Shown piece after piece: positions 1 through 64,000 of a stretch of 64,000 nt of DNA. The notes below the pieces were generated by a model. The model searched no databases. It had not been told where the DNA came from and saw only the letters and a list, made by a program, of their open reading frames with translations. This DNA comes from Kribbella italica (GTDB lineage Bacteria > Actinomycetota > Actinomycetes > Propionibacteriales > Kribbellaceae). The DNA lies in the NCBI RefSeq assembly GCF_014205135.1, contig NZ_JACHMY010000001.1:2294001-2358000 (forward strand), read 5' to 3'. The position numbers and the translations under genes are program-made. How positions within the stretch are numbered: the first letter of the stretch is position 1; every line of letters starts with the position of its first letter.

Positions 1-89
1 CTGGCCGTCGGCCGCTCGGTCGCCTTCACCGTCACGGCGCCACCACCCTCGGTGGGCTCGTCGGCGGCCGCAGTCTTCGTGTCGCTCAT
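1..89 (-). CDS. N-terminus of an ABC exporter partner subunit (cut by window edge)
   Basis: Only about 29 codons lie inside the window. They begin at ATG 89-87 and read MSDTKTAAADEPTEGGGAV, a hydrophilic, low-complexity leader. The gene lies directly downstream of an ABC exporter half (166-1899) on the same strand, and heterodimeric exporters are normally encoded as two adjacent halves, so this is probably the second half. That function is inferred from position, since no ABC motif is visible here. Its start overlaps the stop of a 27-codon reading frame (86-169) in an ATGA arrangement, so translation may be coupled. Confidence 0.55.
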   Translation of the reverse strand, partial: MSDTKTAAADEPTEGGGAVTVKATERPTA

Positions 90-169
90 GCCTCCACCTC
101 GCTGGCGCTCGGATCCGGCATGAGCGAGATGTCGGCTGTGCTTGTTGGTCGCTCGCTTCGCTCGCTCAT
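86..169 (-). other. 27-codon bridging mini-ORF between two ABC genes
   Basis: An ATG at 169-167 overlaps the TGA of the upstream ABC gene, and this frame's own TGA at 88-86 overlaps the ATG of the next gene, both as ATGA. The peptide starts MSERSERPTSTADISLMP. Its first codons come from a low-complexity GAGCGAGCGAAGCGAGCGAC stretch. It could be a reinitiation bridge that keeps ribosomes moving between two subunits, or just a spacer. No family is recognised. Confidence 0.3.
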
Positions 170-1899
170 GCTGCCTCCTCCGCGGACCGCTGGGACTCGA
201 CGATCTCGAGGTACGTCGGACAGCTGTCCAGCAGTTCCTCGTGGGTGCCCTTGCCGACGATCGCGCCGTCCTCGAGCACGATGATCTGGTCGGCGCCGAT
301 GATCGTGGACACCCGCTGGGCGACGATCACCACGCACGCATCGGCGGTGACCGGTGCCAGCGCCGCCCGCAACCGGGCGTCGGTGGACAGGTCGAGCGCC
401 GAGAACGAGTCGTCGAACAGGTAGATCTCCGGTTGGCGGACCAGTGCCCGCGCGATCGCCAGGCGTTGCCGCTGACCACCCGAGACGTTGGTCCCGCCCT
501 GGGCGATCGGTGCGTTCAGCTGCTCCGGCATCGCCTCGACGAAGTCCTTGCCCTGGGCAATCTCCAGCGCGTGCCAGAGCTCCTCGTCGGTCGCTTCCGG
601 GTTGCCGTAACGCAGGTTGCTCGCGACCGTGCCGGAGAACAGGTACGGCCGCTGCGGAACGAGCCCGATCCGCTTCCAGAGCTGCTCCGGATCGATCTCC
701 CGGACGTCGACGCCGTCGACCAGCACGCGGCCGTCGGTCGCGTCGAACAGCCGCGGCACCAGCGACAGCAGCGTCGTCTTGCCCGCGCCGGTACTACCGA
801 TGATCGCGGTCGTCTGCCCGGGAGCCGCCGAGAAGGTCACGTCCCGGAGGACCGGCTCGGCCGCACCTGGGTACTGGAAGCCGGCGTTCTCGAAGACCAG
901 CTCGCCGTGCCCGGTGAAGGTGCCGATCGGCGTGACCGGCGGGCGGACCGAGGAGTCGGTGTTCAGCACCTCGGTGATCCGGTCGGCGCAGACCGAGGCC
1001 CGCGGCACCATGATCATCACGAAGGTCGCCATCATCACCGAGAACAGGATCTGGATCAGGTAGCTGATGAAGGCGGTCAGCTGGCCGACCTGCATGGCCC
1101 CGCTCTCCACCCGGGAGGCACCGAACCAGAGCACGGCGACGCTGGACGCGTTCAGGATCAGCATCACGACCGGGAAGACCAGTGCCATCAGGCGGCCGGC
1201 CCGGATCGCGGTGTCGGTCACGTTCGTGTTGGCCTCGCCGAACCGCTCGGTCTCGTGCGGCTCGCGGACGAAGGCCCGGACCACGCGGATGCCGGTGATC
1301 TGCTCGCGCAGCACCCGGTTCACGCTGTCGATGTTGACCTGCATCTTGCGGAACTGCGGCACCATCCGGCTGGCGATCAGGCCGATCGAGGCGGCCAGCA
1401 GCGGTACGGCGACAGCGACCAGCCAGGACAGCCCGACGTCCTCGCGGACCGCGGCAACGATTCCACCGACCATGGTGATCGGCGCGGCGACCAGCATCGT
1501 GGTCGACATCACCACGAGCATCTGGACCTGGGTGACGTCGTTGGTACTGCGCGAGATCAGCGTCGGCGCGCCGAACTGGTTCACCTCGCGCGCGGAGAAG
1601 CTGCCGACCTGGTGGAAGACGGCCGCCCGGACGTCGCGGCCGAACAGCGCCGCGGTCTTGGCGCCGAAGTACACCGCGACGATCGTGCAGACGATCTGCA
1701 CCAGGCTGACCCCGAGCATCCAGCCACCGGTGCGGACGATGTAGCCGGTGTCTCCGGTGGCCACGCCGTTGTCGATGATGTCGGCGTTCAGGCTGGGCAG
1801 GTAGAGGGAGGCGATCGTCCCGACGAACTGCAGGACGACCACCAGGGACAGGTTGCCGGCGTACGGACGCAGGTGCGTGCGCAACAGGCGAAGTAGCAT
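166..1899 (-). CDS. ABC exporter half, degenerate-site subunit (permease fused to ATPase)
   Basis: This 577-residue type IV ABC exporter half has about six membrane helices in residues 1-310, then an ATPase domain. Visible motifs are Walker A GSTGAGKT near residue 366, signature VSGGQRQR near 471 and Walker B IYLFDDS near 490. Two catalytic positions are non-canonical: the residue after the Walker B Asp is Asp instead of Glu, and the switch His is Gln (VAQRVS instead of AHRLS). This pattern is known from the degenerate subunit of heterodimeric exporters, so the protein should pair with the truncated gene at 1-89. Its ATG shares one base with the TGA of the upstream TetR gene (TGATG), so the three form one operon. 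The substrate, probably a drug or lipid, cannot be read from the sequence. Confidence 0.92.
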   Translation of the reverse strand: MLLRLLRTHLRPYAGNLSLVVVLQFVGTIASLYLPSLNADIIDNGVATGDTGYIVRTGGWMLGVSLVQIVCTIVAVYFGAKTAALFGRDVRAAVFHQVGSFSAREVNQFGAPTLISRSTNDVTQVQMLVVMSTTMLVAAPITMVGGIVAAVREDVGLSWLVAVAVPLLAASIGLIASRMVPQFRKMQVNIDSVNRVLREQITGIRVVRAFVREPHETERFGEANTNVTDTAIRAGRLMALVFPVVMLILNASSVAVLWFGASRVESGAMQVGQLTAFISYLIQILFSVMMATFVMIMVPRASVCADRITEVLNTDSSVRPPVTPIGTFTGHGELVFENAGFQYPGAAEPVLRDVTFSAAPGQTTAIIGSTGAGKTTLLSLVPRLFDATDGRVLVDGVDVREIDPEQLWKRIGLVPQRPYLFSGTVASNLRYGNPEATDEELWHALEIAQGKDFVEAMPEQLNAPIAQGGTNVSGGQRQRLAIARALVRQPEIYLFDDSFSALDLSTDARLRAALAPVTADACVVIVAQRVSTIIGADQIIVLEDGAIVGKGTHEELLDSCPTYLEIVESQRSAEEAA

Positions 1900-2480
1900 C
1901 AGAGATCCCCAAGGTGGTGAAGGCGGACACCGTCGAGTGCGAAGTCGACGATCTCCTCGGCGGTCATCGGCCGACCGTCCGAAATCATTGGGTGGGTCGC
2001 GGAGAAGGTGATCATCCGGATCCGGTGCGCGACGTCCTCGGGCGAGAACCGCAGCGCTTCGGCGTCGGGCCGGATCAGGTCGACGAACACGGCACTGGCC
2101 CGCTCCGCCTCGGCCTTGCGACGCAACTCTTCGTCAGGGTCGCTCTTCCAGTCCGGCGGCCGGTGCATCCGCATCGTCAGCAGCAGCCGGAAGACGCTGC
2201 GCAGCCGGGACTGGCTCACCTCGACGGAGGCGATCAGCCGTTCCCGCAGCGGCAGCGACCGGTCGATCTGCGCGAGCGCCGCGATCAGCGGCCCGGACTC
2301 GAAGGCCGAGCCGATCACGGCGTCGATCAGCGCGTCCTTGCTGCCGAACGCGCGGAAGATCGTGCCTTCGGCGACACCGGCCGCCTCGGCGATCTGCCGG
2401 GTGCTGACATCGGTGCCGTACTCCTCCAGCAGGGGCAGCACAGCGGCGACGATCGCGGCACGGCGCTCGTCGGGCGGCAT
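1899..2480 (-). CDS. TetR family repressor of the adjacent ABC exporter
   Basis: The N-terminal helix-turn-helix reads STRQIAEAAGVAEGTIFRAF, typical of TetR, followed by a ligand-binding domain rich in Ala and Leu. I place the start at ATG 2480 (MPPDERRAAIVAAV), giving 193 residues. The frame stays open to GTG 2531, but that codon lies inside a perfect 18-bp palindrome (2517-2534) that looks like the operator, and no ribosome site precedes it. GTG 2501 is a third option. The stop overlaps the ABC start by one base. The likely role is autorepression and ligand-released control of the exporter operon. Confidence 0.88.
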   Translation of the reverse strand: MPPDERRAAIVAAVLPLLEEYGTDVSTRQIAEAAGVAEGTIFRAFGSKDALIDAVIGSAFESGPLIAALAQIDRSLPLRERLIASVEVSQSRLRSVFRLLLTMRMHRPPDWKSDPDEELRRKAEAERASAVFVDLIRPDAEALRFSPEDVAHRIRMITFSATHPMISDGRPMTAEEIVDFALDGVRLHHLGDL

Positions 2481-2516
2481 CGGGGTCGCTCGTGGACTCA
2501 CCCGGCCGAGACTAAC

Positions 2517-2534
2517 TGAGTGAGTACTCACTCA
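2517..2534. promoter_or_regulatory. Perfect 18-bp palindrome, likely TetR operator
   Basis: TGAGTGAGTACTCACTCA is identical to its reverse complement. It has the GAGT...ACTC form typical of TetR sites and sits just upstream of the chosen start of the TetR gene at 1899-2480. Autoregulation is inferred. Confidence 0.7.
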
Positions 2535-2557
2535 CAACTGCATTAGCCGGCGGTTCG

Positions 2558-3313
2558 TCAGCGCCCGTCGAGCAGCGCCTCGATCCCGTCCAGCACACGG
2601 GCCAGCCCGAAGGCGAACCCGTGCTCGGAGTCGTACGCCGCATCGAACTCCTGGCCGACCGCCGTACCGACCCGGCTCGCGAGGGGGAACTTCTGCGCGT
2701 CGCCGATCTTCTCGAGCAGCGGCTCGTGCGCCAGCCACCAGTCCTTGTCAGTGATACCCGACGACTGGATCACCTGCTTGGCGTCCACAGCACTCCGCAC
2801 GGCGCCGTGCACATACCCGTTGACCAGCGCGACCGCGGCGTCCATCTCCACATCGCTCAGCCCGATCCCCTCGACCGCTTCCAGCTCGTACTCGTACTTC
2901 GCCATCAGCCCCGGCCCGAGCGGCGGCCGGCTGCTCGCGACGTACAGGAGCCACGAGTGCTGCAGGTAGAGCTCGCGGTTCTCCAGCGCGACCTCTTCCA
3001 GCTTGGCCCGCCAGTCGCCGTCGACCGGGCGGCGCGGGAACTCGCCGTACACACTGTCGAGCATCACATCGAGCAGCTCGGCCTTGCCAGGCACATACCG
3101 GTACAGCGTCATGGCGCCGACGCCGAGTTCCTCGGCCACCCGCCGCATCGACAGCGCGGCCAGGCCCTCCGCGTCCGCGATCCGTACGGCGGCCGCGCAG
3201 ACCCGGTCGACCGTGAGCGCGGGTTTCGGCCCGCGGGTCGGCCTGGACTGCAGTCCCCAGAGCAGCTCCAGGCTCTTCGCGGGATCGCCGGCACCGCTGT
3301 ACTCGGAATTCAT
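2558..3313 (-). CDS. TetR/AcrR regulator with TetR_C-type ligand domain
   Basis: A 251-residue regulator starting at ATG 3313 (MNSEYSGAGDPAKSLEL). After a roughly 35-residue leader with the RPTRGPKPALT motif common in this subgroup comes the helix-turn-helix, including SMRRVAEELGVGAMTLYRYV. The C-terminal part resembles the tetracycline-repressor-type TetR_C domain. It is divergent from the ABC exporter at 3488-5386, the usual arrangement of a local repressor and its efflux target. The gap between them holds two short palindromes. The ligand is unknown. Confidence 0.9.
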   Translation of the reverse strand: MNSEYSGAGDPAKSLELLWGLQSRPTRGPKPALTVDRVCAAAVRIADAEGLAALSMRRVAEELGVGAMTLYRYVPGKAELLDVMLDSVYGEFPRRPVDGDWRAKLEEVALENRELYLQHSWLLYVASSRPPLGPGLMAKYEYELEAVEGIGLSDVEMDAAVALVNGYVHGAVRSAVDAKQVIQSSGITDKDWWLAHEPLLEKIGDAQKFPLASRVGTAVGQEFDAAYDSEHGFAFGLARVLDGIEALLDGR

Positions 3314-3357
3314 GTGCGCAATTCTCCCCGACCGGACTACACTCCATCGACTACCCC

Positions 3358-3386
3358 GTACAGCGTACCCAGTAAGACGCCGTCTT
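3358..3386. promoter_or_regulatory. Candidate operators between divergent TetR and ABC genes
   Basis: Two short dyads lie in the intergenic region: GTAC-AGC-GTAC at 3358-3368 and AAGACG-C-CGTCTT at 3374-3386. The second is perfect with 6-bp arms. Either could bind the TetR protein at 2558-3313, but the arms are short, so this is tentative. Confidence 0.35.
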
Positions 3387-3487
3387 GACCTCAAGCATGG
3401 TCGAGGTTCTAGCGTCATCGGAAAGTGTCGGTGGTCCACGAGACCATCGGCACACCCTGGCCGACCGAGCGACCCCGGAGCACCGCC

Positions 3488-5386
3488 GTGAGCATGGAAA
3501 TGACCGCGTGGAACTCGCTGTACCACGCGATGAACGCGCAGGAAGAGAAACGTCCCTTCTCCAAGGCGACGCTGAAGCGGATCCTCGTCTTCGCGCGGCC
3601 CCACCGGCGGTTGCTGATCGCCTTCCTCGTCCTCAGCACGGCGGCTGCCGTGCTGGCGGTCGCCACGCCGGTGCTGGCCGGCGAGGTGGTCGAGGCCATC
3701 GTCGACGGCAAGACGGTCAGCACCGTGATGTGGCTGGCGGGACTGATCGCGCTGATCGCCGTCGCCGAGGCCGGAATCAGCCTGTTCACCCGCTGGCTGT
3801 CGGCGCGGATCGGTGAGGGCCTGATCCTGGACCTGCGCACGGCGGTCTTCGACCACATCCAGAAGATGCCCATCGCGTTCTTCACCCGGACCCGGACCGG
3901 TGCGCTGGTCTCCCGGCTGAACAACGACGTGATCGGCGCGCAGCGCGCGTTCAGCGACACCCTGTCCGGCGTCGTGAGCAACCTGGTGATGCTCGTCCTC
4001 ACGCTCGTGGTGATGCTCAGCCGGTCGTGGCAGATCACCGTGCTGGCGCTGATCCTGCTGCCGGTCTTCGTGATCCCGGCCCGGCGGAGGGGCGCCAAGC
4101 TCGCCTCGCTGGAGCGCGAGGCGGCCAACTACAACGCCACCATGAGCACCCAGATGACCGAGCGGTTCTCGGCGCCCGGCGCGACCCTGGTGAAGCTGTT
4201 CGGCCGGCCGGTGCGGGAGTCCAAGGAGTTCGCCGACCGGGCCAGCCGGGTGCGGGACATCGGCGTCCGGACCGCGATGGTCCAGTGGGTCTTCGTGACC
4301 GCGCTGACCCTGGTCTCCGCGCTCGCGCTGGCCGTGGTCTACGGGCTCGGCGGCTTCTACGCGCTGCGTGACCAGCTCGACGCGGGCACGGTGGTGGCGA
4401 TGGCGCTGCTGCTGACCCGGTTGTACGCGCCGCTGACCGCGCTCGCGAGTGCCCGGCTCGAGGTGATGACCGCGCTGGTCAGCTTCGAGCGGGTCTTCGA
4501 GGTGCTCGACCTGAAGCCGCTGATCCAGGACAAGCCCGACGCCGGGCGCGTGCCGGAGGGTCCGGTCGCGGTCGAGTTCGACGACGTACGGTTCGCCTAC
4601 CCGTCGGCCGACAAGGTGTCGCTGGCCTCGCTCGAGGAGGTCGCCAAGCTCGACACCCGCGGCGGCGACGAGGTGCTGCACGGGATCACCTTCCGGGCCG
4701 AGCCGGGGCAGATGGTCGCCCTGGTCGGTACGTCGGGAGCCGGCAAGTCGACGATCGCGCAGCTGATCCCCCGCCTGTACGACGTGGACTCCGGCGCGGT
4801 CCGGCTGGCGGGCGTCGACGTACGGGACGTGACGGCCGAGTCGTTGCGCGAGACGCTCGGGATGGTGACCCAGGACGGGCACCTGTTCCACGACTCGATC
4901 CGGGAGAACCTGCTGCTCGCGCGGCCCGAGGCGTCCGAGGAAGACCTGTGGGACGCGTTGACGCGGGCGCGACTCAAGGACCTGATCCACTCGATGCCGG
5001 ACCAGCTGGACACCGTGGTCGGCGAGCGCGGATATCGGCTGTCGGGTGGTGAGCGGCAGCGGCTGACGATCGCCCGGTTACTGCTCGCGCAGCCGCGGGT
5101 CGTCATCCTCGACGAGGCGACCGCCGCGCTGGACTCGACGTCGGAGGCCGCTGTCCAGGCGGCGCTGGCCGAGGCGCTGACCGGGCGGACCGCCGTGGTG
5201 ATCGCGCACCGGTTGTCGACGATCCGGGCGGCCGATCTGATCCTGGTGATCGAGGCCGGGGTCGTGGTCGAGCGCGGGACCCACCTGGAACTGCTGGCCC
5301 AGGGTGGTCGTTACGAAGAGCTGTACCGGACGCAGTTCGACCAGCCGCCGGCCGAGGACGAGGTGGTGGTGGTCGGGGCGTCGTAG
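3488..5386 (+). CDS. ABC exporter (permease fused to ATPase)
   Basis: The frame is open from GTG 3425, but GTG 3488 (MSMEMTAWNSLYHAMNAQ) has GGAG seven bases upstream and fits better, giving 632 residues. Transmembrane helices fill roughly residues 40-340. The ATPase domain is canonical: Walker A GTSGAGKS near 411, LSGGERQR near 517, ILDEATAALD near 540 and switch AHRLS near 574. A loop of about 15 charged residues (SLASLEEVAKLDTRGGDE) is inserted just before Walker A. All catalytic residues are present, so it can work as a homodimer. It is divergent from a TetR regulator that probably controls it. The substrate is unknown. Confidence 0.9.
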   Translation: MSMEMTAWNSLYHAMNAQEEKRPFSKATLKRILVFARPHRRLLIAFLVLSTAAAVLAVATPVLAGEVVEAIVDGKTVSTVMWLAGLIALIAVAEAGISLFTRWLSARIGEGLILDLRTAVFDHIQKMPIAFFTRTRTGALVSRLNNDVIGAQRAFSDTLSGVVSNLVMLVLTLVVMLSRSWQITVLALILLPVFVIPARRRGAKLASLEREAANYNATMSTQMTERFSAPGATLVKLFGRPVRESKEFADRASRVRDIGVRTAMVQWVFVTALTLVSALALAVVYGLGGFYALRDQLDAGTVVAMALLLTRLYAPLTALASARLEVMTALVSFERVFEVLDLKPLIQDKPDAGRVPEGPVAVEFDDVRFAYPSADKVSLASLEEVAKLDTRGGDEVLHGITFRAEPGQMVALVGTSGAGKSTIAQLIPRLYDVDSGAVRLAGVDVRDVTAESLRETLGMVTQDGHLFHDSIRENLLLARPEASEEDLWDALTRARLKDLIHSMPDQLDTVVGERGYRLSGGERQRLTIARLLLAQPRVVILDEATAALDSTSEAAVQAALAEALTGRTAVVIAHRLSTIRAADLILVIEAGVVVERGTHLELLAQGGRYEELYRTQFDQPPAEDEVVVVGAS

Positions 5387-5424
5387 GACAGACAGCTGGT
5401 GGTTCGGCCAGGCTGAAGGTCGAG

Positions 5425-5462
5425 AAGGTCCGGGGTTGGCAGCGAGGAAGGTACGGGGTTGG
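5425..5462 (+). repeat. Imperfect 23-bp direct repeat over the SNF2 start
   Basis: AAGGTCCGGGGTTGG at 5425-5439 recurs as AAGGTACGGGGTTGG at 5448-5462, one mismatch in 15. The second copy contains the TTG start of the helicase. The first copy also has a TTG, which opens a frame of only nine codons. Confidence 0.5.
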
Positions 5463-8356
5463 TAGTAGCGGTTGGCGTTTCGGCGGAGATTGCTCGTCTG
5501 GTGGCGGTGTTCCGGCCGGCCGATCCACCACGTCTGGGGACCGTCGCGTTCTGGTCCCCGGACGCGGAGCCGTTGCCCCTGGGCATCGGCGAGCACGTCG
5601 ACCTCCAGGTCGTCACGCCGGTCGCCGACGAGTTGCAACCACACGTAGTCCGCGCCGTCGAGCTACCCGTCGGCGAGGCAGTCGCCGTGCTGGGAAGAGC
5701 CCGCAAGAGTCCCGATGCCCATCCGTCGGTCGGTTTCTGGGGAGCGGTCTCGCTCGTCGCGCTCCAACTGGTCGCCCGCGGGCGGTTGCTTCCCGGGGTC
5801 TCCCCCGCCGGGCACGACGCCTGGCGGGTCGGCCCGTACGACCAGCCGGACGTGGAACGAGTCCTGCAACTCGCCGAGGCGATGCCACCGGAAGCCAGGT
5901 GCGTCCCGCTCCCTCCGCACACCGGAGCCCGGCCCGGACCGGCCGTCGCCGACGCGCGCGGGCTCGACGCCGACGCGGCCAGGCTGAACGGCGACGCGGG
6001 CGGGCTGAGCGGCGGCTTGCGCTTGCCGGTTGCCGAAGACCTCGTGCGGGCTTTCCTCGACGCGGTGGCTGACGGGATGCCTCGCTCGGCCGCGGCGGCG
6101 AAGGCTCACGGGACCGATCTGTTCACCGCGAAGGCCCCGCAGCGGGCGGAGCGGTTGCGGTCGTGGGCGGACGAGGTGTCGGCGGGCCTGGACACCGGCG
6201 TACGGATCTCCTTGCGGATCGACCTCATCGAGGGTGACGAGCTCGGGTTCCGCGCCACCGTGCAGCTGCACAGCCTGCAGGATCCGACGCTGGTCAGCGA
6301 CGCGGCCGACGTGTGGGCGGGCGACGTCCCGGGGTTCGGTCCGCGGGCCAGGATCGACGCGACGCTGGCGATCCGCCGCGCCGCGCGGGTCTGGGATCCC
6401 CTGCAGCAGTTGCTCGACGCCGCCGTACCGGACCAGATGGAGCTGACCGACGGCGAGATCGCCGGGCTGCTCGCGACCGGCGCTCAGCGGCTCGCGGCCG
6501 CCGGCATCGACCTGCACTGGCCGCGCAGCCTCGGCCGTGCCCTCACCGCGCGGGCCGCGATCACGACGACACCTGACACTCCCCCGTCCGACCTGCCCAG
6601 CTTCTTCGGCGGCGACAGCACCCTCGACTTCAGCTGGCAGGTTGCTCTCGGCAACGACCCGCTCAGCACCGAGGAGATGGACCGGCTGGCCGAGGCGACC
6701 CGCCCGGTGGTCCGGCTGAGGGACCAGTGGATGCTGGTCGATCCCGAGGTGGCCCGCAAGGCCCGCGAGCGGATCCTCAAGCCGGTCACGCCGATCGACG
6801 CGCTCAGCGCCGCACTCACCAGCACCGCCGAGATCGACGGCAAGCACGTCGAGGTCACCCCGACCAAGTGGCTGGACGACCTGCGCGCCCGGATCGCCGA
6901 CCCCGACCGCTCCGACGAACCGCACGAAGCTCCCGCGGCGCTCCAGGCGACCCTGCGCGACTACCAACTGCGCGGCCTGCAATGGCTGGCCCGGATGACG
7001 TCGCTCGGTCTCGGCGGCTGCCTCGCCGACGACATGGGTCTGGGCAAGACGATCACGCTGATCTCGCTGCACCTGCACCGCCAGACCTCCGACGAGACCG
7101 CCGGTCCGACACTCGTCGTCTGCCCGGCCTCCCTGCTGGGGAACTGGGAGCGCGAGGTCAACAAGTTCGCTCCCGGTACGCCGGTCCGCCGCTTCCACGG
7201 CACCAGCCGGTCGCTCGACGAGGCCGACACCGGGTTCGTACTCACGACGTACGGGACGCTGCGCCGGGACGCGAAGAAGCTCGGCGGGCACCGCTGGGGA
7301 CTGCTCGTCGCCGACGAGGCGCAGCACGTGAAGAACCCCTCCTCCGGGACGGCGAAGGCGCTGCGGACGGTCCCCGCGATGGCCCGCGTCGCCCTCACCG
7401 GTACGCCGGTCGAGAACAATCTGTCCGAGCTCTGGGCGATCCTCGACTGGACGACGCCGGGCCTGCTCGGCCGGCTCGGCACGTTCCGCAGCCGCTGGGC
7501 GACGCCGATCGAGGCGGACAAGGACCAGGAGATCGCGGACCGCCTGGCGACGCTGGTCCGGCCGTTCCTGCTGCGGCGGAAGAAGTCCGACCCCGGGATC
7601 GCGCCCGAGCTGCCGCCGAAGACCGAGACCGACCAGGCCGTGTCGCTGACCCGCGAGCAGGCCGTGTTGTACGAGGCAACGGTCCGCGAGCTGATGGACG
7701 AGGTCCGGTCCAGCAACGCGATGGCCCGCCGCGGGCTGATCGTGAAGCTGCTGACCGGGCTCAAGCAGATCTGCAACCACCCGGTGCAGTACCTCAAGGA
7801 GCCCGCCGGCGCGAAGCTCGCCGGGCGCTCCGGCAAGCTCGAACTGCTGGACGAGCTGCTCGGCACGATCCTCGCCGAGGACGGCGCGGTGCTGATCTTC
7901 ACGCAGTACGTCGCGATGGCGCGGCTGCTGGAGCAGCACCTTGCGGACCGTGGTGTCGGCACCCAGTTGCTGCACGGCGGTACGCCGGTGCGGAAGCGCG
8001 AGGAGATGGTCGAGCGCTTCCAGGCCGGCGAGGTGCCGGTCTTCCTGCTGTCGCTCAAGGCCGCGGGCACAGGGCTGAACCTGACGCGCGCGGATCACGT
8101 CGTGCACTTCGACCGGTGGTGGAACCCGGCGGTCGAGGACCAGGCGACGGACCGGGCGTACCGGATCGGCCAGACCCGGCCGGTGCAAGTGCACCGGTTG
8201 ATTGCCGAGGGCACCATCGAGGACCGGATCGCGGCGATGCTGACCAGCAAGCGGGCGCTGGCGGACGCCGTACTGACCGCGGGTGAGGCGGCGTTGACCG
8301 AGCTGTCCGATGCCGAGCTGGCCGATCTGGTGGAGCTGCGAGGTGGTGCCCGATGA
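5459..8356 (+). CDS. SNF2 family DNA helicase/translocase (HelZ-like)
   Basis: A 965-residue SF2 protein. The N-terminal half (about 1-480) resembles the accessory region of bacterial SNF2 helicases. The motor follows: motif I DDMGLGKT near 524, motif II DEAQ near 618, motif III ALTGTPVENN near 645, and the C-lobe motifs LLHGGTPV, AAGTGLNLT and RAYRIGQ (near 898). The start is TTG 5459 with GAGGAAG upstream; in-frame GTG codons downstream are alternatives. It overlaps a 16-codon frame and then a SWIM zinc-finger gene, a pairing that recurs in actinobacteria. Expected role: ATP-driven remodelling of DNA-protein complexes. The target is unknown. Confidence 0.93.
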   Translation: MVVAVGVSAEIARLVAVFRPADPPRLGTVAFWSPDAEPLPLGIGEHVDLQVVTPVADELQPHVVRAVELPVGEAVAVLGRARKSPDAHPSVGFWGAVSLVALQLVARGRLLPGVSPAGHDAWRVGPYDQPDVERVLQLAEAMPPEARCVPLPPHTGARPGPAVADARGLDADAARLNGDAGGLSGGLRLPVAEDLVRAFLDAVADGMPRSAAAAKAHGTDLFTAKAPQRAERLRSWADEVSAGLDTGVRISLRIDLIEGDELGFRATVQLHSLQDPTLVSDAADVWAGDVPGFGPRARIDATLAIRRAARVWDPLQQLLDAAVPDQMELTDGEIAGLLATGAQRLAAAGIDLHWPRSLGRALTARAAITTTPDTPPSDLPSFFGGDSTLDFSWQVALGNDPLSTEEMDRLAEATRPVVRLRDQWMLVDPEVARKARERILKPVTPIDALSAALTSTAEIDGKHVEVTPTKWLDDLRARIADPDRSDEPHEAPAALQATLRDYQLRGLQWLARMTSLGLGGCLADDMGLGKTITLISLHLHRQTSDETAGPTLVVCPASLLGNWEREVNKFAPGTPVRRFHGTSRSLDEADTGFVLTTYGTLRRDAKKLGGHRWGLLVADEAQHVKNPSSGTAKALRTVPAMARVALTGTPVENNLSELWAILDWTTPGLLGRLGTFRSRWATPIEADKDQEIADRLATLVRPFLLRRKKSDPGIAPELPPKTETDQAVSLTREQAVLYEATVRELMDEVRSSNAMARRGLIVKLLTGLKQICNHPVQYLKEPAGAKLAGRSGKLELLDELLGTILAEDGAVLIFTQYVAMARLLEQHLADRGVGTQLLHGGTPVRKREEMVERFQAGEVPVFLLSLKAAGTGLNLTRADHVVHFDRWWNPAVEDQATDRAYRIGQTRPVQVHRLIAEGTIEDRIAAMLTSKRALADAVLTAGEAALTELSDAELADLVELRGGAR

Positions 8357-8403
8357 GCGCGAGACTGCAGACCGGCGTCGTCGAGCGGGGTGGGGTGCGA
8401 TGA
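8353..8403 (+). other. 16-codon bridging mini-ORF between SNF2 and SWIM genes
   Basis: ATG 8353 overlaps the helicase stop (ATGA), and the frame's own stop at 8401-8403 overlaps the ATG of the SWIM gene (ATGA). The peptide is MSARLQTGVVERGGVR. The layout matches the mini-ORF at 86-169. It may couple translation of the two partners, or mark an alternative start region. Confidence 0.3.
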
Positions 8404-9629
8404 GCGCGGCGAAGGGGTTCGCGCCGTTCCCGGCGCAGCGCGGGCGCAGTACGCGCGGGCGTTCGTGGTGGGCGCGGGCGTGGGTGCAGGCGATGGAGGA
8501 CACGTCGCTCGACAACGGCCAGCTGAAGAAGGGCCGCCGCTTCGCGAACTCGGGGCAGGTGGGGACGATCACCGTCAGCCCCGGGCGGATCGCGGCACTC
8601 GTCGAGGCGCCCGAGGACCGGTACGAGTCGGCGGTGATGGTCGAGCAGCTGTCCGAGGACGAGTGGAGCCGGTTCCTCGATCAGGTGGGGTCGCGGGCCG
8701 GTCATATCGCGGCGTTGCTGGACGGGGACATGCCGCACGATCTGGTGAGCGCGGCCGAGGACGCGGGCGTGCAGTTGCTGCCGGGGATCGGGGATCTCGA
8801 CCCGTCGTGCACGTGCGACGCGTGGGAGTTGCCGTGCCAGCATGCGGCCGGGCTGTCGTACCAGGTGGCTTGGTTGCTGGACGACGATCCGTTCGTGCTG
8901 CTGCTCCTGCGGGGTCGCTCGCGTGAGGATCTCCTCGACGAGCTGCAAGGCCGAGCAACCACAGGCGCTACTCCGGCCCAGCCCGGTGCCGCCCCGGCCC
9001 AGCCAGTAGTTGCCGAAGTGCCCGGTGTGGAGGCCACTACGGTTTTCGGTGTCGAGGTAGGTCCGCTGCCGCCCGCTCCAGACCTGCCCGCCAAGGTGTT
9101 GATCGAGGACCTGCCGATCACCGCCACAACTCCTCTGGATTCGGTGCTGCTGCCGTTGCTCGTCCTCGACGCCGCCCGGCGGGCTCGCGGGTTGCTGAAC
9201 GCCTTGCTGGCAGGAGCTTCCGAGCCCTGGGTGCTGGACGAGTGGCAGGACTCGGTGCGTTTGGTCGCCGAGTATCCGGAGCTGCGCGAACGCCTGGCGG
9301 ACACCGAGCGGCTTGCGGTCGGCGTACAGGCTTGGGAGTACGGCGGGGCGCCTGGGCTCGACGTGCTCACCGGCACCTGGGCGCCTGAGGGCGGCGAGCT
9401 CGTGCGAGCGCGGACCGAGTTGCAGGCGGCAGCGGACGATCCTGTCGACCTGGAGATCTCGGGCAACTGGCTGAGCGCCCAGACGGTTCAACTGCGCCTC
9501 GACCGCGCGGGCCGCTGGCACCCGTACCAACTGGTCGGCGACGACTGGCAGCCGGCCGGACCGGCCGACCGGGACCCGGCGGCGGCGTTCGCGGTAAATC
9601 AGGCGACGGAAGGGGCGCACCAGCAGTAA
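8400..9629 (+). CDS. SWIM zinc-finger protein, partner of the SNF2 helicase
   Basis: A 409-residue protein starting at ATG 8400 (MSAAKGFAPFPAQRGRSTRG). The SWIM motif CxC-x5-CxH is clear: C137, C139, C145 and H147 in SCTCDAWELPCQHAAGLSY. SWIM fingers bind zinc and are thought to mediate contacts with DNA or proteins. The N-terminal WWARAWVQAME and the flanking residues match proteins found next to SNF2 helicases. The C-terminal half is Ala/Pro-rich and then forms a less recognisable domain. It is translated from the same operon as the helicase through overlapping starts and stops, so a shared complex is likely. Confidence 0.88.
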   Translation: MSAAKGFAPFPAQRGRSTRGRSWWARAWVQAMEDTSLDNGQLKKGRRFANSGQVGTITVSPGRIAALVEAPEDRYESAVMVEQLSEDEWSRFLDQVGSRAGHIAALLDGDMPHDLVSAAEDAGVQLLPGIGDLDPSCTCDAWELPCQHAAGLSYQVAWLLDDDPFVLLLLRGRSREDLLDELQGRATTGATPAQPGAAPAQPVVAEVPGVEATTVFGVEVGPLPPAPDLPAKVLIEDLPITATTPLDSVLLPLLVLDAARRARGLLNALLAGASEPWVLDEWQDSVRLVAEYPELRERLADTERLAVGVQAWEYGGAPGLDVLTGTWAPEGGELVRARTELQAAADDPVDLEISGNWLSAQTVQLRLDRAGRWHPYQLVGDDWQPAGPADRDPAAAFAVNQATEGAHQQ

Positions 9630-9668
9630 CGTGACGAGCCACGACCAGACGGAGAGGAGTTGAGGCGT

Positions 9669-9782
9669 ATGACCGCGACGCTGCGGTTCTGCGTGCCCAA
9701 CTCCTTCATGCCTAACTCCCTCTGGTCGAAAGGCTTTTCCGTTGTCCATCACCTGGACCACCCGCGCCGAAACCGGCGCTGA
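9669..9782 (+). CDS. Small ORF with strong ribosome site, overlapping the GNAT start
   Basis: ATG 9669 follows a strong GGAGAGGAG sequence and opens 37 codons (MTATLRFCVPNSFMPNSLWS...), ending at TGA 9780-9782 inside the next gene in another frame. The acetyltransferase itself starts at a weak TTG (9742) within this ORF. It may be a leader peptide that delivers ribosomes to the TTG, or the region may once have been one frame. No family is recognised. Confidence 0.3.
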   Translation: MTATLRFCVPNSFMPNSLWSKGFSVVHHLDHPRRNRR

Positions 9783-10242
9783 CCTCGCGGCGATCGACGC
9801 CGTCAACTTCCACGCGTTCGGGCGTCGCTACGAGCCTGACATCGTCATCCGGCTGCGCGCTTCCACGGCGTGGCTCCCCGCGCTCTCGTACGTCGCGACG
9901 CGGGACGACGAGGTCGTTGCCCACGCCTTGCTGAGTCGTTGCCACATCGACGAATCCCCGGCGCTCGTGCTCGGCCCGGTCGCCGTGCTCCCGGCGTACC
10001 AGCGCACCGGTGCGGGCAGCGCGACGATTCGTGCCGCTCTGGACGCTGCCCGGGACGCAGGTGAGCACGCGGTCGTTCTCCTGGGGCATCCCGAGTACTA
10101 CCCGCGCTTCGGTTTCCGTCCGGCGACCGAGTTCGGCATTCACGGCGAGCACGACGGCCCCGCCCAAATGGCCCTCGGGCTTGATCCCGGCCGGCCACTC
10201 CCCCGTGGGACGATCCACTACCCGTCCGGCTGGGACGCCTGA
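9742..10242 (+). CDS. GNAT N-acetyltransferase (YhbS-like)
   Basis: A 166-residue single GNAT domain. The acetyl-CoA loop lies in LGPVAVLPAYQRTGAGSATI, near residues 75-95, followed by the typical VVLLGHPEYYPRFGF segment of the YhbS group. The start is TTG 9742, read as MSITWTTRAETGADLAAID; no better start fits the fold. The acyl acceptor is unknown. A strong hairpin follows the stop, so the gene probably ends its own transcript. Confidence 0.85.
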   Translation: MSITWTTRAETGADLAAIDAVNFHAFGRRYEPDIVIRLRASTAWLPALSYVATRDDEVVAHALLSRCHIDESPALVLGPVAVLPAYQRTGAGSATIRAALDAARDAGEHAVVLLGHPEYYPRFGFRPATEFGIHGEHDGPAQMALGLDPGRPLPRGTIHYPSGWDA

Positions 10243-10248
10243 TCCGTG

Positions 10249-10282
10249 GTCGCGCCTGTTCCCCTCCGGGACCAGGCGCGAC
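10249..10282 (+). terminator. Hairpin terminator after the GNAT gene
   Basis: GTCGCGCCTG at 10249-10258 and CAGGCGCGAC at 10273-10282 form a perfect 10-bp stem with a 14-base loop, seven bases after the stop. There is no clear U tract, as is common in actinobacterial terminators. Confidence 0.6.
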
Positions 10283-10365
10283 AGCGCAGGAAATCCTTCA
10301 CCCGGCGGCGGCACCGAATCGGTAAAAGGTTGCCGCAAACTCGCCGAACCCCTTGCGCGCCTGCC

Positions 10366-10375
10366 TTGTATACAT
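10366..10375. promoter_or_regulatory. Candidate GntR/FCD operator ahead of the peptide-uptake operon
   Basis: TTGTATACAT at 10366-10375 contains the perfect palindrome TGTATACA and fits the GT-N-AC form of FadR/FCD-type GntR operators. It lies 40 bases before the start of the solute-binding protein gene. The only GntR gene nearby (17670-18335) sits at the far end of the same operon. Control of the operon by that protein is inferred. Confidence 0.5.
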
Positions 10376-10414
10376 GAAACAGTCAACGGAACCGCTCATC
10401 CCCTGGAGGACGAA

Positions 10415-12088
10415 ATGTTCCGTCGAACTCCGTCGCCACTGAACCGTTCCAGCTGGCGGAGAACCGCTCCCCCGGCCGCGCTGCTCGCGCTGGTCCTCGC
10501 GGCCACCGCCTGCTCACCGGTCGAGTCGAACGACGAGCAGACCGGCGGTGACCAGACCAGCTCGACCCAGGACGTCTTCGGCGACGCCGCGGACGCCGCC
10601 CAGGTCAAGCCCGGCGGAACGCTCACGGTCGCGCTCTCCGCCGATCCCGACAAGCTCGACCCGACGCTGTCGCGCAGCCTGTACTCGCGCTACGTCTTCC
10701 ACACCATGTGCGAGAAGCTGTACGACCTCGGCCCGGATGCCAAGATCGTGCCGCAGCTGGCGACCGCGCTGCCGACCGTCGCGGCCGACGGGCTGAGCCT
10801 GACCATCCCGCTGCGCGAGGGCGTGAAGTTCGCCGACGGCGGAACGCTGGACTCAGCGGCCGTGAAGGGCTCGATCGAGCGCGGTCTGACGCTGGCCGGT
10901 TCCGGCCGCAAGAGCGAGCTCGGCCCGATCAGCGGCGTCGAGACGCCGGACCCGAAGACCGTCGTGATCAAGCTGTCGAAGCCTTTCGCGCCGCTGACCG
11001 CCGCGCTGGCCGACCGGGCCGGGATGGTGCTGAGCCCGGCCGCGGTCTCCAAGCTGGGCGCGAACTTCTCCACCGCGCCGACCTGCGTCGGCCCGTTCAA
11101 GTTCTCCAGCCGGGTCGCGCAGAACTCGATCAAGGTGGTCAAGGACCCGCTGTACTACGACGCGGCCAAGGTGCACCTGGACGCGATCGAGTACCGGATC
11201 ATCACCGACTCCAGCATCCGCTCGGCGAACCTGCGCTCCGGTGACGCCCAGATCGCCGACTCACTGTCCACGCAGGACGCGCCCGAGCTGCAGAAGGACG
11301 ACAGCATGTCGGTCCTGCAGTCGCAGTCGCTGGGCTACCAGGGCCTGACCATCAACGTCGGCAACGCCGAGGGCATCGGCAACCCGGTCAAGCAGCTTGA
11401 CACGCCGATCGCCAAGGACCCACGGGTCCGGCAGGCGCTGGAGGCGTCGATCGACCGCGAGTCGCTGGTGAAGACGATCTTCAACGGGCTGAACACCGTC
11501 GCCTGCTCGCCGATCTCGCCGAAGAGCGAGTTCACCAGCGAGGCGGCGCAGGCCTGCCCGGCGCACGACCCGGCCAAGGCGAAGGAGCTGCTCGGCCAGG
11601 CCGGCGTCACCACGCCGTACAAGGTGGAGATGATCACCTCGAACAACCCGGACTCGTTGCGGCTGGCCCAGGCGCTGCAGGCGATGGTCAAGGAGGGTGG
11701 TTTCGAGCTGGTGATCAAGCCGGTCGAGTACGCGTCGCTGCTGGACCAGCAGGACCGTGGAGACTTCGAGCTGCTGCAGCTCGGCTGGTCGGGCCGGGTC
11801 GACCCGGACGCCAACATCTTCAACTTCGTCGGCACCGGCGGCAGCCAGAACGTTGCCGGCTACAACAGTCCGGACGTGGACAAGCTGCTCACCGACGCCC
11901 GGCAGGCCAAGGACCAGGCCGAGCGGATCAAGCTGTACGGCGACGTCGTGACCAAGCTCCAGCAGGACGACCCGCTGATCTACATGTACCGCCAGCGCAA
12001 CCTGACCGGCGTCAGCAAGAAGGTGCTCGGCGTCCAGACCTACCCGGACGGGGTGATCCGGACCGCCTTCGCCGGCTTCGCGAAGTAG
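10415..12088 (+). CDS. Family 5 solute-binding lipoprotein (dipeptide/oligopeptide ABC importer)
   Basis: A 557-residue secreted lipoprotein. ATG 10415 is preceded by GGAGGA. The signal peptide has Arg residues, a hydrophobic core and the lipobox LAATAC, giving a lipidated Cys33. The mature part shows SBP_bac_5 features: GGTLTVALSADPDKLDPTLS, LREGVKFADGG, and the dipeptide/oligopeptide-binding fold to the C-terminus. It should capture peptides at the outer face and hand them to the permeases encoded downstream. First gene of a six-gene operon ending in a gamma-glutamyltransferase, which suggests gamma-glutamyl peptides or glutathione as ligands. That is inference. Confidence 0.92.
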   Translation: MFRRTPSPLNRSSWRRTAPPAALLALVLAATACSPVESNDEQTGGDQTSSTQDVFGDAADAAQVKPGGTLTVALSADPDKLDPTLSRSLYSRYVFHTMCEKLYDLGPDAKIVPQLATALPTVAADGLSLTIPLREGVKFADGGTLDSAAVKGSIERGLTLAGSGRKSELGPISGVETPDPKTVVIKLSKPFAPLTAALADRAGMVLSPAAVSKLGANFSTAPTCVGPFKFSSRVAQNSIKVVKDPLYYDAAKVHLDAIEYRIITDSSIRSANLRSGDAQIADSLSTQDAPELQKDDSMSVLQSQSLGYQGLTINVGNAEGIGNPVKQLDTPIAKDPRVRQALEASIDRESLVKTIFNGLNTVACSPISPKSEFTSEAAQACPAHDPAKAKELLGQAGVTTPYKVEMITSNNPDSLRLAQALQAMVKEGGFELVIKPVEYASLLDQQDRGDFELLQLGWSGRVDPDANIFNFVGTGGSQNVAGYNSPDVDKLLTDARQAKDQAERIKLYGDVVTKLQQDDPLIYMYRQRNLTGVSKKVLGVQTYPDGVIRTAFAGFAK

Positions 12089-12097
12089 GCGGGGGCG

Positions 12098-13051
12098 ATG
12101 CGTCGCTACCTGCTCGGCCGGCTCTGGCAGTCGGCGGTGACGTTGCTGCTGGCAACAATTGTGGTGTTCCTCGGGGTCCGGGCGCTGCCCGGCGACCCGG
12201 CGCTGGCGCTGGCCGGGGAGGACCGCGATCCGGAGTCGCTGCGCGCGATCCGCGAGCAGTACGGCCTCGACGACTCGCTGCTGGTGCAGTTCTGGCAGTT
12301 CGTCAGTCACGCCGTACGAGGTGATCTCGGGACGTCGATCAGGACGGGCGAGAGCGTGACCGGGATGCTGAAGAGCGCTCTCCCGGTGACGCTCGAGCTG
12401 TCGTTCCTGGCGATCCTGATCGCCGGCGTGATCGGCATCGGCGCGGGCGTGGTCGCCGCCGTACAGCGCGGCCGCCCGGCCGAGTGGGCCGCGAACGCGC
12501 TCGCCCTGCTCGGTCTGTCGGTGCCGAACTTCTGGCTCGGCCTGATGGCGATCCTCTACCTGTCGGTGGCGATGGGACTGTTCCCGGCGTCGGGCTTCGT
12601 GCCCTTCTTCAGCGACCCGGTCGCCAACCTGCATCACCTGGTGCTGCCCGCCTTCATTCTCGGCACCGGGCTGGCGGCCGTGATCATGCGGCAGACGCGG
12701 TCGTCGATGCTCGACGCTCTCTCGGCCGACTACATCCGGACCGCCGAGGCCAAGGGCCTGAAGCCCAGCGCGGTGATCGGCCGGCACGCGCTGCGCAACA
12801 GCCTGATCGTGGTCGTCACGATCGTCGGGCTGCAGCTCGGCGCGCTGATCTCCGGCGCGGTCGTGACCGAGCGGATCTTCGCGCTGCCCGGTTTCGGCAA
12901 GCTGACCGTCGACTCGGTCTTCCAGCGCGACTACCCGGTGATCCAGGCCGTCGTGCTGGTCACCGCCACGGCGTACATCGTGATCAACCTGCTGGTCGAC
13001 CTGCTCTACTCGGTGATCGATCCGCGGATCCGTGTGAGGGGTGAAGCGTGA
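12098..13051 (+). CDS. Peptide ABC importer permease, DppB type
   Basis: A 317-residue membrane protein with about six helices. It starts MRRYLLGRLWQSAVTLLLAT, the classic DppB/OppB N-terminus, and keeps the LPGDPALALAG region and the EAA-type cytoplasmic loop (AEAKGLKPSAVIGRHALRNSL, near 210-230) that contacts the ATPase. It begins nine bases after the binding-protein stop, with a G-rich ribosome site. Its stop overlaps the next start by one base (TGATG). It forms the import channel together with the DppC-type subunit. Confidence 0.93.
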   Translation: MRRYLLGRLWQSAVTLLLATIVVFLGVRALPGDPALALAGEDRDPESLRAIREQYGLDDSLLVQFWQFVSHAVRGDLGTSIRTGESVTGMLKSALPVTLELSFLAILIAGVIGIGAGVVAAVQRGRPAEWAANALALLGLSVPNFWLGLMAILYLSVAMGLFPASGFVPFFSDPVANLHHLVLPAFILGTGLAAVIMRQTRSSMLDALSADYIRTAEAKGLKPSAVIGRHALRNSLIVVVTIVGLQLGALISGAVVTERIFALPGFGKLTVDSVFQRDYPVIQAVVLVTATAYIVINLLVDLLYSVIDPRIRVRGEA

Positions 13052-13935
13052 TGGCCGTCGCCGATGTGACAGTGACGGCCGGTACGCCGTTGTCGTCGCG
13101 CCGCCGCAAAGTGGTCAAGCGGATGCTGCGCAACCCGCTGGCGATCGCCGGTCTGGTCGTCCTGGTCATCGCGGTCGTCGTCGCGGTGTTCGCCCCATGG
13201 CTCGCGCCGCACGAACCAACCGACACCCACCTCGACGAGGTCTTCGGCCCACCCGGTACGCCGGGCTACCTGCTCGGCACCGACGACCTCGGCCGTGACG
13301 TGCTGGCCAGGATCATGTTCGGGCTGCGGGCGTCGCTGCACGTCGGGCTGCTGGCGGTCGCGACGTCGCTGGTGATCGGCGTACCACTCGGGTTGATGGC
13401 CGGGTACTTCCGGACCGTCGACGCGCTGATCTCGCGGTTCACCGATCTCGTGCTGGCCTTCCCGTTCCTGATCCTGGCGGTCGGCCTGGCCGCGATCCGC
13501 GGTGCGAGTCTCGGCAACGCGGCGATCGCGATCGGGATCGCGCAGATCCCCGGCGTGATCCGGATCGTCCGGTCGGAGACGCTGCGGCTGAAGTCGCTCG
13601 ACTTCGTCGCGGCCGCGATCGTCGAGGGTGCGGGCGATCTGTGGGTGCTCGGGCGGCACATCCTGCCGAACGCCGCGTCGGTGGTGATCGTGCAGGCCAC
13701 CGTCGCGATCCCGGCCGCGATCCTCGGCGAGGCGGTGCTGTCGTTCCTCGGGCTCGGCATCCAGCCGCCCGCGCCGAGCCTCGGCACGATGCTGTCTGAC
13801 GCGCAGCAGTTCGCGACCCGGGCGCCGTGGGCGGCGGTGATGCCGGGGCTGGCGATCATGTTGCTGGTGCTCGCGTTCAACATCGTCGGCGACAGCCTGC
13901 GCGACGCCCTCGACCCGAAAGCGAGCCGCCGATGA
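13051..13935 (+). CDS. Peptide ABC importer permease, DppC type
   Basis: A 294-residue membrane protein. It has the N-terminal KRMLRNPLAIAGLVVLVIAV segment, the LLGTDDLGRDVLARIMFG motif and the EAA loop (ETLRLKSLDFVAAAIVEGAG) that identify the second permease of Dpp/Opp importers. The start is ATG 13051, overlapping the previous stop; GTG 13048 is an alternative. The stop overlaps the next gene by four bases (ATGA). It pairs with the DppB-type subunit. Confidence 0.93.
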   Translation: MAVADVTVTAGTPLSSRRRKVVKRMLRNPLAIAGLVVLVIAVVVAVFAPWLAPHEPTDTHLDEVFGPPGTPGYLLGTDDLGRDVLARIMFGLRASLHVGLLAVATSLVIGVPLGLMAGYFRTVDALISRFTDLVLAFPFLILAVGLAAIRGASLGNAAIAIGIAQIPGVIRIVRSETLRLKSLDFVAAAIVEGAGDLWVLGRHILPNAASVVIVQATVAIPAAILGEAVLSFLGLGIQPPAPSLGTMLSDAQQFATRAPWAAVMPGLAIMLLVLAFNIVGDSLRDALDPKASRR

Positions 13936-14915
13936 ACGGCCCTGTGCTGAAAGTGCACAACCTGTCGGTCAGCTTCCGTACTGAGGACGGACGAATCTCA
14001 GCCGTCGACAAAGTCGACTTCGAGGTTGCCGACGGCGAAGTTCTCGCGGTGGTCGGTGAGTCCGGTTGCGGCAAGAGCGTCACTGCGATGAGCCTGGCCG
14101 GTCTCCTCCCCCGCTCGGCGACCGTCGACGGCTCGGTCCAGCTCGACGGCGTCGAGCTGATCGGCGCCGACAAGCGCACCCTGCGGTCGATCCGCGGCCG
14201 CGAGATCGCGTACATCTTCCAGGAGCCGATGACCTCGCTGAACCCGGTCTTCACCGTCGGCCGGCAGATCGGCGAAGTGCTCGGCGTCCACAACGGGCTG
14301 TCCCGGTCGGCCGCCCGCAAGCGCGCCGTCGAGCTGCTCAAGCTGGTCGGCATCCCGTCGGCCGACCGCCGCGTCGACGACTACCCGCACCAGCTGTCCG
14401 GCGGCATGCGGCAGCGCGTGATGATCGCGATGGCCGTCGCCTGCGACCCGAAGGTGCTGATCGCCGACGAGCCGACCACCGCGCTCGACGTCACCATCCA
14501 GGCCGGCATCCTCGACGTACTGCGTGGTCTGCGCGAGCGGCTCGGCACCAGCATCGTGCTGATCACGCACGACCTCGGTGTCGTCGCGGACCTCGCCGAC
14601 CGGGTCGCCGTCATGTACGCCGGCCGCGTGGTCGAGACCGCCGAGGTTCACGACCTGTTCGCCCACCCCACTCACCCCTACACCGCCGGGCTGCTCGGAG
14701 CATCGCCGTCGGCCGGACGCCACGCGGGCAGCGACCGCCTCAACGAGATCCCCGGCCTGGTGCCGGTCCTCGCTGAGCAGCCCGACGCGTGCACGTTCGC
14801 CGACCGCTGCCCCCGAGCACTCGACACCTGCACGACGGAGCAGCCGCTCCTGACCGCAGGTGCTCACCAGGTGGCGTGCTGGAACCCGGTCCGTGAGCCG
14901 GTGGAGGCCCGATGA
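13932..14915 (+). CDS. Peptide ABC importer ATPase, DppD type
   Basis: A 327-residue ATPase with Walker A GESGCGKS (near 41-48), Q-loop [11 protein letters not shown], signature LSGGMRQR, Walker [13 protein letters not shown] and switch His in [11 protein letters not shown]. The Cys-rich C-terminal tail [14 protein letters not shown] is the oligopeptide-transporter extension (oligo_HPY), which often carries an iron-sulfur site. It starts by ATGA overlap with the permease gene and ends by ATGA overlap with the second ATPase, so the subunits are made together. Confidence 0.93.
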
Positions 14916-15904
14916 ACGCACTCGAGATCGAAGACCTGGTCATGCACTTCGGCCCGGTCAGAGCCGTCGACGGGGTCTCACTGCAGATCCGCAAGGGCAC
15001 AGTGGTCGCCCTGGTCGGCGAGAGCGGCTCCGGCAAGTCCACGGTCGGCCGCTGCATCGTCCGGCTGCTGGAACCAACCGGTGGGACAGTCCGCCTCGCT
15101 GACGCCGACATCACTCACCTCAACCGCCGCCAGCTCCGCAAGCACCGCCGGGACGTGTCCATCGTGTTCCAGGACCCGGCCGGCTCGCTGGACCCGCGGC
15201 TGTCGGTCGGCGACATCGTCAGCGAACCACTCCGGCTCATGCGGCAGCGTGACACCGCCGGACCGGTTGCCGACTCGCTCCGCCGGGTCGGACTCCGGCC
15301 GGAGGTCGCACACCGTTCACCGCACGAGCTGTCCGGCGGTCAGCGCCAGCGGGTGAGCATTGCTCGCGCCCTGATCTCCAAGCCGAGTCTGCTGGTCGCC
15401 GACGAGCCCACCAGCGCACTGGACGTCTCCGTGCAGGCGTCGGTGCTCAACCTTCTGGCGGACCTGCAGCGGGACCTGGGGTTCGCCTGCCTGTTCATCA
15501 CCCACGACCTGTCCGCTGTCGAGTACCTGGCCGACGAGGTCGCAGTGATGTACCTGGGTCAGCTGGTCGAGCAGGGCCCGCGGGAGCGCATCTTCGGCGT
15601 ACCGGCTCATCCGTACACGCAGGCGTTGCTGTCGGCCGCTCCGGTGCCCGACCCGACGACCCAGCGGGCCAGAGTGCCCGTACTGCTCGGCGACGACCTG
15701 CCCTCACCGATCGACCCGCCCGACGGCTGCCGGTTCCACACCCGGTGCCCGGTGGCAGTGGACAGATGCCGGACAGTCGTCCCGGAGTCCCGGGTGATCG
15801 GCGAGGGTGGACACCGGGTCGCGTGCCACCTGGTGAACGACGACGGCACCGGCCCGGACGTACGACGTACGCAGGACACCACCGACACAGGAGCTGCCCG
15901 ATGA
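14912..15904 (+). CDS. Peptide ABC importer ATPase, DppF type
   Basis: A 330-residue second ATPase of the importer. It has Walker A GESGSGKS, Q-loop FQDPAGSLDPRLSV, signature LSGGQRQR, Walker B LLVADEPTSALD and switch His in FITHDLSAVEYLAD. The C-terminal tail PDGCRFHTRCPVAVDRC matches the oligopeptide-transporter extension. With the DppD-type protein it gives two canonical ATP sites. It overlaps the genes on both sides by ATGA, so uptake and the following transpeptidase are tightly linked. Confidence 0.93.
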   Translation: MNALEIEDLVMHFGPVRAVDGVSLQIRKGTVVALVGESGSGKSTVGRCIVRLLEPTGGTVRLADADITHLNRRQLRKHRRDVSIVFQDPAGSLDPRLSVGDIVSEPLRLMRQRDTAGPVADSLRRVGLRPEVAHRSPHELSGGQRQRVSIARALISKPSLLVADEPTSALDVSVQASVLNLLADLQRDLGFACLFITHDLSAVEYLADEVAVMYLGQLVEQGPRERIFGVPAHPYTQALLSAAPVPDPTTQRARVPVLLGDDLPSPIDPPDGCRFHTRCPVAVDRCRTVVPESRVIGEGGHRVACHLVNDDGTGPDVRRTQDTTDTGAAR

Positions 15905-17673
15905 CCTTCACCACCCGGCCCACGCTGCGCGGCACGTTCGGGATGGTCTCGTCCACGCACTGGCTGGCGTCCCAGTCGGCGATGCGGATCCTGGAGCTCG
16001 GCGGCAACGCGTTCGACGCGGCCGCCTGCGCCGGGTTCGTGCTGCACGTGGTCGAGCCGCACCTCAACGGCCCGGGTGGCGAGGTGCCGGCGATCGTCGC
16101 GACCGCTGGTGACCCGACGCCGCGAGTGCTCGCCGGTCAGGGCGTGGCACCGGCCGGCGCGACCATCGACCACTACAAGTCACTGGGCCTCGATCTGGTC
16201 CCCGGGTCAGGTCCCCTCGCGGCGACAGTCCCTGGTGCCGTCGACGCCTGGCTCCTGCTGCTCAGAGACCACGGCACGCTGCCGCTGCGCACTGTGCTCG
16301 AGCCTGCGATCGACTACGCCCGTAACGGGCACCCGGTCGTCGCACGCGTCGGTGACACTGTTGAGACCGTGCGGCAGCTGTTCACCGAGCACTGGCCGAC
16401 CTCGGCCGCTGTCTGGCTGCCCAACGGCCGCCCGCCCGCGCCGAAAGAGCTGATCAAGAACACCGCGTACGCCGACACGCTGGAGCGGCTGGTCGTCAGC
16501 GGTGAGTCAGCCGGCTCAGACCTGGTCGCGCAGATCGAGGCCGCTCGGCTGGCCTGGCGTGAGGGCTTCGTGGCCGAGGCCGTCGACGCCTTCTCGAAGC
16601 TGCCGCACCGGGACTCCAGCGGCGAGGACCACGCCGGACTGATCACCGGCGCCGACATGGCTGCCTTCACTGCGACGTGGGAGGACGCGGCGACGCTGGA
16701 CTGGCACGGGCACACCGTTGCCAAGACGGGCCCGTGGGGCCAGGGCCCTGCGCTGCTGCAGTCGCTCGCCGTACTGGCTGAGCTTGGTGACCCTGGTGAC
16801 CTCGACCTGACCAGTGCGGACGCCGTCCACACGACCGTCGAGGTCATGAAGCTGTCGTACGCCGACCGCGAGGCCTGGTACGGCGACGGCGCCGACGTAC
16901 CGCTGAAGACGCTGCTCTCCCCCGCGTACTCCGCTGCACGGGCCGCACTGGTTGGTCCGGACGCCTCGCTGGAGCTGCGGCCCGGTCAGCCCGACGGACG
17001 GAAGCCGCGGCTGCCTTCGGTGACGACCAGCGGTGCGGCTGTCGACGCGACGGTTGGTGAGCCGACCGTCGCCCCTGACGGCGGGACACGCGGCGACACC
17101 TGCCACGTCGACGTGGCGGACCGGTGGGGCAACGTCATCTCCGCCACGCCGAGTGGCGGCTGGCTGCAGTCGTCGCCGGTGATCCCGTCGCTCGGGTTCC
17201 CACTGGGCAGCCGGGCGCAGATGTTCTGGCTGGAGGAGGGGCTGGCGTCGTCGCTGGCTCCGGGCAAGCGGCCGCGCACCACGCTGACACCGACGCTCGT
17301 GCTGCGCGACGGCGTACCGGTGCTGGCTTGTGGGTCGCCCGGTGGTGACCAGCAGGACCAGTGGCAGTTGCTGTTCCTGCTGCGGACGCTGGCCGGCGGG
17401 CAGGACCTGCAGGAGGCCATCGACGCACCGGCCTGGCACACCACCGGCTTCCCCTCGTCGTTCTACCCGCGGGCCAGCGAGCCCGGCGGGCTGGTGATCG
17501 AGTCCCGCTTGGGCACGGCAGTCCGCGACGAGCTGGTACGCCGTGGGCACGTCATCACCGAGTCGGACGCGTGGAGCCTTGGGCGGCTGTGCGCGGTCGG
17601 CCGTGAGCCTGGTGGCGTCCTGTCGGCCGGTGCGAACCCCCGCGGCATGCAGGGGTACGCCGTGGGTCGCTAG
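15901..17673 (+). CDS. Gamma-glutamyltransferase family Ntn hydrolase
   Basis: A 590-residue protein of the gamma-glutamyltranspeptidase family, which cleaves gamma-glutamyl amides such as glutathione and self-processes at a Thr. The N-terminus MVSSTHWLASQSAMRILELGGNAFDAA is typical. The likely nucleophile is Thr400 in RGDTCHVDV, where classical enzymes have a TTH motif; a Cys follows the Thr here. The usual SPGGSRI motif is SPGGDQQDQ, so substrate choice may differ. There is no signal peptide, so it probably acts in the cytoplasm on imported compounds. Last gene of the importer operon; its stop shares CTAG with the convergent GntR gene. Confidence 0.88.
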   Translation: MTFTTRPTLRGTFGMVSSTHWLASQSAMRILELGGNAFDAAACAGFVLHVVEPHLNGPGGEVPAIVATAGDPTPRVLAGQGVAPAGATIDHYKSLGLDLVPGSGPLAATVPGAVDAWLLLLRDHGTLPLRTVLEPAIDYARNGHPVVARVGDTVETVRQLFTEHWPTSAAVWLPNGRPPAPKELIKNTAYADTLERLVVSGESAGSDLVAQIEAARLAWREGFVAEAVDAFSKLPHRDSSGEDHAGLITGADMAAFTATWEDAATLDWHGHTVAKTGPWGQGPALLQSLAVLAELGDPGDLDLTSADAVHTTVEVMKLSYADREAWYGDGADVPLKTLLSPAYSAARAALVGPDASLELRPGQPDGRKPRLPSVTTSGAAVDATVGEPTVAPDGGTRGDTCHVDVADRWGNVISATPSGGWLQSSPVIPSLGFPLGSRAQMFWLEEGLASSLAPGKRPRTTLTPTLVLRDGVPVLACGSPGGDQQDQWQLLFLLRTLAGGQDLQEAIDAPAWHTTGFPSSFYPRASEPGGLVIESRLGTAVRDELVRRGHVITESDAWSLGRLCAVGREPGGVLSAGANPRGMQGYAVGR

Positions 17674-18335
17674 CTCAGGGCTGCGGCGGCCGCTGCGTCG
17701 ATGTGAGCGCTGGCAGCGGCCACTGCGGCATCGGCGTCGCCGGCTGCGATGGCGTCGACCAGGCGGATGTGTTCCTCCCAGGAGTGCGGCGCGCGCTGCG
17801 CTGCGCCGACCCGGAACACCCAGTGCACGTGGTGGTACATGGCTGACGACAGCGACGCCAGCCAGCGGTTGCCACTGATGTCGATCACTGCGACGTGCAG
17901 CTCGCTGTTCAGCTCGGCGACCCGGGCGAAGTCCTCCGCGTCGGTCGCGGCGTTGGCCTCGGCCAGCAGGGCACGCAGTCTGGCGACGTCTTCCTCCGTG
18001 GCCCGCTCGGCAGCCAGTCCGGCCGCCAGCGTCTCCAGCTGCTTCCGTACGGCGAACAGATCGCGGATCGCTGTCTCGTCCAGCGTCGCGACGACGGCAC
18101 CGCGGCGCGGGAGGATCTCGACGAACCCCTCGCTCTCCACCACGCGCAGCGCCTCGCGGACCGGGTTGCGGGAGACGCCGAAGTCGTCGGCCAGCCTGTT
18201 CTCGGTCAGTCGCTCGCCCTGGGCGTAGTCGCCGTCGACGATCCGGCGCCGCAGCTCGCTCAGTACCTGCTCCCTGAGCGCGATGTGGTCCGCACCGATC
18301 GTGCGCACCTGCCCGCCCCCGTACTGCTGGTCCAC
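17670..18335 (-). CDS. GntR family regulator, FCD subgroup
   Basis: A 221-residue regulator. The start is GTG 18335 (VDQQYGGGQVRTIGAD), preceded by GGGGAG; the frame stays open further upstream without a ribosome site. The N-terminal winged helix includes ENRLADDFGVSRNPVREALR (about 40-65). The rest is a helical FCD ligand domain with metal-type His residues (ELHVAV, YHHVHW, HIRLVDAI). It is convergent with the peptide-uptake operon and shares the bases CTAG as both stop codons. A TGTATACA palindrome before that operon at 10367-10374 is a plausible target. The effector is unknown. Confidence 0.9.
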   Translation of the reverse strand: MDQQYGGGQVRTIGADHIALREQVLSELRRRIVDGDYAQGERLTENRLADDFGVSRNPVREALRVVESEGFVEILPRRGAVVATLDETAIRDLFAVRKQLETLAAGLAAERATEEDVARLRALLAEANAATDAEDFARVAELNSELHVAVIDISGNRWLASLSSAMYHHVHWVFRVGAAQRAPHSWEEHIRLVDAIAAGDADAAVAAASAHIDAAAAAALS

Positions 18336-18454
18336 CCCGGACTCCCCTCTCAGTCGGCCGTGCCGTCGCGTGGCACGATCCGCCAGCACCGTACCGGACC
18401 GCGGGCCGGAGAACCCGTTTGCCGCCTGCCGGTGCGGCTGGATACGTTGACGGC

Positions 18455-19315
18455 TTGTCCATAACGATCACGCCGTTGACCGACCCCGACTACCGGCCGT
18501 TCAGCCGCCGGCTGGTCTGGCTGGCGTCCGGCGACCACCCGGTCGGTTCGGCGTACCTGCGGCTGAACAGCAAGCCGACCCACGAGCACCTGGCCGAGCT
18601 GGAGCTTTCCGTGCACCCGGCGGACCGCCGCCAGGGCATCGGCTCGCGCCTGCTCGACGCAGCGTTGCAGGGCGCTTCTGAGAACGACGCGACCACTGTG
18701 CTGGCCGACGCGACGGTCGGGTCGGCTGGTGATCACTTCCTCGCAGCTCGTGGCTTCGCTGTCGCCCTGCAGCTCGTCTACACCCGTCTGACCCTGGCGG
18801 ACGCCAAGCCGTCCATCAGTCCGGTGGCCGGCTACCGGCTGACCTCCTGGACCGGCGTACCGCCGGAGGGCCTGATCGAGTCCTTCACCGATGCGCGTGG
18901 CGCGATGAGCGACGCTCCGGTCGGCGACATCGCGTACGGCGACGAGACCTGGGACGTGGAACGCAGCAGGCAGGCCGCCGAGGCCGTGGCGCAGCGCGGC
19001 GACCTGCTGGAGACAGTGGCAGCTCTGGACGAGTCCACCGGCGAGGTGGTCGCCTACACCGAGCTCGTCGTACCAGGCGACGGCCAGGGAGACGCCCAGC
19101 ACTACGGCACGGCCGTCGTCCCCGCCCACCGCGGCCACGGCCTGGCCCGCTGGCTCAAAGCCGAGCAGATCCGCCAGACCATCATCCGCCACCCGAAGCT
19201 GGCCGGTCTTCTCACCGACACCGCCGCCACCAACGACGCCATGCGCCGCACCAACGACTCGCTCGGCTACCGGGAGACCCACCAGCTCCACCGCTACCAG
19301 CTGCAGCTCAGCTGA
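18455..19315 (+). CDS. Two-domain GNAT N-acetyltransferase
   Basis: A 286-residue protein with two GNAT folds. The first carries HPADRRQGIGSRLLDAAL (near 55-75) as the acetyl-CoA loop. The second has VVPAHRGHGLARWLKAE (near 220-240) and ends with LGYRETHQLHRYQL. The start is TTG 18455 (MSITITPLTDPDYRPF); an in-frame TTG at 18419 is an alternative. This architecture resembles mycothiol-synthase-like and antibiotic-modifying tandem GNATs, but the substrate cannot be told. It is convergent with the methyltransferase gene at 19308-19835 and overlaps it by eight bases. Confidence 0.85.
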   Translation: MSITITPLTDPDYRPFSRRLVWLASGDHPVGSAYLRLNSKPTHEHLAELELSVHPADRRQGIGSRLLDAALQGASENDATTVLADATVGSAGDHFLAARGFAVALQLVYTRLTLADAKPSISPVAGYRLTSWTGVPPEGLIESFTDARGAMSDAPVGDIAYGDETWDVERSRQAAEAVAQRGDLLETVAALDESTGEVVAYTELVVPGDGQGDAQHYGTAVVPAHRGHGLARWLKAEQIRQTIIRHPKLAGLLTDTAATNDAMRRTNDSLGYRETHQLHRYQLQLS

Positions 19316-19835
19316 GCCCAGCCAGCCGGTACAGCACGAGCGAACCGGCCACGGCGACGTTCAGGCTGGCGCCGGTCCCGATCATCGGGATCTCCACCAC
19401 CTGGTCCAGCTGGTCGAGCGCCTCCGGCGGAATCCCTGTCTGCTCGTGCCCGAGTACGGCGATCGTCCTGCTCCGCGCGGGCGGCAGGTCCGCCAGCCGT
19501 ACGGCGTCCTCGGCCAGCTCCACGCCGAGAACAGTGGTGTCGTCACGCTGCCGCTGATCCGCCAGCCACTGCACCGGGTTGTGCCCGGTCCAGTGCACAC
19601 AGCTCCTTGTGCGCAAAGTGTTTCCTCGTGCCAGGGCGTCAGGCACCCACGGCAGTTTCGGCACCGCCAGGCACGCACCGGCGGCGTCGCAGGTCCGCAG
19701 CAACGTGCCGAGGTTGACGTTGTGCATCGGCCAGAGCGGCGCGACCAGCAGGTGGTCCCAACAGGCGTGCGAGCGGCGGCGGCGCTGGCGGCGCAGGTCC
19801 TTGCGGCTGCGGGTCCGCACCTGAGGCGCGCTCAT
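19308..19835 (-). CDS. SpoU/TrmH family RNA 2'-O-methyltransferase
   Basis: A 175-residue SPOUT enzyme. The three signature motifs are present: NLGTLLRTCDAAGA (near 41-54), VLGHEQTGIPPE (near 128-139) and IPMIGTGASLNVAVAGSLVLY at the C-terminus. These bind S-adenosylmethionine in the trefoil knot. The Arg-rich N-terminus (KDLRRQRRRR) could contact RNA. The family methylates ribose 2'-OH in tRNA or rRNA. The protein is short and lacks an extra substrate-binding domain, so the exact target is uncertain. Confidence 0.88.
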   Translation of the reverse strand: MSAPQVRTRSRKDLRRQRRRRSHACWDHLLVAPLWPMHNVNLGTLLRTCDAAGACLAVPKLPWVPDALARGNTLRTRSCVHWTGHNPVQWLADQRQRDDTTVLGVELAEDAVRLADLPPARSRTIAVLGHEQTGIPPEALDQLDQVVEIPMIGTGASLNVAVAGSLVLYRLAGLS

Positions 19836-19908
19836 CGGGCCGTGGGAGCGACCCTCCCGGAGTTCGTCATGTGAGCGGTGCTTCGCGGCGCACCGGGGCC
19901 ATCGTCCG

Positions 19909-19928
19909 CAGCGCCCCGTCGGGCGCTG
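19909..19928 (-). terminator. Hairpin after the response regulator
   Basis: CAGCGCCC at 19909-19916 and GGGCGCTG at 19921-19928 form a perfect 8-bp stem with a four-base loop. It lies 12 bases past the stop of the minus-strand response regulator gene, so it likely ends the two-component transcript. Confidence 0.55.
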
Positions 19929-19940
19929 TCGAGGTCCAGG

Positions 19941-20594
19941 TTAGGCGAGATCGGCGTCGTGGGCCAGCAGGGCGATCTGGACCCGGTTGTTGAGATCGAG
20001 CTTGGTGAGGATGCGCGTCAGATGGGTCTTGACGGTGGCGACGCCGAGGTCGAGCGCGGTGGCGATCTCGGCGTTGCTCTTGCCTTCGGCAACGGCTGCG
20101 GCGACGTCGCGTTCACGGTCGGTGAGCTTGGCCAGTGCCGAGACGGCCTCGTCGCGGCGGGGGCCGCCGTCGTCACCGGCGACGTAGTCCATCAGGTGCC
20201 GGGTGACGCCGCCGGACAGGATCGGCTCGCCCTCGGCGACCCGGACGACCGCCTCGACGATCTCGCGCGGCGCCGAGTCCTTCAGCAGGAACCCGGCCGC
20301 GCCGGCCCGCAGCGCCTGCAGCAGGTACTTCTCGGACCCGAACGTCGTCAGGATGACCACCTCCGGCGCGTCCGGCAGCCGCCGTACGGCCTCGGTCGCG
20401 GTCAGGCCGTCCATCACCGGCATCGTGATGTCCATCAGGACGACGTCCGGCCGCAGCTCGCCGACCGTGGCGATCGCCGCCCGGCCGTCCGCCGCGTCGC
20501 CGATGATCTCCAGCTCCGCCGCACCGCCGAGCATGGTCTTCAGCCCGGCACGCACCAACGGATCGTCGTCGACCAGCACCACCCGAACAGCCAT
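19941..20594 (-). CDS. NarL/LuxR-type response regulator
   Basis: A 217-residue two-component response regulator. The receiver domain has the acidic pocket VDDDP, the phospho-acceptor Asp55 in LMDITMP, Thr in LTTFG and Lys in LLKDS. The C-terminal LuxR helix-turn-helix reads LTDRERDVAAAVAEGKSNAEIATALDL within residues 145-205. ATG 20594 (MAVRVVLVDDD) is taken as the start; GTG 20600 is possible. It follows its histidine kinase gene by about 30 bases on the same strand. Confidence 0.93.
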   Translation of the reverse strand: MAVRVVLVDDDPLVRAGLKTMLGGAAELEIIGDAADGRAAIATVGELRPDVVLMDITMPVMDGLTATEAVRRLPDAPEVVILTTFGSEKYLLQALRAGAAGFLLKDSAPREIVEAVVRVAEGEPILSGGVTRHLMDYVAGDDGGPRRDEAVSALAKLTDRERDVAAAVAEGKSNAEIATALDLGVATVKTHLTRILTKLDLNNRVQIALLAHDADLA

Positions 20595-20627
20595 GCCCAC
20601 AGACTAGGCGGTTCAGTGCGTCAGTGG

Positions 20628-21848
20628 TCAGGCAGGCCAAGGCAGCCAGGCGGTCAGCTGGAACTCACCTGCCCTGACGTGGTGCTCCAGCCGCCCTCCA
20701 GCAAGCGTCGCCCGCTCAGCCAGACCCACCAGACCGACCTGCGACCCAGGCACAGCCACCCCAGGGGTCAGCCTGTTCCGCACCTCGATCGTCAGGCCGT
20801 CGCCCGGCCCACCAGTCAGCTCCACCCGCACCAGGGACCCCGGCGCATGCTTGCGCGCGTTGGTGAGGGCCTCCTGCACAATCCGGTACCCGTGCCGCCC
20901 AGTGGTTGCCGGCAGCCCGTCCGCCTCACCCGCCAGCGGCTCGAACCGGACCGTCATCCCCGCCGCCTCCGACTCCTCCACCAGCTCGGCGATCTCCCCG
21001 ATCCCCGGCTGCGGCCGCCGGCCGCCCGGATCGCTCAGCCCCGGCCCACGCAGTACGCCGACGATCTCCCGCAGGTCGTCCATGGACTCCCGCGCGGTCG
21101 CCCGGATCACGCCGGCCGTCACCGCCAGCTCGTCCGGCGGCATGTCCGGCCGGAACTCCAGCGCCCCGGCGTGCACGCTCAGCAGCGACAGCCGGTGCCC
21201 GAGCGCGTCGTGCATCTCCCGGGCGATCCGCTCCCGCTCGCGCCGCCGGCCCTGCTCGACCCGCAGTTCCTGCTCCGACTCGGCCCGCCGCGCCCGCTCC
21301 TCCATGGACAGCAGCAGCTGCCGCCTGGTCCGTACGACGATGCCCCACGCCACCAGAGCCATGCAGAACAGTGCCGTGAAGCCGGCACCGAACAGGTAGT
21401 TCTGCTCAACGCCCGCAACCTTGATGGGGTACAACCAGAACTGCACCACCGCCGACACCACCGCCAGCACCAGGGAAGCCACGCTCACCGCGGGCCGCCG
21501 GTGCACGGCAACGCTGAACAGCGCCGGGCCGCTGGCCGCTCCGACCGCCGGAACGAACACCGAGACCACCGTCAGCACCACCACCAGCTCAACCGGCCAC
21601 CGCCTCCGCAGCAGCAGGGTCAGCGCAGCGACCAGCCCCAACCAGAAGTTCAGCTGCTCCGGGACTGCCGGCAGCTTGGCGTTGGGTCCCGGTTCGCTCC
21701 CCAGCAGGCTGATCCCGGCGGCCAGGAGCACGAACAGCGTGTCGACCACCCAGTCCCGCGGCGTACGGCGGCCTTGTCCCGGCGCGGCGCGTGAGCCGGG
21801 CCTGAACAGCGCCGCCACGACTCCTGGGCGATCGAGTTCCGTCGACAT
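20628..21848 (-). CDS. Sensor histidine kinase (NarL-type, HisKA_3)
   Basis: A 406-residue membrane kinase starting at ATG 21848 after a GGGGG sequence. Residues 30-190 hold about five or six hydrophobic segments without a large extracellular domain, so the signal may be sensed in the membrane. The dimerisation and phospho-acceptor motif is ERERIAREMHDALGHRLSLL with His213. The HATPase domain shows EALTNARKHA and a GLVGLAERATLAGG glycine box. It should phosphorylate the regulator encoded directly downstream. The signal is unknown; the layout resembles DesK/LiaS-type envelope sensors. Confidence 0.92.
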   Translation of the reverse strand: MSTELDRPGVVAALFRPGSRAAPGQGRRTPRDWVVDTLFVLLAAGISLLGSEPGPNAKLPAVPEQLNFWLGLVAALTLLLRRRWPVELVVVLTVVSVFVPAVGAASGPALFSVAVHRRPAVSVASLVLAVVSAVVQFWLYPIKVAGVEQNYLFGAGFTALFCMALVAWGIVVRTRRQLLLSMEERARRAESEQELRVEQGRRRERERIAREMHDALGHRLSLLSVHAGALEFRPDMPPDELAVTAGVIRATARESMDDLREIVGVLRGPGLSDPGGRRPQPGIGEIAELVEESEAAGMTVRFEPLAGEADGLPATTGRHGYRIVQEALTNARKHAPGSLVRVELTGGPGDGLTIEVRNRLTPGVAVPGSQVGLVGLAERATLAGGRLEHHVRAGEFQLTAWLPWPA

Positions 21849-21859
21849 ACCCCCAGACG

Positions 21860-23638
21860 TTAGCTCCTCGCGGCCAGGATCTTCTGGACCGCTGCGGTGG
21901 TGATCGGGTGGTAGCCCGGCTGCGCGGTCGCGAATACTCGTGCCGCGAACTCCCGGCCGGCCTCCGACCCGCTCAGCGCCCGGTAGACCGGCAGCACCAG
22001 CTTCATCCGGCCGACCCGGGTCAGGAACGTCGCCAGCTCGTCGTACGCCGGGGTGTAGGCGCTGGCGGCAACGATCGAGTACCAGCGGCGGGCGATCTCG
22101 CCGTTCGCCGTACCGGTCAGGCTGAACTCGCGGTCGAGCTCCTGCAGCTGCTCGGCGCTCAGCACGTCCGGAGCGGCGTCCAGGAAGCGCAGCCACTCCT
22201 GCGTCGTCCAGGTCTTGCCACCGGCCGGCAGCTCACCGGTGCTCAGCCAGCTGTCGCGCAGCCGGTCCACGACCTCGAAGCGGTCCGACTGCGCCCGTGC
22301 GGCGAACTGCGGGATGCCGGGCTCGTCCAGCCAGGCCGCTACCTCGTCCGCCGTGACCACACCGGGCCGGGGCGTCAGCAGGTGCGCCTGCAGGTGCGCC
22401 ACGAAGTCCTCGGAGTTGATGCTGCGGAACGCGAACCGGTCGAAGTAGCCGCGCAGGAACGGGTCGAACACCTCGCGCCCGAACCGCTCCTCCAGCCAGG
22501 ACAGGAACCACGAGCCCTTCAGCGGGCCCAGCGACGTGGTGCCGTGGTACTCCGTGCCGTGGTTCAGCCCGGGCAGCTCCACCGCCAGCTGGGCCGGGGT
22601 GAGCGGGTCCAGCTTGAGCACGGTCGAGTGCTGCTTGATGGCGGTCTCCATGACCGCCAGCTCGGTGCCGTAGACCGCCTCGACGATCCGGTTCTCCACG
22701 TACGACGTGAAGCCCTCGTTGAGCCAGATGTCGTCCCAGCTGTCCTGGGTGACCAGGTTGCCCGACCAGCTGTGTGCCAGCTCGTGCGCGATCACGCTGA
22801 CCAGGGACTTGTCGCCGATCACCACGGTCGGCGTCGCGAAGGTCATCCGCGGGTTCTCCATGCCGCCGTACGGGAAGGAGGGCGGGAGCACGAGCACGTC
22901 GTACCGGCCCCAGCGGTACGGTCCGAACAAGGCCTCGGTGACCCGCATCATCTCCTCGGTGTCGCTGAACTCGGTCGCGGCCCGCTTGGCCATCTCCGGC
23001 TCGGCCCAGACGCCGGCCCGCTCACCGATCGGCTCGAACACCAGGTCACCGGCCGCGATCGCCAGCAGGTACGACGGGATCGGCTCCGGCATCACCACGT
23101 CGTACGAGCCGGTGCGGCGGGACTGAGTGCCGTTGTCGGCACTCATCAGCACCATCAGCTCGGGCGGCGCGGTCACGTGGGCGGCGTAGCTGAAGCGGAC
23201 GCCGGGGGTGTCCTGCACCGGGACCCAGCTGCGCGCGTGGATCGCCTGCGACTGGCTGAACATGAACGGCAGTACGCCGCCCGCGGTCATCTCCGGCTCC
23301 AGCCACTGCAGTCCGGTCGCCGTCGGCGCGGTCCGGTAGCTCACGCGGACCTGCTCGTGCCCGGCGGTGCGGATGGTGAGTGCCGAGCCCAGCTCGTCGT
23401 CCGGGAAAGCCAGGTTGTGCTCCAGCGGCTCCCAGCCGTCGGCTGTCGAGCCCTCGACCTGCAGGACGGTCAGGTCCCGGCTGTCCAGGATGAGGCGGTC
23501 GCCGGGCCCACTCCAGGCCAGCGTGTGCGTGGCGGTCCCGACCAGCACCTTGCTCGCGAAGTCGAGGTCCAGCTCCAGGTCCAGGTGGGTGGTGCGCACC
23601 AGAGCCGGTTCGGCGTAGGAGTGGCGATCGTGGGTCAC
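21860..23638 (-). CDS. M1 family zinc aminopeptidase
   Basis: A 592-residue gluzincin. The zinc motif is HELAHSWSGN (His285, Glu286, His289) with the third ligand Glu in WLNEGFTSYVENR about 19 residues on. The substrate-anchoring motif is YGGMENP near residue 259. The C-terminal helical repeat region matches the leukotriene A4 hydrolase-like branch, not the longer PepN. GTG 23638 has GGGAG five bases upstream. There is no signal peptide, so it trims N-terminal residues from peptides in the cytoplasm. It ends 12 bases before the kinase start on the same strand, so it may be co-transcribed with the two-component genes. Confidence 0.92.
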   Translation of the reverse strand: MTHDRHSYAEPALVRTTHLDLELDLDFASKVLVGTATHTLAWSGPGDRLILDSRDLTVLQVEGSTADGWEPLEHNLAFPDDELGSALTIRTAGHEQVRVSYRTAPTATGLQWLEPEMTAGGVLPFMFSQSQAIHARSWVPVQDTPGVRFSYAAHVTAPPELMVLMSADNGTQSRRTGSYDVVMPEPIPSYLLAIAAGDLVFEPIGERAGVWAEPEMAKRAATEFSDTEEMMRVTEALFGPYRWGRYDVLVLPPSFPYGGMENPRMTFATPTVVIGDKSLVSVIAHELAHSWSGNLVTQDSWDDIWLNEGFTSYVENRIVEAVYGTELAVMETAIKQHSTVLKLDPLTPAQLAVELPGLNHGTEYHGTTSLGPLKGSWFLSWLEERFGREVFDPFLRGYFDRFAFRSINSEDFVAHLQAHLLTPRPGVVTADEVAAWLDEPGIPQFAARAQSDRFEVVDRLRDSWLSTGELPAGGKTWTTQEWLRFLDAAPDVLSAEQLQELDREFSLTGTANGEIARRWYSIVAASAYTPAYDELATFLTRVGRMKLVLPVYRALSGSEAGREFAARVFATAQPGYHPITTAAVQKILAARS

Positions 23639-23674
23639 AGGGGCTCCCGAGGCTTTCAGGGGTCATTCGCCGCG

Positions 23675-23698
23675 GTCGTTCGCAGACGTCGTTCGCAG
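23675..23698 (+). repeat. Short tandem direct repeat between divergent peptidase genes
   Basis: GTCGTTCGCAG occurs at 23675-23685 and again at 23688-23698, a 13-base period. It lies between the divergent M1 and M28 peptidase genes. It may be a regulatory direct repeat or a chance slippage product. Confidence 0.35.
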
Positions 23699-23788
23699 GA
23701 CATTACCCAGCCGACAGGCCGATGACGCGGCCGATTAGAGCCAGGGGCAGCACCGTGCCAAGTTGCCCGGCAGGGGCACGATGGAGGC

Positions 23789-24796
23789 ATGCGCATCACC
23801 GTCCTGCTGACCCTGCTGGCGGCAACCGCCTGCACCAGCAGCACTGTGACGCCCGCGCCGACCACACCGCCGCCTTCCCCGCCGACCTCTGCGCCAGCGT
23901 CTCCGCCGACTTCTGTGCGGCCTTCTGCTCCTCCAGCATCTCCTGTTGTCGTCGACTCCCCCATGGCGACCGTCCGCCGCCTGGCCGGGCTCGGACCGCG
24001 AGAGGCGACCAGCACCACCTATCTGCAGGCCCTGACCTGGCTGGAGCAACGATTCGTCGCCGCGGGCTATCAAGTACGGCGGCAGAAGTTGCAGGTTCCT
24101 GCAGGTGAGTCCTGGGGAGTCCCGGTCCGCGCCGGCACGACCTGGAACCTCATCGCCACCCGTCCGGGCTTCGACGCCGCCAAGCCGCACCTGGTCGTCG
24201 GTGCTCACCTCGACACCGTCCCGCAAGCTCCTGGCGCCGAGGACAACGCCTCGGGCGTCGCCGTCCTGCTGCACACCGCCCAGACCCTGGCGCTTCGCCC
24301 GGCACCGCTCCCGACGGAGACCATGGTCCCGCGACCGACCGGTGCTGGAGCGGGAGGTGTCTCGGCCGCCCGCCTGCCGACCGTGTTCATCGCGTTCGGC
24401 GCCGAGGAGCCGCGTGGTGACGGCGACAACCGTCACCACTACGGCTCACGCGCGTACGTCGCCTCCCTGCCTGCGGCACACCGCCGGGCGGTCCGCGGCA
24501 TGGTCTCGCTCGACCGGGTCGGCGTCGGCAACGTCGTACCGGTCTGCTCGGCCACTGATGCCCAGGTGACCACCCGCAACGAACTGCTCGCCGCGGCAGC
24601 ACGCGTCGGCGTACCGACGCGTTCCTGTGTCAACAGGTCAAGCGACCACTGGTCGTTCGTCCGCGCCGGCTTGCCCGGCGCGAGGCTCGGCAGTACGCCG
24701 TACGCGGCCTATCACAGCGCCCGGGACCTGCCCAACGTCCTCAACCCTGCTCAGCTCGACCGGATGGGCAAGGTCGTCGTCAGCTGGCTCGGCTAA
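23789..24796 (+). CDS. Secreted M28 family zinc peptidase lipoprotein
   Basis: A 335-residue lipoprotein. MRITVLLTLLAATAC is a signal peptide with lipobox (Cys15), followed by a long Pro/Ser/Thr linker to about residue 55. The catalytic domain has M28 metal motifs: GAHLDTVP, EDNASGVA, GAEEPRGD and the late YHSARD. The family removes N-terminal residues from peptides outside the cell. GGAGGC precedes the ATG. It is convergent with the CapA-like gene and shares CTAA with it at the stops. Confidence 0.88.
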   Translation: MRITVLLTLLAATACTSSTVTPAPTTPPPSPPTSAPASPPTSVRPSAPPASPVVVDSPMATVRRLAGLGPREATSTTYLQALTWLEQRFVAAGYQVRRQKLQVPAGESWGVPVRAGTTWNLIATRPGFDAAKPHLVVGAHLDTVPQAPGAEDNASGVAVLLHTAQTLALRPAPLPTETMVPRPTGAGAGGVSAARLPTVFIAFGAEEPRGDGDNRHHYGSRAYVASLPAAHRRAVRGMVSLDRVGVGNVVPVCSATDAQVTTRNELLAAAARVGVPTRSCVNRSSDHWSFVRAGLPGARLGSTPYAAYHSARDLPNVLNPAQLDRMGKVVVSWLG

Positions 24797-26121
24797 CGCA
24801 GGTCCGCGAGGATCTGCTCGGCGCGAGTACCGGTGACCACCCGCGGGCTGAAGTCCGCACCGATCACGTACGGCGTCAGGCGCGCGGCCTTGAGCGTCTT
24901 GCCCCAGTAGGTCAGCTCGAGCAGCACACCCTCCTGCGTCTGCTGGGCGGAGTCCATGTCGAACACCAAGTTGCCGAGCGAGTGGACCACGGCCTTAGTG
25001 GTGCTGAACTGCGCGCTCTGCACCCAGTGCGGGTGCCCGCCGATCACCAGGTCGGCACCGGCTCTCGTCAGCGCGTCCGCGACCGTCCGCTGCGCTGGCA
25101 CCGGCTCGTGCGTGTACTGCTGACCCCAGTGCGGCAGGACCACGACGACGTCGACCTGCTTGCGCAGGGCCTGGATGCTGCTCGTCAGCGCACGCAGGTC
25201 CGACTGGTTGAGCGGCCCGGTGCGCGGCGGCATCCGCAACTCGAACGCGCCGGGTGAGTTCGCGGTCGCCCGCGGGGTCTCGCCGATCGCGTTGAACGCG
25301 AGGAACCCGAACCGTACGCCGTCCCGCGCGACCACCACGGGACGCGACGCCTCCGCGTAGTTGCTCCCGGCACCGACCGGTTGGATGCCTCCGGCCCGCA
25401 CTTGCCGGACGGTCTCGACGAGCGCACGGTCCTGGAAATCACCGGTGTGATTGTTGGCCAGCGACACGACGTCCACCCCGACGTCCTTCAACCCAGCGAC
25501 GACGCCTGGCGGAGCGGCGAACGAGTCGCCACCCTGCTGCGCGGTCCCGGCGCGGGAGAGCGTGCTCTCGAGGTTCACCACCGTCAGGTCCGCGGCCTTC
25601 AGACGCGGCCCGATCGCCCGAAGCGGTCGCGCGACATCACCGGTCCGCGCGGCCGCGGTCGCGACCCGCCGGCCCAGCATCACGTCCCCGCCGACCGTCA
25701 CGTTCACCACTTGCTCCGGCGTACGGCCTGCGGTCTTCAACGCATATCGCTCCGGCTCAGCCAGCGGATCAACACCGGCCACCGTCCACGGCCGCACCAC
25801 CGGAGACACCTTGGACGCAGGCACGACCGCCAGCGCCCCGACGTCGCGTGCGACCTGCTCAACCCTCGCCACGACCCGGAACCCACGCCAACTTTTCACC
25901 CCACCGGCGGCCACTTTGCGAGCCGTCGCCAGGTCGACGTCCTGCACGGCCCGCGTCGGATGAACCACCAGCGCCAGCGGCTCTTGGGTAACGGGAGGTG
26001 GAGTCGTGGGAGGCGGCGACGGCGTTACTGTGACCGCAGGAGTCTCACTACGACTGGGCTCCGAGCACCCCACCAGGCCAGCGGTCACAACCGCTGTCAT
26101 CACCCAAAGGCTCCAGCGCAC
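24793..26121 (-). CDS. CapA-like metallophosphatase-fold lipoprotein
   Basis: A 442-residue protein. The start is GTG 26121, with GGAG five bases before it. The signal peptide ends in the lipobox LVGC, followed by a Thr/Pro linker. The CapA (PGA_cap) domain motifs are GGDVMLGR, VVNLESTL, SLANNHTGD, VVLPHWGQQY and IGGHPHWVQ, a calcineurin-like metal centre. Relatives act in poly-gamma-glutamate capsule assembly, but many actinobacterial copies stand alone, as here, and have no proven function. An N-terminal region of about 110 residues precedes the domain. It is convergent with the M28 gene and divergent from the cyclase gene. Confidence 0.87.
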   Translation of the reverse strand: MRWSLWVMTAVVTAGLVGCSEPSRSETPAVTVTPSPPPTTPPPVTQEPLALVVHPTRAVQDVDLATARKVAAGGVKSWRGFRVVARVEQVARDVGALAVVPASKVSPVVRPWTVAGVDPLAEPERYALKTAGRTPEQVVNVTVGGDVMLGRRVATAAARTGDVARPLRAIGPRLKAADLTVVNLESTLSRAGTAQQGGDSFAAPPGVVAGLKDVGVDVVSLANNHTGDFQDRALVETVRQVRAGGIQPVGAGSNYAEASRPVVVARDGVRFGFLAFNAIGETPRATANSPGAFELRMPPRTGPLNQSDLRALTSSIQALRKQVDVVVVLPHWGQQYTHEPVPAQRTVADALTRAGADLVIGGHPHWVQSAQFSTTKAVVHSLGNLVFDMDSAQQTQEGVLLELTYWGKTLKAARLTPYVIGADFSPRVVTGTRAEQILADLR

Positions 26122-26213
26122 ACCCACTCCGCCAAGGTAACCACCCCGTCCCAACCACTCAGCTGTGCGGGGCGGTGTGCCTGTGCGACACCGGGAGCTT
26201 GCAGACTGTAGGC

Positions 26214-27776
26214 ATGATGCCGGAGAGCCGCAGCCCTGAGTTGGTGCTGCAGCGTAAGCCGTTCGGGTCGTGGTTGCTGGGGCGGGTCGACCAGAGCGCC
26301 CGGGTCCTGCGGGTCCGCGTCCAGGTGCTGCTGACCTTCTTCTCGATCGGCACCAACGTGATCGGCGCCGTAGTCGTCTTCGTGCTCGCCGTCTGGGTCC
26401 TTCCCGGCCCACCGAGCAGCGACGAGCTGAGCCTGGTCCGCTGGATCGCGTTCCCGGCGTACTTCCTGTTCGCACTGCTGGTCGGCGCGGTCTGGAGCAC
26501 CCGGCTCGCGCTGCGGGTGACCAACTGGGTGCTGGAGGACCGCCCGGCGACCCGCAAGGAACAGATCGCCACGCTCCAGCTTCCGCTGCGGCTGACGATG
26601 ATCGAGGTCTTCCTCTGGCTGCTCGGCACCGTCTTCTTCAGCCTGCTGACCCTCGCGCTCGAGCCGGAGAGCGTGCTCCGCGTTCTGGTCACCACGCTCG
26701 ACGGCGGCATTGTCACCTGCGCCGCGTCGTACCTGCTGACCGAGTTCGCCCTGCGCCCGATCGCCGCGCGCGCACTCGCCGACGGCGCGCCACCACGCCG
26801 TCTGCTGGCCGCCGGGCTGAAGGCGCGCACGGTGTTCTTCTGGGCGGCGGGTTCCGCCGTACCGGTGGCCGGGCTGATGCTCACCGCCGTGATCGCGCTG
26901 ATCGAGAAGGACGTCTCGGCGACGCGTTTGTCGGTCATCATCCTCGTGCTAGGCACGGCCGTCCTGGTCTGCGGCTGGCTGCTGACGTTGCTCTCGGCAA
27001 GGTCCGTGGTCGCCCCGGTGCGATCGGTGCGGAACGCGCTCTCGGTGATCGGGGACGGTGAACTGAACGTCCGGATCCCGGTCTTCGACGGCACCGAACT
27101 CGGCTCACTCCAGTCCGGCTTCAACCAGATGGCCGCCGGCCTGCGCGAGCGCGAACGGATCCGCGACGTCTTCGGCCGGTACGTCGGGCCGGACGTCGTC
27201 CGCGAGGCGCTGACGAGTGACTCGCTCGGCGGCGAGGAGCGGTTCGCCGCCGTACTGTTCGTCGACCTGGTCGGCTCGACCGAACTCGCCGCGGGACGCC
27301 CGCCGACCGAGGTGGTGCAACTGCTCAACCGGTTCTTCGCGATCGTCGTCGACGAGGTGGATCGCAACGACGGGTTCGTCAACAAGTTCGCCGGCGACGC
27401 CGTACTCGCCGTCTTCGGGGCGCCGACCGAGCTGCCGGACGCGGCGGGGAGCGCGCTCCGGGCCGGCCGCACGCTGGCCCGCCGGCTGACCGAAGAGTTG
27501 CCTGAGGCAACGGCCGGGGTCGGGATCACGGCCGGGACCGTCGTCGCCGGGACGGTCGGCGACGTACGGCGCTACGAGTACACGGTGATCGGCGATCCGG
27601 TGAACGAGGCGGCCCGCCTGAGCGATCTCGCCAAGCAGACCGATCACCACGTGCTCGCGTCGATGGCGGCTGTCGAGGAGTCGGCGCCCTCGGAGTCGGC
27701 GTACTGGCACGCCGGCGACGAGGTCACCGTCCGCGGGCGGCTCACCTCGACGCGTCTGGCGCACCCCAGGACCTAG
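26214..27776 (+). CDS. Membrane class III adenylate/guanylate cyclase with HAMP domain
   Basis: A 520-residue protein starting at ATG 26214 (MMPESRSPELVLQR). About six membrane helices lie in residues 35-275, followed by a HAMP linker (SARSVVAPVRSVRNALSVIG to GFNQMAAGLRERERI) and a CHD cyclase domain from about 345. Metal-binding Asp residues sit in VLFVDLVGSTELA and FAGDAVLAVFGAP, and the C-terminal VIGDPVNEAARL is typical. This is the architecture of the Rv1318c-Rv1320c group of mycobacteria. It makes cAMP or cGMP in response to a membrane signal. The stop shares CTAG with the convergent dehydrogenase gene. Confidence 0.9.
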   Translation: MMPESRSPELVLQRKPFGSWLLGRVDQSARVLRVRVQVLLTFFSIGTNVIGAVVVFVLAVWVLPGPPSSDELSLVRWIAFPAYFLFALLVGAVWSTRLALRVTNWVLEDRPATRKEQIATLQLPLRLTMIEVFLWLLGTVFFSLLTLALEPESVLRVLVTTLDGGIVTCAASYLLTEFALRPIAARALADGAPPRRLLAAGLKARTVFFWAAGSAVPVAGLMLTAVIALIEKDVSATRLSVIILVLGTAVLVCGWLLTLLSARSVVAPVRSVRNALSVIGDGELNVRIPVFDGTELGSLQSGFNQMAAGLRERERIRDVFGRYVGPDVVREALTSDSLGGEERFAAVLFVDLVGSTELAAGRPPTEVVQLLNRFFAIVVDEVDRNDGFVNKFAGDAVLAVFGAPTELPDAAGSALRAGRTLARRLTEELPEATAGVGITAGTVVAGTVGDVRRYEYTVIGDPVNEAARLSDLAKQTDHHVLASMAAVEESAPSESAYWHAGDEVTVRGRLTSTRLAHPRT

Positions 27777-28516
27777 CGACCTCCGGCGACGTCGACCATC
27801 GAACCGGTCATGTACGACGCACGGTCGGACGCCAGGAACACGATCAGCTCCGCGACCTCCTCCACCTTGCCCGGCCGGCCGAGCGGCGGCGTCGAACCGA
27901 TCCGCTCCAGCCGCCCCGCGGCGTGGATCTCGGTCTCGATCAGCCCGGGACGGATCCCGAGCACCCGGATCCCCTCCTTGGCGACCTCGTTCGCGAGCCC
28001 GACCGTCAGCGTGTCCACCGCCGCCTTGCTGGCCGCGTAGTCGACGTACTCGCCGGCCGAGCCCAGCACGGCCCCGCGCGACGACACGTTCACGATCACG
28101 CCGCCGGCACCACCGCGCGCCGTCGACATCCGCCGTACGGCGGCCCCGGCGACCAGGAAAGCCCCGATCGCGTTGACCCGGAACACCTCCTCGAGCCGCG
28201 CCACGTCGTACTCGTCGACCCGCCCTGCGGGCGACACGATCCCCGCATTGTTGACAACGGCACTGATCGGCCCGAGCTGCTGGGTCACCTCGTCGAAGAG
28301 CCGCTCGATCTCCGCGGACTCAGCCACGTCGGCCTGTACTGCGACGGCGCGACGTCCGGCCGCCTCACAGGCAGCGACGACGCGCGCGGCCTCGTCCTCG
28401 CGCGTCCGGTAGCTGATCCCGACGTCCCACCCGTCGCCGGCCAGCGCGATCGCCGCCGCGGCACCGATCCCGCGACTCCCACCCGTCACCAGCGCGACTC
28501 CGCGCACACTCGTCAT
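27773..28516 (-). CDS. Short-chain dehydrogenase/reductase (FabG-like)
   Basis: A 247-residue classical SDR. Cofactor loop TGGSRGIGAA (near 12-21), NNAG (near 90), catalytic Ser in NVSSRG and YxxxK in YVDYAASK are all present, as is the LASDRASYMTGSMVDVAGG C-terminus. NADPH use is suggested by the Arg residues after the second strand (SYRTRED). It is a 3-oxoacyl-ACP reductase-like enzyme of unknown substrate. It lies 30 bases downstream of a GNAT gene on the same strand and converges on the cyclase gene. Confidence 0.9.
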   Translation of the reverse strand: MTSVRGVALVTGGSRGIGAAAAIALAGDGWDVGISYRTREDEAARVVAACEAAGRRAVAVQADVAESAEIERLFDEVTQQLGPISAVVNNAGIVSPAGRVDEYDVARLEEVFRVNAIGAFLVAGAAVRRMSTARGGAGGVIVNVSSRGAVLGSAGEYVDYAASKAAVDTLTVGLANEVAKEGIRVLGIRPGLIETEIHAAGRLERIGSTPPLGRPGKVEEVAELIVFLASDRASYMTGSMVDVAGGR

Positions 28517-28546
28517 ACGGCCCAGCCTTTCACGCCGTACCGGTCG

Positions 28547-29335
28547 CTACGGCGCGGGCTTGGTCACCTGCACCTGCGTCTCGGTCCCGTCGAACCCGAG
28601 CGCGCGGTAGATCCGGATCGCCAGGTACTCCGGGTCGGCGACCATCACCAGCGTCTCCGCCTTCAGCTCCCCGAACCCGTACGTCGATGCGGTGTGGACC
28701 AAGGTCGATGCGATCCCCTGCCCGCGATCGTCCGGATGCGTCTGCACGTCCTGGAACCGAGCCACTCCCGCCCCGTCCGTCAACAGCCCGAGCGAAGCCT
28801 GCAGCCGATCGCCGTCGAACGCCCCGAACCACTGCCCGTGCCCCGCCTCGACGACCGCCCGGTGCGCCGCTTCGCGCCGCCGTACGAAGTCCTCGTAGCC
28901 GTCCATCTCCATCGGGTTGGCCGCCAAGGTCAGCCGGACCTGCTGCTCCCAGTCGTCGTCACTCCCCAGAAACCGGTACGCCGACGCCAAGTTCGGCCGC
29001 GCCGGAGGCACCACTGTCCGCGCCGTCATCACCGTACTCCGCTCAACCCGAAACCCGGCGGCCGCCAACTCACCTTCGTCCCCCGCCGCCCCATCCACCG
29101 AATCAATGCCCAGGGCAACATGCCTGGCCCCCGGAAACGTCTCCGCGAAAACCTCCAGCCACCGGTCGAGCTCACCAACACCAATAGCCGACGGCAGCAA
29201 CAAAAAGTTCCCCCACCAGAACGTCGGATTAGCCGGCGTCCGCACAACAACATGGTCGCCCGCGTCCGTCACCTCACTCCCCCCAAGACCAAGCAACAAC
29301 AGATCAGTCCGATAACCAAGGCTGGTGATCTCCAC
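28547..29335 (-). CDS. GNAT N-acetyltransferase
   Basis: A 262-residue protein beginning at GTG 29335 (MEITSLGYRTDLLLLGLGG). The N-terminal 130 residues are a divergent half, and the C-terminal GNAT core has VARFQDVQTHPDDRGQGIASTLVHTAS as the acetyl-CoA loop, followed by ADPEYLAIRIYRALGF. The acceptor is unknown. Its upstream side is a gene-free, repeat-rich region, so its promoter must lie in or near 29336-29450. Confidence 0.82.
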   Translation of the reverse strand: MEITSLGYRTDLLLLGLGGSEVTDAGDHVVVRTPANPTFWWGNFLLLPSAIGVGELDRWLEVFAETFPGARHVALGIDSVDGAAGDEGELAAAGFRVERSTVMTARTVVPPARPNLASAYRFLGSDDDWEQQVRLTLAANPMEMDGYEDFVRRREAAHRAVVEAGHGQWFGAFDGDRLQASLGLLTDGAGVARFQDVQTHPDDRGQGIASTLVHTASTYGFGELKAETLVMVADPEYLAIRIYRALGFDGTETQVQVTKPAP

Positions 29336-29564
29336 GCCTCTATGTTCATCCGCCCGTCAACACATTTGTCCACCCGGCACCGACTTGGATAGCGCACGCA
29401 CAAGCCCGGCACCAGGCGAACGCGGGGACGGGACCAGCGCGGGGACGGAGACGAGTGTGGGCGCCGGGACAGGCCCCGGGGACGGAGACGAGCGGGACGG
29501 CGCGGACGAGTACCGCGCGCGGACGGCGGCCGCGGCATTTCGCGGACGGCGCACCGCGGGCGCG
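29336..29564. other. Gene-free GC-rich low-complexity segment
   Basis: No convincing gene is seen on either strand. The first 60 bases are ordinary and could hold the promoter of the minus-strand GNAT gene. From about 29420 the sequence becomes rich in GGGACG blocks, including the 15-mer GGGGACGGAGACGAG at 29441-29455 and again at 29478-29492. It grades into the tandem array that starts at 29565. Confidence 0.6.
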
Positions 29565-29756
29565 GACCACCGCGGGCGCGGACCACCGCGGGCGCGGACC
29601 ACCGCGGGCGCGGACCACCGCGGGCGCGGACCACCGCGGGCGCGGACCACCGCGGGCGCGGACCACCGCGGGCGCGGACCACCGCGGGCGCGGACCACCG
29701 CGGGCGCGGACCACCGCGGGCGCGGACCACCGCGGGCGCGGACCACCGCGGGCGCG
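29565..29756. repeat. Tandem array A: 12 perfect copies of a 16-bp unit
   Basis: GACCACCGCGGGCGCG is repeated 12 times without a mismatch over 192 bp, preceded by a shortened variant copy at 29551-29564. A 16-bp period shifts the reading frame each unit, and most frames lack stops, so long Arg/Gly-rich or Pro/Ala-rich frames appear by chance. I do not call a protein here. The unit aligns with that of array B (12 of 16 positions plus a one-base insertion). Perfect identity means recent expansion or gene-conversion-like homogenisation. Confidence 0.9.
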
Positions 29757-29871
29757 CCGTCGCCGGAGGCGACTGGCGCTTCCGGGGCGGCCGGCTCCCC
29801 TCCCTCCCCCTCCTATCCCGTCGCCTGCGCAGGCGATGTCGCGTTGCACACCGCCGAAGACAATGCCGCGG
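29757..29871 (-). repeat. Duplicated copy of the downstream gene's 3' end
   Basis: The 38 bases at 29757-29794 are identical to 30073-30110. A second block, 29834-29871, matches 30172-30209 at 32 of 38 positions; that block is the C-terminal coding part of the NAD-binding gene at 30127-31623 (GIVFGGMQRN there, GIVFGGVQRD here). The middle has diverged. It is a decaying partial duplicate lying between the two tandem arrays. Confidence 0.8.
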
Positions 29872-29885
29872 ACCAGCGGGACGCG

Positions 29886-30072
29886 GGCGAGCACGGGACG
29901 CGGATGAGCACGGGACGCGGATGAGCACGGGACGCGGATGAGCACGGGACGCGGATGAGCACGGGACGCGGATGAGCACGGGACGCGGATGAGCACGGGA
30001 CGCGGATGAGCACGGGACGCGGATGAGCACGGGACGCGGATGAGCACGGGACGCGGATGAGCACGGGACGCG
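29886..30072. repeat. Tandem array B: 10 perfect copies of a 17-bp unit plus one variant
   Basis: GATGAGCACGGGACGCG is repeated 10 times without mismatch at 29903-30072, preceded by a variant copy (GGCGAG start) at 29886-29902. The array abuts the same 38-base sequence (CCGTCGCCGGAGG...) that follows array A. Its unit is related to that of array A. It reaches to within 55 bases of the stop of the minus-strand NAD-binding gene, so it lies in that gene's 3' flank. Confidence 0.9.
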
Positions 30073-30126
30073 CCGTCGCCGGAGGCGACTGGCGCTTCCG
30101 GGGCGGCCGGCCCCTCCCGCCCCCGC

Positions 30127-31623
30127 CTATTCCCGTGTGCCGGGCGGTGCAGTCGCTTCGGCTGCTCTCGCGATGTTGCGTTGCATGCCGCCGAAAACGA
30201 TGCCGTGGAACGGTTTGATCGCCCACCAGTACAGCTGGCCCGGCAAGCCGCGGGGGTGGAAGAGCGCCCGCTGGCGGAAGATCGTGCGGCCTTCGGTGTC
30301 CTCGTCGACGATCAGTTCCAGCCAGGCCAGGCCGGGGAGGCGCATTTCGGCGCGTAGGCGCAACAGCTTCGGTTCGTCCATGTCCTCGACTCGCCACCAG
30401 TCGAGTGGGTCGCCGACCTCCAGGTCCTTCGGGTTGCGGCGACCGCGGCGCAGGCCCGGGCCGCCGAAGACCCGGTCGAGCAGGCCGCGTGCCCACCAGC
30501 CGAGGCGCCACGAGTACCACCCGTTGCCGCCGCCGATGCCTTCGATCACCGACCAGAGCTGCTCGGGAGACGCGGAGATCGCGCTCTCCCGCTCGTCGAC
30601 GTACAGCGATCCACCCGCCCAGTCCGGATCGCTCGGCAACGGATCACTCGGCACACCCGGCGTCGCAGCCGACGCCCAGCTCGTCGTCACGTCGAGGTCG
30701 TGGATCCGCTGCAGCGCAAGTTCGACCGCCCGGTCGAACCCGATCAGCCCCGGCTCCGGATCAGGCACATACCGAGCGAGGTCCTGCTCCTTGCGCACCA
30801 CCTCATGGATCAAACTGTCGACCAACGGTCGAGCGATGCTGTTCGGCACCGGCGTGACGAGTCCGACCCAATGGCTCGACAGCGACGGCGTGAGCAGCGG
30901 CAGCGTGACGATCCGCCGGCGCTTGAGATGCGCCGCGTCGGCGTACCGCTGCATCATGTCCCGGTACGTCAGCACGTCCGGCCCACCGATGTCGAACCCG
31001 CGATTCACCTCAGCCGGCATCGATGCGCTTCCGACCAGATAGTGCAGCACATCCCGTACGGCGATCGGCTGGATCCTCGTCCCCAACCAGCGCGGCGTCA
31101 CCATCACCGGCAACCGATCGGTCAGGTACCTGAGCATCTCGAACGACGCCGACCCCGACCCGAGAATCACCGCCGCCCGCAACACCGTCGTCGGTACGCC
31201 GGACGCCAGCAGGATCTCGCCGACCTCACGCCGCGAGCCGAGATGCGGCGAAAGCTCCTCGCCTTCGGGGTAGAGCCCGCCGAGGTACACGATCCGCCCG
31301 ACGCCGGCCTCCCGCGCCGCCGCCCCGAACGTGCGCGCAGTGTGCCGGTCCCGAGCCTCGAACTTCTTCCCGGTCCCGAGCGCGTGGATCAGGTAGTAGG
31401 CGACATCCACGCCCTCGAGCGCAGCCTCGACCTCGTGCCGCTCCCCCGCGTCGGCCTCGACGATCTCCACCTCGCCGTACCAGTCGCGGCTCTCCAGCCG
31501 CCGCGGATTCCGGGCCATCGCGCGGACGCGGTAGCCGGCCTTGAGCAGTTCGGGAACCAGGCGGCCGCCGATGTAGCCGGTCACACCGGTGACGAGGACG
31601 AGCTTCTGAGAGGTCACGCCCAC
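30127..31623 (-). CDS. NAD(P)-binding epimerase-like protein with C-terminal DUF2867
   Basis: A protein of about 498 residues. Residues 1-290 are an atypical SDR/NmrA-like Rossmann domain (LVLVTGVTGYIGGRLVPELL, AYYLIHALG, RIVYLGGLYP). The C-terminal 170 residues match DUF2867 (SLYVDERESAISASPEQLWSVIEGIGG, GDPLDWWRVE, FHPRGLPGQLYWWAIKPFHGIVFGGM), a SRPBCC-like fold. The start is uncertain: GTG 31623 or 31617 fits best, since ATG 31674 lies in the divergent operator region without a ribosome site. The last codons are duplicated at 29834-29871. It is divergent from an ArsR-type gene that may control it. Confidence 0.85.
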   Translation of the reverse strand: MGVTSQKLVLVTGVTGYIGGRLVPELLKAGYRVRAMARNPRRLESRDWYGEVEIVEADAGERHEVEAALEGVDVAYYLIHALGTGKKFEARDRHTARTFGAAAREAGVGRIVYLGGLYPEGEELSPHLGSRREVGEILLASGVPTTVLRAAVILGSGSASFEMLRYLTDRLPVMVTPRWLGTRIQPIAVRDVLHYLVGSASMPAEVNRGFDIGGPDVLTYRDMMQRYADAAHLKRRRIVTLPLLTPSLSSHWVGLVTPVPNSIARPLVDSLIHEVVRKEQDLARYVPDPEPGLIGFDRAVELALQRIHDLDVTTSWASAATPGVPSDPLPSDPDWAGGSLYVDERESAISASPEQLWSVIEGIGGGNGWYSWRLGWWARGLLDRVFGGPGLRRGRRNPKDLEVGDPLDWWRVEDMDEPKLLRLRAEMRLPGLAWLELIVDEDTEGRTIFRQRALFHPRGLPGQLYWWAIKPFHGIVFGGMQRNIARAAEATAPPGTRE

Positions 31624-31674
31624 CCAGGTGCCCGCCTCCGGCCACCTCCAAGCCGAACTTGTGCGCGTTGACAT

Positions 31675-31720
31675 GCAGCCATCAGGCTGCCTATCCTCGA
31701 AAGGCAGCCAATCAGCTGCC
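31675..31720. promoter_or_regulatory. Two inverted repeats in the divergent promoter (likely ArsR operator)
   Basis: GCAGCC-ATCA-GGCTGC at 31675-31690 and GGCAGC-CAATCA-GCTGCC at 31703-31720 share the same core and are separated by 12 bases. They lie just before the ArsR-SRPBCC gene and in front of the divergent NAD-binding gene. Binding by the ArsR protein is inferred. Confidence 0.6.
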
Positions 31721-31740
31721 CGTTAGGAGTGAACAGCGTG

Positions 31741-32526
31741 ATGGACGACGTGTTCCGCGCCCTCGCCGACCCGAGCCGGCGCCGCCTGCTCGACGAATTG
31801 AACGCGCGCAACGGCCAGACCCTGCGCGAGCTGTGCGCAGTCCTCGAGATGGCGCGGCAGTCGGTCAGCAAGCACCTCGCCGTACTGGAGACCGCGAACC
31901 TGGTCACCACCGTGCGGCGCGGCCGGGAGAAGTTGCACTACCTGAACGCCGAGCCGATCAACGCCATCGCGGACCGCTGGATCACCCGGTACGACCGTCG
32001 GCGGGCGCACCTGTTCGCCGACCTCAAGACCGCATTGGAGCAGCAGACCATGAGCGACAACGACTTCGTCTACACCACCTACATCCGGACCACGCCCGAG
32101 CGGTTGTGGCGGGCGCTGACCGAGCCGGAGTTCACCCAGGAGTACTGGGGCCTGCACCACGAGACCGACTGGCGGCCCGGCTCGCCGATGGAGTGGAAGA
32201 TGGGCGACGTGACGATGGCCGGCGCCGGCCAGAAGGTCGTCGAGCACGAGCCGTACCGGCGACTGGCCTACACGTGGCACGCGATCACCCCGGAGTTCGC
32301 GGCGGCCGCCGGCTTGTCCGCCGAGGACGAGGCCGCCACCAAGGACGAGCCGCTGTCGACCGTCACGTTCACCCTCGAGCCCGAGGACGATCAGGTGAAG
32401 CTCACCGTCGTCCACACCGGCTTCGAGCCCGGCAGCCGCATCCGCGAGATGGTCGGCGAGGGCTGGATCAGACTGATCGCCGACCTGAAGTCCGTCACCG
32501 AAACCAGCAAGGCCCTCCAGGGCTGA
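31741..32526 (+). CDS. ArsR-type repressor fused to an AHSA1/SRPBCC domain
   Basis: A 261-residue fusion. Residues 1-100 are an ArsR winged helix (MDDVFRALADPSRRRLLDEL, LCAVLEMARQSVSKHLAVLE, with a metal-type Cys at LCAVLE but no full metal site). Residues 105-261 are an AHSA1 domain (FVYTTYIRTTPERLWRALTEPEFTQEYWG, DWRPGSPMEW) that forms a hydrophobic ligand cavity. It probably represses its own and the divergent promoter and responds to a small molecule. AGGAG lies at 31725-31729; GTG 31738 is an alternative start. Confidence 0.9.
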   Translation: MDDVFRALADPSRRRLLDELNARNGQTLRELCAVLEMARQSVSKHLAVLETANLVTTVRRGREKLHYLNAEPINAIADRWITRYDRRRAHLFADLKTALEQQTMSDNDFVYTTYIRTTPERLWRALTEPEFTQEYWGLHHETDWRPGSPMEWKMGDVTMAGAGQKVVEHEPYRRLAYTWHAITPEFAAAAGLSAEDEAATKDEPLSTVTFTLEPEDDQVKLTVVHTGFEPGSRIREMVGEGWIRLIADLKSVTETSKALQG

Positions 32527-32570
32527 AGCCCTAGCAGCTCACCTGGCTCCCCCTCGGGCCGGCCGGGAAG

Positions 32571-32897
32571 CTACTTCTCGACCGGCCCCTTCTTCGTACT
32601 GAGGGACTCCTGGTAAATGTCGGCGTACGTCCGTGAGTCCTTGATCAGGCCGTCACAGAAGGCCGCGACGTCGGTGCCGATGAGTTCCAGGACTCCCTTG
32701 CCGGCCGCGACGCCCTCCTCGAAGAAGTCGACGATCCCGGACAGCAGGTCCCCATCGGTCAGGTCGACCGGGCCGACCTTGAAGAAGTACTTCTGCATTT
32801 CCTTGTAGACGATCTGGTAGTCCGGCGGGAGCGCCTTCACCCGCGCCTGGTGCGCCCGCCATTGCTTCTTGCCCTCGATGATGTCGTGGATGCCCAT
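32571..32897 (-). CDS. DUF1048 protein (second of a pair)
   Basis: A 108-residue soluble protein, MGIHDIIEGKKQWRAHQARVKALPPDYQ..., similar to the DUF1048 family, which has no established biochemical role. The sequence is helical, with a conserved LPPDY segment and an FFEEGVAAGKGVLELIGTDVAAFCDGLI core. It starts one base after the stop of a second DUF1048 gene, in an operon led by a PadR repressor, so the pair is likely produced together. Confidence 0.82.
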   Translation of the reverse strand: MGIHDIIEGKKQWRAHQARVKALPPDYQIVYKEMQKYFFKVGPVDLTDGDLLSGIVDFFEEGVAAGKGVLELIGTDVAAFCDGLIKDSRTYADIYQESLSTKKGPVEK

Positions 32898-32898
32898 G

Positions 32899-33255
32899 TC
32901 AGCCTCCCAGCCGTCCCAGCTTCTTCGCGACGTTCTTGTTCAACTGCTCGCGCCACCGGTCGCGGTAGGTCCGGCTTCCCTCGCCCCCGGCCAGTGCCGC
33001 ACAGAACCCCGCGACGTCGTCCCCCAGTACTTCGTCGACGCCCTGCCCCTGCGCCGCGGTCTCTTCGAGCAGCCCCAGGGCGCCGTCGAGAATCGGCATC
33101 AGGTTCCGCCCGGTGAAGTCGCCGTACGGAAGGAGCTCCGCCTTGATCTGCTCCCACGCCGCCCGGTGATCGGCCGGCAACGCCTGTGCCCGACCGTCGA
33201 ACGCCTTGTACTCCCTGGTGAGATCGCTACCGGTGATGGTCTCCCAGATGTTCAT
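32899..33255 (-). CDS. DUF1048 protein (first of a pair)
   Basis: A 118-residue protein starting at ATG 33255 (MNIWETITGSDLTREYKAF). It shares the family layout with the following gene: LPADH, a LLPYGDF/ILDGALGLLEETAAQGQGVDEVLGDDVAGFCAAL core and a basic C-terminus (NKNVAKKLGRLGG). It may be an ancient duplicate of its neighbour. The ATG overlaps the stop of the PadR gene by four bases (ATGA). DUF1048 genes are commonly found downstream of PadR regulators; function unknown. Confidence 0.82.
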   Translation of the reverse strand: MNIWETITGSDLTREYKAFDGRAQALPADHRAAWEQIKAELLPYGDFTGRNLMPILDGALGLLEETAAQGQGVDEVLGDDVAGFCAALAGGEGSRTYRDRWREQLNKNVAKKLGRLGG

Positions 33256-33578
33256 CTCCCGCCCTCCTTGAGCTTCTCGATCCGCGTGGTCACGTACTCC
33301 CACTTCGCCCAGAACGTCGCCAGCTCCCGACGCCCCGCGGCGTTGAGCGCATAGAACTTCCGCGGCGGCCCCTGCTCGGACGGCCGCTTCGTCACCTGAA
33401 CCAGCTTGTTCCGCTCCAGCCGCAACAGGATCGTGTACACGGTCCCTTCCACGACGTCACCGAACCCCAACTCGTTCAACTGCCGCGTGATGGCGTACCC
33501 GTAGGTCTCCTCACCACCGATGATCTCGAGCACACACCCTTCCAGCGTGCCCTTCAACATCTCCGTCAGGTCATCCAT
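33252..33578 (-). CDS. PadR family transcriptional regulator
   Basis: A 108-residue minimal PadR (subfamily 2). ATG 33578 starts MDDLTEMLKGTLEGCVLEII; the winged helix follows with ETYGYAITRQLNELGFGDVVEGTVYTILLRLERNKLV and the PRKFYALNAAGRREL wing. A C-terminal helix (WAKWEYVTTRIEKL) would give the dimer. It leads an operon with two DUF1048 genes. Three copies of a GGTACTCGGT half-site lie 25-70 bases upstream, very likely its autoregulatory operator. Confidence 0.92.
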   Translation of the reverse strand: MDDLTEMLKGTLEGCVLEIIGGEETYGYAITRQLNELGFGDVVEGTVYTILLRLERNKLVQVTKRPSEQGPPRKFYALNAAGRRELATFWAKWEYVTTRIEKLKEGGR

Positions 33579-33601
33579 CGCAGTCCTCTCGACCCCGTTC
33601 C

Positions 33602-33648
33602 GGTACTCGGTATCACCGAGTACCAACTACACAGTACCACCGAGTACC
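33602..33648. promoter_or_regulatory. PadR operator: inverted repeat plus a third half-site
   Basis: GGTACTCGGT at 33602-33611 and ACCGAGTACC at 33615-33624 form a perfect 10-bp dyad with a 3-base spacer. ACCGAGTACC recurs at 33639-33648. The site lies directly upstream of the PadR gene. Confidence 0.75.
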
Positions 33649-34197
33649 GCCAAAGTCCTGCAAGGTACCGATCCGAGTGGACCCGGGTCAGCCGACCACA
33701 CCCGCCCGTCCGACAACGAGCGTCACCTCACAGACCAACTCCCCCAACCACCCGAGTCCCTCCGGCGACCGGAACAAACCGTCCGGGCCGACCTCGCCCG
33801 GCCAATCTCGCCCACCACCTCAGGCCACCGCCTTCGCCCGCTACCTGACGCCACCGCCAACGCCCACCGCCGGGCACGTCACCGCCGTCGCCCACCGCCT
33901 CAGGCCATCGGTCGGGCGGGTGCTGAGCCGGCTGGACAAGGACGGACTGGCGGCGGCGCGAGGTGGGCAGGCGCGAATCAGTCGAGAGCGAGGCAATCGG
34001 GGCGCAAGCCGGTCCGGTGCGACGCGACGACGTGGTCGGGGGCGGGGCAATCGGGGCGCAAGCCGGTCCGGTGCGACGCGACGACGTGGTCGGGCGCAAG
34101 GCAGTTGGGCGCGACGGGAGGTTGGTCGGCGCGGGGTTGGCAGCTTGGCTAGCTGGGGTGGGCTGGCTTGTGGGGGCTCGGCTGGTGCTGTGGGCTG
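33649..34197. other. Gene-free region with a 49-bp direct repeat
   Basis: About 550 bases between the PadR promoter and the end of the RecQ gene hold no gene I can support. Frames on both strands are open only because of composition and give Pro/Arg/Ser-rich nonsense. The first part is C/A-rich, and the last part is G-rich. A 49-bp block at 33992-34040 is repeated exactly at 34046-34094 (54-bp period), followed by a degraded third copy. Confidence 0.6.
33992..34094. repeat. Two exact 49-bp tandem copies
   Basis: GGCAATCGGGGCGCAAGCC...GACGTGGTCGGG is present at 33992-34040 and, without change, at 34046-34094. After 34095 the sequence continues with a weak third copy (GGCAGTTGGGCGC). It lies downstream of the RecQ stop on that gene's strand. 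Confidence 0.85.
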
Positions 34198-36315
34198 TTA
34201 GGGGCGGCGGTGGATGAGGAGTGGTAGTACGGCGGCGGCGCCGGCTTCTCGAAGTTTGGCGGCGGCTACGGTGATGGGCCACTGGGAGGACGAGGCGTCG
34301 ACGACCAGGAGTACCGAGCGGGTGGTGATGGCTTGGGTGGTGGTGGGGTCGACCTCGATGGAGTCTCGCCAGACTTTGGCTTCCTCGGCTGAGGAGAGGC
34401 CTTCGTCCAGGGACGACGGGTGGAGGGTCAGTTCGGTGCGGCCCAGGCGGCCGATCTCGGCGAGGTGGTCGGCTACTGCAGTGGTCAGACCTCGGTGGCC
34501 GGCTGCTGGGAGGGGGATGACGATCTCGGGGCGGCGGGACCAAGCGTCGCGCCAGCGGGAGAGCGCGGCGACGCAGCCTGCCTTCAGGGCTTCGACGTGC
34601 GCCGGGTCCGGGGTGTCGCCGAAGACCGAGCGCAACACCTCGCGCCACTCGGGAGCGTCGGCGTAGACGATCGTTCGGCCGGGGTCGGCGAGCAGGGCCG
34701 GCGGGATCTTGCCCTTGGCACCGAACGCTCCCCCGGGCCACATCTTGCGCGGCTCGAGGACGTGGGTCTCACCCCGAAGCTGGCGCGTGATCGCCTGGAC
34801 GGTTTCCGGGTCGGGCGCCGCGGTCAGCGGATCGGGGAGCAGTCCGAGGCAGACCGAGCACCGGCCGCAGGGCTCGGCGGTCGGATCGTCCAGGGACTCC
34901 TGGAGAAGTTGCATCAGGCAACGTTCGCCGCGGGTGTAGGCGCGCATGATGTCGGCCTCGCGGCGTCGTACGGCGACGATGCCGTCGTAGTGTGCCGCGT
35001 CGAACGTCCACTCGGCGTCCGTCCGCACCCAGCCCTTCTCGACCCGCTCGACCGCGCCGTCGACGGCGAGCTGCTTCAGCATCAGCTCGACCCGGCCTCG
35101 GCGGAGCCCGGTCTCGGCCTCCAGCGAAGGCACGGTCGCCGGCTGATCAGGCCCGTACGCCGAAAGGCCGGCCAGCAAGCGGTTCACGTGCTCGGGCACC
35201 GGGATGGTCGCGGTCGCGAAGTAGTCCCAGACGCCTGCGTCGGCGTCAGACGGGAGCAGCGCGACGACGGCGTGGTCGATGCCGCGGCCGGCACGTCCGA
35301 CCTGCTGGTAGTACGACACCGGCGACGGCGGCGACCCGACGTGGACGACGAAGCCGAGGTCGGGTTTGTCGTACCCCATGCCCAGCGCGGACGTCGCGAC
35401 GAGTGCCTTCAGCCGGTTCTCGCGGAGGGCGTCTTCGAGGAACTCTCGTTCGCCCGCCTCCAGGCCGCCTGTGTACGCCGCGACCGGTACGGCGGCGCCG
35501 TGCACCTCCTGGATCGCGGACGCCAGGCGCTGCGCGTCGGCGACGGTCAGCGTGTAGACGATGCCTGAGCCGGGGAGCTTGGGCAGGTGGTCGACCACCC
35601 ACGCGAACCGGTCGAGCGGTGAGAGCGCGTTGACCACCGCGAGCTGCAGGCTCGAACGCGCCAGCGGGCCGCGTAGTACGAGGGTTGACGCGCCGAGCTG
35701 ATGCGCTACGTCTTCGGTGACGCGCGTGTTGGCGGTTGCTGTGGTTGCGAGCACGGGGGTCTGGGGGTTGAGCTTCTGCAGTACGTCGGACACGCGCCGG
35801 TAGTCGGGGCGGAAGTCGTGTCCCCAGTCGGACACGGCGTGGGCCTCGTCGATCACCAGCAGGCCGATCTGGCCGGCCAGTCCGACGAGCACGCGGCGGC
35901 CGAAGCCGGGGTTGGCGAGTCGCTCGGGTGAGACCAGTAGGACGTCGATTGCGCCGGAGCGGAGGTCGGACTCGATCTCGTTCCAGGCGTCGAAGTTGGA
36001 GGAATTGAGGGTCGCGGCGCGCAGGCCGGCGCGCCCGGCGGCGGCGACCTGGTCGCGCATCAACGACAGGAGCGGCGAGACCACGAGCGTCGGCCCGGCG
36101 CCTTCTGAGCGCCGGATCGCCGTGGCTGCCCAGTAGACCGCTGACTTGCCCCAGCCGGTTGCCTGCACGACCAGCACTCGCGCGTTGGGCTCGCACAGCG
36201 CCGCGACCGCGGTCTCCTGGTCCTCGCGCAACCGCGCGGCATCCCCCGCGATCGCGGAGATCACCCCCGCGGCGGTCGCCCCGCGAGCCTCGGACAGCTT
36301 CAACGCATCACCCAT
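34198..36315 (-). CDS. RecQ-type DNA helicase with phosphoribosyltransferase-like C-terminus
   Basis: A 705-residue protein starting at ATG 36315. Helicase motifs: Walker A ATGWGKSA (near 53), DEAH in LVIDEAHAVSDWGHDFRPDYR (near 153), ATTATA, and motif VI YYQQVGRAGRG. The zinc cluster CGRCSVCLG follows. Instead of an HRDC domain, the last 150 residues (VYADAPEWREVLRSVF..., EIVIPLPAAGHRGLTTAVADHLAE, and VLLVVDASSSQWPITVAAAKLREAGAAAVLPL) resemble a ComF-like phosphoribosyltransferase fold with an altered PRPP loop (VVDASSS instead of a DDVxTTG-like loop). Role: 3'-5' unwinding of branched DNA during repair. The tail's role is unknown. Confidence 0.9.
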   Translation of the reverse strand: MGDALKLSEARGATAAGVISAIAGDAARLREDQETAVAALCEPNARVLVVQATGWGKSAVYWAATAIRRSEGAGPTLVVSPLLSLMRDQVAAAGRAGLRAATLNSSNFDAWNEIESDLRSGAIDVLLVSPERLANPGFGRRVLVGLAGQIGLLVIDEAHAVSDWGHDFRPDYRRVSDVLQKLNPQTPVLATTATANTRVTEDVAHQLGASTLVLRGPLARSSLQLAVVNALSPLDRFAWVVDHLPKLPGSGIVYTLTVADAQRLASAIQEVHGAAVPVAAYTGGLEAGEREFLEDALRENRLKALVATSALGMGYDKPDLGFVVHVGSPPSPVSYYQQVGRAGRGIDHAVVALLPSDADAGVWDYFATATIPVPEHVNRLLAGLSAYGPDQPATVPSLEAETGLRRGRVELMLKQLAVDGAVERVEKGWVRTDAEWTFDAAHYDGIVAVRRREADIMRAYTRGERCLMQLLQESLDDPTAEPCGRCSVCLGLLPDPLTAAPDPETVQAITRQLRGETHVLEPRKMWPGGAFGAKGKIPPALLADPGRTIVYADAPEWREVLRSVFGDTPDPAHVEALKAGCVAALSRWRDAWSRRPEIVIPLPAAGHRGLTTAVADHLAEIGRLGRTELTLHPSSLDEGLSSAEEAKVWRDSIEVDPTTTQAITTRSVLLVVDASSSQWPITVAAAKLREAGAAAVLPLLIHRRP

Positions 36316-36533
36316 GCCAAAGACCCTAGACGCCCGCACCCCCATCCCGTTGGCCCCGGACCCTCGTCTGTGGAAAACCCGCTGAAGGAAAGAAGAGAAG
36401 GAGGGCCGAGCGGGCCGGGGCCGCGCCGCGGGCCCAGGGGCCGAGGCCGGGTGCCCGGGGCTAGGGGCCTGGGGTCCAGGGGCTGGGCGCCGGGACCTGG
36501 GGGCGGCGGGGCTGGGACCCGGGCCGGCGCTGG

Positions 36534-37790
36534 TCAGCTGTGCAGCGGCCGCCTGGCGAGCTTGGCCAACGCGGCCTCGTCCAGGCCGGTCAGTTGGTCG
36601 ATCTCTGGCTGAGTGGTCGCACCGCAGTCGACCGCCCGAAGCACATAGCCGGCCAGTGCCGCAGCAGTGGCCGGCTCGTCGAGGTAGCCGGATTCGCCGT
36701 GGCCGGTGTAGGCGCGGAGGCGGGCTGCTGCAGTGTCCAGGCCTTCGCGATAGAAGGTGTAAGTCGCCAGATAACGCGTCGGAAGTTGGGCGGGATGCAT
36801 GTCCCACCCCTGGTAGATGCCGCGTTCCAGCGAGCGCCGGACCAGCCGGGCATGGAGGCGCCAAGCGGCATGGACAGCGGTGCGGTCGCCGACAGGGAGA
36901 ACGTTGGTAGATCCGTCCGATACAAAGATCCCGGTGCCTGCCGCGGCCAGCTGCATGACGTCCTTGGCGTGATCGGCGACCGGATGCTCCATGCTCTGGT
37001 ACGCCGCCGCGACACCCAGCGAGGCCGAGTAGTCGTAGGTGCCGTAGTGGAGCCCCGTCACGCGGCCGGCCCCGGCGGTGATCATGCGTGGGATGAGCGC
37101 AATGCCGTCAGGACCGAGGATCGACTGCGGAGTCTCGATCTGGATCTCGAAGCCAAGCTTCGGCACGGAGTGGGCGCGCTCGACAGCGTCCAGTACGACA
37201 ACCATCGCCTCGATCTGCTCGACCGAAGTGACCTTGGCGAGCGTGATCACGAAACCAGCGGTGAGCGCCCCGGCAGAAGCCAGCTCACCGACGAACAGGT
37301 CGAGCGTGCGGACCCCGCGCCGGCGGCTCGGCGCCTCCAGGGACTTGATCCGCAGACCGTGGTACGGCGGCGCCGACCCGGCCTTCACGGTTTCAGCCAG
37401 CGCACGAGCCGCACCAACAACCGCAGCGTCCTCCTCCGCGTCGGAGCGCGTGCCGTACCCGTCCTCGAAGTCGATCCGCAGGTCCTCGATCGGCTCGTCG
37501 TCCAGCTTCGCGCGGACCCGCTCGTAGACCTGCTCGTGAAGCCGGGCGTCCGCGGACAGCGACGCCGCCAACGCAAACTCAGCAGCCGACCCGCCATGAG
37601 CATCCAGCGCGGCTTTCGCCTCAGCAGCCCAGGCATCAACAGTCCCCACGGAGTACTGATCGCCCGGCACGTACACCGTATGCACAGGCTGCCGCACCCC
37701 TCGATCCCCCGGGTACCGCGTGGTCAGTACGGCGTCGGCCTCGGCCAGCCGTCGGTCCAGGTCGCCGACGAGAGCGTCGAGGTCTGTCAT
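36534..37790 (-). CDS. HpcH/HpaI-type aldolase/citrate lyase-like protein (DUF6986 group)
   Basis: A 418-residue protein starting at ATG 37790. It has the TIM-barrel features of the citrate-lyase beta/HpcH group: LRIDFEDGYGTRSDAEEDAA with metal-type acidic residues, LGFEIQIETPQSILG, and HYGTYDYSASLGVAAAYQS. Family members cleave or form C-C bonds of 2-oxo acids or acyl-CoAs with a divalent metal. The exact substrate is not known. It is divergent from an IclR regulator and has an IclR-type site in front of it, which suggests a role in catabolism of a glyoxylate- or purine-derived compound (inference). Confidence 0.82.
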   Translation of the reverse strand: MTDLDALVGDLDRRLAEADAVLTTRYPGDRGVRQPVHTVYVPGDQYSVGTVDAWAAEAKAALDAHGGSAAEFALAASLSADARLHEQVYERVRAKLDDEPIEDLRIDFEDGYGTRSDAEEDAAVVGAARALAETVKAGSAPPYHGLRIKSLEAPSRRRGVRTLDLFVGELASAGALTAGFVITLAKVTSVEQIEAMVVVLDAVERAHSVPKLGFEIQIETPQSILGPDGIALIPRMITAGAGRVTGLHYGTYDYSASLGVAAAYQSMEHPVADHAKDVMQLAAAGTGIFVSDGSTNVLPVGDRTAVHAAWRLHARLVRRSLERGIYQGWDMHPAQLPTRYLATYTFYREGLDTAAARLRAYTGHGESGYLDEPATAAALAGYVLRAVDCGATTQPEIDQLTGLDEAALAKLARRPLHS

Positions 37791-37814
37791 ACCCACCACC
37801 TTAATCTCCCAGAT

Positions 37815-37829
37815 TTCCGTATAGCGGAG
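37815..37829. promoter_or_regulatory. IclR-type operator 1 (aldolase side)
   Basis: TTCCG-TATAG-CGGAG at 37815-37829 fits an imperfect TTCCG-N5-CGGAA dyad, 25 bases before the aldolase start. A stronger copy of the same form lies at 37889-37903. Confidence 0.65.
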
Positions 37830-37887
37830 ACTAATATCCACCAAACGAAACCCGCAAGAGCTTGAGCTTCCGGGATCTGACGCTAGA

Positions 37888-37904
37888 CTTCCGCCATTCG
37901 GAAG
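37888..37904. promoter_or_regulatory. IclR-type operator 2 overlapping the iclR ribosome site
   Basis: CTTCCG-CCATT-CGGAAG is a perfect dyad with 6-bp arms. It covers the ribosome site of the IclR gene that starts at 37913, so bound protein could block its own expression. Confidence 0.7.
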
Positions 37905-37912
37905 GAGACCCA

Positions 37913-38674
37913 GTGCCAGAAACCACCGGAACCGCCCGCTCGGGCAGCGTGCAGTCGATCGAGCGCGCGTTCGGCCTGCTCGAACTGATGGCCGACGCCG
38001 GCGGAATGCTCGGCCTGTCCCAGCTGGCCACCGCCTCCGGACTCCCCCTGCCGACGATCCACCGCCTGGTCCGCACGCTCGTCGACCTCGGCTACGTCCG
38101 CCAGGAGCCGTCCCGCCAGTACGTACTCGGCCCGAAGCTGATCCGCCTCGGCGAGACCTCGTCACACATGCTCAGCGTCTGGGCCCGGCCGCACCTGGCC
38201 CGCCTGGTCGACGAGCTGGGCGAGTCCGCCAACCTGGCGATGCTCGACGGCGACCAGATCGTGTACCTCGCGCAGGTCCAGTCGCGGCACTCGATGCGCA
38301 TGTTCACCGAGGTCGGCCGCCGGGTCCTCCCCCACTGCACCGCCGTCGGCAAGGCGATCATGTCCCAGCTGCGCGACGCCGAGGTCCGCGAGCTGCTGCA
38401 GCGCACCGGCATGCCCAAGCACACCGAGACGACGATCACGGACGTCGAGGAATTCGCGGCCCAGCTCCGCAAGGCACAGCAGGACGGGTACGCCGCCGAC
38501 GAGGGCGAGCAGGAGCTCGGAGTCCGCTGCATCGCCGTACCGGTGTTCGACGTCCCGTCCCGCCTCGCACTCTCGATCTCGGGCCCCGCCGGCCGGATGA
38601 CCGAGACCCTGGTCGACCGGGCGATTCCCCTCCTCACCCAAGCCGCCCAGTCCCTGTCCGACGACCTGCGCTAG
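37913..38674 (+). CDS. IclR family transcriptional regulator
   Basis: A 253-residue regulator starting at GTG 37913 after AAGGAG. The N-terminal winged helix reads SIERAFGLLELMADAGGMLGLSQLATASGLPLPTIHRLVRTLVDLGYV. The C-terminal effector domain shows VGRRVLPHCTAVGKAIMSQL, DEGEQELGVRCIAVPVFD and LSISGPAGRMT, typical of IclR, GylR and AllR. It is divergent from the aldolase gene, with two TTCCG-N5-CGGAA-type sites between them. The effector is unknown. Its stop shares CTAG with the convergent oxidoreductase remnant. Confidence 0.92.
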   Translation: MPETTGTARSGSVQSIERAFGLLELMADAGGMLGLSQLATASGLPLPTIHRLVRTLVDLGYVRQEPSRQYVLGPKLIRLGETSSHMLSVWARPHLARLVDELGESANLAMLDGDQIVYLAQVQSRHSMRMFTEVGRRVLPHCTAVGKAIMSQLRDAEVRELLQRTGMPKHTETTITDVEEFAAQLRKAQQDGYAADEGEQELGVRCIAVPVFDVPSRLALSISGPAGRMTETLVDRAIPLLTQAAQSLSDDLR

Positions 38675-39381
38675 GACACCCGAAGGATCACGCGCGAAGT
38701 CCCAGCCCCCTGCTCGACGTCCTCATGCGCCGCAACGATCTCGTCCAAGGAGTACTCAGCCCGTACGTCGTACCGCAGATCCCCCGCGACCAACGCCGCC
38801 GTCAGCTCGCGCGCCGCGCGCTGGTTGGCCTCCTCGGGAAAGTCGTCGTTGCTGATGAACCGAACGGCGATGTTCTTGAACGCGAGCTGCCAGTACGGCA
38901 CCACCGGCCGGGTCTCGCCGGTCGCGTAGGTGTTGATCGACCCGTTGTACCGCAGCCCACCGGAGGTCACCGCCCGATGCCCGGTGATCCCAGGGATCCC
39001 CAGCCCCGCCGCCTGGGCACTCTCCACGACATCAGGCAGTACGACGGCATGCTCCGACGGCACGACGGTGCACTCCGCCGCCGTCCCGCCCGGCCGGTAC
39101 GACTGGGCCAGGAACACCCATACCCGCGACCCGATCCGGTCAGCCGGCACATCGTTGCCGACAGCATCGATCACCCCGACACCGTCCCCGTGCGGTACGA
39201 CGCGCGGAAACGCCATCGTCGACCCCCAGTACCCCTGCCGCTTGCCGATGTCCCCGACGTGGATCCCGGAGACCTCGACCCGGACGCGCACCTCACCGGG
39301 CGCAGGCTCGGGCACCGGCAGCTCGCCCACCCGCCGGACGTCGCGGGCCGCGCCCTGCGCGTCGTACCAGGCGGCCTTCAT
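38671..39381 (-). CDS. Quinone oxidoreductase-like protein lacking its Rossmann domain
   Basis: A 236-residue medium-chain dehydrogenase-type protein, where relatives have about 320. The N-terminal GroES-like half is intact (MKAAWYDAQGAARDVRRVGELPVPEPAPGEVRVRVEVSGIHVGDI, VVPHGDGVGVIDAVG). The frame then runs from GIPGITGHRAV straight into the C-terminal part (INTYATGETRPVVPYWQLAF, SLDEIVAAHEDVEQG). The roughly 90 residues with the nucleotide-binding GxGxxG motif are missing, so it probably cannot bind NADPH. The deletion is in frame. It overlaps the NmrA-like gene upstream by ATGA. Confidence 0.78.
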   Translation of the reverse strand: MKAAWYDAQGAARDVRRVGELPVPEPAPGEVRVRVEVSGIHVGDIGKRQGYWGSTMAFPRVVPHGDGVGVIDAVGNDVPADRIGSRVWVFLAQSYRPGGTAAECTVVPSEHAVVLPDVVESAQAAGLGIPGITGHRAVTSGGLRYNGSINTYATGETRPVVPYWQLAFKNIAVRFISNDDFPEEANQRAARELTAALVAGDLRYDVRAEYSLDEIVAAHEDVEQGAGTSRVILRVS

Positions 39382-40343
39382 CGCGCGAGCTCCGCGTGGT
39401 GCGTCGCGAACCACTCGCGGAAGGTCTGCAGCTCCGGGTTCAGCTCCCGCACGAGCGCGAGGTCGCGGTCGTTGCTGAACTGCTCGTGGTTCTCCGCGTA
39501 GTACTGGAACATGTTGCCGAACTCGACAGCACCCGGGAAGCCGAAGGACCGGAAGTCGTCCCACCCGTGCGGCGCGTACGTGACCGGCTCGCCGAGCACA
39601 TCGCTCATCACCGCCACGAGTTGCGCACCGGTGAGCTTGTCGCCACCGATCGCGATCGTCCGGCCGACGTACTCGTCGCCGCGGCGGAAGATGCCGAGCG
39701 CGGTCTTGCCGATGTCGCCGACCGCGATCGCGTTCAGCGGGGCGTCGTCCATCGGCAGCGTCAGCACGAGCTGCTCGTTCTCGTCGCGGACGGGACCCAG
39801 GTCGCTGGTCAGGTTCTCGTAGAAGAGCGTGGTCTGCAGGAAGGTGGTCGGCACGCCCGACTGGCGGAACAGCTCGTCCGCCTCGCTCTTGGCGTCGAAG
39901 TGCGGCACCTTGTACCGGCCGTCGTCCAGCGTCGGGACGCGGTCGGTGTCACCGAAGTGCGGCCGGGTGTCGGCGAGCGTCGACCAGATCACGTGCTCGA
40001 CCCCCGCGTCGCGCGCCGCGCGGGCCGCGTTGCCGGCCTGCTCCAGCTCCATGTCGGCGGCCGATCGCGCGGCCACATCGGCTTCGTCGCGCTGAGCGAA
40101 GTAGTTGGTCACCACGAACGCGCCGTACACGCCGTCGAAGGCCTTCCGCAGACTCTCCTCGTCGTCGAGGTCGGCCTGGACCACCTCGGCGCCGGCCGCC
40201 GCGAGCTCCTGCGCCTTCGCGCTCTGCGGGTTCCGGGCCACCGCACGGACGCCGAACTCGCCCGACGGATCGGCCAGAATCGCCCGCACCATGCCGCCGC
40301 CCTGCGCTCCGGTCGCACCGATGACGGCGATCGTCTTCGTCAT
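39378..40343 (-). CDS. NmrA-like NAD(P)-binding protein
   Basis: A 321-residue atypical SDR. The N-terminal loop is GATGAQGGGMVRAILAD; the NmrA family features VVTNYFAQRDEADVAARSAADMELEQAGN, HVIWSTLADT, VPHFDAKSEADELFRQSGVPTTFLQTTLFYENL follow. It lacks the SDR Tyr-Lys pair, so it may sense NADP(H) redox state or reduce quinones. It forms a two-gene unit with the truncated oxidoreductase. The promoter region 40344-40456 contains a dyad with TAGTCA/TGACTA arms. Confidence 0.87.
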   Translation of the reverse strand: MTKTIAVIGATGAQGGGMVRAILADPSGEFGVRAVARNPQSAKAQELAAAGAEVVQADLDDEESLRKAFDGVYGAFVVTNYFAQRDEADVAARSAADMELEQAGNAARAARDAGVEHVIWSTLADTRPHFGDTDRVPTLDDGRYKVPHFDAKSEADELFRQSGVPTTFLQTTLFYENLTSDLGPVRDENEQLVLTLPMDDAPLNAIAVGDIGKTALGIFRRGDEYVGRTIAIGGDKLTGAQLVAVMSDVLGEPVTYAPHGWDDFRSFGFPGAVEFGNMFQYYAENHEQFSNDRDLALVRELNPELQTFREWFATHHAELAR

Positions 40344-40409
40344 AGCAGTCCCGCTCCTTGATCGTCACCAATCTTGACTATTTCTGGAGCGTAGGTCGCC
40401 GGATCCAAC

Positions 40410-40444
40410 TAGTCAAATATGGTGATGATCATATAAACTGACTA
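40410..40444. promoter_or_regulatory. Imperfect dyad upstream of the NmrA-like gene
   Basis: TAGTCA at 40410-40415 and TGACTA at 40439-40444 form outer arms, with ATATG and CATAT inside. A further TGACTA lies near 40375. This AT-rich patch stands out against the GC-rich background and is a likely promoter/operator. No regulator gene is adjacent. Confidence 0.4.
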
Positions 40445-40456
40445 CCACCCGCAGGA

Positions 40457-41779
40457 CTAGACGTCGATGCGCGAGCCCATGATCACCACGCGGTCGCGCG
40501 GCAGCCCGAAGTACTCGGCCGCGTCCGCGCTGATGTGGGACGTCGCCACGAACAGCCGGCTGCGCCAGCGGGCCATGTCCGGCCGGTCCCCGAGCCGCAG
40601 TTCAATCGTCGACAGGAAGTACGACGTGTCGCTCAGGTCCAGCGACGCCACCTCAGAGCTCTGCTCGGCGGCCAGCCGCAGTACGGCGGCGACGTCCGGC
40701 GTCTGGACGTACCCGAACCGGGCCGTCACGTGGATGATCCGGTCGTCGTCGAACCCGAGGTCGTCGATCGTGATCCGGGTCTCGTCGGGGACCGACGGCA
40801 CCGGGTCGGTCTCGATCGAGAGGATGATGACGTTCTCGTGCAGGATGTGGTTGTGCTCGACGTTCGCGCGCATCGCCAGCGGCACGGTGTCCTTGCCGCG
40901 GTTGAGGAAGACCGCGGTCCCGGGCACCCGACGCAGCGGCGGCTGGGCTTCGTGCAGCTCGTTGACGAACGTGGTCAGTGAGCCTTCCTGACGCTCGCGG
41001 CGCGCGGTCACCAGTGCCCGCCCACGCTGCCAGGTGGTGAGCACGGTGAACACCGTGATGCCGATCAGCAGCGGCAGCCAGGCGCCGTGCACGAGCTTGG
41101 TCAGATTCGCGCCGAGGAAGAGCAGCTCGAAGGACAGGAAGACGGCACCGCCACCGAACACCACCCACAGCGGCTTCCGCCACTGCCGGCGGACCAGGTA
41201 GAAGAACAGCACGGTCGTGATCGTGACCGTGGCGGTCACCGCCATCCCGAAGGCGAAGGCGAGCGCCGCCGAGGTCTGGAACGCGAAGACCAGTGAGTAC
41301 CGAGATCATCAGCGCCCAGTGATCCACGGGACGTAGATCTGCCCGATCGTCCGGCTGGAGGCGTGCAGGATCCGTAGCCGCGGCAGGTATCCGAGCTGGA
41401 CCGCCTGACGAGCGACCGAGAACGCGTCGAAGATGCCGAGCCCGGCCAGCAGCACCTTCGTCCGCCGGCTGCCGTTGGTCCCGTGGCTGCGGATCAGCGT
41501 GATCAGCGTGAGGATGCCGCCCTCGCCGTGGTTGTCGGCGCGCAGGATCAGCAGTACGTACTTGATCGTCACGATGATCGTGACCGCCCAGAAGATCAGC
41601 GACACGATCCCGAACACGCTGTCGGCCGAGACCGGCACCGGGTGCGGGTCGCCGGGGTTGAACACGGTCTGGATCGTGTAGATCGGGCTCGTCCCGATGT
41701 CGCCGAACACGACACCGAGCGCCCCGATGGTCAGCAGGGTCCGGGACTGTACCCGGCCGTCCACAGGGTCGGCGCTCAT
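40457..41779 (-). pseudogene. kup: Broken kup potassium uptake gene
   Basis: The N-terminal fragment (41309-41779) starts MSADPVDGRVQSRTLLTIGALG and has the KUP signature GVVFGDIGTSPIYT. After VLLAGLGIF it jumps to DAFSVARQAVQLGYLPRLRI, skipping roughly 190 residues of membrane core. It then stops: YVPWI-TGR followed by two TGA codons (41311-41306). The C-terminal fragment continues in the same frame (LVFAFQTSAALAFAFGMAVT ... to 40457). Comparison with the expected YVPWINWALM... suggests a one-base and a two-base loss about 30 bases apart. Kup normally imports K+ with protons and has about 630 residues. The gene cannot be functional as written. Confidence 0.85.
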
Positions 41780-41882
41780 CGCGTCAGCCTCTTCACGGCC
41801 GCATTGAACCACCGCCGGTTGTCCGCCAGACCGATCACACTCACCTGGTGCTGTGAGAATTCTGTGAGAAAGTGGTGGCGCA

Positions 41883-42070
41883 GTGGTTCGTCCCGATCGC
41901 CAGTCGGGACGTCGTAAGAGGGAACCCGGTGGAAGTCCGGGACTGCCCCGCAGCGGTGAGTGGGAACGACCGCCGTCATCAGCACTGGACCGGAGGACCG
42001 GTCTGGGAAGCGACGGCCAGTAGGTGTCTGGACGACAGGCGCGCCCGCGAGTCCGAAGACCTGCCTCTGC
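41883..42070 (+). ncRNA. Cobalamin (B12) riboswitch ahead of metE
   Basis: The leader shows the conserved core of cobalamin riboswitches in order: GGGAACCCGGTGGAAGTCCG (41930 region), GGGACTGCCCCGCAGCGGTGA, the B12-box-like GCCGTCATCAGCACTGG, CTGGGAAGCGACGGCCAGTAG, and CGCGAGTCCGAAGACCTGCC. It lies on the metE strand, about 130 bases before the start. Known logic: adenosyl- or methylcobalamin binding shuts off the B12-independent enzyme MetE when the B12-dependent MetH can work. Confidence 0.93.
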
Positions 42071-42112
42071 CCGCCGTGCGTCGTCGTACGGCGGGACCAC
42101 GCCTCCTCGTGG
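42070..42112 (+). promoter_or_regulatory. Riboswitch expression-platform hairpins
   Basis: CCCGCCGT (42070-42077) pairs perfectly with ACGGCGGG (42088-42095). A second small hairpin, CCACG/CGTGG at 42097-42112, shows CCTCCT in its loop, which could pair with a purine-rich ribosome site. They lie directly 3' of the aptamer and likely form the on/off switch. Confidence 0.5.
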
Positions 42113-42200
42113 GAAGGGCGGCCGTGCGTGACCCGTCGCGCCTGCCTTCCGGACTCCTGAGATGCGTGGTCTTCGAGACTGCCTCGCCAAGGAGAGACGC

Positions 42201-44504
42201 TTGAACACCCAGTCAGCCGCACGGTCCACCGTGTACGGCTATCCCCGCCAGGGCCAGAACCGCGAGCTGAAGAAGGCCATCGAGGGCTACTGGAAGGGCA
42301 CCGTCAGCGCGGACGCCCTCCGGCAGACCGCCGCCGGCCTGCGCAAGGCCAACTGGCAGCAGCTCGCTGCCGACGGCATCGACGAGGTCCCGACCGGTGA
42401 CTTCTCGTACTACGACCACGTGCTCGACACGTCGGTCCTGCTCGGTGCGATCCCCGAGCGGCACCGGGCCGCCGTGGCGGCCGATCCGCTGGACGGCTAC
42501 TTCGCGATGGCCCGCGGCACCCAGGAGGTCGCGCCGCTCGAGATGACCAAGTGGTTCGACACCAACTACCACTACATGGTCCCCGAGCTCGGCCCGGACA
42601 CCACCTTCACCGCCGACACCAGCAAGCAGGTCGCCGAGCTTCGCGAAGCACTCGACCTCGGCCTGACCGCCAGACCGGTCGTCGTCGGCCCGATCACCTA
42701 CCTGCTGCTGGCCAAGCCGGCACCGGGCGTCGACGAGCACTTCGAGCCGCTCTCGCTGCTCGACAAGATCCTCCCCGTGTACGCCGAGGTGCTCGCCGAC
42801 CTGCGCGCCGCCGGCGCTCAGTGGGTCCAGCTCGACGAGCCCGCGCTGGTCCAGGACCGCTCGGCCGACGAGCTCGACCTGACCGCCCGTGCGTACGCCG
42901 TACTGGGTGGGCTGACCGATCGCCCGCGGCTGCTCGTCGCGTCGTACTTCGACCGGCTCGGCAAGGCGCTCCCCGTGCTCGCCAAGTCGCCGGTCGAGGG
43001 CCTCGCGATCGACTTCACCGGTCCCGCGGAGGGCAACCTCGACGACCTGGTCGCGTCCTCCGAGGTGCGCTCCAAGCGGCTCGTCGCGGGCGTGGTCAAC
43101 GGCCGCAACATCTGGATCAACGACCTGACCAAGTCGCTGGCCACCCTGACCCGGCTGCGCTCGCTGGCCGGCCAGGTCGACGTCAGCGCGTCCTGCTCGC
43201 TGCTGCACGTCCCGTACGACGTCGCCGCCGAGGACGGCGTGGCCCCCGAGGTCGCGAGCTGGCTGGCGTTCGCCCGGCAGAAGTCGGCCGAGATCGCCAC
43301 GCTGACCCTCGGCTTCACCGAGGGCGCCGAGGCGATCGCCGAGCAGCTGAACGCGAACCGGGCCGCCCTGGACTCCCGGAGCGGTTCCGCGCTGACCAAC
43401 AACCCCGACGTCCGTGCGCGGGTCGCCGCCGTCACCGAGGCGGACAGCCACCGCTCCGCGCCGTACGCCGAACGCAGCGCCGCCCAGCAGGCGCGGCTCG
43501 GCCTGCCGTTGCTCCCGACAACCACCGTCGGCTCGTTCCCGCAGACCACCGAGCTGCGGACGGCCCGCGCCGACCTGCGCGCCGGCCGGATCGACGCGGC
43601 GCAGTACGACGAGCGCATCGGCACGGAGATCCAGGAGGTGCTCGCGTTCCAGGAGAAGGCCGGCCTGGACGTCCTCGTGCACGGTGAGCCCGAGCGCAAC
43701 GACATGGTCCAGTACTTCGCCGAGCAGCTCGACGGGTACCTGGCCACGCAGCACGGCTGGGTCCAGTCGTACGGCACCCGGTACGTCCGGCCGCCGGTGC
43801 TGGTCGGCGACATCTCGCGGCCGGAGCCGATGACCGTGCGCTGGTGGGCGTACGCGCAGCTGCAGACCGAGCGTCCGGTCAAGGGCATGCTGACCGGGCC
43901 GGTGACGATGCTGGCATGGTCGTTCGTGCGTGACGACCAGCCGCGCAGCGAGACCGCGCGTCAGGTCGCGCTGGCGCTGCGGGACGAGGTGAACGACCTG
44001 GAGGCGGCCGGTGCCGCGGTGATCCAGGTCGACGAGCCGGCCTTGCGGGAGACCCTGCCGCTGCGGCGGGCCGACCGTGCGGCGTACCTGAGCTGGGGCA
44101 CCGAGGTGTTCCGGCTGACGACCAGCGGCGTGCGCGCGGACACCCAGATCCACACGCACATGTGCTACGTCGAGTTCGGCGACATCCTGAACGCGCTGGA
44201 CGAGATGGAGGCCGACGTCGCCAGCCTCGAAGCGGCCCGCTCACACATGCAGGTCGCCCACGAGCTCGGCGACGCCGGCTACCCGCGCGGCGTCGGGCCG
44301 GGTGTCTACGACATCCACTCCCCGCGCGTCCCCGGCACGCCCGAGGTCGTCTCGCTACTGCAGAAGGGCCTGGCCGCGATCCCGGCCGAGCGCCTGTGGG
44401 TCAACCCGGACTGCGGCCTCAAGACCCGCGGCTGGCCCGAGGTCCGCGACTCGCTCGACAACCTGGTCGGCGCGGCCCGCACCGTCCGCGAACAACTCAG
44501 CTGA
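42201..44504 (+). CDS. metE: B12-independent methionine synthase
   Basis: A 767-residue 5-methyltetrahydropteroyltriglutamate-homocysteine methyltransferase, the last step of methionine synthesis. The start is TTG 42201 after AAGGAGAG. The C-terminal catalytic barrel begins near residue 430 (LGLPLLPTTTVGSFPQT). Zinc ligands are His653 and Cys655 in HTHMCYVEF and Cys738 in NPDCGLKTRGW. The N-terminal barrel starts TVYGYPRQGQNRELKKAIEGYWKG. Length and motifs are normal. It is controlled by the upstream cobalamin riboswitch and followed by a 15-bp stem hairpin. Confidence 0.97.
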   Translation: MNTQSAARSTVYGYPRQGQNRELKKAIEGYWKGTVSADALRQTAAGLRKANWQQLAADGIDEVPTGDFSYYDHVLDTSVLLGAIPERHRAAVAADPLDGYFAMARGTQEVAPLEMTKWFDTNYHYMVPELGPDTTFTADTSKQVAELREALDLGLTARPVVVGPITYLLLAKPAPGVDEHFEPLSLLDKILPVYAEVLADLRAAGAQWVQLDEPALVQDRSADELDLTARAYAVLGGLTDRPRLLVASYFDRLGKALPVLAKSPVEGLAIDFTGPAEGNLDDLVASSEVRSKRLVAGVVNGRNIWINDLTKSLATLTRLRSLAGQVDVSASCSLLHVPYDVAAEDGVAPEVASWLAFARQKSAEIATLTLGFTEGAEAIAEQLNANRAALDSRSGSALTNNPDVRARVAAVTEADSHRSAPYAERSAAQQARLGLPLLPTTTVGSFPQTTELRTARADLRAGRIDAAQYDERIGTEIQEVLAFQEKAGLDVLVHGEPERNDMVQYFAEQLDGYLATQHGWVQSYGTRYVRPPVLVGDISRPEPMTVRWWAYAQLQTERPVKGMLTGPVTMLAWSFVRDDQPRSETARQVALALRDEVNDLEAAGAAVIQVDEPALRETLPLRRADRAAYLSWGTEVFRLTTSGVRADTQIHTHMCYVEFGDILNALDEMEADVASLEAARSHMQVAHELGDAGYPRGVGPGVYDIHSPRVPGTPEVVSLLQKGLAAIPAERLWVNPDCGLKTRGWPEVRDSLDNLVGAARTVREQLS

Positions 44505-44512
44505 TGTCGTAG

Positions 44513-44548
44513 CAGGTGGTACAGAGATATGCTTCTCTGTACCACCTG
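44513..44548. terminator. Perfect 15-bp hairpin between metE and rocD
   Basis: CAGGTGGTACAGAGA at 44513-44527 and TCTCTGTACCACCTG at 44534-44548 are exact reverse complements around a six-base loop. It starts nine bases after the metE stop and ends 24 bases before the rocD start. It may be the metE terminator, an operator for rocD, or both. No U tract follows. Confidence 0.6.
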
Positions 44549-44572
44549 TTACTCCCTCGAAAGGACGGCCCC

Positions 44573-45775
44573 GTGATCGATCCGGTGACGCTGGAAGAGC
44601 AGTACGGCGCGCACAACTACCACCCGCTCCCCGTCACCATCGCGCACGCCGAGGGAGCCTGGGTCACCGACACCGGCGGGCAGCGCTACCTCGACTGCCT
44701 GGCCGGCTACTCCGCCCTCAACTTCGGTCACCGGCACCCGGCGCTGATCGCCGCCGCGACCGCGCAACTCGGCCGGGTCACGCTGACCAGCCGGGCCTTC
44801 CACCACGACCAGCTCGGCCCGTTCTGCGCCGAGCTCGCCGCGCTGTCCGGCAAGGACGCCGTCCTGCCGATGAACTCCGGCGCCGAAGCCGTCGAGACCG
44901 CGCTCAAGCTGGCCCGCCGCTGGGGCTACCTGGTCAAGGGCGTGCCGGACGGCCGGGCCACGATCATCGTTGCTGATGGCAACTTCCATGGCCGGACGAT
45001 CAGCATCATCAGCTTCTCCGGCGACGCGGTCGCACACGACAACTACGGGCCGTACACGCCGGGCTTCCGGTCCGTCCCGTACGGCGACGCCGCCGCGCTG
45101 GAGGCCGCGATCGACGACACGACGGTCGCCGTACTGCTCGAGCCCGTCCAGGGTGAGGCCGGGGTGATCGTGCCGCCTCCGGGTTATCTCGCCGCGGTTC
45201 GGGAGGCCTGTACGCGCAACGACGTGCTGATGATCGCGGACGAGATCCAGTCCGGGCTCGGCCGGGCCGGCGCGACGTTCGCCTCGCAGCGGGCGGGCGT
45301 CGTACCGGACGCGTACATCCTCGGCAAGGCGCTCGGCGGCGGCATCGTCGCGCTGTCGGCCGTGGTCACCGACCGGGCGATCATGGACGTCATCACGCCG
45401 GGCACCCACGGCAGCACCTTCGGCGGCAACCCGCTCGCCGCGGCCGTCGGCCGCGCGGTCGTCGAACTGCTCGCACCGGGCGATCTCCAGCAGCACGCGC
45501 TCGACCTCGAGCCGGCGCTCCGCGAGCGACTCGAGCCGTTGCGCGCGCACGGCCTGGTCGGCCTCCGAGTGCACGGCCTATGGGCCGGCCTCGACCTCGA
45601 TCCCGCGCTCGGCACCGGCCGCGACCTCTGCGAGAAGCTCGCCGACCACGGCGTACTGGCGAAGGACACCCACGGCTCGACCATCCGCCTGTCGCCGCCG
45701 CTGACCGTCACCACGACCGAACTCGACTGGCTGACCGAGCGCCTGACGCTCGCCCTGAAATCCCTTGCAGCCTGA
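44573..45775 (+). CDS. rocD: Ornithine aminotransferase
   Basis: A 400-residue class III PLP aminotransferase starting at GTG 44573 after AAAGGA. The N-terminus EEQYGAHNYHPLPVTIAHAEGAWVTD and NSGAEAVETALKLAR are typical of ornithine-oxo-acid transaminase. The PLP Lys is Lys252 in ILGKALGGG, and the Asp that holds the pyridine ring lies in MIADEIQSGLGR. It converts ornithine and 2-oxoglutarate to glutamate semialdehyde and glutamate in arginine/ornithine catabolism. No arginase or proline gene is adjacent, so it is a stand-alone locus. Confidence 0.92.
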   Translation: MIDPVTLEEQYGAHNYHPLPVTIAHAEGAWVTDTGGQRYLDCLAGYSALNFGHRHPALIAAATAQLGRVTLTSRAFHHDQLGPFCAELAALSGKDAVLPMNSGAEAVETALKLARRWGYLVKGVPDGRATIIVADGNFHGRTISIISFSGDAVAHDNYGPYTPGFRSVPYGDAAALEAAIDDTTVAVLLEPVQGEAGVIVPPPGYLAAVREACTRNDVLMIADEIQSGLGRAGATFASQRAGVVPDAYILGKALGGGIVALSAVVTDRAIMDVITPGTHGSTFGGNPLAAAVGRAVVELLAPGDLQQHALDLEPALRERLEPLRAHGLVGLRVHGLWAGLDLDPALGTGRDLCEKLADHGVLAKDTHGSTIRLSPPLTVTTTELDWLTERLTLALKSLAA

Positions 45776-45798
45776 GCGGATCCGCCGGCGGCTCCGCT
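45775..45798. terminator. Bidirectional hairpin between rocD and katE
   Basis: AGCGGA at 45775-45780 and TCCGCT at 45793-45798 pair, with CGCCGGCG at the centre extending the dyad. It begins at the rocD stop, in the gap between the convergent rocD and catalase genes. Confidence 0.5.
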
Positions 45799-45805
45799 GA
45801 CGTTG

Positions 45806-47959
45806 CTAACTCGCCATGACCTGCGCTGCCCGCTCCCAGACCCGGTGGAGACCGACCGTGTCGAGGAGCTCGGCAGTGAAGGGCTTGGCGACGCTCTCCC
45901 CCACTACGACGCCAGGTGCGGTCGTGTCGATCCCAGCGGCGGTGAGGACCTGGTCGCCGTCGCCCCAGGCGGCGATCACCTTGCAGTGGCGGAAGAGCTC
46001 GCCCAGCAGGATCGACAGCTTGATGTCGGTGAAGTCGGGAATGCCTCCGGCGACCACCACCGCGTCGTACTCGATCGATCGGGTGGTGAGCAGCGTCCGC
46101 TCGACGATCTGCTCCGAGCGCGCCCGCTTGACGACTCCGCCCAGCGGCGCGATCAGCCGCAGTACGGCGCCGCGCGCCTCCACGGCGCGACGCAGCTTCG
46201 TGATCCCGGCCAGGTCAGCGCCCGGAGCCGCGAAGACGCCGATGACCCGCCCGGTGATCGAACCCGGACCCGGCGGGACCTGCGACAACGCCGGCGACGG
46301 AACGACCTCGGCCGGCGCTCCGGCGGGCGCGGGCAGCCCGAGCCCTTCGGCCACCGCCGCGCACAGGTCCGCGTCGACGTTCGCCAGTACGCCGAGCATC
46401 CGCTCGCGAATCGGTTGCTCGTAGCACTTGCCGAGCTCGAACGTGAACGCCTCGACGATGTGGACCTTCTCCACCTCGCTCATGCTCGCCCAGAACAGCG
46501 TCGCCTGCGAGAAGTGGTCCGCGAACGACACCGGGTTCTCCCGGACCGCCCGCCCCTCGATCTCGCGCGGCACCTGCACGTACCCGCCCTCGTCCTCCCG
46601 CGCGGGCCGCGGCGCGGCGTCGATGCTGTTCGGCAGGTACGGCGAAACGCCCTGGTGCACGGCGGTCTGGTGCATCCCGTCGCGCAGGTTGTCGTTGACC
46701 GCGGCGTGCGGGCAGTTGATCGGCAGCTGGGTGAAGTTGGGTCCGCCGAGCCGCGTCAGCTGGGTGTCCAGGTACGAGAACAGCCGGGCCTGCATCAACG
46801 GATCGTTGGTCACCTCGATGCCCGGCACCAGGTTCCCGGTGTGGAACGCGACCTGCTCGGTCTCGGCGAAGTAGTTCGTCGGGTTGCGGTCCAGCGTCAG
46901 CTTGCCGACCAGCTGCACCTCGGCCAGCTCCTCCGGCACCAGCTTCGTCGGGTCGAGCAGGTCGATCCCCTCGAAGGTCTCGTCCGCGGAGTCCGGGAAC
47001 AGCTGCAACCCCAGCTCGAACTCCAGCGGCGCGCCGTTCTCGATCCCGTCGGCCATGTCCCGGCGGTGGAAGTCCGGGTCGGTCCCGGCCGCGAGCTGCG
47101 CCTCCTCCCAGACCAGCGAGTGCACGCCGGCCACCGGCTTCCAGTGGAACTTGGCCAGCGCCGTCGCACCGTCGCCGTTCACCAGCCGGAAGGTGTGGAC
47201 GCCGAAGCCCTCCATCGTCCGGTACGAGCGCGGGATGCCGCGGTCCGACATCGCCCACATCACGTGGTGGGTCGCCTCGGTGTGCAGCGACACGAAGTCC
47301 CAGAACGTGTCGTGCGCGGACTGCGCCTGCGGGATCTCCCGGTCCGGGTGCGGTTTGCCGGCGTGGATGATGTCGGGGAACTTGATCCCGTCCTGGATGA
47401 AGAACACCGGCATGTTGTTGCCGACGAGGTCGAAGTTGCCCTCCTCGGTGTAGAACTTCACCGCGAAGCCGCGGACGTCGCGCACAGTGTCGGCCGAGCC
47501 GCGTGAGCCGAGCACCGTGGAGAACCGCACGAACACCGGCGTCTCCCGGCCCTGCTGCAGGAACCCAGCCTTGCTGGCTGCGGTCGCGTTCCCGTACGCC
47601 GTGAAGGTGCCGTGCGCGGCCGCCCCGCGCGCGTGCACGACACGCTCCGGGATCCGCTCATGGTCGAAGTGGGTGATCTTCTCGCGCAGGTGGAAGTCCT
47701 CGAGCAGCGTCGGCCCCCGCGACCCCGCCTTCAGCGAGTGGTCCGTGTCCGGCAGCCGCACACCCTGCGCGGTGGTCAGGTAGTCCCCTGCCTGCGCCCG
47801 TGCGGTCTGTACGGCGTCGACGCTTTCTGCCCTTGCCCCCACAGCCGTTGTTTTGCCGCCTCGGGTTGTGCGCCCGCCCCCGGCCTTGGCCGCCGCCTTT
47901 CGTCCGGTGGGACCGGCCGCCGTAGGCGCTGCTTGGTCGGCCTTGCGTTTCGGGGGCAC
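45806..47959 (-). CDS. katE: Large-subunit catalase (HPII/KatE type)
   Basis: A 717-residue clade 2 catalase, degrading hydrogen peroxide. GTG 47959 (VPPKRKADQ) has GAGGAG eight bases upstream and is preferred over an in-frame TTG 47974 that overlaps that site. A basic Ala/Gly-rich extension of about 45 residues precedes the core. Active-site His lies in [14 protein letters not shown], Asn in [17 protein letters not shown], and the haem-ligand Tyr in [14 protein letters not shown]. The C-terminal 150 residues are the flavodoxin/DJ-1-like domain of large catalases ([15 protein letters not shown]). It is convergent with rocD. Confidence 0.96.
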
Positions 47960-48028
47960 GGGGCGTCTCCTCAAGTGGCTGGATATGACACATCCCGGTA
48001 CCCGGGCGCAATCAGGTCGGCCAGCAGA

Positions 48029-48247
48029 TCAGCCAGCCCACCCCGCGCCCGCCCCACGACTCGTGCGTACGGTCAGGTTCAGCGGCTGCACCCCACGGAA
48101 CCCCGCGTCGAGCAGCCGGAACCACAGATCCCGATCCTCCCCGGTCGCGATCGGCCGGTAACCGCCAACCGCGAGAAACGCGCTCCCCCGGACGCCGAAG
48201 TTCGCGCCGTGCACGTGGTCGTGGCTCAACGGCAGGATCCCGTCCCA
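48029..48247 (-). pseudogene. C-terminal remnant of a family 2 glycosyltransferase
   Basis: About 70 codons read DGILPLSHDHVHGANFGVRGSAFLAVGGYRPIATGEDRDLWFRLLDAGFRGVQPLNLTVRTS, the end of a GT2 enzyme (the GANFGVR...GGY..I...ED.DLW pattern). The N-terminal donor-binding half is absent. The fragment is joined out of frame to the methyltransferase remnant upstream. It is part of a collapsed four-gene cluster. Confidence 0.75.
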
Positions 48248-48482
48248 CCAGCTCCCGCGTCAGCTCGCCGACCCCGCAGGCCGGCTCCAGCACCCGTCGA
48301 CATCGCTCCAACGGCAACGCGGCGAGCAGCACCGCCCGCTTCCGCCGTTCGTACCAGCTGTCCGCCGTGTGCCAAGGATCGTCCGCCGCCCGGTAGAGCT
48401 CGGCAGACCGCTCGACCGGCGCCGACTCGGTCCGCGGCTCCCGGAACTGCACCTCGAAGTCGCGGTCGAAGTGCGTCAGCAT
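48240..48482 (-). pseudogene. N-terminal remnant of a SAM-dependent methyltransferase
   Basis: The frame starts at ATG 48482, overlapping the previous stop as TGATG. It reads FDRDFEVQFREPRTESAP...AADDPWHTADSWYERRKRAVLLAALP and reaches the SAM-binding motif VLEPACGVGELTREL, then runs out of homology after about 80 residues at a junction with glycosyltransferase sequence. The rest of the enzyme is missing. NodS-like methyltransferases of this form are about 200 residues long. Confidence 0.72.
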
Positions 48483-48723
48483 CAGCGGGTCGAGATCGGG
48501 TCCTCACCGTTCGGTCCCGGCACGAGCTGGGAGACGAACGCAGCCAAGGCCTTCTCCTTCCCCACCCGCAGCCGCTCCGGCAACGGCATCCGGACGGCCC
48601 GCGACCTTGGTGGGCGTTCGTCGTACGGCGTCATCCAGTGCCACATCCAGATCGGGTACGACCAGCGGTGCGTCTCGACCGGCGCCGCGGCCACTCGTCC
48701 TCGCCGGTCAGCGGTCGCGTCAC
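48482..48723 (-). pseudogene. Remnant of a PIG-L family deacetylase
   Basis: GTG 48723 overlaps the stop of the acyl-CoA dehydrogenase remnant and reads MTRPLTGEDEW, a plausible N-terminus. In a different frame the C-terminal part follows (THRWSYPIWMWHWMTPYDERPPRSRAVRMPLP..KEKALAAFVSQLVPGPNGEDPI). The zinc-binding HPDDE region and the whole catalytic core are gone. About 80 of an expected 230 or so codons remain. Confidence 0.68.
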
Positions 48724-49504
48724 GCCGTCGCCTCCAGGAACCGTCGGCCCAAAGCGGCGTAGTCGCGCTCCGCGTGGTGCTGGCGGACGTACACCTGCAG
48801 GTCGGCGAACAACTGCGCGAACCCGCGGTCCCGCGACAACGGCGTCGGCCCGACGATCCGCGGCACCCGGTCGGCCACCGCGCGGGCCGTCTGCTCAGTG
48901 CTTGCCCGAAGCAACCAGACCTCCGTCATCACGTCGGCCTTCGGATCGGCGTCGATCGCCGCCGCGGTCCGGCGCAGCAGCCCTTCAGTCGCGGCCAGCG
49001 ACGTCCGAAGCTCCCCGACGTGCGCAAGCTGATGCTCGTCCGCACCCTGACCGGCGCGCAGGTAGTCGGTCGTCCGTTCCACGAGACCGAGCGAACCGCC
49101 GTACCAGACGGCGGCGACTCCTCCACCGCCCCACCAGAATCCACGACGACCCGTGGAGAAGCCGGGCGCATCGATCCGGGGGCCGACGGCAACATCCTCG
49201 AAGATCACGTCCGGGCTGTCGGACGCATCCATCCCCACCGCCTGCCAGCTGTCGTCCACCCGAACGATGCCCGCCTGATCCAGCGGTACGTCGTACAGGC
49301 TGCTCTCGCCCTCGACGGACAACGCGACCACTAGCGCCCGGTCCAACGAATGAGCGCCCGAGCAGAACCGCACCGTCCCGGCCAGCCGTCCGTCCCTGCT
49401 CCTGGATCGGGCAGCTTCAGGTCGCCACTTTCCGCAAGCTCCCGAAGCCTCTCCGCCACCGATCGCGCCGTCCGCCGCGCTCCGTCCGCCAAGTCGTCAC
49501 CCAT
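48720..49504 (-). pseudogene. Acyl-CoA dehydrogenase-like gene with internal deletion and frameshift
   Basis: ATG 49504 starts MGDDLADGARRTARSVAERLRELAESGDLKLPDPGAGTDG, a normal N-terminus. The reading frame then changes, and homology resumes at GTVRFCSGAHSLDRALVVALSVEGES in the frame that ends at 48720. About 100 residues of the N-terminal domain are missing between them. The C-terminal helical domain is well kept (GLVERTTDYLRAG, HVGELRTSLAATEGLLRRTAAAI). Read as a gene on its own from GTG 49373 it would lack part of the FAD/substrate domain. It heads the collapsed cluster 48029-49504. Confidence 0.75.
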
Positions 49505-49546
49505 GCCCCGCGGGTACCCGCGCGAACCACCCGCTTCACCTGAGCG

Positions 49547-49903
49547 TCAGGCGGCACCCCAGACCAGACAGAACTCGTTGCCTGCCGGATCGCGCAGGCA
49601 GGCCCACTCGTCGCCGTCGTAGAGGTCGAGGGCCCGGGTCGCGCCGAGAGACAGGGCACGTTCGATCGCGGCGTCGCGGCGATCGGCCGGGACGCGCAGG
49701 TCGAGGTGGACCGGGTTCTTGCGGTTGTCCGGCGGGTCCGCGACCAGGCAGAAGTCCAGGCGGACAGTTGCCCCGTGCAACTCGACGACCTCGTCCCCGT
49801 TGGCCCGCAACTCACCCCCGAGAAACCGCTGCCAGAACCGCCCGACCGCCCAGGGGTCCTGACAGTCGATCGCGACCGCGGCCAGCTCGGGTAGGTCGTC
49901 CAT
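49547..49903 (-). CDS. VOC/glyoxalase-like protein
   Basis: A 118-residue single-domain protein starting at ATG 49903 (MDDLPELAAVAIDCQDPWAVGRFWQRFLGGEL). It shows the beta-alpha-beta-beta-beta pattern of the glyoxalase-like family with HLDLRV and DEWACLRDPAGNEFCLVWG near the end. Metal ligands may be His and Glu at these strands. Such proteins range from resistance factors to hydrolases; the substrate is unknown. Confidence 0.85.
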   Translation of the reverse strand: MDDLPELAAVAIDCQDPWAVGRFWQRFLGGELRANGDEVVELHGATVRLDFCLVADPPDNRKNPVHLDLRVPADRRDAAIERALSLGATRALDLYDGDEWACLRDPAGNEFCLVWGAA

Positions 49904-50009
49904 ACGACCATTCTGAGGGGTTCTGCTGATACCTGGCACGCCAGGGACTCCCACCCGCGACCAGGCGTGCTGTTCGATGGACGAACAAGCCGTTCACGGA
50001 AGGAACACC

Positions 50010-50840
50010 ATGTCGACCTGGTTCATCACAGGCTGCTCGACCGGACTCGGGCGCGCGTTCGCCGAGGCGCTGCTCACCCGCGGCGACAACGTCGTCGTCA
50101 CCGCGCGGGACGTCTCGAAGGTGCAGGACCTCGCGGACGCCTACCCGGACACCGCGCTCGCACTCCCGCTCGACGTCACCAGCGACACCCAGGTGGCCGA
50201 CGCCGTGGCCGCGGCCGAGAAGCGGTTCGGCGAGATCGACGTCCTGGTCAACAACGCCGGCTACGGCTACCGCGCCGCCGTCGAGGAGGGCGACGACGAG
50301 GACGTCCGGCAACTCTTCGACACCCACGTTTTCGGTACGGTCCGGACCGTCAAGGCCGTCCTGCCTAGCATGCGCGCCCGCAAGAGCGGCACCATCGTCA
50401 ACCTCTCCTCGATCGGCGCGCGGATCTGCCCGGAAGGCTCGGGCTACTACGCCGCCGTCAAGTCCGCGGTCGAGTCGCTGACCCTCTCGCTGCGTAAGGA
50501 GGTCGCGCCGCTCGGCATCACCGCGCTCGTCGTCGAGCCCGGCGGCTTCCGCACCGACTTCGCCGGCCGCTCGCTGCGGCAGGCCGCCGAACCGATCGCC
50601 GACTACGCCGGTACGGCGGGCAAGCGCCGCAAGGAGAACGACACCGTGCACGGCACCCAGCCGGGCGATCCGGCCAAGGCCGCCGCCGCACTGATCGAGG
50701 CCGTGGAGTCCGACTCGCCGCCGTACATGCTGCTGCTCGGAAACGACGCGTCGACGGCGTTCCGAACCGCTCTCGACGCCCTCCGGACCGAGGTCGACCA
50801 GTGGGAACTGGTCAGCCGCGCCACTGACTTCGACCAGTAG
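50010..50840 (+). CDS. Short-chain dehydrogenase/reductase
   Basis: A 276-residue classical SDR starting at ATG 50010 after GGAAGGA. Cofactor loop ITGCSTGLGRAFAEALL, NNAGYGYRAAVEEG, Ser in NLSSIGARI and YxxxK in YYAAVKSAVE are present. The C-terminal region (FRTDFAGRSLRQA, VHGTQPGDPAKAAAALIEAVESDSPPYMLLLG) matches oxidoreductases often linked to TetR or HxlR genes. The substrate is unknown. It is transcribed alone, divergent from the VOC gene. Confidence 0.9.
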   Translation: MSTWFITGCSTGLGRAFAEALLTRGDNVVVTARDVSKVQDLADAYPDTALALPLDVTSDTQVADAVAAAEKRFGEIDVLVNNAGYGYRAAVEEGDDEDVRQLFDTHVFGTVRTVKAVLPSMRARKSGTIVNLSSIGARICPEGSGYYAAVKSAVESLTLSLRKEVAPLGITALVVEPGGFRTDFAGRSLRQAAEPIADYAGTAGKRRKENDTVHGTQPGDPAKAAAALIEAVESDSPPYMLLLGNDASTAFRTALDALRTEVDQWELVSRATDFDQ

Positions 50841-50938
50841 ACCACAGTCTCGGTTCCCGGCGGCGTCGAGTACAAGGTCCCCGACGCCTACCGCCGATTT
50901 GCTCCCGGGAGTGCTTTCGTTGGGTCTATCCCCCTCGG

Positions 50939-51895
50939 GTGGCCCTAGCCACCCGCGCCGTCAACGGCTACACCTGGCACAACGCCCCGGACGGCGGCGC
51001 GTGCTTCGTCGACGGCAGCGGCTGGATCTACGTGTCCAACTCCGAGGTCGGCAGCGGCAGCGGTGGCGCGAGCGCGCTCCGGTTCAACAGCAGCGGGACG
51101 GTCACCAGCGCGTACCGGATCCTGTCCGGTACGACGCAGAACTGCTCCGGCGGCGCGACCCCGTGGGGCACCTGGCTGTCGTGTGAGGAGACCGACCTCG
51201 GCTACGTCTGGGAGACCGACCCGTACGGCACCAAGGCCGCCGTACGCCGTCCGGCCCTTGGCCGCTTCTCCCACGAGGCCGCCGCGGCGGACCCTGACCG
51301 CCGCGTCATCTACCTGACCGAAGACGTCCCCGACGGCGGGTTCTACCGCTTCGTCCCGACCACCTGGGGCGACCTGTCGGCCGGCACGCTGCAGGTCCTG
51401 CGCGAGTCCGGCAGCACCCTGTCGTGGGTCACCGTCCCCGATCCCGACGGCAGCCCGACCCGGACCCGCCGGCAGGTCTCGGGGATGAAGAAGTTCAACG
51501 GCGGCGAAGGCTGCTACTACCGCAACGGCACCTGCTTCTTCACCACCAAGGGCGACAACCGCGTCTGGGCCTACAACGCGGCGAACAACACCATCGCGAT
51601 CGCGTACGACGACGACCTGACCCCGAACCCGCCGCTGACCGGCGTCGACAACATCACCGGCACCTCGTCGGGCGACCTGTTCGTCGCCGAGGACGGCGGC
51701 AACCTGGAGATCTGCATCATCACCCCGAACGACATCGTCGCGCCGTTCCTCCGGGTCACCGGCCAGTCCGGCTCGGAGCTGTGCGGAGTCGCCTTCAACC
51801 CCGCCGGGAACCGCCTCTACTTCTCGTCCCAGCGCGGAACGAGCGGGTCGAGCAGCGGCGGGATCACGTACGAGGTCACCGGCTCGTTCCGTTGA
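50939..51895 (+). CDS. DUF839/PhoX-like beta-propeller protein, 5'-truncated
   Basis: A 318-residue protein of the PhoX-like DUF839 family: YTWHNAPDGGACFVDGSGWIYVSNSE, NCSGGATPWGTWLSCEET, GRFSHEAAAADP, EDVPDGGFYRFVP, GDNRVWAYN and LFVAEDGGNLEICII. Full-length relatives have a Tat signal peptide and about 60 more N-terminal residues; here the frame starts at a weak GTG 50939 inside the first blade. The upstream 95 bases carry an unrelated open stretch ending at TAG 50946-50948. Probably a non-exported remnant. Confidence 0.68.
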   Translation: MALATRAVNGYTWHNAPDGGACFVDGSGWIYVSNSEVGSGSGGASALRFNSSGTVTSAYRILSGTTQNCSGGATPWGTWLSCEETDLGYVWETDPYGTKAAVRRPALGRFSHEAAAADPDRRVIYLTEDVPDGGFYRFVPTTWGDLSAGTLQVLRESGSTLSWVTVPDPDGSPTRTRRQVSGMKKFNGGEGCYYRNGTCFFTTKGDNRVWAYNAANNTIAIAYDDDLTPNPPLTGVDNITGTSSGDLFVAEDGGNLEICIITPNDIVAPFLRVTGQSGSELCGVAFNPAGNRLYFSSQRGTSGSSSGGITYEVTGSFR

Positions 51896-51901
51896 GCCTG
51901 G

Positions 51902-52615
51902 CTACCGGCAGGTCGGCATGATCGTCTTGGCGGAGTCCTGGTCGGCGGCGGTGATGGGGAGCGTGTACTTGCGGGCGACCTGGAGGTAGCGCAGCACGTA
52001 GACGCAGCGGTAGGCCCGGTTGAGCGGCATCCACTCCCCCGGGCCGGAGTCGTTCTTCGAGGCGTTGGCCGGGCCGTCAACAGCAAGCAGGTTGGCGGCC
52101 TGGTCGTTCGCGAAGTCGACGCGGCGCTGGGCCGGCCAGCGCGCGGCGCCCATGTCCCACGCCCTCGACAGCGGGTAGATGTGGTCGATCTGCACCTTGG
52201 ACGCGGCGGCCTTGCGGAAGTCGACGCGGCGCCCGGTGTACGGCTCGGCGGTCAGCGTGCCCTCGACCACGACGCAGCTCTTCGCGGTGCGGTTGTGGAC
52301 GGCGGTCAGCTGCGCGGCCAGCACGTCGTTGCGGGTGTCGCAGCCGTTGTGCCCACCCGGCCCGTTGTGGTCGTCGGTCCAGCTCTGCCCGAACTGGTCG
52401 CGCTGGTACCCGGCGACCTCAGGCCTGGACGCGATCACCTTCGCCCCGCGCAGCTCCGCGGCGATCGCCTTCGCGGTCGCGCCCTGCGGTTTGGCGACCG
52501 ATGGTTTGGCGACCGGAGGTTTGGCCACCGACGGTGGCGAACTGGGCCCGGGCCCCGCACCGGCGACGGTGCACCCGGACACGAACAGGACAGCAACAAG
52601 CAGCAGGCGGATCAC
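51902..52615 (-). CDS. HNH endonuclease-like lipoprotein (GmrSD C-terminal/DUF1524 type)
   Basis: A 237-residue protein. GTG 52615 starts a signal peptide with lipobox VSGC (MIRLLLVAVLFVSGC), then a Pro/Ala/Lys repeat linker (VAKPPVAKPSVAKP). The catalytic domain shows the HNH signature: KVQIDHIYPLSRAW, FANDQAANLLAVDGPANASKNDSGPGEWMPLN and the CVYVLRYLQVARKY helix, with a CDTRNDVL segment earlier. It is a secreted nuclease typical of actinomycetes, probably for nutrient scavenging. Confidence 0.87.
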   Translation of the reverse strand: MIRLLLVAVLFVSGCTVAGAGPGPSSPPSVAKPPVAKPSVAKPQGATAKAIAAELRGAKVIASRPEVAGYQRDQFGQSWTDDHNGPGGHNGCDTRNDVLAAQLTAVHNRTAKSCVVVEGTLTAEPYTGRRVDFRKAAASKVQIDHIYPLSRAWDMGAARWPAQRRVDFANDQAANLLAVDGPANASKNDSGPGEWMPLNRAYRCVYVLRYLQVARKYTLPITAADQDSAKTIMPTCR

Positions 52616-52676
52616 CGACGGAAAGTTACCGGTGCGACCTCCCGATCCTCCGCCGCACGCGCCGACACCTCCCGAC

Positions 52677-53177
52677 CTATCCGAGCCGGACGACCGACCC
52701 GCTGCCGACGACCAGCGCGTCGGGAAATCGCAGGTCCTCCCAGAACGCCGCGGGGTCCGCCAGCCCGATAGTTGCCGTCAGCCACAAAGTCATGGCCATC
52801 CCGTGCGAAGCGATCACCACCGGCCGCCCGCCCGCCGCCGCCACGTGCTCGGCGACACCGTCGGCGAACCGCCGTACGACGTCCTCGCGCCGTTCCCAGT
52901 CCTCGTGATCCGCACCGCCGACGTACGCGCGCCGCCGGGTCCGGAAGTCCCCCGCGTACGCCTCGACCCGCTCGATCTCGTCGAACCGCCGATCCGTGAT
53001 CGCCGCACCGATCGTCTCGATCGCCTTCACCTCGGTGCTGGCCACCAACCGAGCACCAGCCGGCAGCCGCGCGCACAACTCCCGCGCAGCGGTTCGCCCC
53101 TCCGCACTCAGCACCCAGTCCCGCGCGGGAACCTCCGGCCCGTGGACAGGCATCGCATGACGAACGAGGACGAGCAT
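52677..53177 (-). CDS. Histidine phosphatase superfamily protein
   Basis: A 166-residue protein starting at ATG 53177. The phosphohistidine motif is LVRHAMP (usually RHG or RHA), followed by LSAEGRTAARELC, and the second catalytic His lies in VVIASHGMAM. It is shorter than cofactor-dependent phosphoglycerate mutases and is closest to small SixA/CobC-like phosphatases. The substrate is unknown. It lies downstream of the broken mannosyltransferase on the same strand. Confidence 0.87.
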   Translation of the reverse strand: MLVLVRHAMPVHGPEVPARDWVLSAEGRTAARELCARLPAGARLVASTEVKAIETIGAAITDRRFDEIERVEAYAGDFRTRRRAYVGGADHEDWERREDVVRRFADGVAEHVAAAGGRPVVIASHGMAMTLWLTATIGLADPAAFWEDLRFPDALVVGSGSVVRLG

Positions 53178-53189
53178 CCGGACAAGCTA

Positions 53190-53964
53190 CTACCCGGCCC
53201 AGCGGCCGGTGAAGAAGGTGAGGGCGACGATGGTCGACAGCGGCGCCACGACGCACAGGTAGGTCGTCCTCACCCAGGGGTGGCGCAGGGTCCAGACGCC
53301 CAGGCCGACCCACAGCGGCCACCACAGGAGTGTTGCCCTGGGCATCGACAGGAACCAGTACGACGTACCGAGCGCCAGCAGGCTCAGCCCGAGGTAGGTC
53401 GCCTCGGCCCAGCGTCGCTGCCGCACCAGGAACGTGAGCAGAACCAGGCCGACGACGACCGCCACCAGTTCGGCCTGGAACATCCACGCGTAGCCGGTGG
53501 TCTGGACGTGATCGAAGGCGGCGGTCCATGTGGTGGTCCAGGTGTGCCACGGCGCGGTGAGGTCGCGGTACCAGCCTCGTTCCTGGGCGTGCTTCCAAGC
53601 CATCACATCGCCGGTGCGCGAGTACAGGTAGAGGAAGTAGGCGGCGGCCGGCAGCCCCGGGACGGCCAGCCACGGGAGCGCGGACCACCTCCGGTACGCG
53701 CGGACGGTGACGAAGAACTGCACGACGATCGCCACCGCCAGGAACAGAACAGCACGGCGTCCCGGTCCCACCGCTGGAACATCGTCCCGACGCTGCCGGG
53801 ATCACGGGTCTCGGCGTCCCCGGGAACAGCCACCGCGCGCAGTACGCCGTCATCCAGATGGCGGGCCGGGTCACCACGTACAGGTACAGGACCCTGCGAT
53901 CGACCGGGGCGAGCCTCCGTGAGTACACGGCGGCTCGCTCCGCCGTACTGGTGTGCGTCGTCAT
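53190..53964 (-). pseudogene. Broken PIG-V-like membrane mannosyltransferase
   Basis: The N-terminal part (from ATG 53964: MTTHTSTAERAAVYSRRLAP...VVTRPAIWMTAYCARWLFPG) continues only after a frame change as DAETRDPGSVGTMFQRWD, and a second frame change leads to the C-terminal membrane part (LFLAVAIVVQFF...VVAPLSTIVALTFFTGRWAG). The central region with the catalytic loop is missing. Relatives are polytopic, polyprenol-dependent mannosyltransferases of about 380-400 residues. The first codon overlaps the stop of the small gene upstream (TGATG). Confidence 0.75.
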
Positions 53965-54185
53965 CACCCAGTACTTGCCCGAAGCCCCCAGTCCCCTTCT
54001 CGGGGTGTCCGGACCTCGACCAGGACCGCGTTGAGGTCGCGGAGGACGGTCAGTACGCCGTACAACTGAGTCTGGTCGGCGGCCGTGATGGTGGTGGTGC
54101 CGTCGGCGTTGCGAGTGAGTGCGCCCAGCCGGGCCGACCAGTGGTCGTCGAGGTGGCCTTCGACGCGGATCTCGTACGCCGTCAT
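53964..54185 (-). CDS. Small conserved actinobacterial protein, 73 residues
   Basis: The sequence MTAYEIRVEGHLDDHWSARLG... ends in TQLYGVLTVLRDLNAVLVEVRTP. The pattern of two beta strands, a turn with Thr repeats (DGTTTITAADQ) and a helix resembles a small family common in Streptomyces and relatives with no known role. ATG 54185 overlaps the stop of the DUF4386-like gene upstream by ATGA, and the stop overlaps the next gene, so it sits within an operon. Confidence 0.75.
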   Translation of the reverse strand: MTAYEIRVEGHLDDHWSARLGALTRNADGTTTITAADQTQLYGVLTVLRDLNAVLVEVRTPREGDWGLRASTG

Positions 54186-54856
54186 CGGCCCGCTGCGACG
54201 GGCAGGTCGGTCGGGACCTCGACGGCCTGACGGCGCTGGTCGCGGTACAGCGAGATGCCGAGCCCGATCAGCGCGATGCCGGTGGGGACGGCGAACGGCC
54301 GGCTGAACGAGTCGGGCAGTGCGGACAGCGCCAGCACGGAAACGGTGCCGTAGGCAAGCAACAGGCTCGCCCAGCGGGCCAGGACACCGGCCCGGAACAA
54401 CGCGATGCCGAACAGCAGACCGCCCACGGCGTACCCGATCCCGGAGACGAGGAACAGTTCCGACGCGCGGCCGATGTCGCCGGCCGGGGTGCGCCCGACG
54501 GCGCCGTCGATGAAGTCCTGGACGTAGCCAGGACTGGTGCGAGCCACCGTCGGGAGCACGACGGCGACGATGCACTGGACGGCGAACATCGCGAGGTAAC
54601 CGATGCTCAGCAGCACGTACCCGGCGAGCCCGAGAACGCCGAACTGGCGTCGGTGGCGCAGGAACATCCCGGTGATGCCGGCCAGCGCCAGGACGGCCAT
54701 CACCGTCTTCGCGGCTTCGCGGACGGCCAGGTCGGTGGTGACGACGTGCGCGACGTCGGCCGGCGGGTGGTTGATCTGGACGCCGACGAAGATGGCCCCC
54801 GCGGCGGCGGCGCAGAGACCGGTGGCGGCGACGAGACGGTTCTCGGTGAGGTTCAT
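54182..54856 (-). CDS. DUF4386-like integral membrane protein
   Basis: A 224-residue membrane protein starting at ATG 54856 (MNLTENRLVAATGLCAAAAGAIFVGVQ). Six hydrophobic segments can be counted, separated by short loops; HPPADVAHV after the first helix and FGVLGLAGYVLLSIGYLAMF are visible. It resembles the DUF4386 group, whose function is not established. It lies 97 bases after a MalT-like LuxR regulator on the same strand, which may control it. Confidence 0.78.
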   Translation of the reverse strand: MNLTENRLVAATGLCAAAAGAIFVGVQINHPPADVAHVVTTDLAVREAAKTVMAVLALAGITGMFLRHRRQFGVLGLAGYVLLSIGYLAMFAVQCIVAVVLPTVARTSPGYVQDFIDGAVGRTPAGDIGRASELFLVSGIGYAVGGLLFGIALFRAGVLARWASLLLAYGTVSVLALSALPDSFSRPFAVPTGIALIGLGISLYRDQRRQAVEVPTDLPVAAGR

Positions 54857-54931
54857 GGTGGACTCCTGGGTCCTCGGGACCGGACGGGCTGTCCGGCGAT
54901 GTCCCTGACGGTAGGAATCGAGGTGGTGACT

Positions 54932-54949
54932 CCACATCACCCGATGTGG
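54932..54949. promoter_or_regulatory. Inverted repeat between the LuxR gene and the membrane-protein gene
   Basis: CCACATC at 54932-54938 and GATGTGG at 54943-54949 form a 7-bp dyad with loop ACCC. GGTGGTGA occurs on both sides. It may be a binding site of the LuxR regulator, or its terminator. Confidence 0.45.
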
Positions 54950-54953
54950 TGAC

Positions 54954-57494
54954 CTAGGTGGTGATCAGTCCGAGCTCCGCAGCACGCCGTACGGCGGCTC
55001 GGCGGGTGTTCACGTCGAGCTTGGTGAAGATGTGCTTGGTGTGGGTGCGCAACGTGTTCACCGAGACGAACAGGTGCCGCGCGATCTCCGGCCCACTCAG
55101 CTCGGTCGCCAGCAGCCGCAGGACCTCGACCTCCCGCTCACTCAGCCCGTCCTCCTGCACGGCCGGAGGGCGTTTCTCCAGCAGTTGGTGGGCGGACGGC
55201 CCGCCCAACTGCCCGAGCAACTCCGTGATCGGCTCGTCGAGGAACAGCCGGCGGTACCCCGCGGGCACACCGTCAGCCAGGGCTGCCTCGAGATCCACGA
55301 CCGCTGCGTCGGCGTCACCAGCGGCCTGATGAGCCAGCGCCCGCACCAGCCGCCCCTCGATCAGGCTCGCGCCCACCGCCGACTCCAGCACCCGGTCGAG
55401 AAGCCCGAGCGCATCCTGCCCCTCCGCGATCAGCAGCCGAGCAAGCGTGAGCTGGTCGTACTCCGCCAGATAGACCGCCGGATCGGCCGCCGCGACCCCA
55501 CGCTCCCGCGCCCACCTCCGCGCGTCGTCGAGCCGCCCTTGCGCGATCCACACCCGCGCCCTGATCGCGGGAATCGGCCGCACGTCCGGGAAGTAGCCCG
55601 GCAGGAAGAGCGGCTCGGCCTGGTCGAGCATCGCGATCGCGCCGTCGAGATCGCCTCGCGCCCGCAGCAGCGCGGCCGACGCGGTGTACCAGCGGTGGCG
55701 GTTCTCCAGCAGGGATGCGCGATCGCCGAGCGCGCGAGCGATCTCCAGGTGTTCCGCGGCTGCCTCCAGCTCGCCCTGCTCACGCAGTACGTCGGCCAAC
55801 CCCACGTGCAGGTCCCCCGTGGTCGACAGCCCCGGACGCCGCTCGGCCGCACCAACCGCCCGCTCGTACAGCCGACGCGCCTCGACCGGACGTCCACGCG
55901 CCAACCACATATTCGCCAGTACGACGGTCGCGCCCAGTTCGTCGGCGACCATCCCCGCCGCTCGCAGGCTCGCGACCGCGGTGGTGAAGGTGTCGACCGC
56001 CGTCACCAACTCACCGTCGGCCCACGCCGCCAGCCCGAGAAAGCCTGACGCCGCACCGCGCGGAAAGTGGTCCTCGGGACCGGCCAGCGACAGCGCCCGC
56101 CGCGCGTGCGCCACCGTTCCGTCGATGTCGCCACGAGCCTGCGCGACCGACGCCCGGTAGACCGCGATCATCGCCGGCAGTTCGCCCGCGCTGTCCTTCA
56201 GACCCGCCTCGGCCGCGTCCAGCCACTCGCCGACCCCTTCGAAGTCTCCCTCCGACAGGCGGCACCACCCGACGTAGGTCGCCAGCACCGGCCGACGCCG
56301 TACGACGTCCTCAGGCAGCGCGGTCAGCCACTCGCGCAACAACCGGTCCTGCCGTTCCCGGCGCAGCGAGGCCTCGACCAGCTCGATCAGATCGGCCGTG
56401 CGCTCATGGTCCCCACTCGCGAACGCATGCCGTACGGCGTCGACCAGCAACCCGTGTCCCGCAAGCCACCGACTGGCCGCCGCATGCAGCTCAGCGCCAC
56501 GATCGCCCTGCCGAGCGCGCAACGCGTCGGCGAACAGATGGTGATAGCGGTACCACCGCCGCCCGTCGTCCAGCGGTACGACGAACAGGTTCTCCCGCTC
56601 GAGCGTCTCCAGCATCGCCTGCCCGTCGGACCGACCGGTGAGCGCGTCGCACAGCCCGCCGCTCAACTGGTCGAGCACACATGTCGCGAGCAGAAACGCC
56701 CGGACGTCCTCCGGCTGCCGATCCAGGACTTCCTCGACCAGGTAGTCGAGCACGAACCGATGGCTCCCGGAGAAGTCCTCGACGAACCCCGCAACATCCG
56801 CCCGGGTCCTCGCGGACAACGCGGCCAGTTGCAGCCCCGCCGCCCACCCTTCGGTCCGCTCTTCGAGCGCGGACACCAGCGCGGGCTCCAACCGCAACCC
56901 CATCACGTCGTTCAGAAACACCTCGGCCTCGTCAGCCGTGAACCGCAGGTCCGCCGCACGCACCTCCACCAGCTCACCCCGCGCCCGCAATCGCGCCAAA
57001 GCCAGCGGCGGATCCGCCCGGGTCGTCATCGCCACCGTCACCCGCGGAGGCAGGTTCTCCAGCAAGAACCCCACCGCCTCGTGCACGGCCGCCGAGTCGA
57101 TGACGTGGTAGTCGTCGAGCGCCACCACGGTCCGACCCACCAGCACCTCGAGGTCGTTGATCAGACTGACCAGCACAGCATCGGCCGGCGCCGCGCTGTC
57201 CAGCAACTCCAGCGCCTCGCCACCGACGTCCGGCTCAGCCGTTCGAATCGCCGCCACCAGCTGCATCAGAAACCGCCGCGGATCAGCATCACCCGCATCA
57301 AGAGCCAGCCACGCCACCCGACCGTGCAACCCCAGCCACTGCGCCAGCAACGTGGTCTTCCCGAACCCAGCCGGCGCCGCCACCAGCACCAGCCGCGGCG
57401 CGCCGTCAGCACTCAACCGCCCAACGAGCCGAGCACGCTCCACCAACCGCCGCCGCGACGACGGCAGGCGCAACTTCGTGCCCAGCACCGGCAT
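54954..57494 (-). CDS. MalT-like LuxR family ATP-dependent regulator
   Basis: An 846-residue STAND regulator starting at ATG 57494. Walker A is [13 protein letters not shown] (near 42-54), Walker [12 protein letters not shown] (near 123), with the [15 protein letters not shown] and [15 protein letters not shown] segments typical of MalT. A helical TPR-like sensor region covers about 340-760. The C-terminal LuxR helix-turn-helix is [40 protein letters not shown]. Such proteins activate transcription on binding ATP and a small inducer. Target genes may be the membrane protein and small protein downstream. Confidence 0.92.
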
Positions 57495-57611
57495 GCCCTC
57501 AGCGTAGGCCCGGCCGGACTCCCCATCCGTGCCACGTGGACCGCAAACTGGTGGAGATCGACCGCCGTTTCACCACGCACTGAACCGACCACCGATCCGA
57601 GAGGCTTCGCC

Positions 57612-58031
57612 ATGGACGCGTCCGAGCACTTCAAGACCGACTTCTCCCACCAGCCGGAGGCCGACGGGCGGTTCGTCCGGATCGCCGACATCACCCCGGT
57701 GCAGTACGTCGAAGGACTGTCGTTCCAGCCCGTGCTCGGTGAGCAGACGCTGGCCAACTTCGTCACCTACGAGCCGCACACCGAGGCGCCGCTGCACTCG
57801 CACGTCGAGGAGCAGGTCGTGGTGATCCTCGACGGCGAGCTGGAGTTCCTGATCGGCGACGAGCTCCGGGTCATGCGGCCCGGCGACGTCGCGGTGATCC
57901 CGCCATGGGTGCCGCACCGGGCCCGGACGTACGAGGGGACCTGCCGGCAGATCGACTTCTTCAGCCCGCCGCGCGACAACCTCGTCGAGTACGCGCGCGG
58001 CGTCCGGGACAAGCTGACCGGGCAGGCCTGA
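57612..58031 (+). CDS. Cupin domain protein
   Basis: A 139-residue single cupin starting at ATG 57612 after GAGAGG. Motif 1, EAPLHSHVEEQVVVILDGELEF, gives His, His and Glu metal ligands; motif 2, PGDVAVIPPWVPHRA, gives the last His. It could be a metal-dependent dioxygenase or isomerase, or a sugar/small-molecule binder. It lies two bases before an oxidoreductase gene on the same strand and is divergent from the LuxR gene. Confidence 0.87.
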   Translation: MDASEHFKTDFSHQPEADGRFVRIADITPVQYVEGLSFQPVLGEQTLANFVTYEPHTEAPLHSHVEEQVVVILDGELEFLIGDELRVMRPGDVAVIPPWVPHRARTYEGTCRQIDFFSPPRDNLVEYARGVRDKLTGQA

Positions 58032-58033
58032 GC

Positions 58034-59014
58034 GTGCCGCGCGGCATCGTCGTCCGGGAGTTCGGGGCGCCCGGCGTACTGGTCGCTGAGGACCTGCCGG
58101 ATCGGGAGCCAGGACCGGGTGAGGTTCTGGTCCGGGTCCACGCGGCCGGGGTGAACCCCGCCGACACCTATATCCGCGCCGGCGGTTATGCGTTCTTCCA
58201 TCCGCCGCTCCCCTACACCCCGGGCTTCGACGGCGCCGGCGTTGTCGAAGCCGTCGGCGCGGAGGTCTCGGCCGTCGCCGTGGGTGACCGGGTGTTCGTA
58301 GCGGCTCTCGGGGTACCGGCGTCCGGAACGTACGCCCAGCAGCTGATCTGCGACGTCGCCGCGGTGCACCCGCTTCCCGGCCACCTCACCTTCCACCAGG
58401 GCGCCGGATTCGGAGTTCCCTGGACGACGGCGTACCGCGCACTGTTCCAGCGCGGAGAGCTCGAGGCTGGTGAAACTGTCCTCGTCCACGGAGCCAGCGG
58501 CGGGGTCGGGCATCCGACGGTCCAGCTGGCGATCGCGGCCGGCGCCACGGTGATCGGGACGGCCGGCACCGAAGAAGGTCTCGACCAGGTCAGATCACTC
58601 GGCGCAGCCCACATCCTGAACCACCGCACGCCCGGCTACCTCGACACCGTCCCCGAGCTCACCGGCGGACGCGGGATCGACCTCGTCGTCGAGATGCTGG
58701 CCGACCAGAACCTCGAAGCCGACGCTCTTCTCCTGGCCCAACGTGGCCGCGTGGTCGTCGTCGGCAGCCGCGGCTCGCTCACCTTCACCCCGCGCACCCT
58801 GATGGCGCGCGAAGCCGACGTCCGCGGCACAGCGTTGTGGAACCTGACGCCCGCCGAGAAACACGCCGCCCTGTCTGGCGTCAGCGATTTCCTCGCCGCC
58901 CACCAGCTGATCGCCACGCCCGCCACCGTCTACCCGCTCGACGAAGCCGCGCGGGCGCACGAAGAACTGGCCACCCAGCCGGCCGTCGGCAAGCGAATTC
59001 TCAACTGCAGTTGA
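58034..59014 (+). CDS. NADPH:quinone reductase-like medium-chain dehydrogenase
   Basis: A 326-residue zinc-independent MDR starting at GTG 58034 (VPRGIVVREFGAPGVLVAEDLP). GroES-like half with AAGVNPADTYIRAG, then an intact Rossmann domain HGASGGVGHPTVQLAIAAGATVIGTAG, and the VVEMLADQNLEADALLLAQRGRVVVVGSRG segment of zeta-crystallin. It transfers hydride from NADPH to quinones or enones. Compare the locus at 38671-39381, where the same domain is missing. Likely co-transcribed with the cupin gene. Confidence 0.92.
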   Translation: MPRGIVVREFGAPGVLVAEDLPDREPGPGEVLVRVHAAGVNPADTYIRAGGYAFFHPPLPYTPGFDGAGVVEAVGAEVSAVAVGDRVFVAALGVPASGTYAQQLICDVAAVHPLPGHLTFHQGAGFGVPWTTAYRALFQRGELEAGETVLVHGASGGVGHPTVQLAIAAGATVIGTAGTEEGLDQVRSLGAAHILNHRTPGYLDTVPELTGGRGIDLVVEMLADQNLEADALLLAQRGRVVVVGSRGSLTFTPRTLMAREADVRGTALWNLTPAEKHAALSGVSDFLAAHQLIATPATVYPLDEAARAHEELATQPAVGKRILNCS

Positions 59015-59062
59015 GCAACTTTCGATGGCCCGCCGAGATCCTGCGCACTTACAGTGGTCGTT

Positions 59063-59685
59063 ATGACTGTGAGTCCGCAGGGGTGGGTGCCGGTCGAGCA
59101 TCGGTGGTTCGGGCTGGACCGCCGGACATTCAAGCCGGGACTGATCGTGCTGGTGATCGCGCTGGTGCTGATCTACGGGCTCCCCGCGCTCAACTCGGCG
59201 ATCCCGTGGCACAACGAGATCAAGGCCGGGCAGGTGCTGGAACTGGGGGACGGCGCGACGGCCGTGCCGCGGTCGGGTGGCAGCTCGAGAGCGGGACGCT
59301 GACCGGCGGTAGCGCGACGAGCCTGCAGGTCGTCCTGGCCAGCGGTGGCGCGACGATCGAGCTCAACGGCACGGCGTACGACGGCAGCGCGGACGCGTTC
59401 CTCGACCAGGTCGAGCGGGCCGACGGGGACCGCCCGGGGACGGGCGGCGATCGCGGGACCGTGACCACCGGGGCAGGCCTGGTCGGAGTCGTCGAGACCA
59501 GGACGACACCCAGCGGTACCGACGAGGTGGATGCCGCGTTCAAGATGGCCATCGGCAGCGCCGAGACGGTCGCGTCGGCACCGGCGCTGCTCGTCCGGAT
59601 CCGGACGGCGTCCGGTCAGTTCGAGCATTACCAGGACGAAGTCGCGGCCCTGCTGCGCAGCATCACCCCGGGAGCGGTCCGATGA
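59063..59685 (+). pseudogene. Membrane-anchored protein with a one-base frameshift
   Basis: ATG 59063 (MTVSPQGWVPVEHRWFGLDRRTFKPG) leads into one membrane helix (LIVLVIALVLIYGLPAL) and reads to GDGATAVP. The frame then ends in nonsense (RSGGSSRAGR), while the next frame continues smoothly (VGWQLESGTLTGGSATSLQVVLASGGATIELNG...) to TGA 59683-59685. Loss of a single base near 59270, in a CCG/CGG run, explains it. The stop overlaps the PrsW start (ATGA), so the pair was an operon. It could also be a sequencing error. Confidence 0.65.
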
Positions 59686-60839
59686 GCGACACGACGGTTT
59701 CCGACGCACGGACCGAGCAGCTCGCGGCGATCGAGGAGTCGGGCTGGGGGCAACCGTTCCGGTTCGTGCAGCCGCACAACCTCGCCTTCTGGGTCTATCT
59801 GCTGGGCGTGGGCGGCGGAGCCCTGGCGATGATCAGGTACTTCGGTGCCGGCGGCACCTTCTACTCGCGGGCCCTGGCCGGCGGCGTGATCCTGTTCGGG
59901 CTGTACCTGATCCCGTGGCTGCTGCTGCTTCGCCATCACAACCGCTTCACCGCGCAACCTGCCGGACTGCTCGCGACCGGTTTCGTCTGGGGCGGTGTCG
60001 CCGCGACGTTCTGGATCGCCCTTCCCGCGAACACGGCACTCCTGGAGATCTGGGCGAAGGTCGGCGGCCCCACGTTCGCCGCGGACTGGGGCGCCGGGCT
60101 CACGGCGCCGTTCAACGAGGAGTGGGGCAAGGCCCTCGGGCTGGTCCTGCTGATCGGCCTCGCGCCGCGGCTGGTGCGCAGCGCGTACGACGGGTTCATC
60201 ATCGGCGCGTTCATCGGCCTGGGCTTCCAGGTGTTCGAGGACGTGCTGTACACCTACAACGGCGCTGCCCAGCAGTACGGCGTCGACCAACTGGGGGCGT
60301 CGCTGCACATGTTCGTGATCCGCGGGGCCGCCGGGATCGTGTCGCACGCGCTGTTCAGCGCGATCTTCTGTGCCGGTCTGATGTGGGTCCTCGGCCGCGC
60401 CCGCGGTGAGCGAAACGTCGTCCGGGGCGTGTGGACGATGCTCACCGCGATGGTCTTCCACTTCGCCTGGGACGACATGGCCGGCCTCGGCGGCGGGACC
60501 ATCGCGACCGCGATCCTGCCCTTCGTCATCGCCGTCGTCGAACTGGTCACGCTGTTCTACGTCCTCCGGCACGCCGCCCGCACGGAACGGGTCTGGACCC
60601 GCGCGCTGCTCACCCCCGAACTCAGCACCGGCGCCATCGACCCGCCGCTGCTCGACGCCGTCAGCGGACTGCGCAAGGACCGCAAGGCGTACCGCAAGCA
60701 CCTGCGCAGCCGCCGGACCGCTCGCCACCTGGAGGAAGCCGCCGCGGATCTGTCCCGTGAGCTGGCCCATTCGGGCGGCAACGACTCCGCGGCCGTGAGC
60801 CACGCACGCAGCGAACTTCTCCGTTTGCGCAATAAGTAG
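59682..60839 (+). CDS. PrsW-family intramembrane protease
   Basis: A 385-residue membrane protein with about eight or nine helices. PrsW/Rce1-type motifs are present: EE in FNEEWGKALG, the FE motif in FQVFEDVLY, and His residues in VSHALFSA and FHFAWDDMAG. The family cleaves anti-sigma factors or other membrane proteins in the lipid bilayer. The cytoplasmic C-terminal tail of about 90 residues is basic and helical (GLRKDRKAYRKHLRSRR). It starts by ATGA overlap with the frameshifted membrane-anchored gene. Confidence 0.88.
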   Translation: MSDTTVSDARTEQLAAIEESGWGQPFRFVQPHNLAFWVYLLGVGGGALAMIRYFGAGGTFYSRALAGGVILFGLYLIPWLLLLRHHNRFTAQPAGLLATGFVWGGVAATFWIALPANTALLEIWAKVGGPTFAADWGAGLTAPFNEEWGKALGLVLLIGLAPRLVRSAYDGFIIGAFIGLGFQVFEDVLYTYNGAAQQYGVDQLGASLHMFVIRGAAGIVSHALFSAIFCAGLMWVLGRARGERNVVRGVWTMLTAMVFHFAWDDMAGLGGGTIATAILPFVIAVVELVTLFYVLRHAARTERVWTRALLTPELSTGAIDPPLLDAVSGLRKDRKAYRKHLRSRRTARHLEEAAADLSRELAHSGGNDSAAVSHARSELLRLRNK

Positions 60840-60959
60840 AACTTGGCGCCCATCCACCCCGGCGAGGCCTCCGAAGGCCTTGCTGAGGAGGTGGTCGCTG
60901 GTGCGACACCTGACAGTTGGTAACCGCTCCACCCCGCCCGCCCGGCGAGTTGGTGCGTC

Positions 60960-61670
60960 GTGAGGCCGCTCTGGCGCTGGATCGCCGCAAGTACGGCGTT
61001 CGTCGTCGCGATCACCATCGGCATCGTCCTGTTCGGCCGCGACGGCACGCCGAGCGCGGCACCTGACGCGGATCCGCCGCCATCCGGCGGGCAGTCCCAG
61101 CCCACCGCGGGCGGTACGACGGCAGCGCCCGGCGAGGACGACGAAGCACTGGTCAACCGGATGCTCGACCAGTTACGCGCGGGCAAACAAGTCGAGCCCC
61201 AGTTCGCGGCCGGCGACAACCCGGCGGCCGGCGTACCGATCGAGGCCATCAAGGCCAGACCCGGTGAGCAGCTGCGCCTCGGCCGTCTGCAGATCCCCAA
61301 GCTGAAGGTCGACCAGGTGCTGAACAACGGTGTCGACGAACCCGCGCTGGTGAAGGGCGTCGGCCACTGGCCGGGTACGCCGTTACCCGGTGTCGCGGGC
61401 AACAGCGTGATCAGCGGTCACCGCAGCACGAACGGCAAACCCTTCCTGTACCTGGACCGGCTGCGTCCCGGCGACCCGATCAAGGTCACCGCCGGGTCGA
61501 AGACCACGACGTACAAGGTCGTCAAGACCACGATCGTGCCGGAGAAGTCCTACGTGGCCTTCATCCTGCGCAAGCCGGCCAAGGCAAGCGACAAGGTACT
61601 CACCCTGTTCGCCTGCAATCCCCTGACTGCCCACTATCAGCGCATCGTCGTCGAGGCCCGCGCCGCCTGA
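60960..61670 (+). CDS. Sortase (class E-like)
   Basis: A 236-residue membrane-anchored transpeptidase. GTG 60960 starts VRPLWRWIAASTAFVVAITIGIVLF, a single N-terminal anchor, then a Pro/Gly/Ser linker. The catalytic triad is visible: His154 in ISGHRST, Cys219 in LFACNP and Arg228 in YQRIVVEAR. LGRLQIPKLKVDQVLNNG is the typical first strand. Sortases join LPxTG-like proteins to the cell wall; class E enzymes in actinobacteria prefer LAxTG. No substrate gene is seen next to it. Confidence 0.9.
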   Translation: MRPLWRWIAASTAFVVAITIGIVLFGRDGTPSAAPDADPPPSGGQSQPTAGGTTAAPGEDDEALVNRMLDQLRAGKQVEPQFAAGDNPAAGVPIEAIKARPGEQLRLGRLQIPKLKVDQVLNNGVDEPALVKGVGHWPGTPLPGVAGNSVISGHRSTNGKPFLYLDRLRPGDPIKVTAGSKTTTYKVVKTTIVPEKSYVAFILRKPAKASDKVLTLFACNPLTAHYQRIVVEARAA

Positions 61671-61704
61671 GGAGGCGATATCCCCCGAGGTCTGAAAGCA
61701 CGGC

Positions 61705-61727
61705 CCGCAGGCGGGAACCGCCTGCGG
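61705..61727 (+). terminator. 10-bp hairpin between sortase and ferritin-like genes
   Basis: CCGCAGGCGG at 61705-61714 and CCGCCTGCGG at 61718-61727 pair perfectly with a GAA loop. It ends 24 bases before the next start, so it may terminate the sortase transcript or act as a 5' leader structure of the ferritin-like operon. Confidence 0.5.
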
Positions 61728-61751
61728 TCGATCACAGCTTGAGGAGAGACA

Positions 61752-62411
61752 ATGGGTATCAAGCAGCTCTTCGGGGGCCGTCCGGTTCTCGAGTTCGCTG
61801 ACGAGCACAGCCGCCGCAGCTTCCTGCGCAACGCGGCCCTGATCGGTGTCGGGGTCACGTATGTCGCCACCCGCCCGGGTGATCCGGTCGCGTTCGGCCA
61901 GGCCGACCGTGGCTTCGGTGCGGAGGTCGACAAGTCCGACCTGGACATCCTGAACTACGCGCTGACGCTGGAGTACCTGGAGGCGGCGTTCTACACCGCC
62001 GGGCTCAAGGCCAACCTGCTCAAGGGCCGCGAGCTGGCGCTCGTCGACCCGATCCAGCAGCACGAGGCCGACCACGTCAACGTCGTCCGGACGACGATCA
62101 CCGACCTGGGCGGCAAGCCGGTCGCCCAGCCGAAGGTGAAGTTCCCGGCCGGCACGTTCTCCAACCGCGCCAACTTCCTCAAGACCGCAGGCGTCTTCGA
62201 GGAGCTCGGCGTGAAGGCGTACCACGGCCAGGTGACGCTGGTGAAGAACCCCGACCTGCTGGCCGCCGCGGCGTCCATCGCCGGGGTCGAGTCGCGGCAC
62301 GCCGCGATCATCGCCCAGATCACCGGCGGGAACCCGTTCCCGGCGCCGATCGAGGCCAACCTGGCGATGGGCCCGGTCCTGAAGGCCGCCATGCCGTTCA
62401 TCGCGAAGTGA
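61752..62411 (+). CDS. Ferritin-like domain protein with a Tat-type signal
   Basis: A 219-residue protein starting at ATG 61752 after GAGGAGA. Residues 21-40 read RRSFLRNAALIGVGVTYVA, a twin-arginine signal, so it is probably exported folded. The ferritin-like four-helix domain (PF13668 type) shows NYALTLEYLEAAFY, PIQQHEADHVNVVR and VESRHAAIIAQI, with Glu and His residues placed as diiron ligands. Function is unproven; metal storage or oxidative stress defence outside the membrane is plausible. It forms an operon with a second ferritin-like gene 12 bases downstream. Confidence 0.87.
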   Translation: MGIKQLFGGRPVLEFADEHSRRSFLRNAALIGVGVTYVATRPGDPVAFGQADRGFGAEVDKSDLDILNYALTLEYLEAAFYTAGLKANLLKGRELALVDPIQQHEADHVNVVRTTITDLGGKPVAQPKVKFPAGTFSNRANFLKTAGVFEELGVKAYHGQVTLVKNPDLLAAAASIAGVESRHAAIIAQITGGNPFPAPIEANLAMGPVLKAAMPFIAK

Positions 62412-62423
62412 GAGGAGCAGCAG

Positions 62424-63053
62424 ATGACTGACACCACCGCGGACCTGATCCACGGCAACGCTTCCGCCGTACCGGCCGGCGTCGCGATCGGGGCCCTCAA
62501 CAACGGTTTCAACCTGGCCAGCGCGAAGGACTTCAAGAACGACATCGAGGTGCTGAACTACGCGCTCGCCCTGGAGTACCTGGAGGCCGAGTTCTACCGC
62601 CAGGGCAACGACGCGAACCTGGTCTCCGGCAAGGAGAAGCAGTACCTGATGCAGATCGGCGCCGACGAGGCCTCGCACGTGTCGACCCTGATGGCCACCA
62701 TCCAGAAGCTCGGCGGCACGCCGATCGGCGCCCCCGCCGTCGACTTCGGTGGCGCTTTCGAGTCGCGCAAGAGCTACCTCACCACCGCGCACATCTTCGA
62801 GAACAAGGGCGTCGGTGCCTACCTCGGTGCCGCCGGCTTCGTGAAGGACAAGATGATCCTTCAGGCCGCCGCCGGCATCTTCGGCGTCGAAGCCCGCCAC
62901 GCCGCCGTCGTCGGCAACCTGCTCGGGCTCAAGCCCGAGGGCGGCGTCTACATGAGCTCGTTCGAGAAGGGCGCTTCGAAGGCGAACGTCCTGAACGCGG
63001 TCTCGCCGTTCCTGGTCGATCCCGCCAAGGTCGTAGCCGCCATCACCTACTGA
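62424..63053 (+). CDS. Second ferritin-like domain protein
   Basis: A 209-residue paralogue of the preceding gene: NYALALEYLEAEFYRQG, IGADEASHVSTLMATI and VEARHAAVVGNLL carry the same Glu/His pattern. It lacks the twin-arginine segment and begins MTDTTADLIHGNASAVPAG, so it may stay inside the cell or be exported with its partner. GAGGAGCAG precedes the ATG. The pair may form a hetero-oligomer; this is inference. Confidence 0.87.
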   Translation: MTDTTADLIHGNASAVPAGVAIGALNNGFNLASAKDFKNDIEVLNYALALEYLEAEFYRQGNDANLVSGKEKQYLMQIGADEASHVSTLMATIQKLGGTPIGAPAVDFGGAFESRKSYLTTAHIFENKGVGAYLGAAGFVKDKMILQAAAGIFGVEARHAAVVGNLLGLKPEGGVYMSSFEKGASKANVLNAVSPFLVDPAKVVAAITY

Positions 63054-63062
63054 CCTGGGGGC

Positions 63063-63141
63063 GGTCCCGGCGCTAGGTGCGCGAGCGTCGGGACCGGCAC
63101 GCCGCAGCCGCTGGAGGTTCTCGTCGAGCCTCCAGCGGCTG
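63063..63141. terminator. Two strong hairpins between convergent genes
   Basis: GGTCCCG (63063-63069) pairs with CGGGACC (63089-63095). CAGCCGCTGGAGG (63105-63117) pairs perfectly with CCTCCAGCGGCTG (63129-63141), a 13-bp stem. The first serves the ferritin-like operon; the second starts one base past the stop of the minus-strand TetR gene. Confidence 0.7.
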
Positions 63142-63142
63142 G

Positions 63143-63715
63143 TCATTTGAGGGCCTGGATCGCCAGCTCGGTCAGCGCATCCGCGTACGCCTCGTCGAAG
63201 GGGTGGGTGCGGAGGATCCAGCGGTGGTAGATCGGCCCGAAGACCAGCTCGACCGCGACGTCGAGATCGATGCCGGGGGCAACTTGACCGGACCGCTGCG
63301 CTGACTCCAGCCGGCGTTTGGTGGCGGCCAACTGCGGGCCGAGCATCCGAGTGTGGACCTGGTCGCTGAGCGCCGCGTCCTGCTGCATGTCGATCATCAG
63401 CGCGCGCAGCGTCGCCGAGGTGGTCTCGTCGGCGAACTCGGCCACGGTCGCCCGCAGTACGAGGCGAAGATCGGCGGCCAGGTCGCCGGTGTCGGGCCAC
63501 TCGACGTCGCCCTGGTCGACGGCCAGAGCGTCGAGCACGACCGCGCCCTTCGACGGCCACCAGCGGTAGATCGTCTGCTTGCCGACACCCGCGCGGGCGG
63601 CGATGCCCTCGATCGAGGTCTTCGCGTACCCGAGCTCGGCGACGGCCTCCGCGGTCGCGGTCAGGATCGCGGTCCGGGCGCGGTCGCTGCGCCGCCGCTC
63701 GTCTGGACTTCTCAT
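63143..63715 (-). CDS. TetR family transcriptional regulator
   Basis: A 190-residue regulator starting at ATG 63715 (MRSPDERRRSDRARTAILTATAEAV). The helix-turn-helix is TSIEGIAARAGVGKQTIYRWWPSK, a form typical of the group with a TetR_C-like C-terminal domain. It is divergent from an SDR gene at 63768, and a perfect 9-bp dyad with 8-base spacer lies between the two genes. It probably represses itself and the dehydrogenase. Confidence 0.9.
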   Translation of the reverse strand: MRSPDERRRSDRARTAILTATAEAVAELGYAKTSIEGIAARAGVGKQTIYRWWPSKGAVVLDALAVDQGDVEWPDTGDLAADLRLVLRATVAEFADETTSATLRALMIDMQQDAALSDQVHTRMLGPQLAATKRRLESAQRSGQVAPGIDLDVAVELVFGPIYHRWILRTHPFDEAYADALTELAIQALK

Positions 63716-63716
63716 G

Positions 63717-63742
63717 AACGAGACGATACGGTCCGTCTCGTT
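63717..63742. promoter_or_regulatory. TetR operator in the divergent promoter
   Basis: AACGAGACG at 63717-63725 and CGTCTCGTT at 63734-63742 are exact reverse complements with an 8-base spacer. The site abuts the TetR start codon, and the SDR gene begins 25 bases to its right. Confidence 0.72.
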
Positions 63743-63767
63743 GAAGTTCAAGCGAGAGGAGCCTGCG

Positions 63768-64000
63768 ATGAGGTTGTGGATGATCACCGGAGCGGGCCGC
63801 GGCCTCGGCCGGGCCTTCACCGAGGCCGCGCTGGAGCACGGCGACCAGGTCGTCGCGACGATCCGGCAGGACGGCGTACTCGACGACCTGGTCAAGCAGT
63901 ACGGCGACCGCCTGCTCCCCCGCCGCCTCGACGTGACCTCCCGAGCGGACGTGCAGAACGTCGTCGCGGACGTGGTGGCGATGATCGGCACGCCGGACGT
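63768..64000 (+). CDS. Short-chain dehydrogenase/reductase (cut by window edge)
   Basis: ATG 63768 follows GAGAGGAG. The visible 77 codons read MRLWMITGAGRGLGRAFTEAALEHGDQVVATIRQDGVLDDLV, with the SDR cofactor loop TGAGRGLG and RRLDVTSRADVQNVV. The catalytic half lies outside the window. Its place beside a TetR gene and shared operator suggests control by that protein. Confidence 0.87.
   Translation, partial: MRLWMITGAGRGLGRAFTEAALEHGDQVVATIRQDGVLDDLVKQYGDRLLPRRLDVTSRADVQNVVADVVAMIGTPD

Follow-up and report, generated by a model that had tools for sequence, protein, structure and literature searches.

Several described repeat families bear on the locus presented here. Rickettsia palindromic elements (RPE) are small stem-loop repeats that lie in unrelated protein genes and keep the reading frame, as summarised in PMC10969869 (citing Ogata et al. 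2000, 2002). Cod-2 is a small repeat described from the high-GC Gram-positive bacterium Corynebacterium diphtheriae, where it occurs in many coding sequences and in different frames (PMC2267715). It is 32 bp long and has ~40 members, according to the same source (PMC2267715). REP/BIME sequences are dispersed hairpins of ~60 nt, often found behind genes, and REPs are extragenic. Among tandem repeats, the MIRU-VNTR loci of Mycobacterium tuberculosis are minisatellite-like intergenic arrays in an actinobacterium; one longer unit is common to all MIRU loci. PMC12817950 deals with variation in the copy number of tandem repeats in M. tuberculosis. The tandem repeats of Borgs are described as recent, independently formed arrays, both intergenic and within genes (PMC9879509).

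Here, we describe twin minisatellites and an associated stem-loop element of the soil bacterium Kribbella italica, found in a window of 64,000 nucleotides (the whole stretch of DNA that was analysed). Like RPE, the Kribbella element keeps the frame, adding 19-43 aa to proteins. Unlike RPE, it is shorter (~57-129 bp), GC-rich with a purine tract and hosted by an actinomycete; genes traverse it on either strand, the frame varies, no peptide is conserved, and it is tied to tandem duplications and arrays. The element works like the coding-tolerant stem-loop repeats that it resembles, but without their conserved-peptide feature. Compared by description only, Cod-2 is likewise a small stem-loop repeat within coding sequences; array seeding does not figure in the account of Cod-2 consulted in PMC2267715. 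The element shares with REP/BIME sequences its dispersed hairpin of ~60 nt and its frequent position behind genes. However, several copies are intragenic, and the GGAG upstream of the hairpin is not adjacent to it, the GCCGGYCGCCCCGAA core standing between them. The Kribbella arrays, like MIRU-VNTR, are minisatellite-like, intergenic and actinobacterial, but their units are of 12-22 bp, locus-specific and start at a hairpin. Borg repeats are described as A-enriched and pervasive, whereas the Kribbella arrays are GC-rich and tied to the stem-loop element.

Two perfect minisatellites behind a DUF2867 gene

The features of the locus are collected in Table 1. On the minus strand, starting from the gene side, the order is DUF2867 gene end, stop codon, element, array B, diverged gene-end copy, element, array A, degenerate repeats and GNAT gene. 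A preliminary description had reported two perfect arrays, each followed by the same 38 bases and a copy of the gene end. These observations proved exact. Array A has precisely 12 copies of the 16-bp unit GACCACCGCGGGCGCG (29565-29756) and array B has precisely 10 copies of the 17-bp unit GATGAGCACGGGACGCG (29903-30072), with one additional variant unit at its distal edge. The bases 29757-29794 are the same as 30073-30110, and the exact identity extends beyond these 38 bases to 43 bp (29753-29795 and 30069-30111, an offset of 316 bp). The gene-end copy is genuine, since 35 of 43 bases agree over its core. In both arrays the units are contiguous and head-to-tail, a form typical of minisatellites or VNTRs (~10-60 bp). 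The TRF scores are 410 for array A and 378 for array B; any other array in the window scores at most 211.

Table 1. Features of the twin-array locus, in window coordinates.
Feature	Position	Strand	Basis or detail
NAD(P)-binding/DUF2867 gene, 515 aa	30127..31674	-	Pfam PF13460 and PF11066
Element copy 2	30071..30130	-	75.6 bits with model R1, seed member; adjoins array B
Array B	29877..30072	-	minus-strand unit TCCCGTGCTCATCCGCG; 17 bp, 11.5 copies
Decayed copy of DUF2867 gene 3' end	29820..29866	-	35/43 core bases agree
Element copy 1	29755..29816	-	74.4 bits with model R1, seed member; adjoins array A
Array A	29552..29756	-	minus-strand unit CCCGCGGTGGTCCGCG phased on hairpin base; 16 bp, 12.8 copies, 100% identical
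Degenerate GC-rich repeat remnants beside array A	29400..29551	.	37-bp two-copy family and 16-bp register
Lineage-specific gained segment, ~790 bp, ends approximate	29371..30165	-	alignment to the syntenic site of Kribbella sp. ALI-6-A
GNAT acetyltransferase gene, downstream	28547..29335	-	Pfam PF00583; synteny

The K. italica genome is a single contig of 8.885 Mb. Searched with the locus, it gave no further copy of array A or B, apart from a 70% match at 1133.7 kb. The units thus did not turn out to be common, unrelated repeats without a shared flank. The reported likeness of the two units, at 12 of 16 positions, is present but is weaker evidence than claimed: with free rotation, this likeness is reached by 3% of random genomic 16/17-mer pairs and by 4.5% of shuffles. 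The figure falls to 0.3% if the units are phased on the hairpin base, a phasing picked post hoc. A common ancestor of the two units is possible.

Two further candidates were rejected. The open frames that run across the arrays are mechanical and do not point to a coding role. A G-quadruplex motif occurs on the minus strand in both gene-end copies; it was given no weight because such motifs have a background of 1.0-1.7 per 10 kb and the copies do not count as independent observations.

Repeats of other kinds were seen elsewhere. Intergenic arrays with 13/26-bp and 54-bp units lie beside a RecQ-like gene (window 33808-33907 and 33981-34103), without the element, and upstream of that gene is a G-rich block of degenerate repeats that contains two G-quadruplex motifs (36403-36503). 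Kribbella sp. ALI-6-A has a perfect 12-bp array, CTCTGTTCTTCT x11, which is not GC-rich and not beside the element (G006:C6 404092-404223).

The arrays lie in a segment gained by K. italica

We compared the locus with those of congeners, in particular Kribbella sp. ALI-6-A (G006). Orthologs of the DUF2867 gene are present in 18 congeners and no array adjoins them wherever the downstream side is covered. The gap between the DUF2867 and GNAT genes is array-free and only 20-60 bp in G006, G020, G004, G024 and G008. In K. italica the GNAT gene is now ~790 bp from its former neighbour. Hence, ~790 bp were gained in the K. italica lineage. Alignment to ALI-6-A places the gain within the last DUF2867 codons, and the last residues of the gene have been altered by the insertion. 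The ALI-6-A frame ends ...AAATCGTCTTGA; of that, AAATGTGTTGACGG persists near 29354-29370, beside the GNAT start. Also in the window, two adjacent DUF1048 genes (32571-33303) form an apparent tandem paralogue pair.

A dispersed stem-loop element adjoins each array

The common part of the twin modules is a dispersed stem-loop element, not 'array plus gene end'. Thus, of the duplicated module proposed earlier, the duplication of gene 3' end and flank stands, and a second locus is alike, but the array is not the core of what is shared. The element consensus consists of a purine tract, GCCGGYCGCCCCGAA and a hairpin with the loop TCC, TTC or TGC; the hairpin is an imperfect palindrome within the ~20-65 nt range. 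In copy 1 the parts are a purine tract, GCCGGCCGCCCC and the hairpin CGCC-A-GTCGCC-TCC-GGCGAC-GGCG. Copy 2 sits immediately past the DUF2867 stop codon. The hairpin pattern has 2 matches in the window and 0 in 100 shuffles.

To take a census, we built a covariance model (R1) from five element copies, mostly from K. italica, and scored the best 150 candidates per genome. Among these, 15 copies in K. italica, spread over 13 loci, reach 30 bits or more, and 11 of the 15, scoring 31-50 bits, are outside the seed. Nine congeners have 0-2 copies each among their best 150 candidates. A reversed-sequence control model (R2) scored at most 23.8 bits in K. italica and at most 29.1 bits in ten genomes. 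The stem sequence varies among copies and pairing is kept: 97.5% of cells in the stem alignment are paired, compared with 70.8% in shuffles, and 45 cells show double changes, compared with 12.4. The slid and shuffled controls matter here because the model itself guided the alignment used for covariation. On its own, the short core GGAGCCGGYCGCCCCSGA stays at background (54 matches in 38 Kribbella genomes, the control giving 73) and so cannot define the family; enrichment is seen only for purine tract, core and hairpin combined. Among 84,980 species genomes, the exact hairpin pattern was found in Kribbella sp. ALI-6-A only. No transposase (RAYT aside), target duplication or terminal repeat was found for the element. 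The terminal inverted repeats and target-site duplication of a MITE were not seen at the aligned empty sites, where the species compared may be too diverged to reveal them.

Searching the genome with the locus also recovered two more copies of the flank. These lie at 8724.8-8725.1 kb with 220 bp between them, next to an unrelated GNAT gene and 6.4 Mb from the window locus. The hairpin and purine tract there are 87-90% identical to those of the window. This second locus (8724.7-8725.1 kb) has the order gene end, element, array, decayed gene end, element and different array. One array has a 22-bp unit (~2 copies) and the other a perfect 12-bp unit (5.3 copies); these are unlike each other and unlike A and B. 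Hence, the arrays seem to have formed afresh at each element and not to have been copied and re-homogenised, as had been proposed. What remains of that proposal is that the units are uniform within each array, which points to a recent change in copy number, in agreement with the preliminary description. The ALI-6-A counterpart of the second locus has a short spacer and an ordinary hairpin. A third twin, with a related flank, is at 8663.5-8663.8 kb.

At all four hairpins of the window and second loci, an array starts at the hairpin base, with a different unit each time. The units behind genes measure 12, 16, 17 and ~22 bp, mostly not multiples of three, and end in CGCG, as does the hairpin base.

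Just past the ilvD stop codon (1133.4 kb), a hairpin unrelated to the element has a further array, with a 14-bp unit, starting at its base. The element is therefore not required for an array, and this locus suggests that the hairpin, rather than the particular element sequence, matters. Most other arrays in 800 kb of genome have no obvious hairpin adjoining them, and we rejected the notion that arrays generally abut hairpins. At the ilvD locus (L138, 1133460-1134300) the hairpin is perfect and is followed by ~9 copies of TGCACCACCGCGCG, then by at least 700 bp of decaying repeats. ALI-6-A has a plain short spacer at this position.

The element is inserted in frame within genes

Comparison with syntenic empty sites identified the element as an in-frame insertion at five K. 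italica loci, one of them shared with ALI-6-A, and at one ALI-6-A locus. Relative to ALI-6-A, K. italica has extra insertions of 19 aa (7439993), 43 aa (7422051), ~27 aa (1679555) and ~42 aa (7846860). The insertion at 4715739, of 21 aa, is common to ALI-6-A and absent from G043. The frame is open in each case. In ALI-6-A the element interrupts a BadF/BadG-type kinase gene, again in frame (L063 1180-1270), and the same gene is uninterrupted in six Kribbella genomes, K. italica included. Inside genes the repeats step by 36 and 39 bp, which preserves the frame. The intragenic copies encode no conserved peptide; they are read on both strands and give unlike peptides.

The insertion at 7422051 (L177 2051-2190) is in an exporter gene that we take, by eye, to be YeiH-like. 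Its 43-aa insert is made of three 36-bp hairpin-bearing repeats, GAAETAGGFAAA. Element-like sequence is also present at one linker of an apparent altronate dehydratase-like gene in both G024 (L189) and G004 (L190). Because this site is common to the two, some insertions predate the species.

Tandem duplication around the element

We compared each 500-bp neighbourhood with itself for direct repeats. Such a repeat was detected at 9 of the 15 K. italica element loci. The control rate was at most 2.1% of 1500 random segments and at most 3.9% of segments centred on non-coding DNA, the latter a small control (n=233). Considering non-seed loci only, the element lies within a local tandem duplication at 7 of 13 (binomial P 2.5e-9 against random segments and 1.8e-7 against non-coding segments). 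Between the twin modules of the window, the hairpin block has 0/43 differences, compared with 8/43 in the adjoining gene-end copy (Fisher P 0.005). The block is therefore constrained or homogenised.

Discussion

On balance, the twin arrays are probably by-products of a dispersed stem-loop element that inserted at a gene 3' end, with module duplication and slippage at the hairpin base. The element would have entered the last DUF2867 codons; the gain of the segment is seen in the synteny. Gene end and element would then have been duplicated in tandem. The duplication itself is observed, and its cause was perhaps replication slippage or template switching at a stalled hairpin. At the hairpin base, polymerase slippage over the neighbouring 12-22 nt, made possible by the short direct repeat CGCG, would produce an array with a locus-specific unit; slippage at this point is suggested by arrays that begin at the hairpin base and by units that end in CGCG. 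The arrays may still be expanding or being homogenised, because their units are perfect while the adjoining gene-end copies differ by 19%. We infer stalling, CGCG-based slippage and ongoing turnover from the sequence. The arrays themselves are regarded as neutral by-product sequence.

An unlikely alternative is that these are ordinary GC-rich intergenic minisatellites; a single unequal exchange would have duplicated array and gene end, and the hairpin would be a copied transcription terminator. Kribbella gene 3' ends do often carry GC-rich hairpins, and ALI-6-A has plain ones behind both ilvD and the GNAT gene of the second locus. The A and B units are somewhat similar (P 0.003-0.045) and arrays without the element exist. 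However, a single local duplication does not sit well with the recurrence of hairpin and purine tract beside an unrelated gene at the distant second locus, and the element hairpin differs from the hairpin of the syntenic ALI-6-A loci. Moreover, the element is found as in-frame insertions within genes, where a terminator is unexpected. Since these intragenic copies have largely been shown to be real insertions of one family, the terminator explanation is largely countered.

The DUF2867 and GNAT genes are on the same strand, 20-60 bp apart in relatives, and strong hairpins and repeats now part them. A putative role of the hairpins would be to insulate the transcription of one of these former neighbours from that of the other. 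It is a different and improbable proposition that the 3' flank is selected, with repeat number tuning termination or read-through from DUF2867 to GNAT, as phase variation or contingency. The 16- and 17-bp units are outside every reading frame of the gene, a standard terminator and promoter scan detected no U-tract terminator, and there is no conservation in relatives.

Perfect GC-rich tandem units, of which the arrays consist, are error-prone in assembly. An assembly or polishing artefact is nevertheless very improbable: the arrays are short, at ~200 bp each, differ in unit and have distinct flanks, and the matching anatomy was independently assembled at the second locus. Array A folds into repeated hairpins on the plus strand (z -2.7), but a structured non-coding RNA, as suggested earlier, or a repeat array of a defence or CRISPR-like system, is scarcely credible, given that neither the locus nor twelve element loci match Rfam, array B folds no better than shuffles, the units are contiguous and spacer-free, unlike CRISPR repeats, and none of the neighbouring genes examined is cas-like.

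Returning to the stem-loop element, we tentatively propose an undescribed Kribbella family that spreads to gene ends and, in frame, to gene interiors, and whose hairpin repeatedly triggers tandem duplication and minisatellites. If true, one type of element would yield new C-termini, loop insertions and arrays. How perfect minisatellites begin in bacteria is difficult to observe, as their earliest stages tend to be lost. In K. italica, two genes are accompanied by four element copies in all, each with a different array that starts at the hairpin base, and the syntenic sites of relatives preserve the arrangement that preceded insertion. The result would be a natural and testable series, from element insertion through module duplication to array growth, and a counterpart, in an actinobacterium, of the Rickettsia elements by which proteins are extended yet stay intact.
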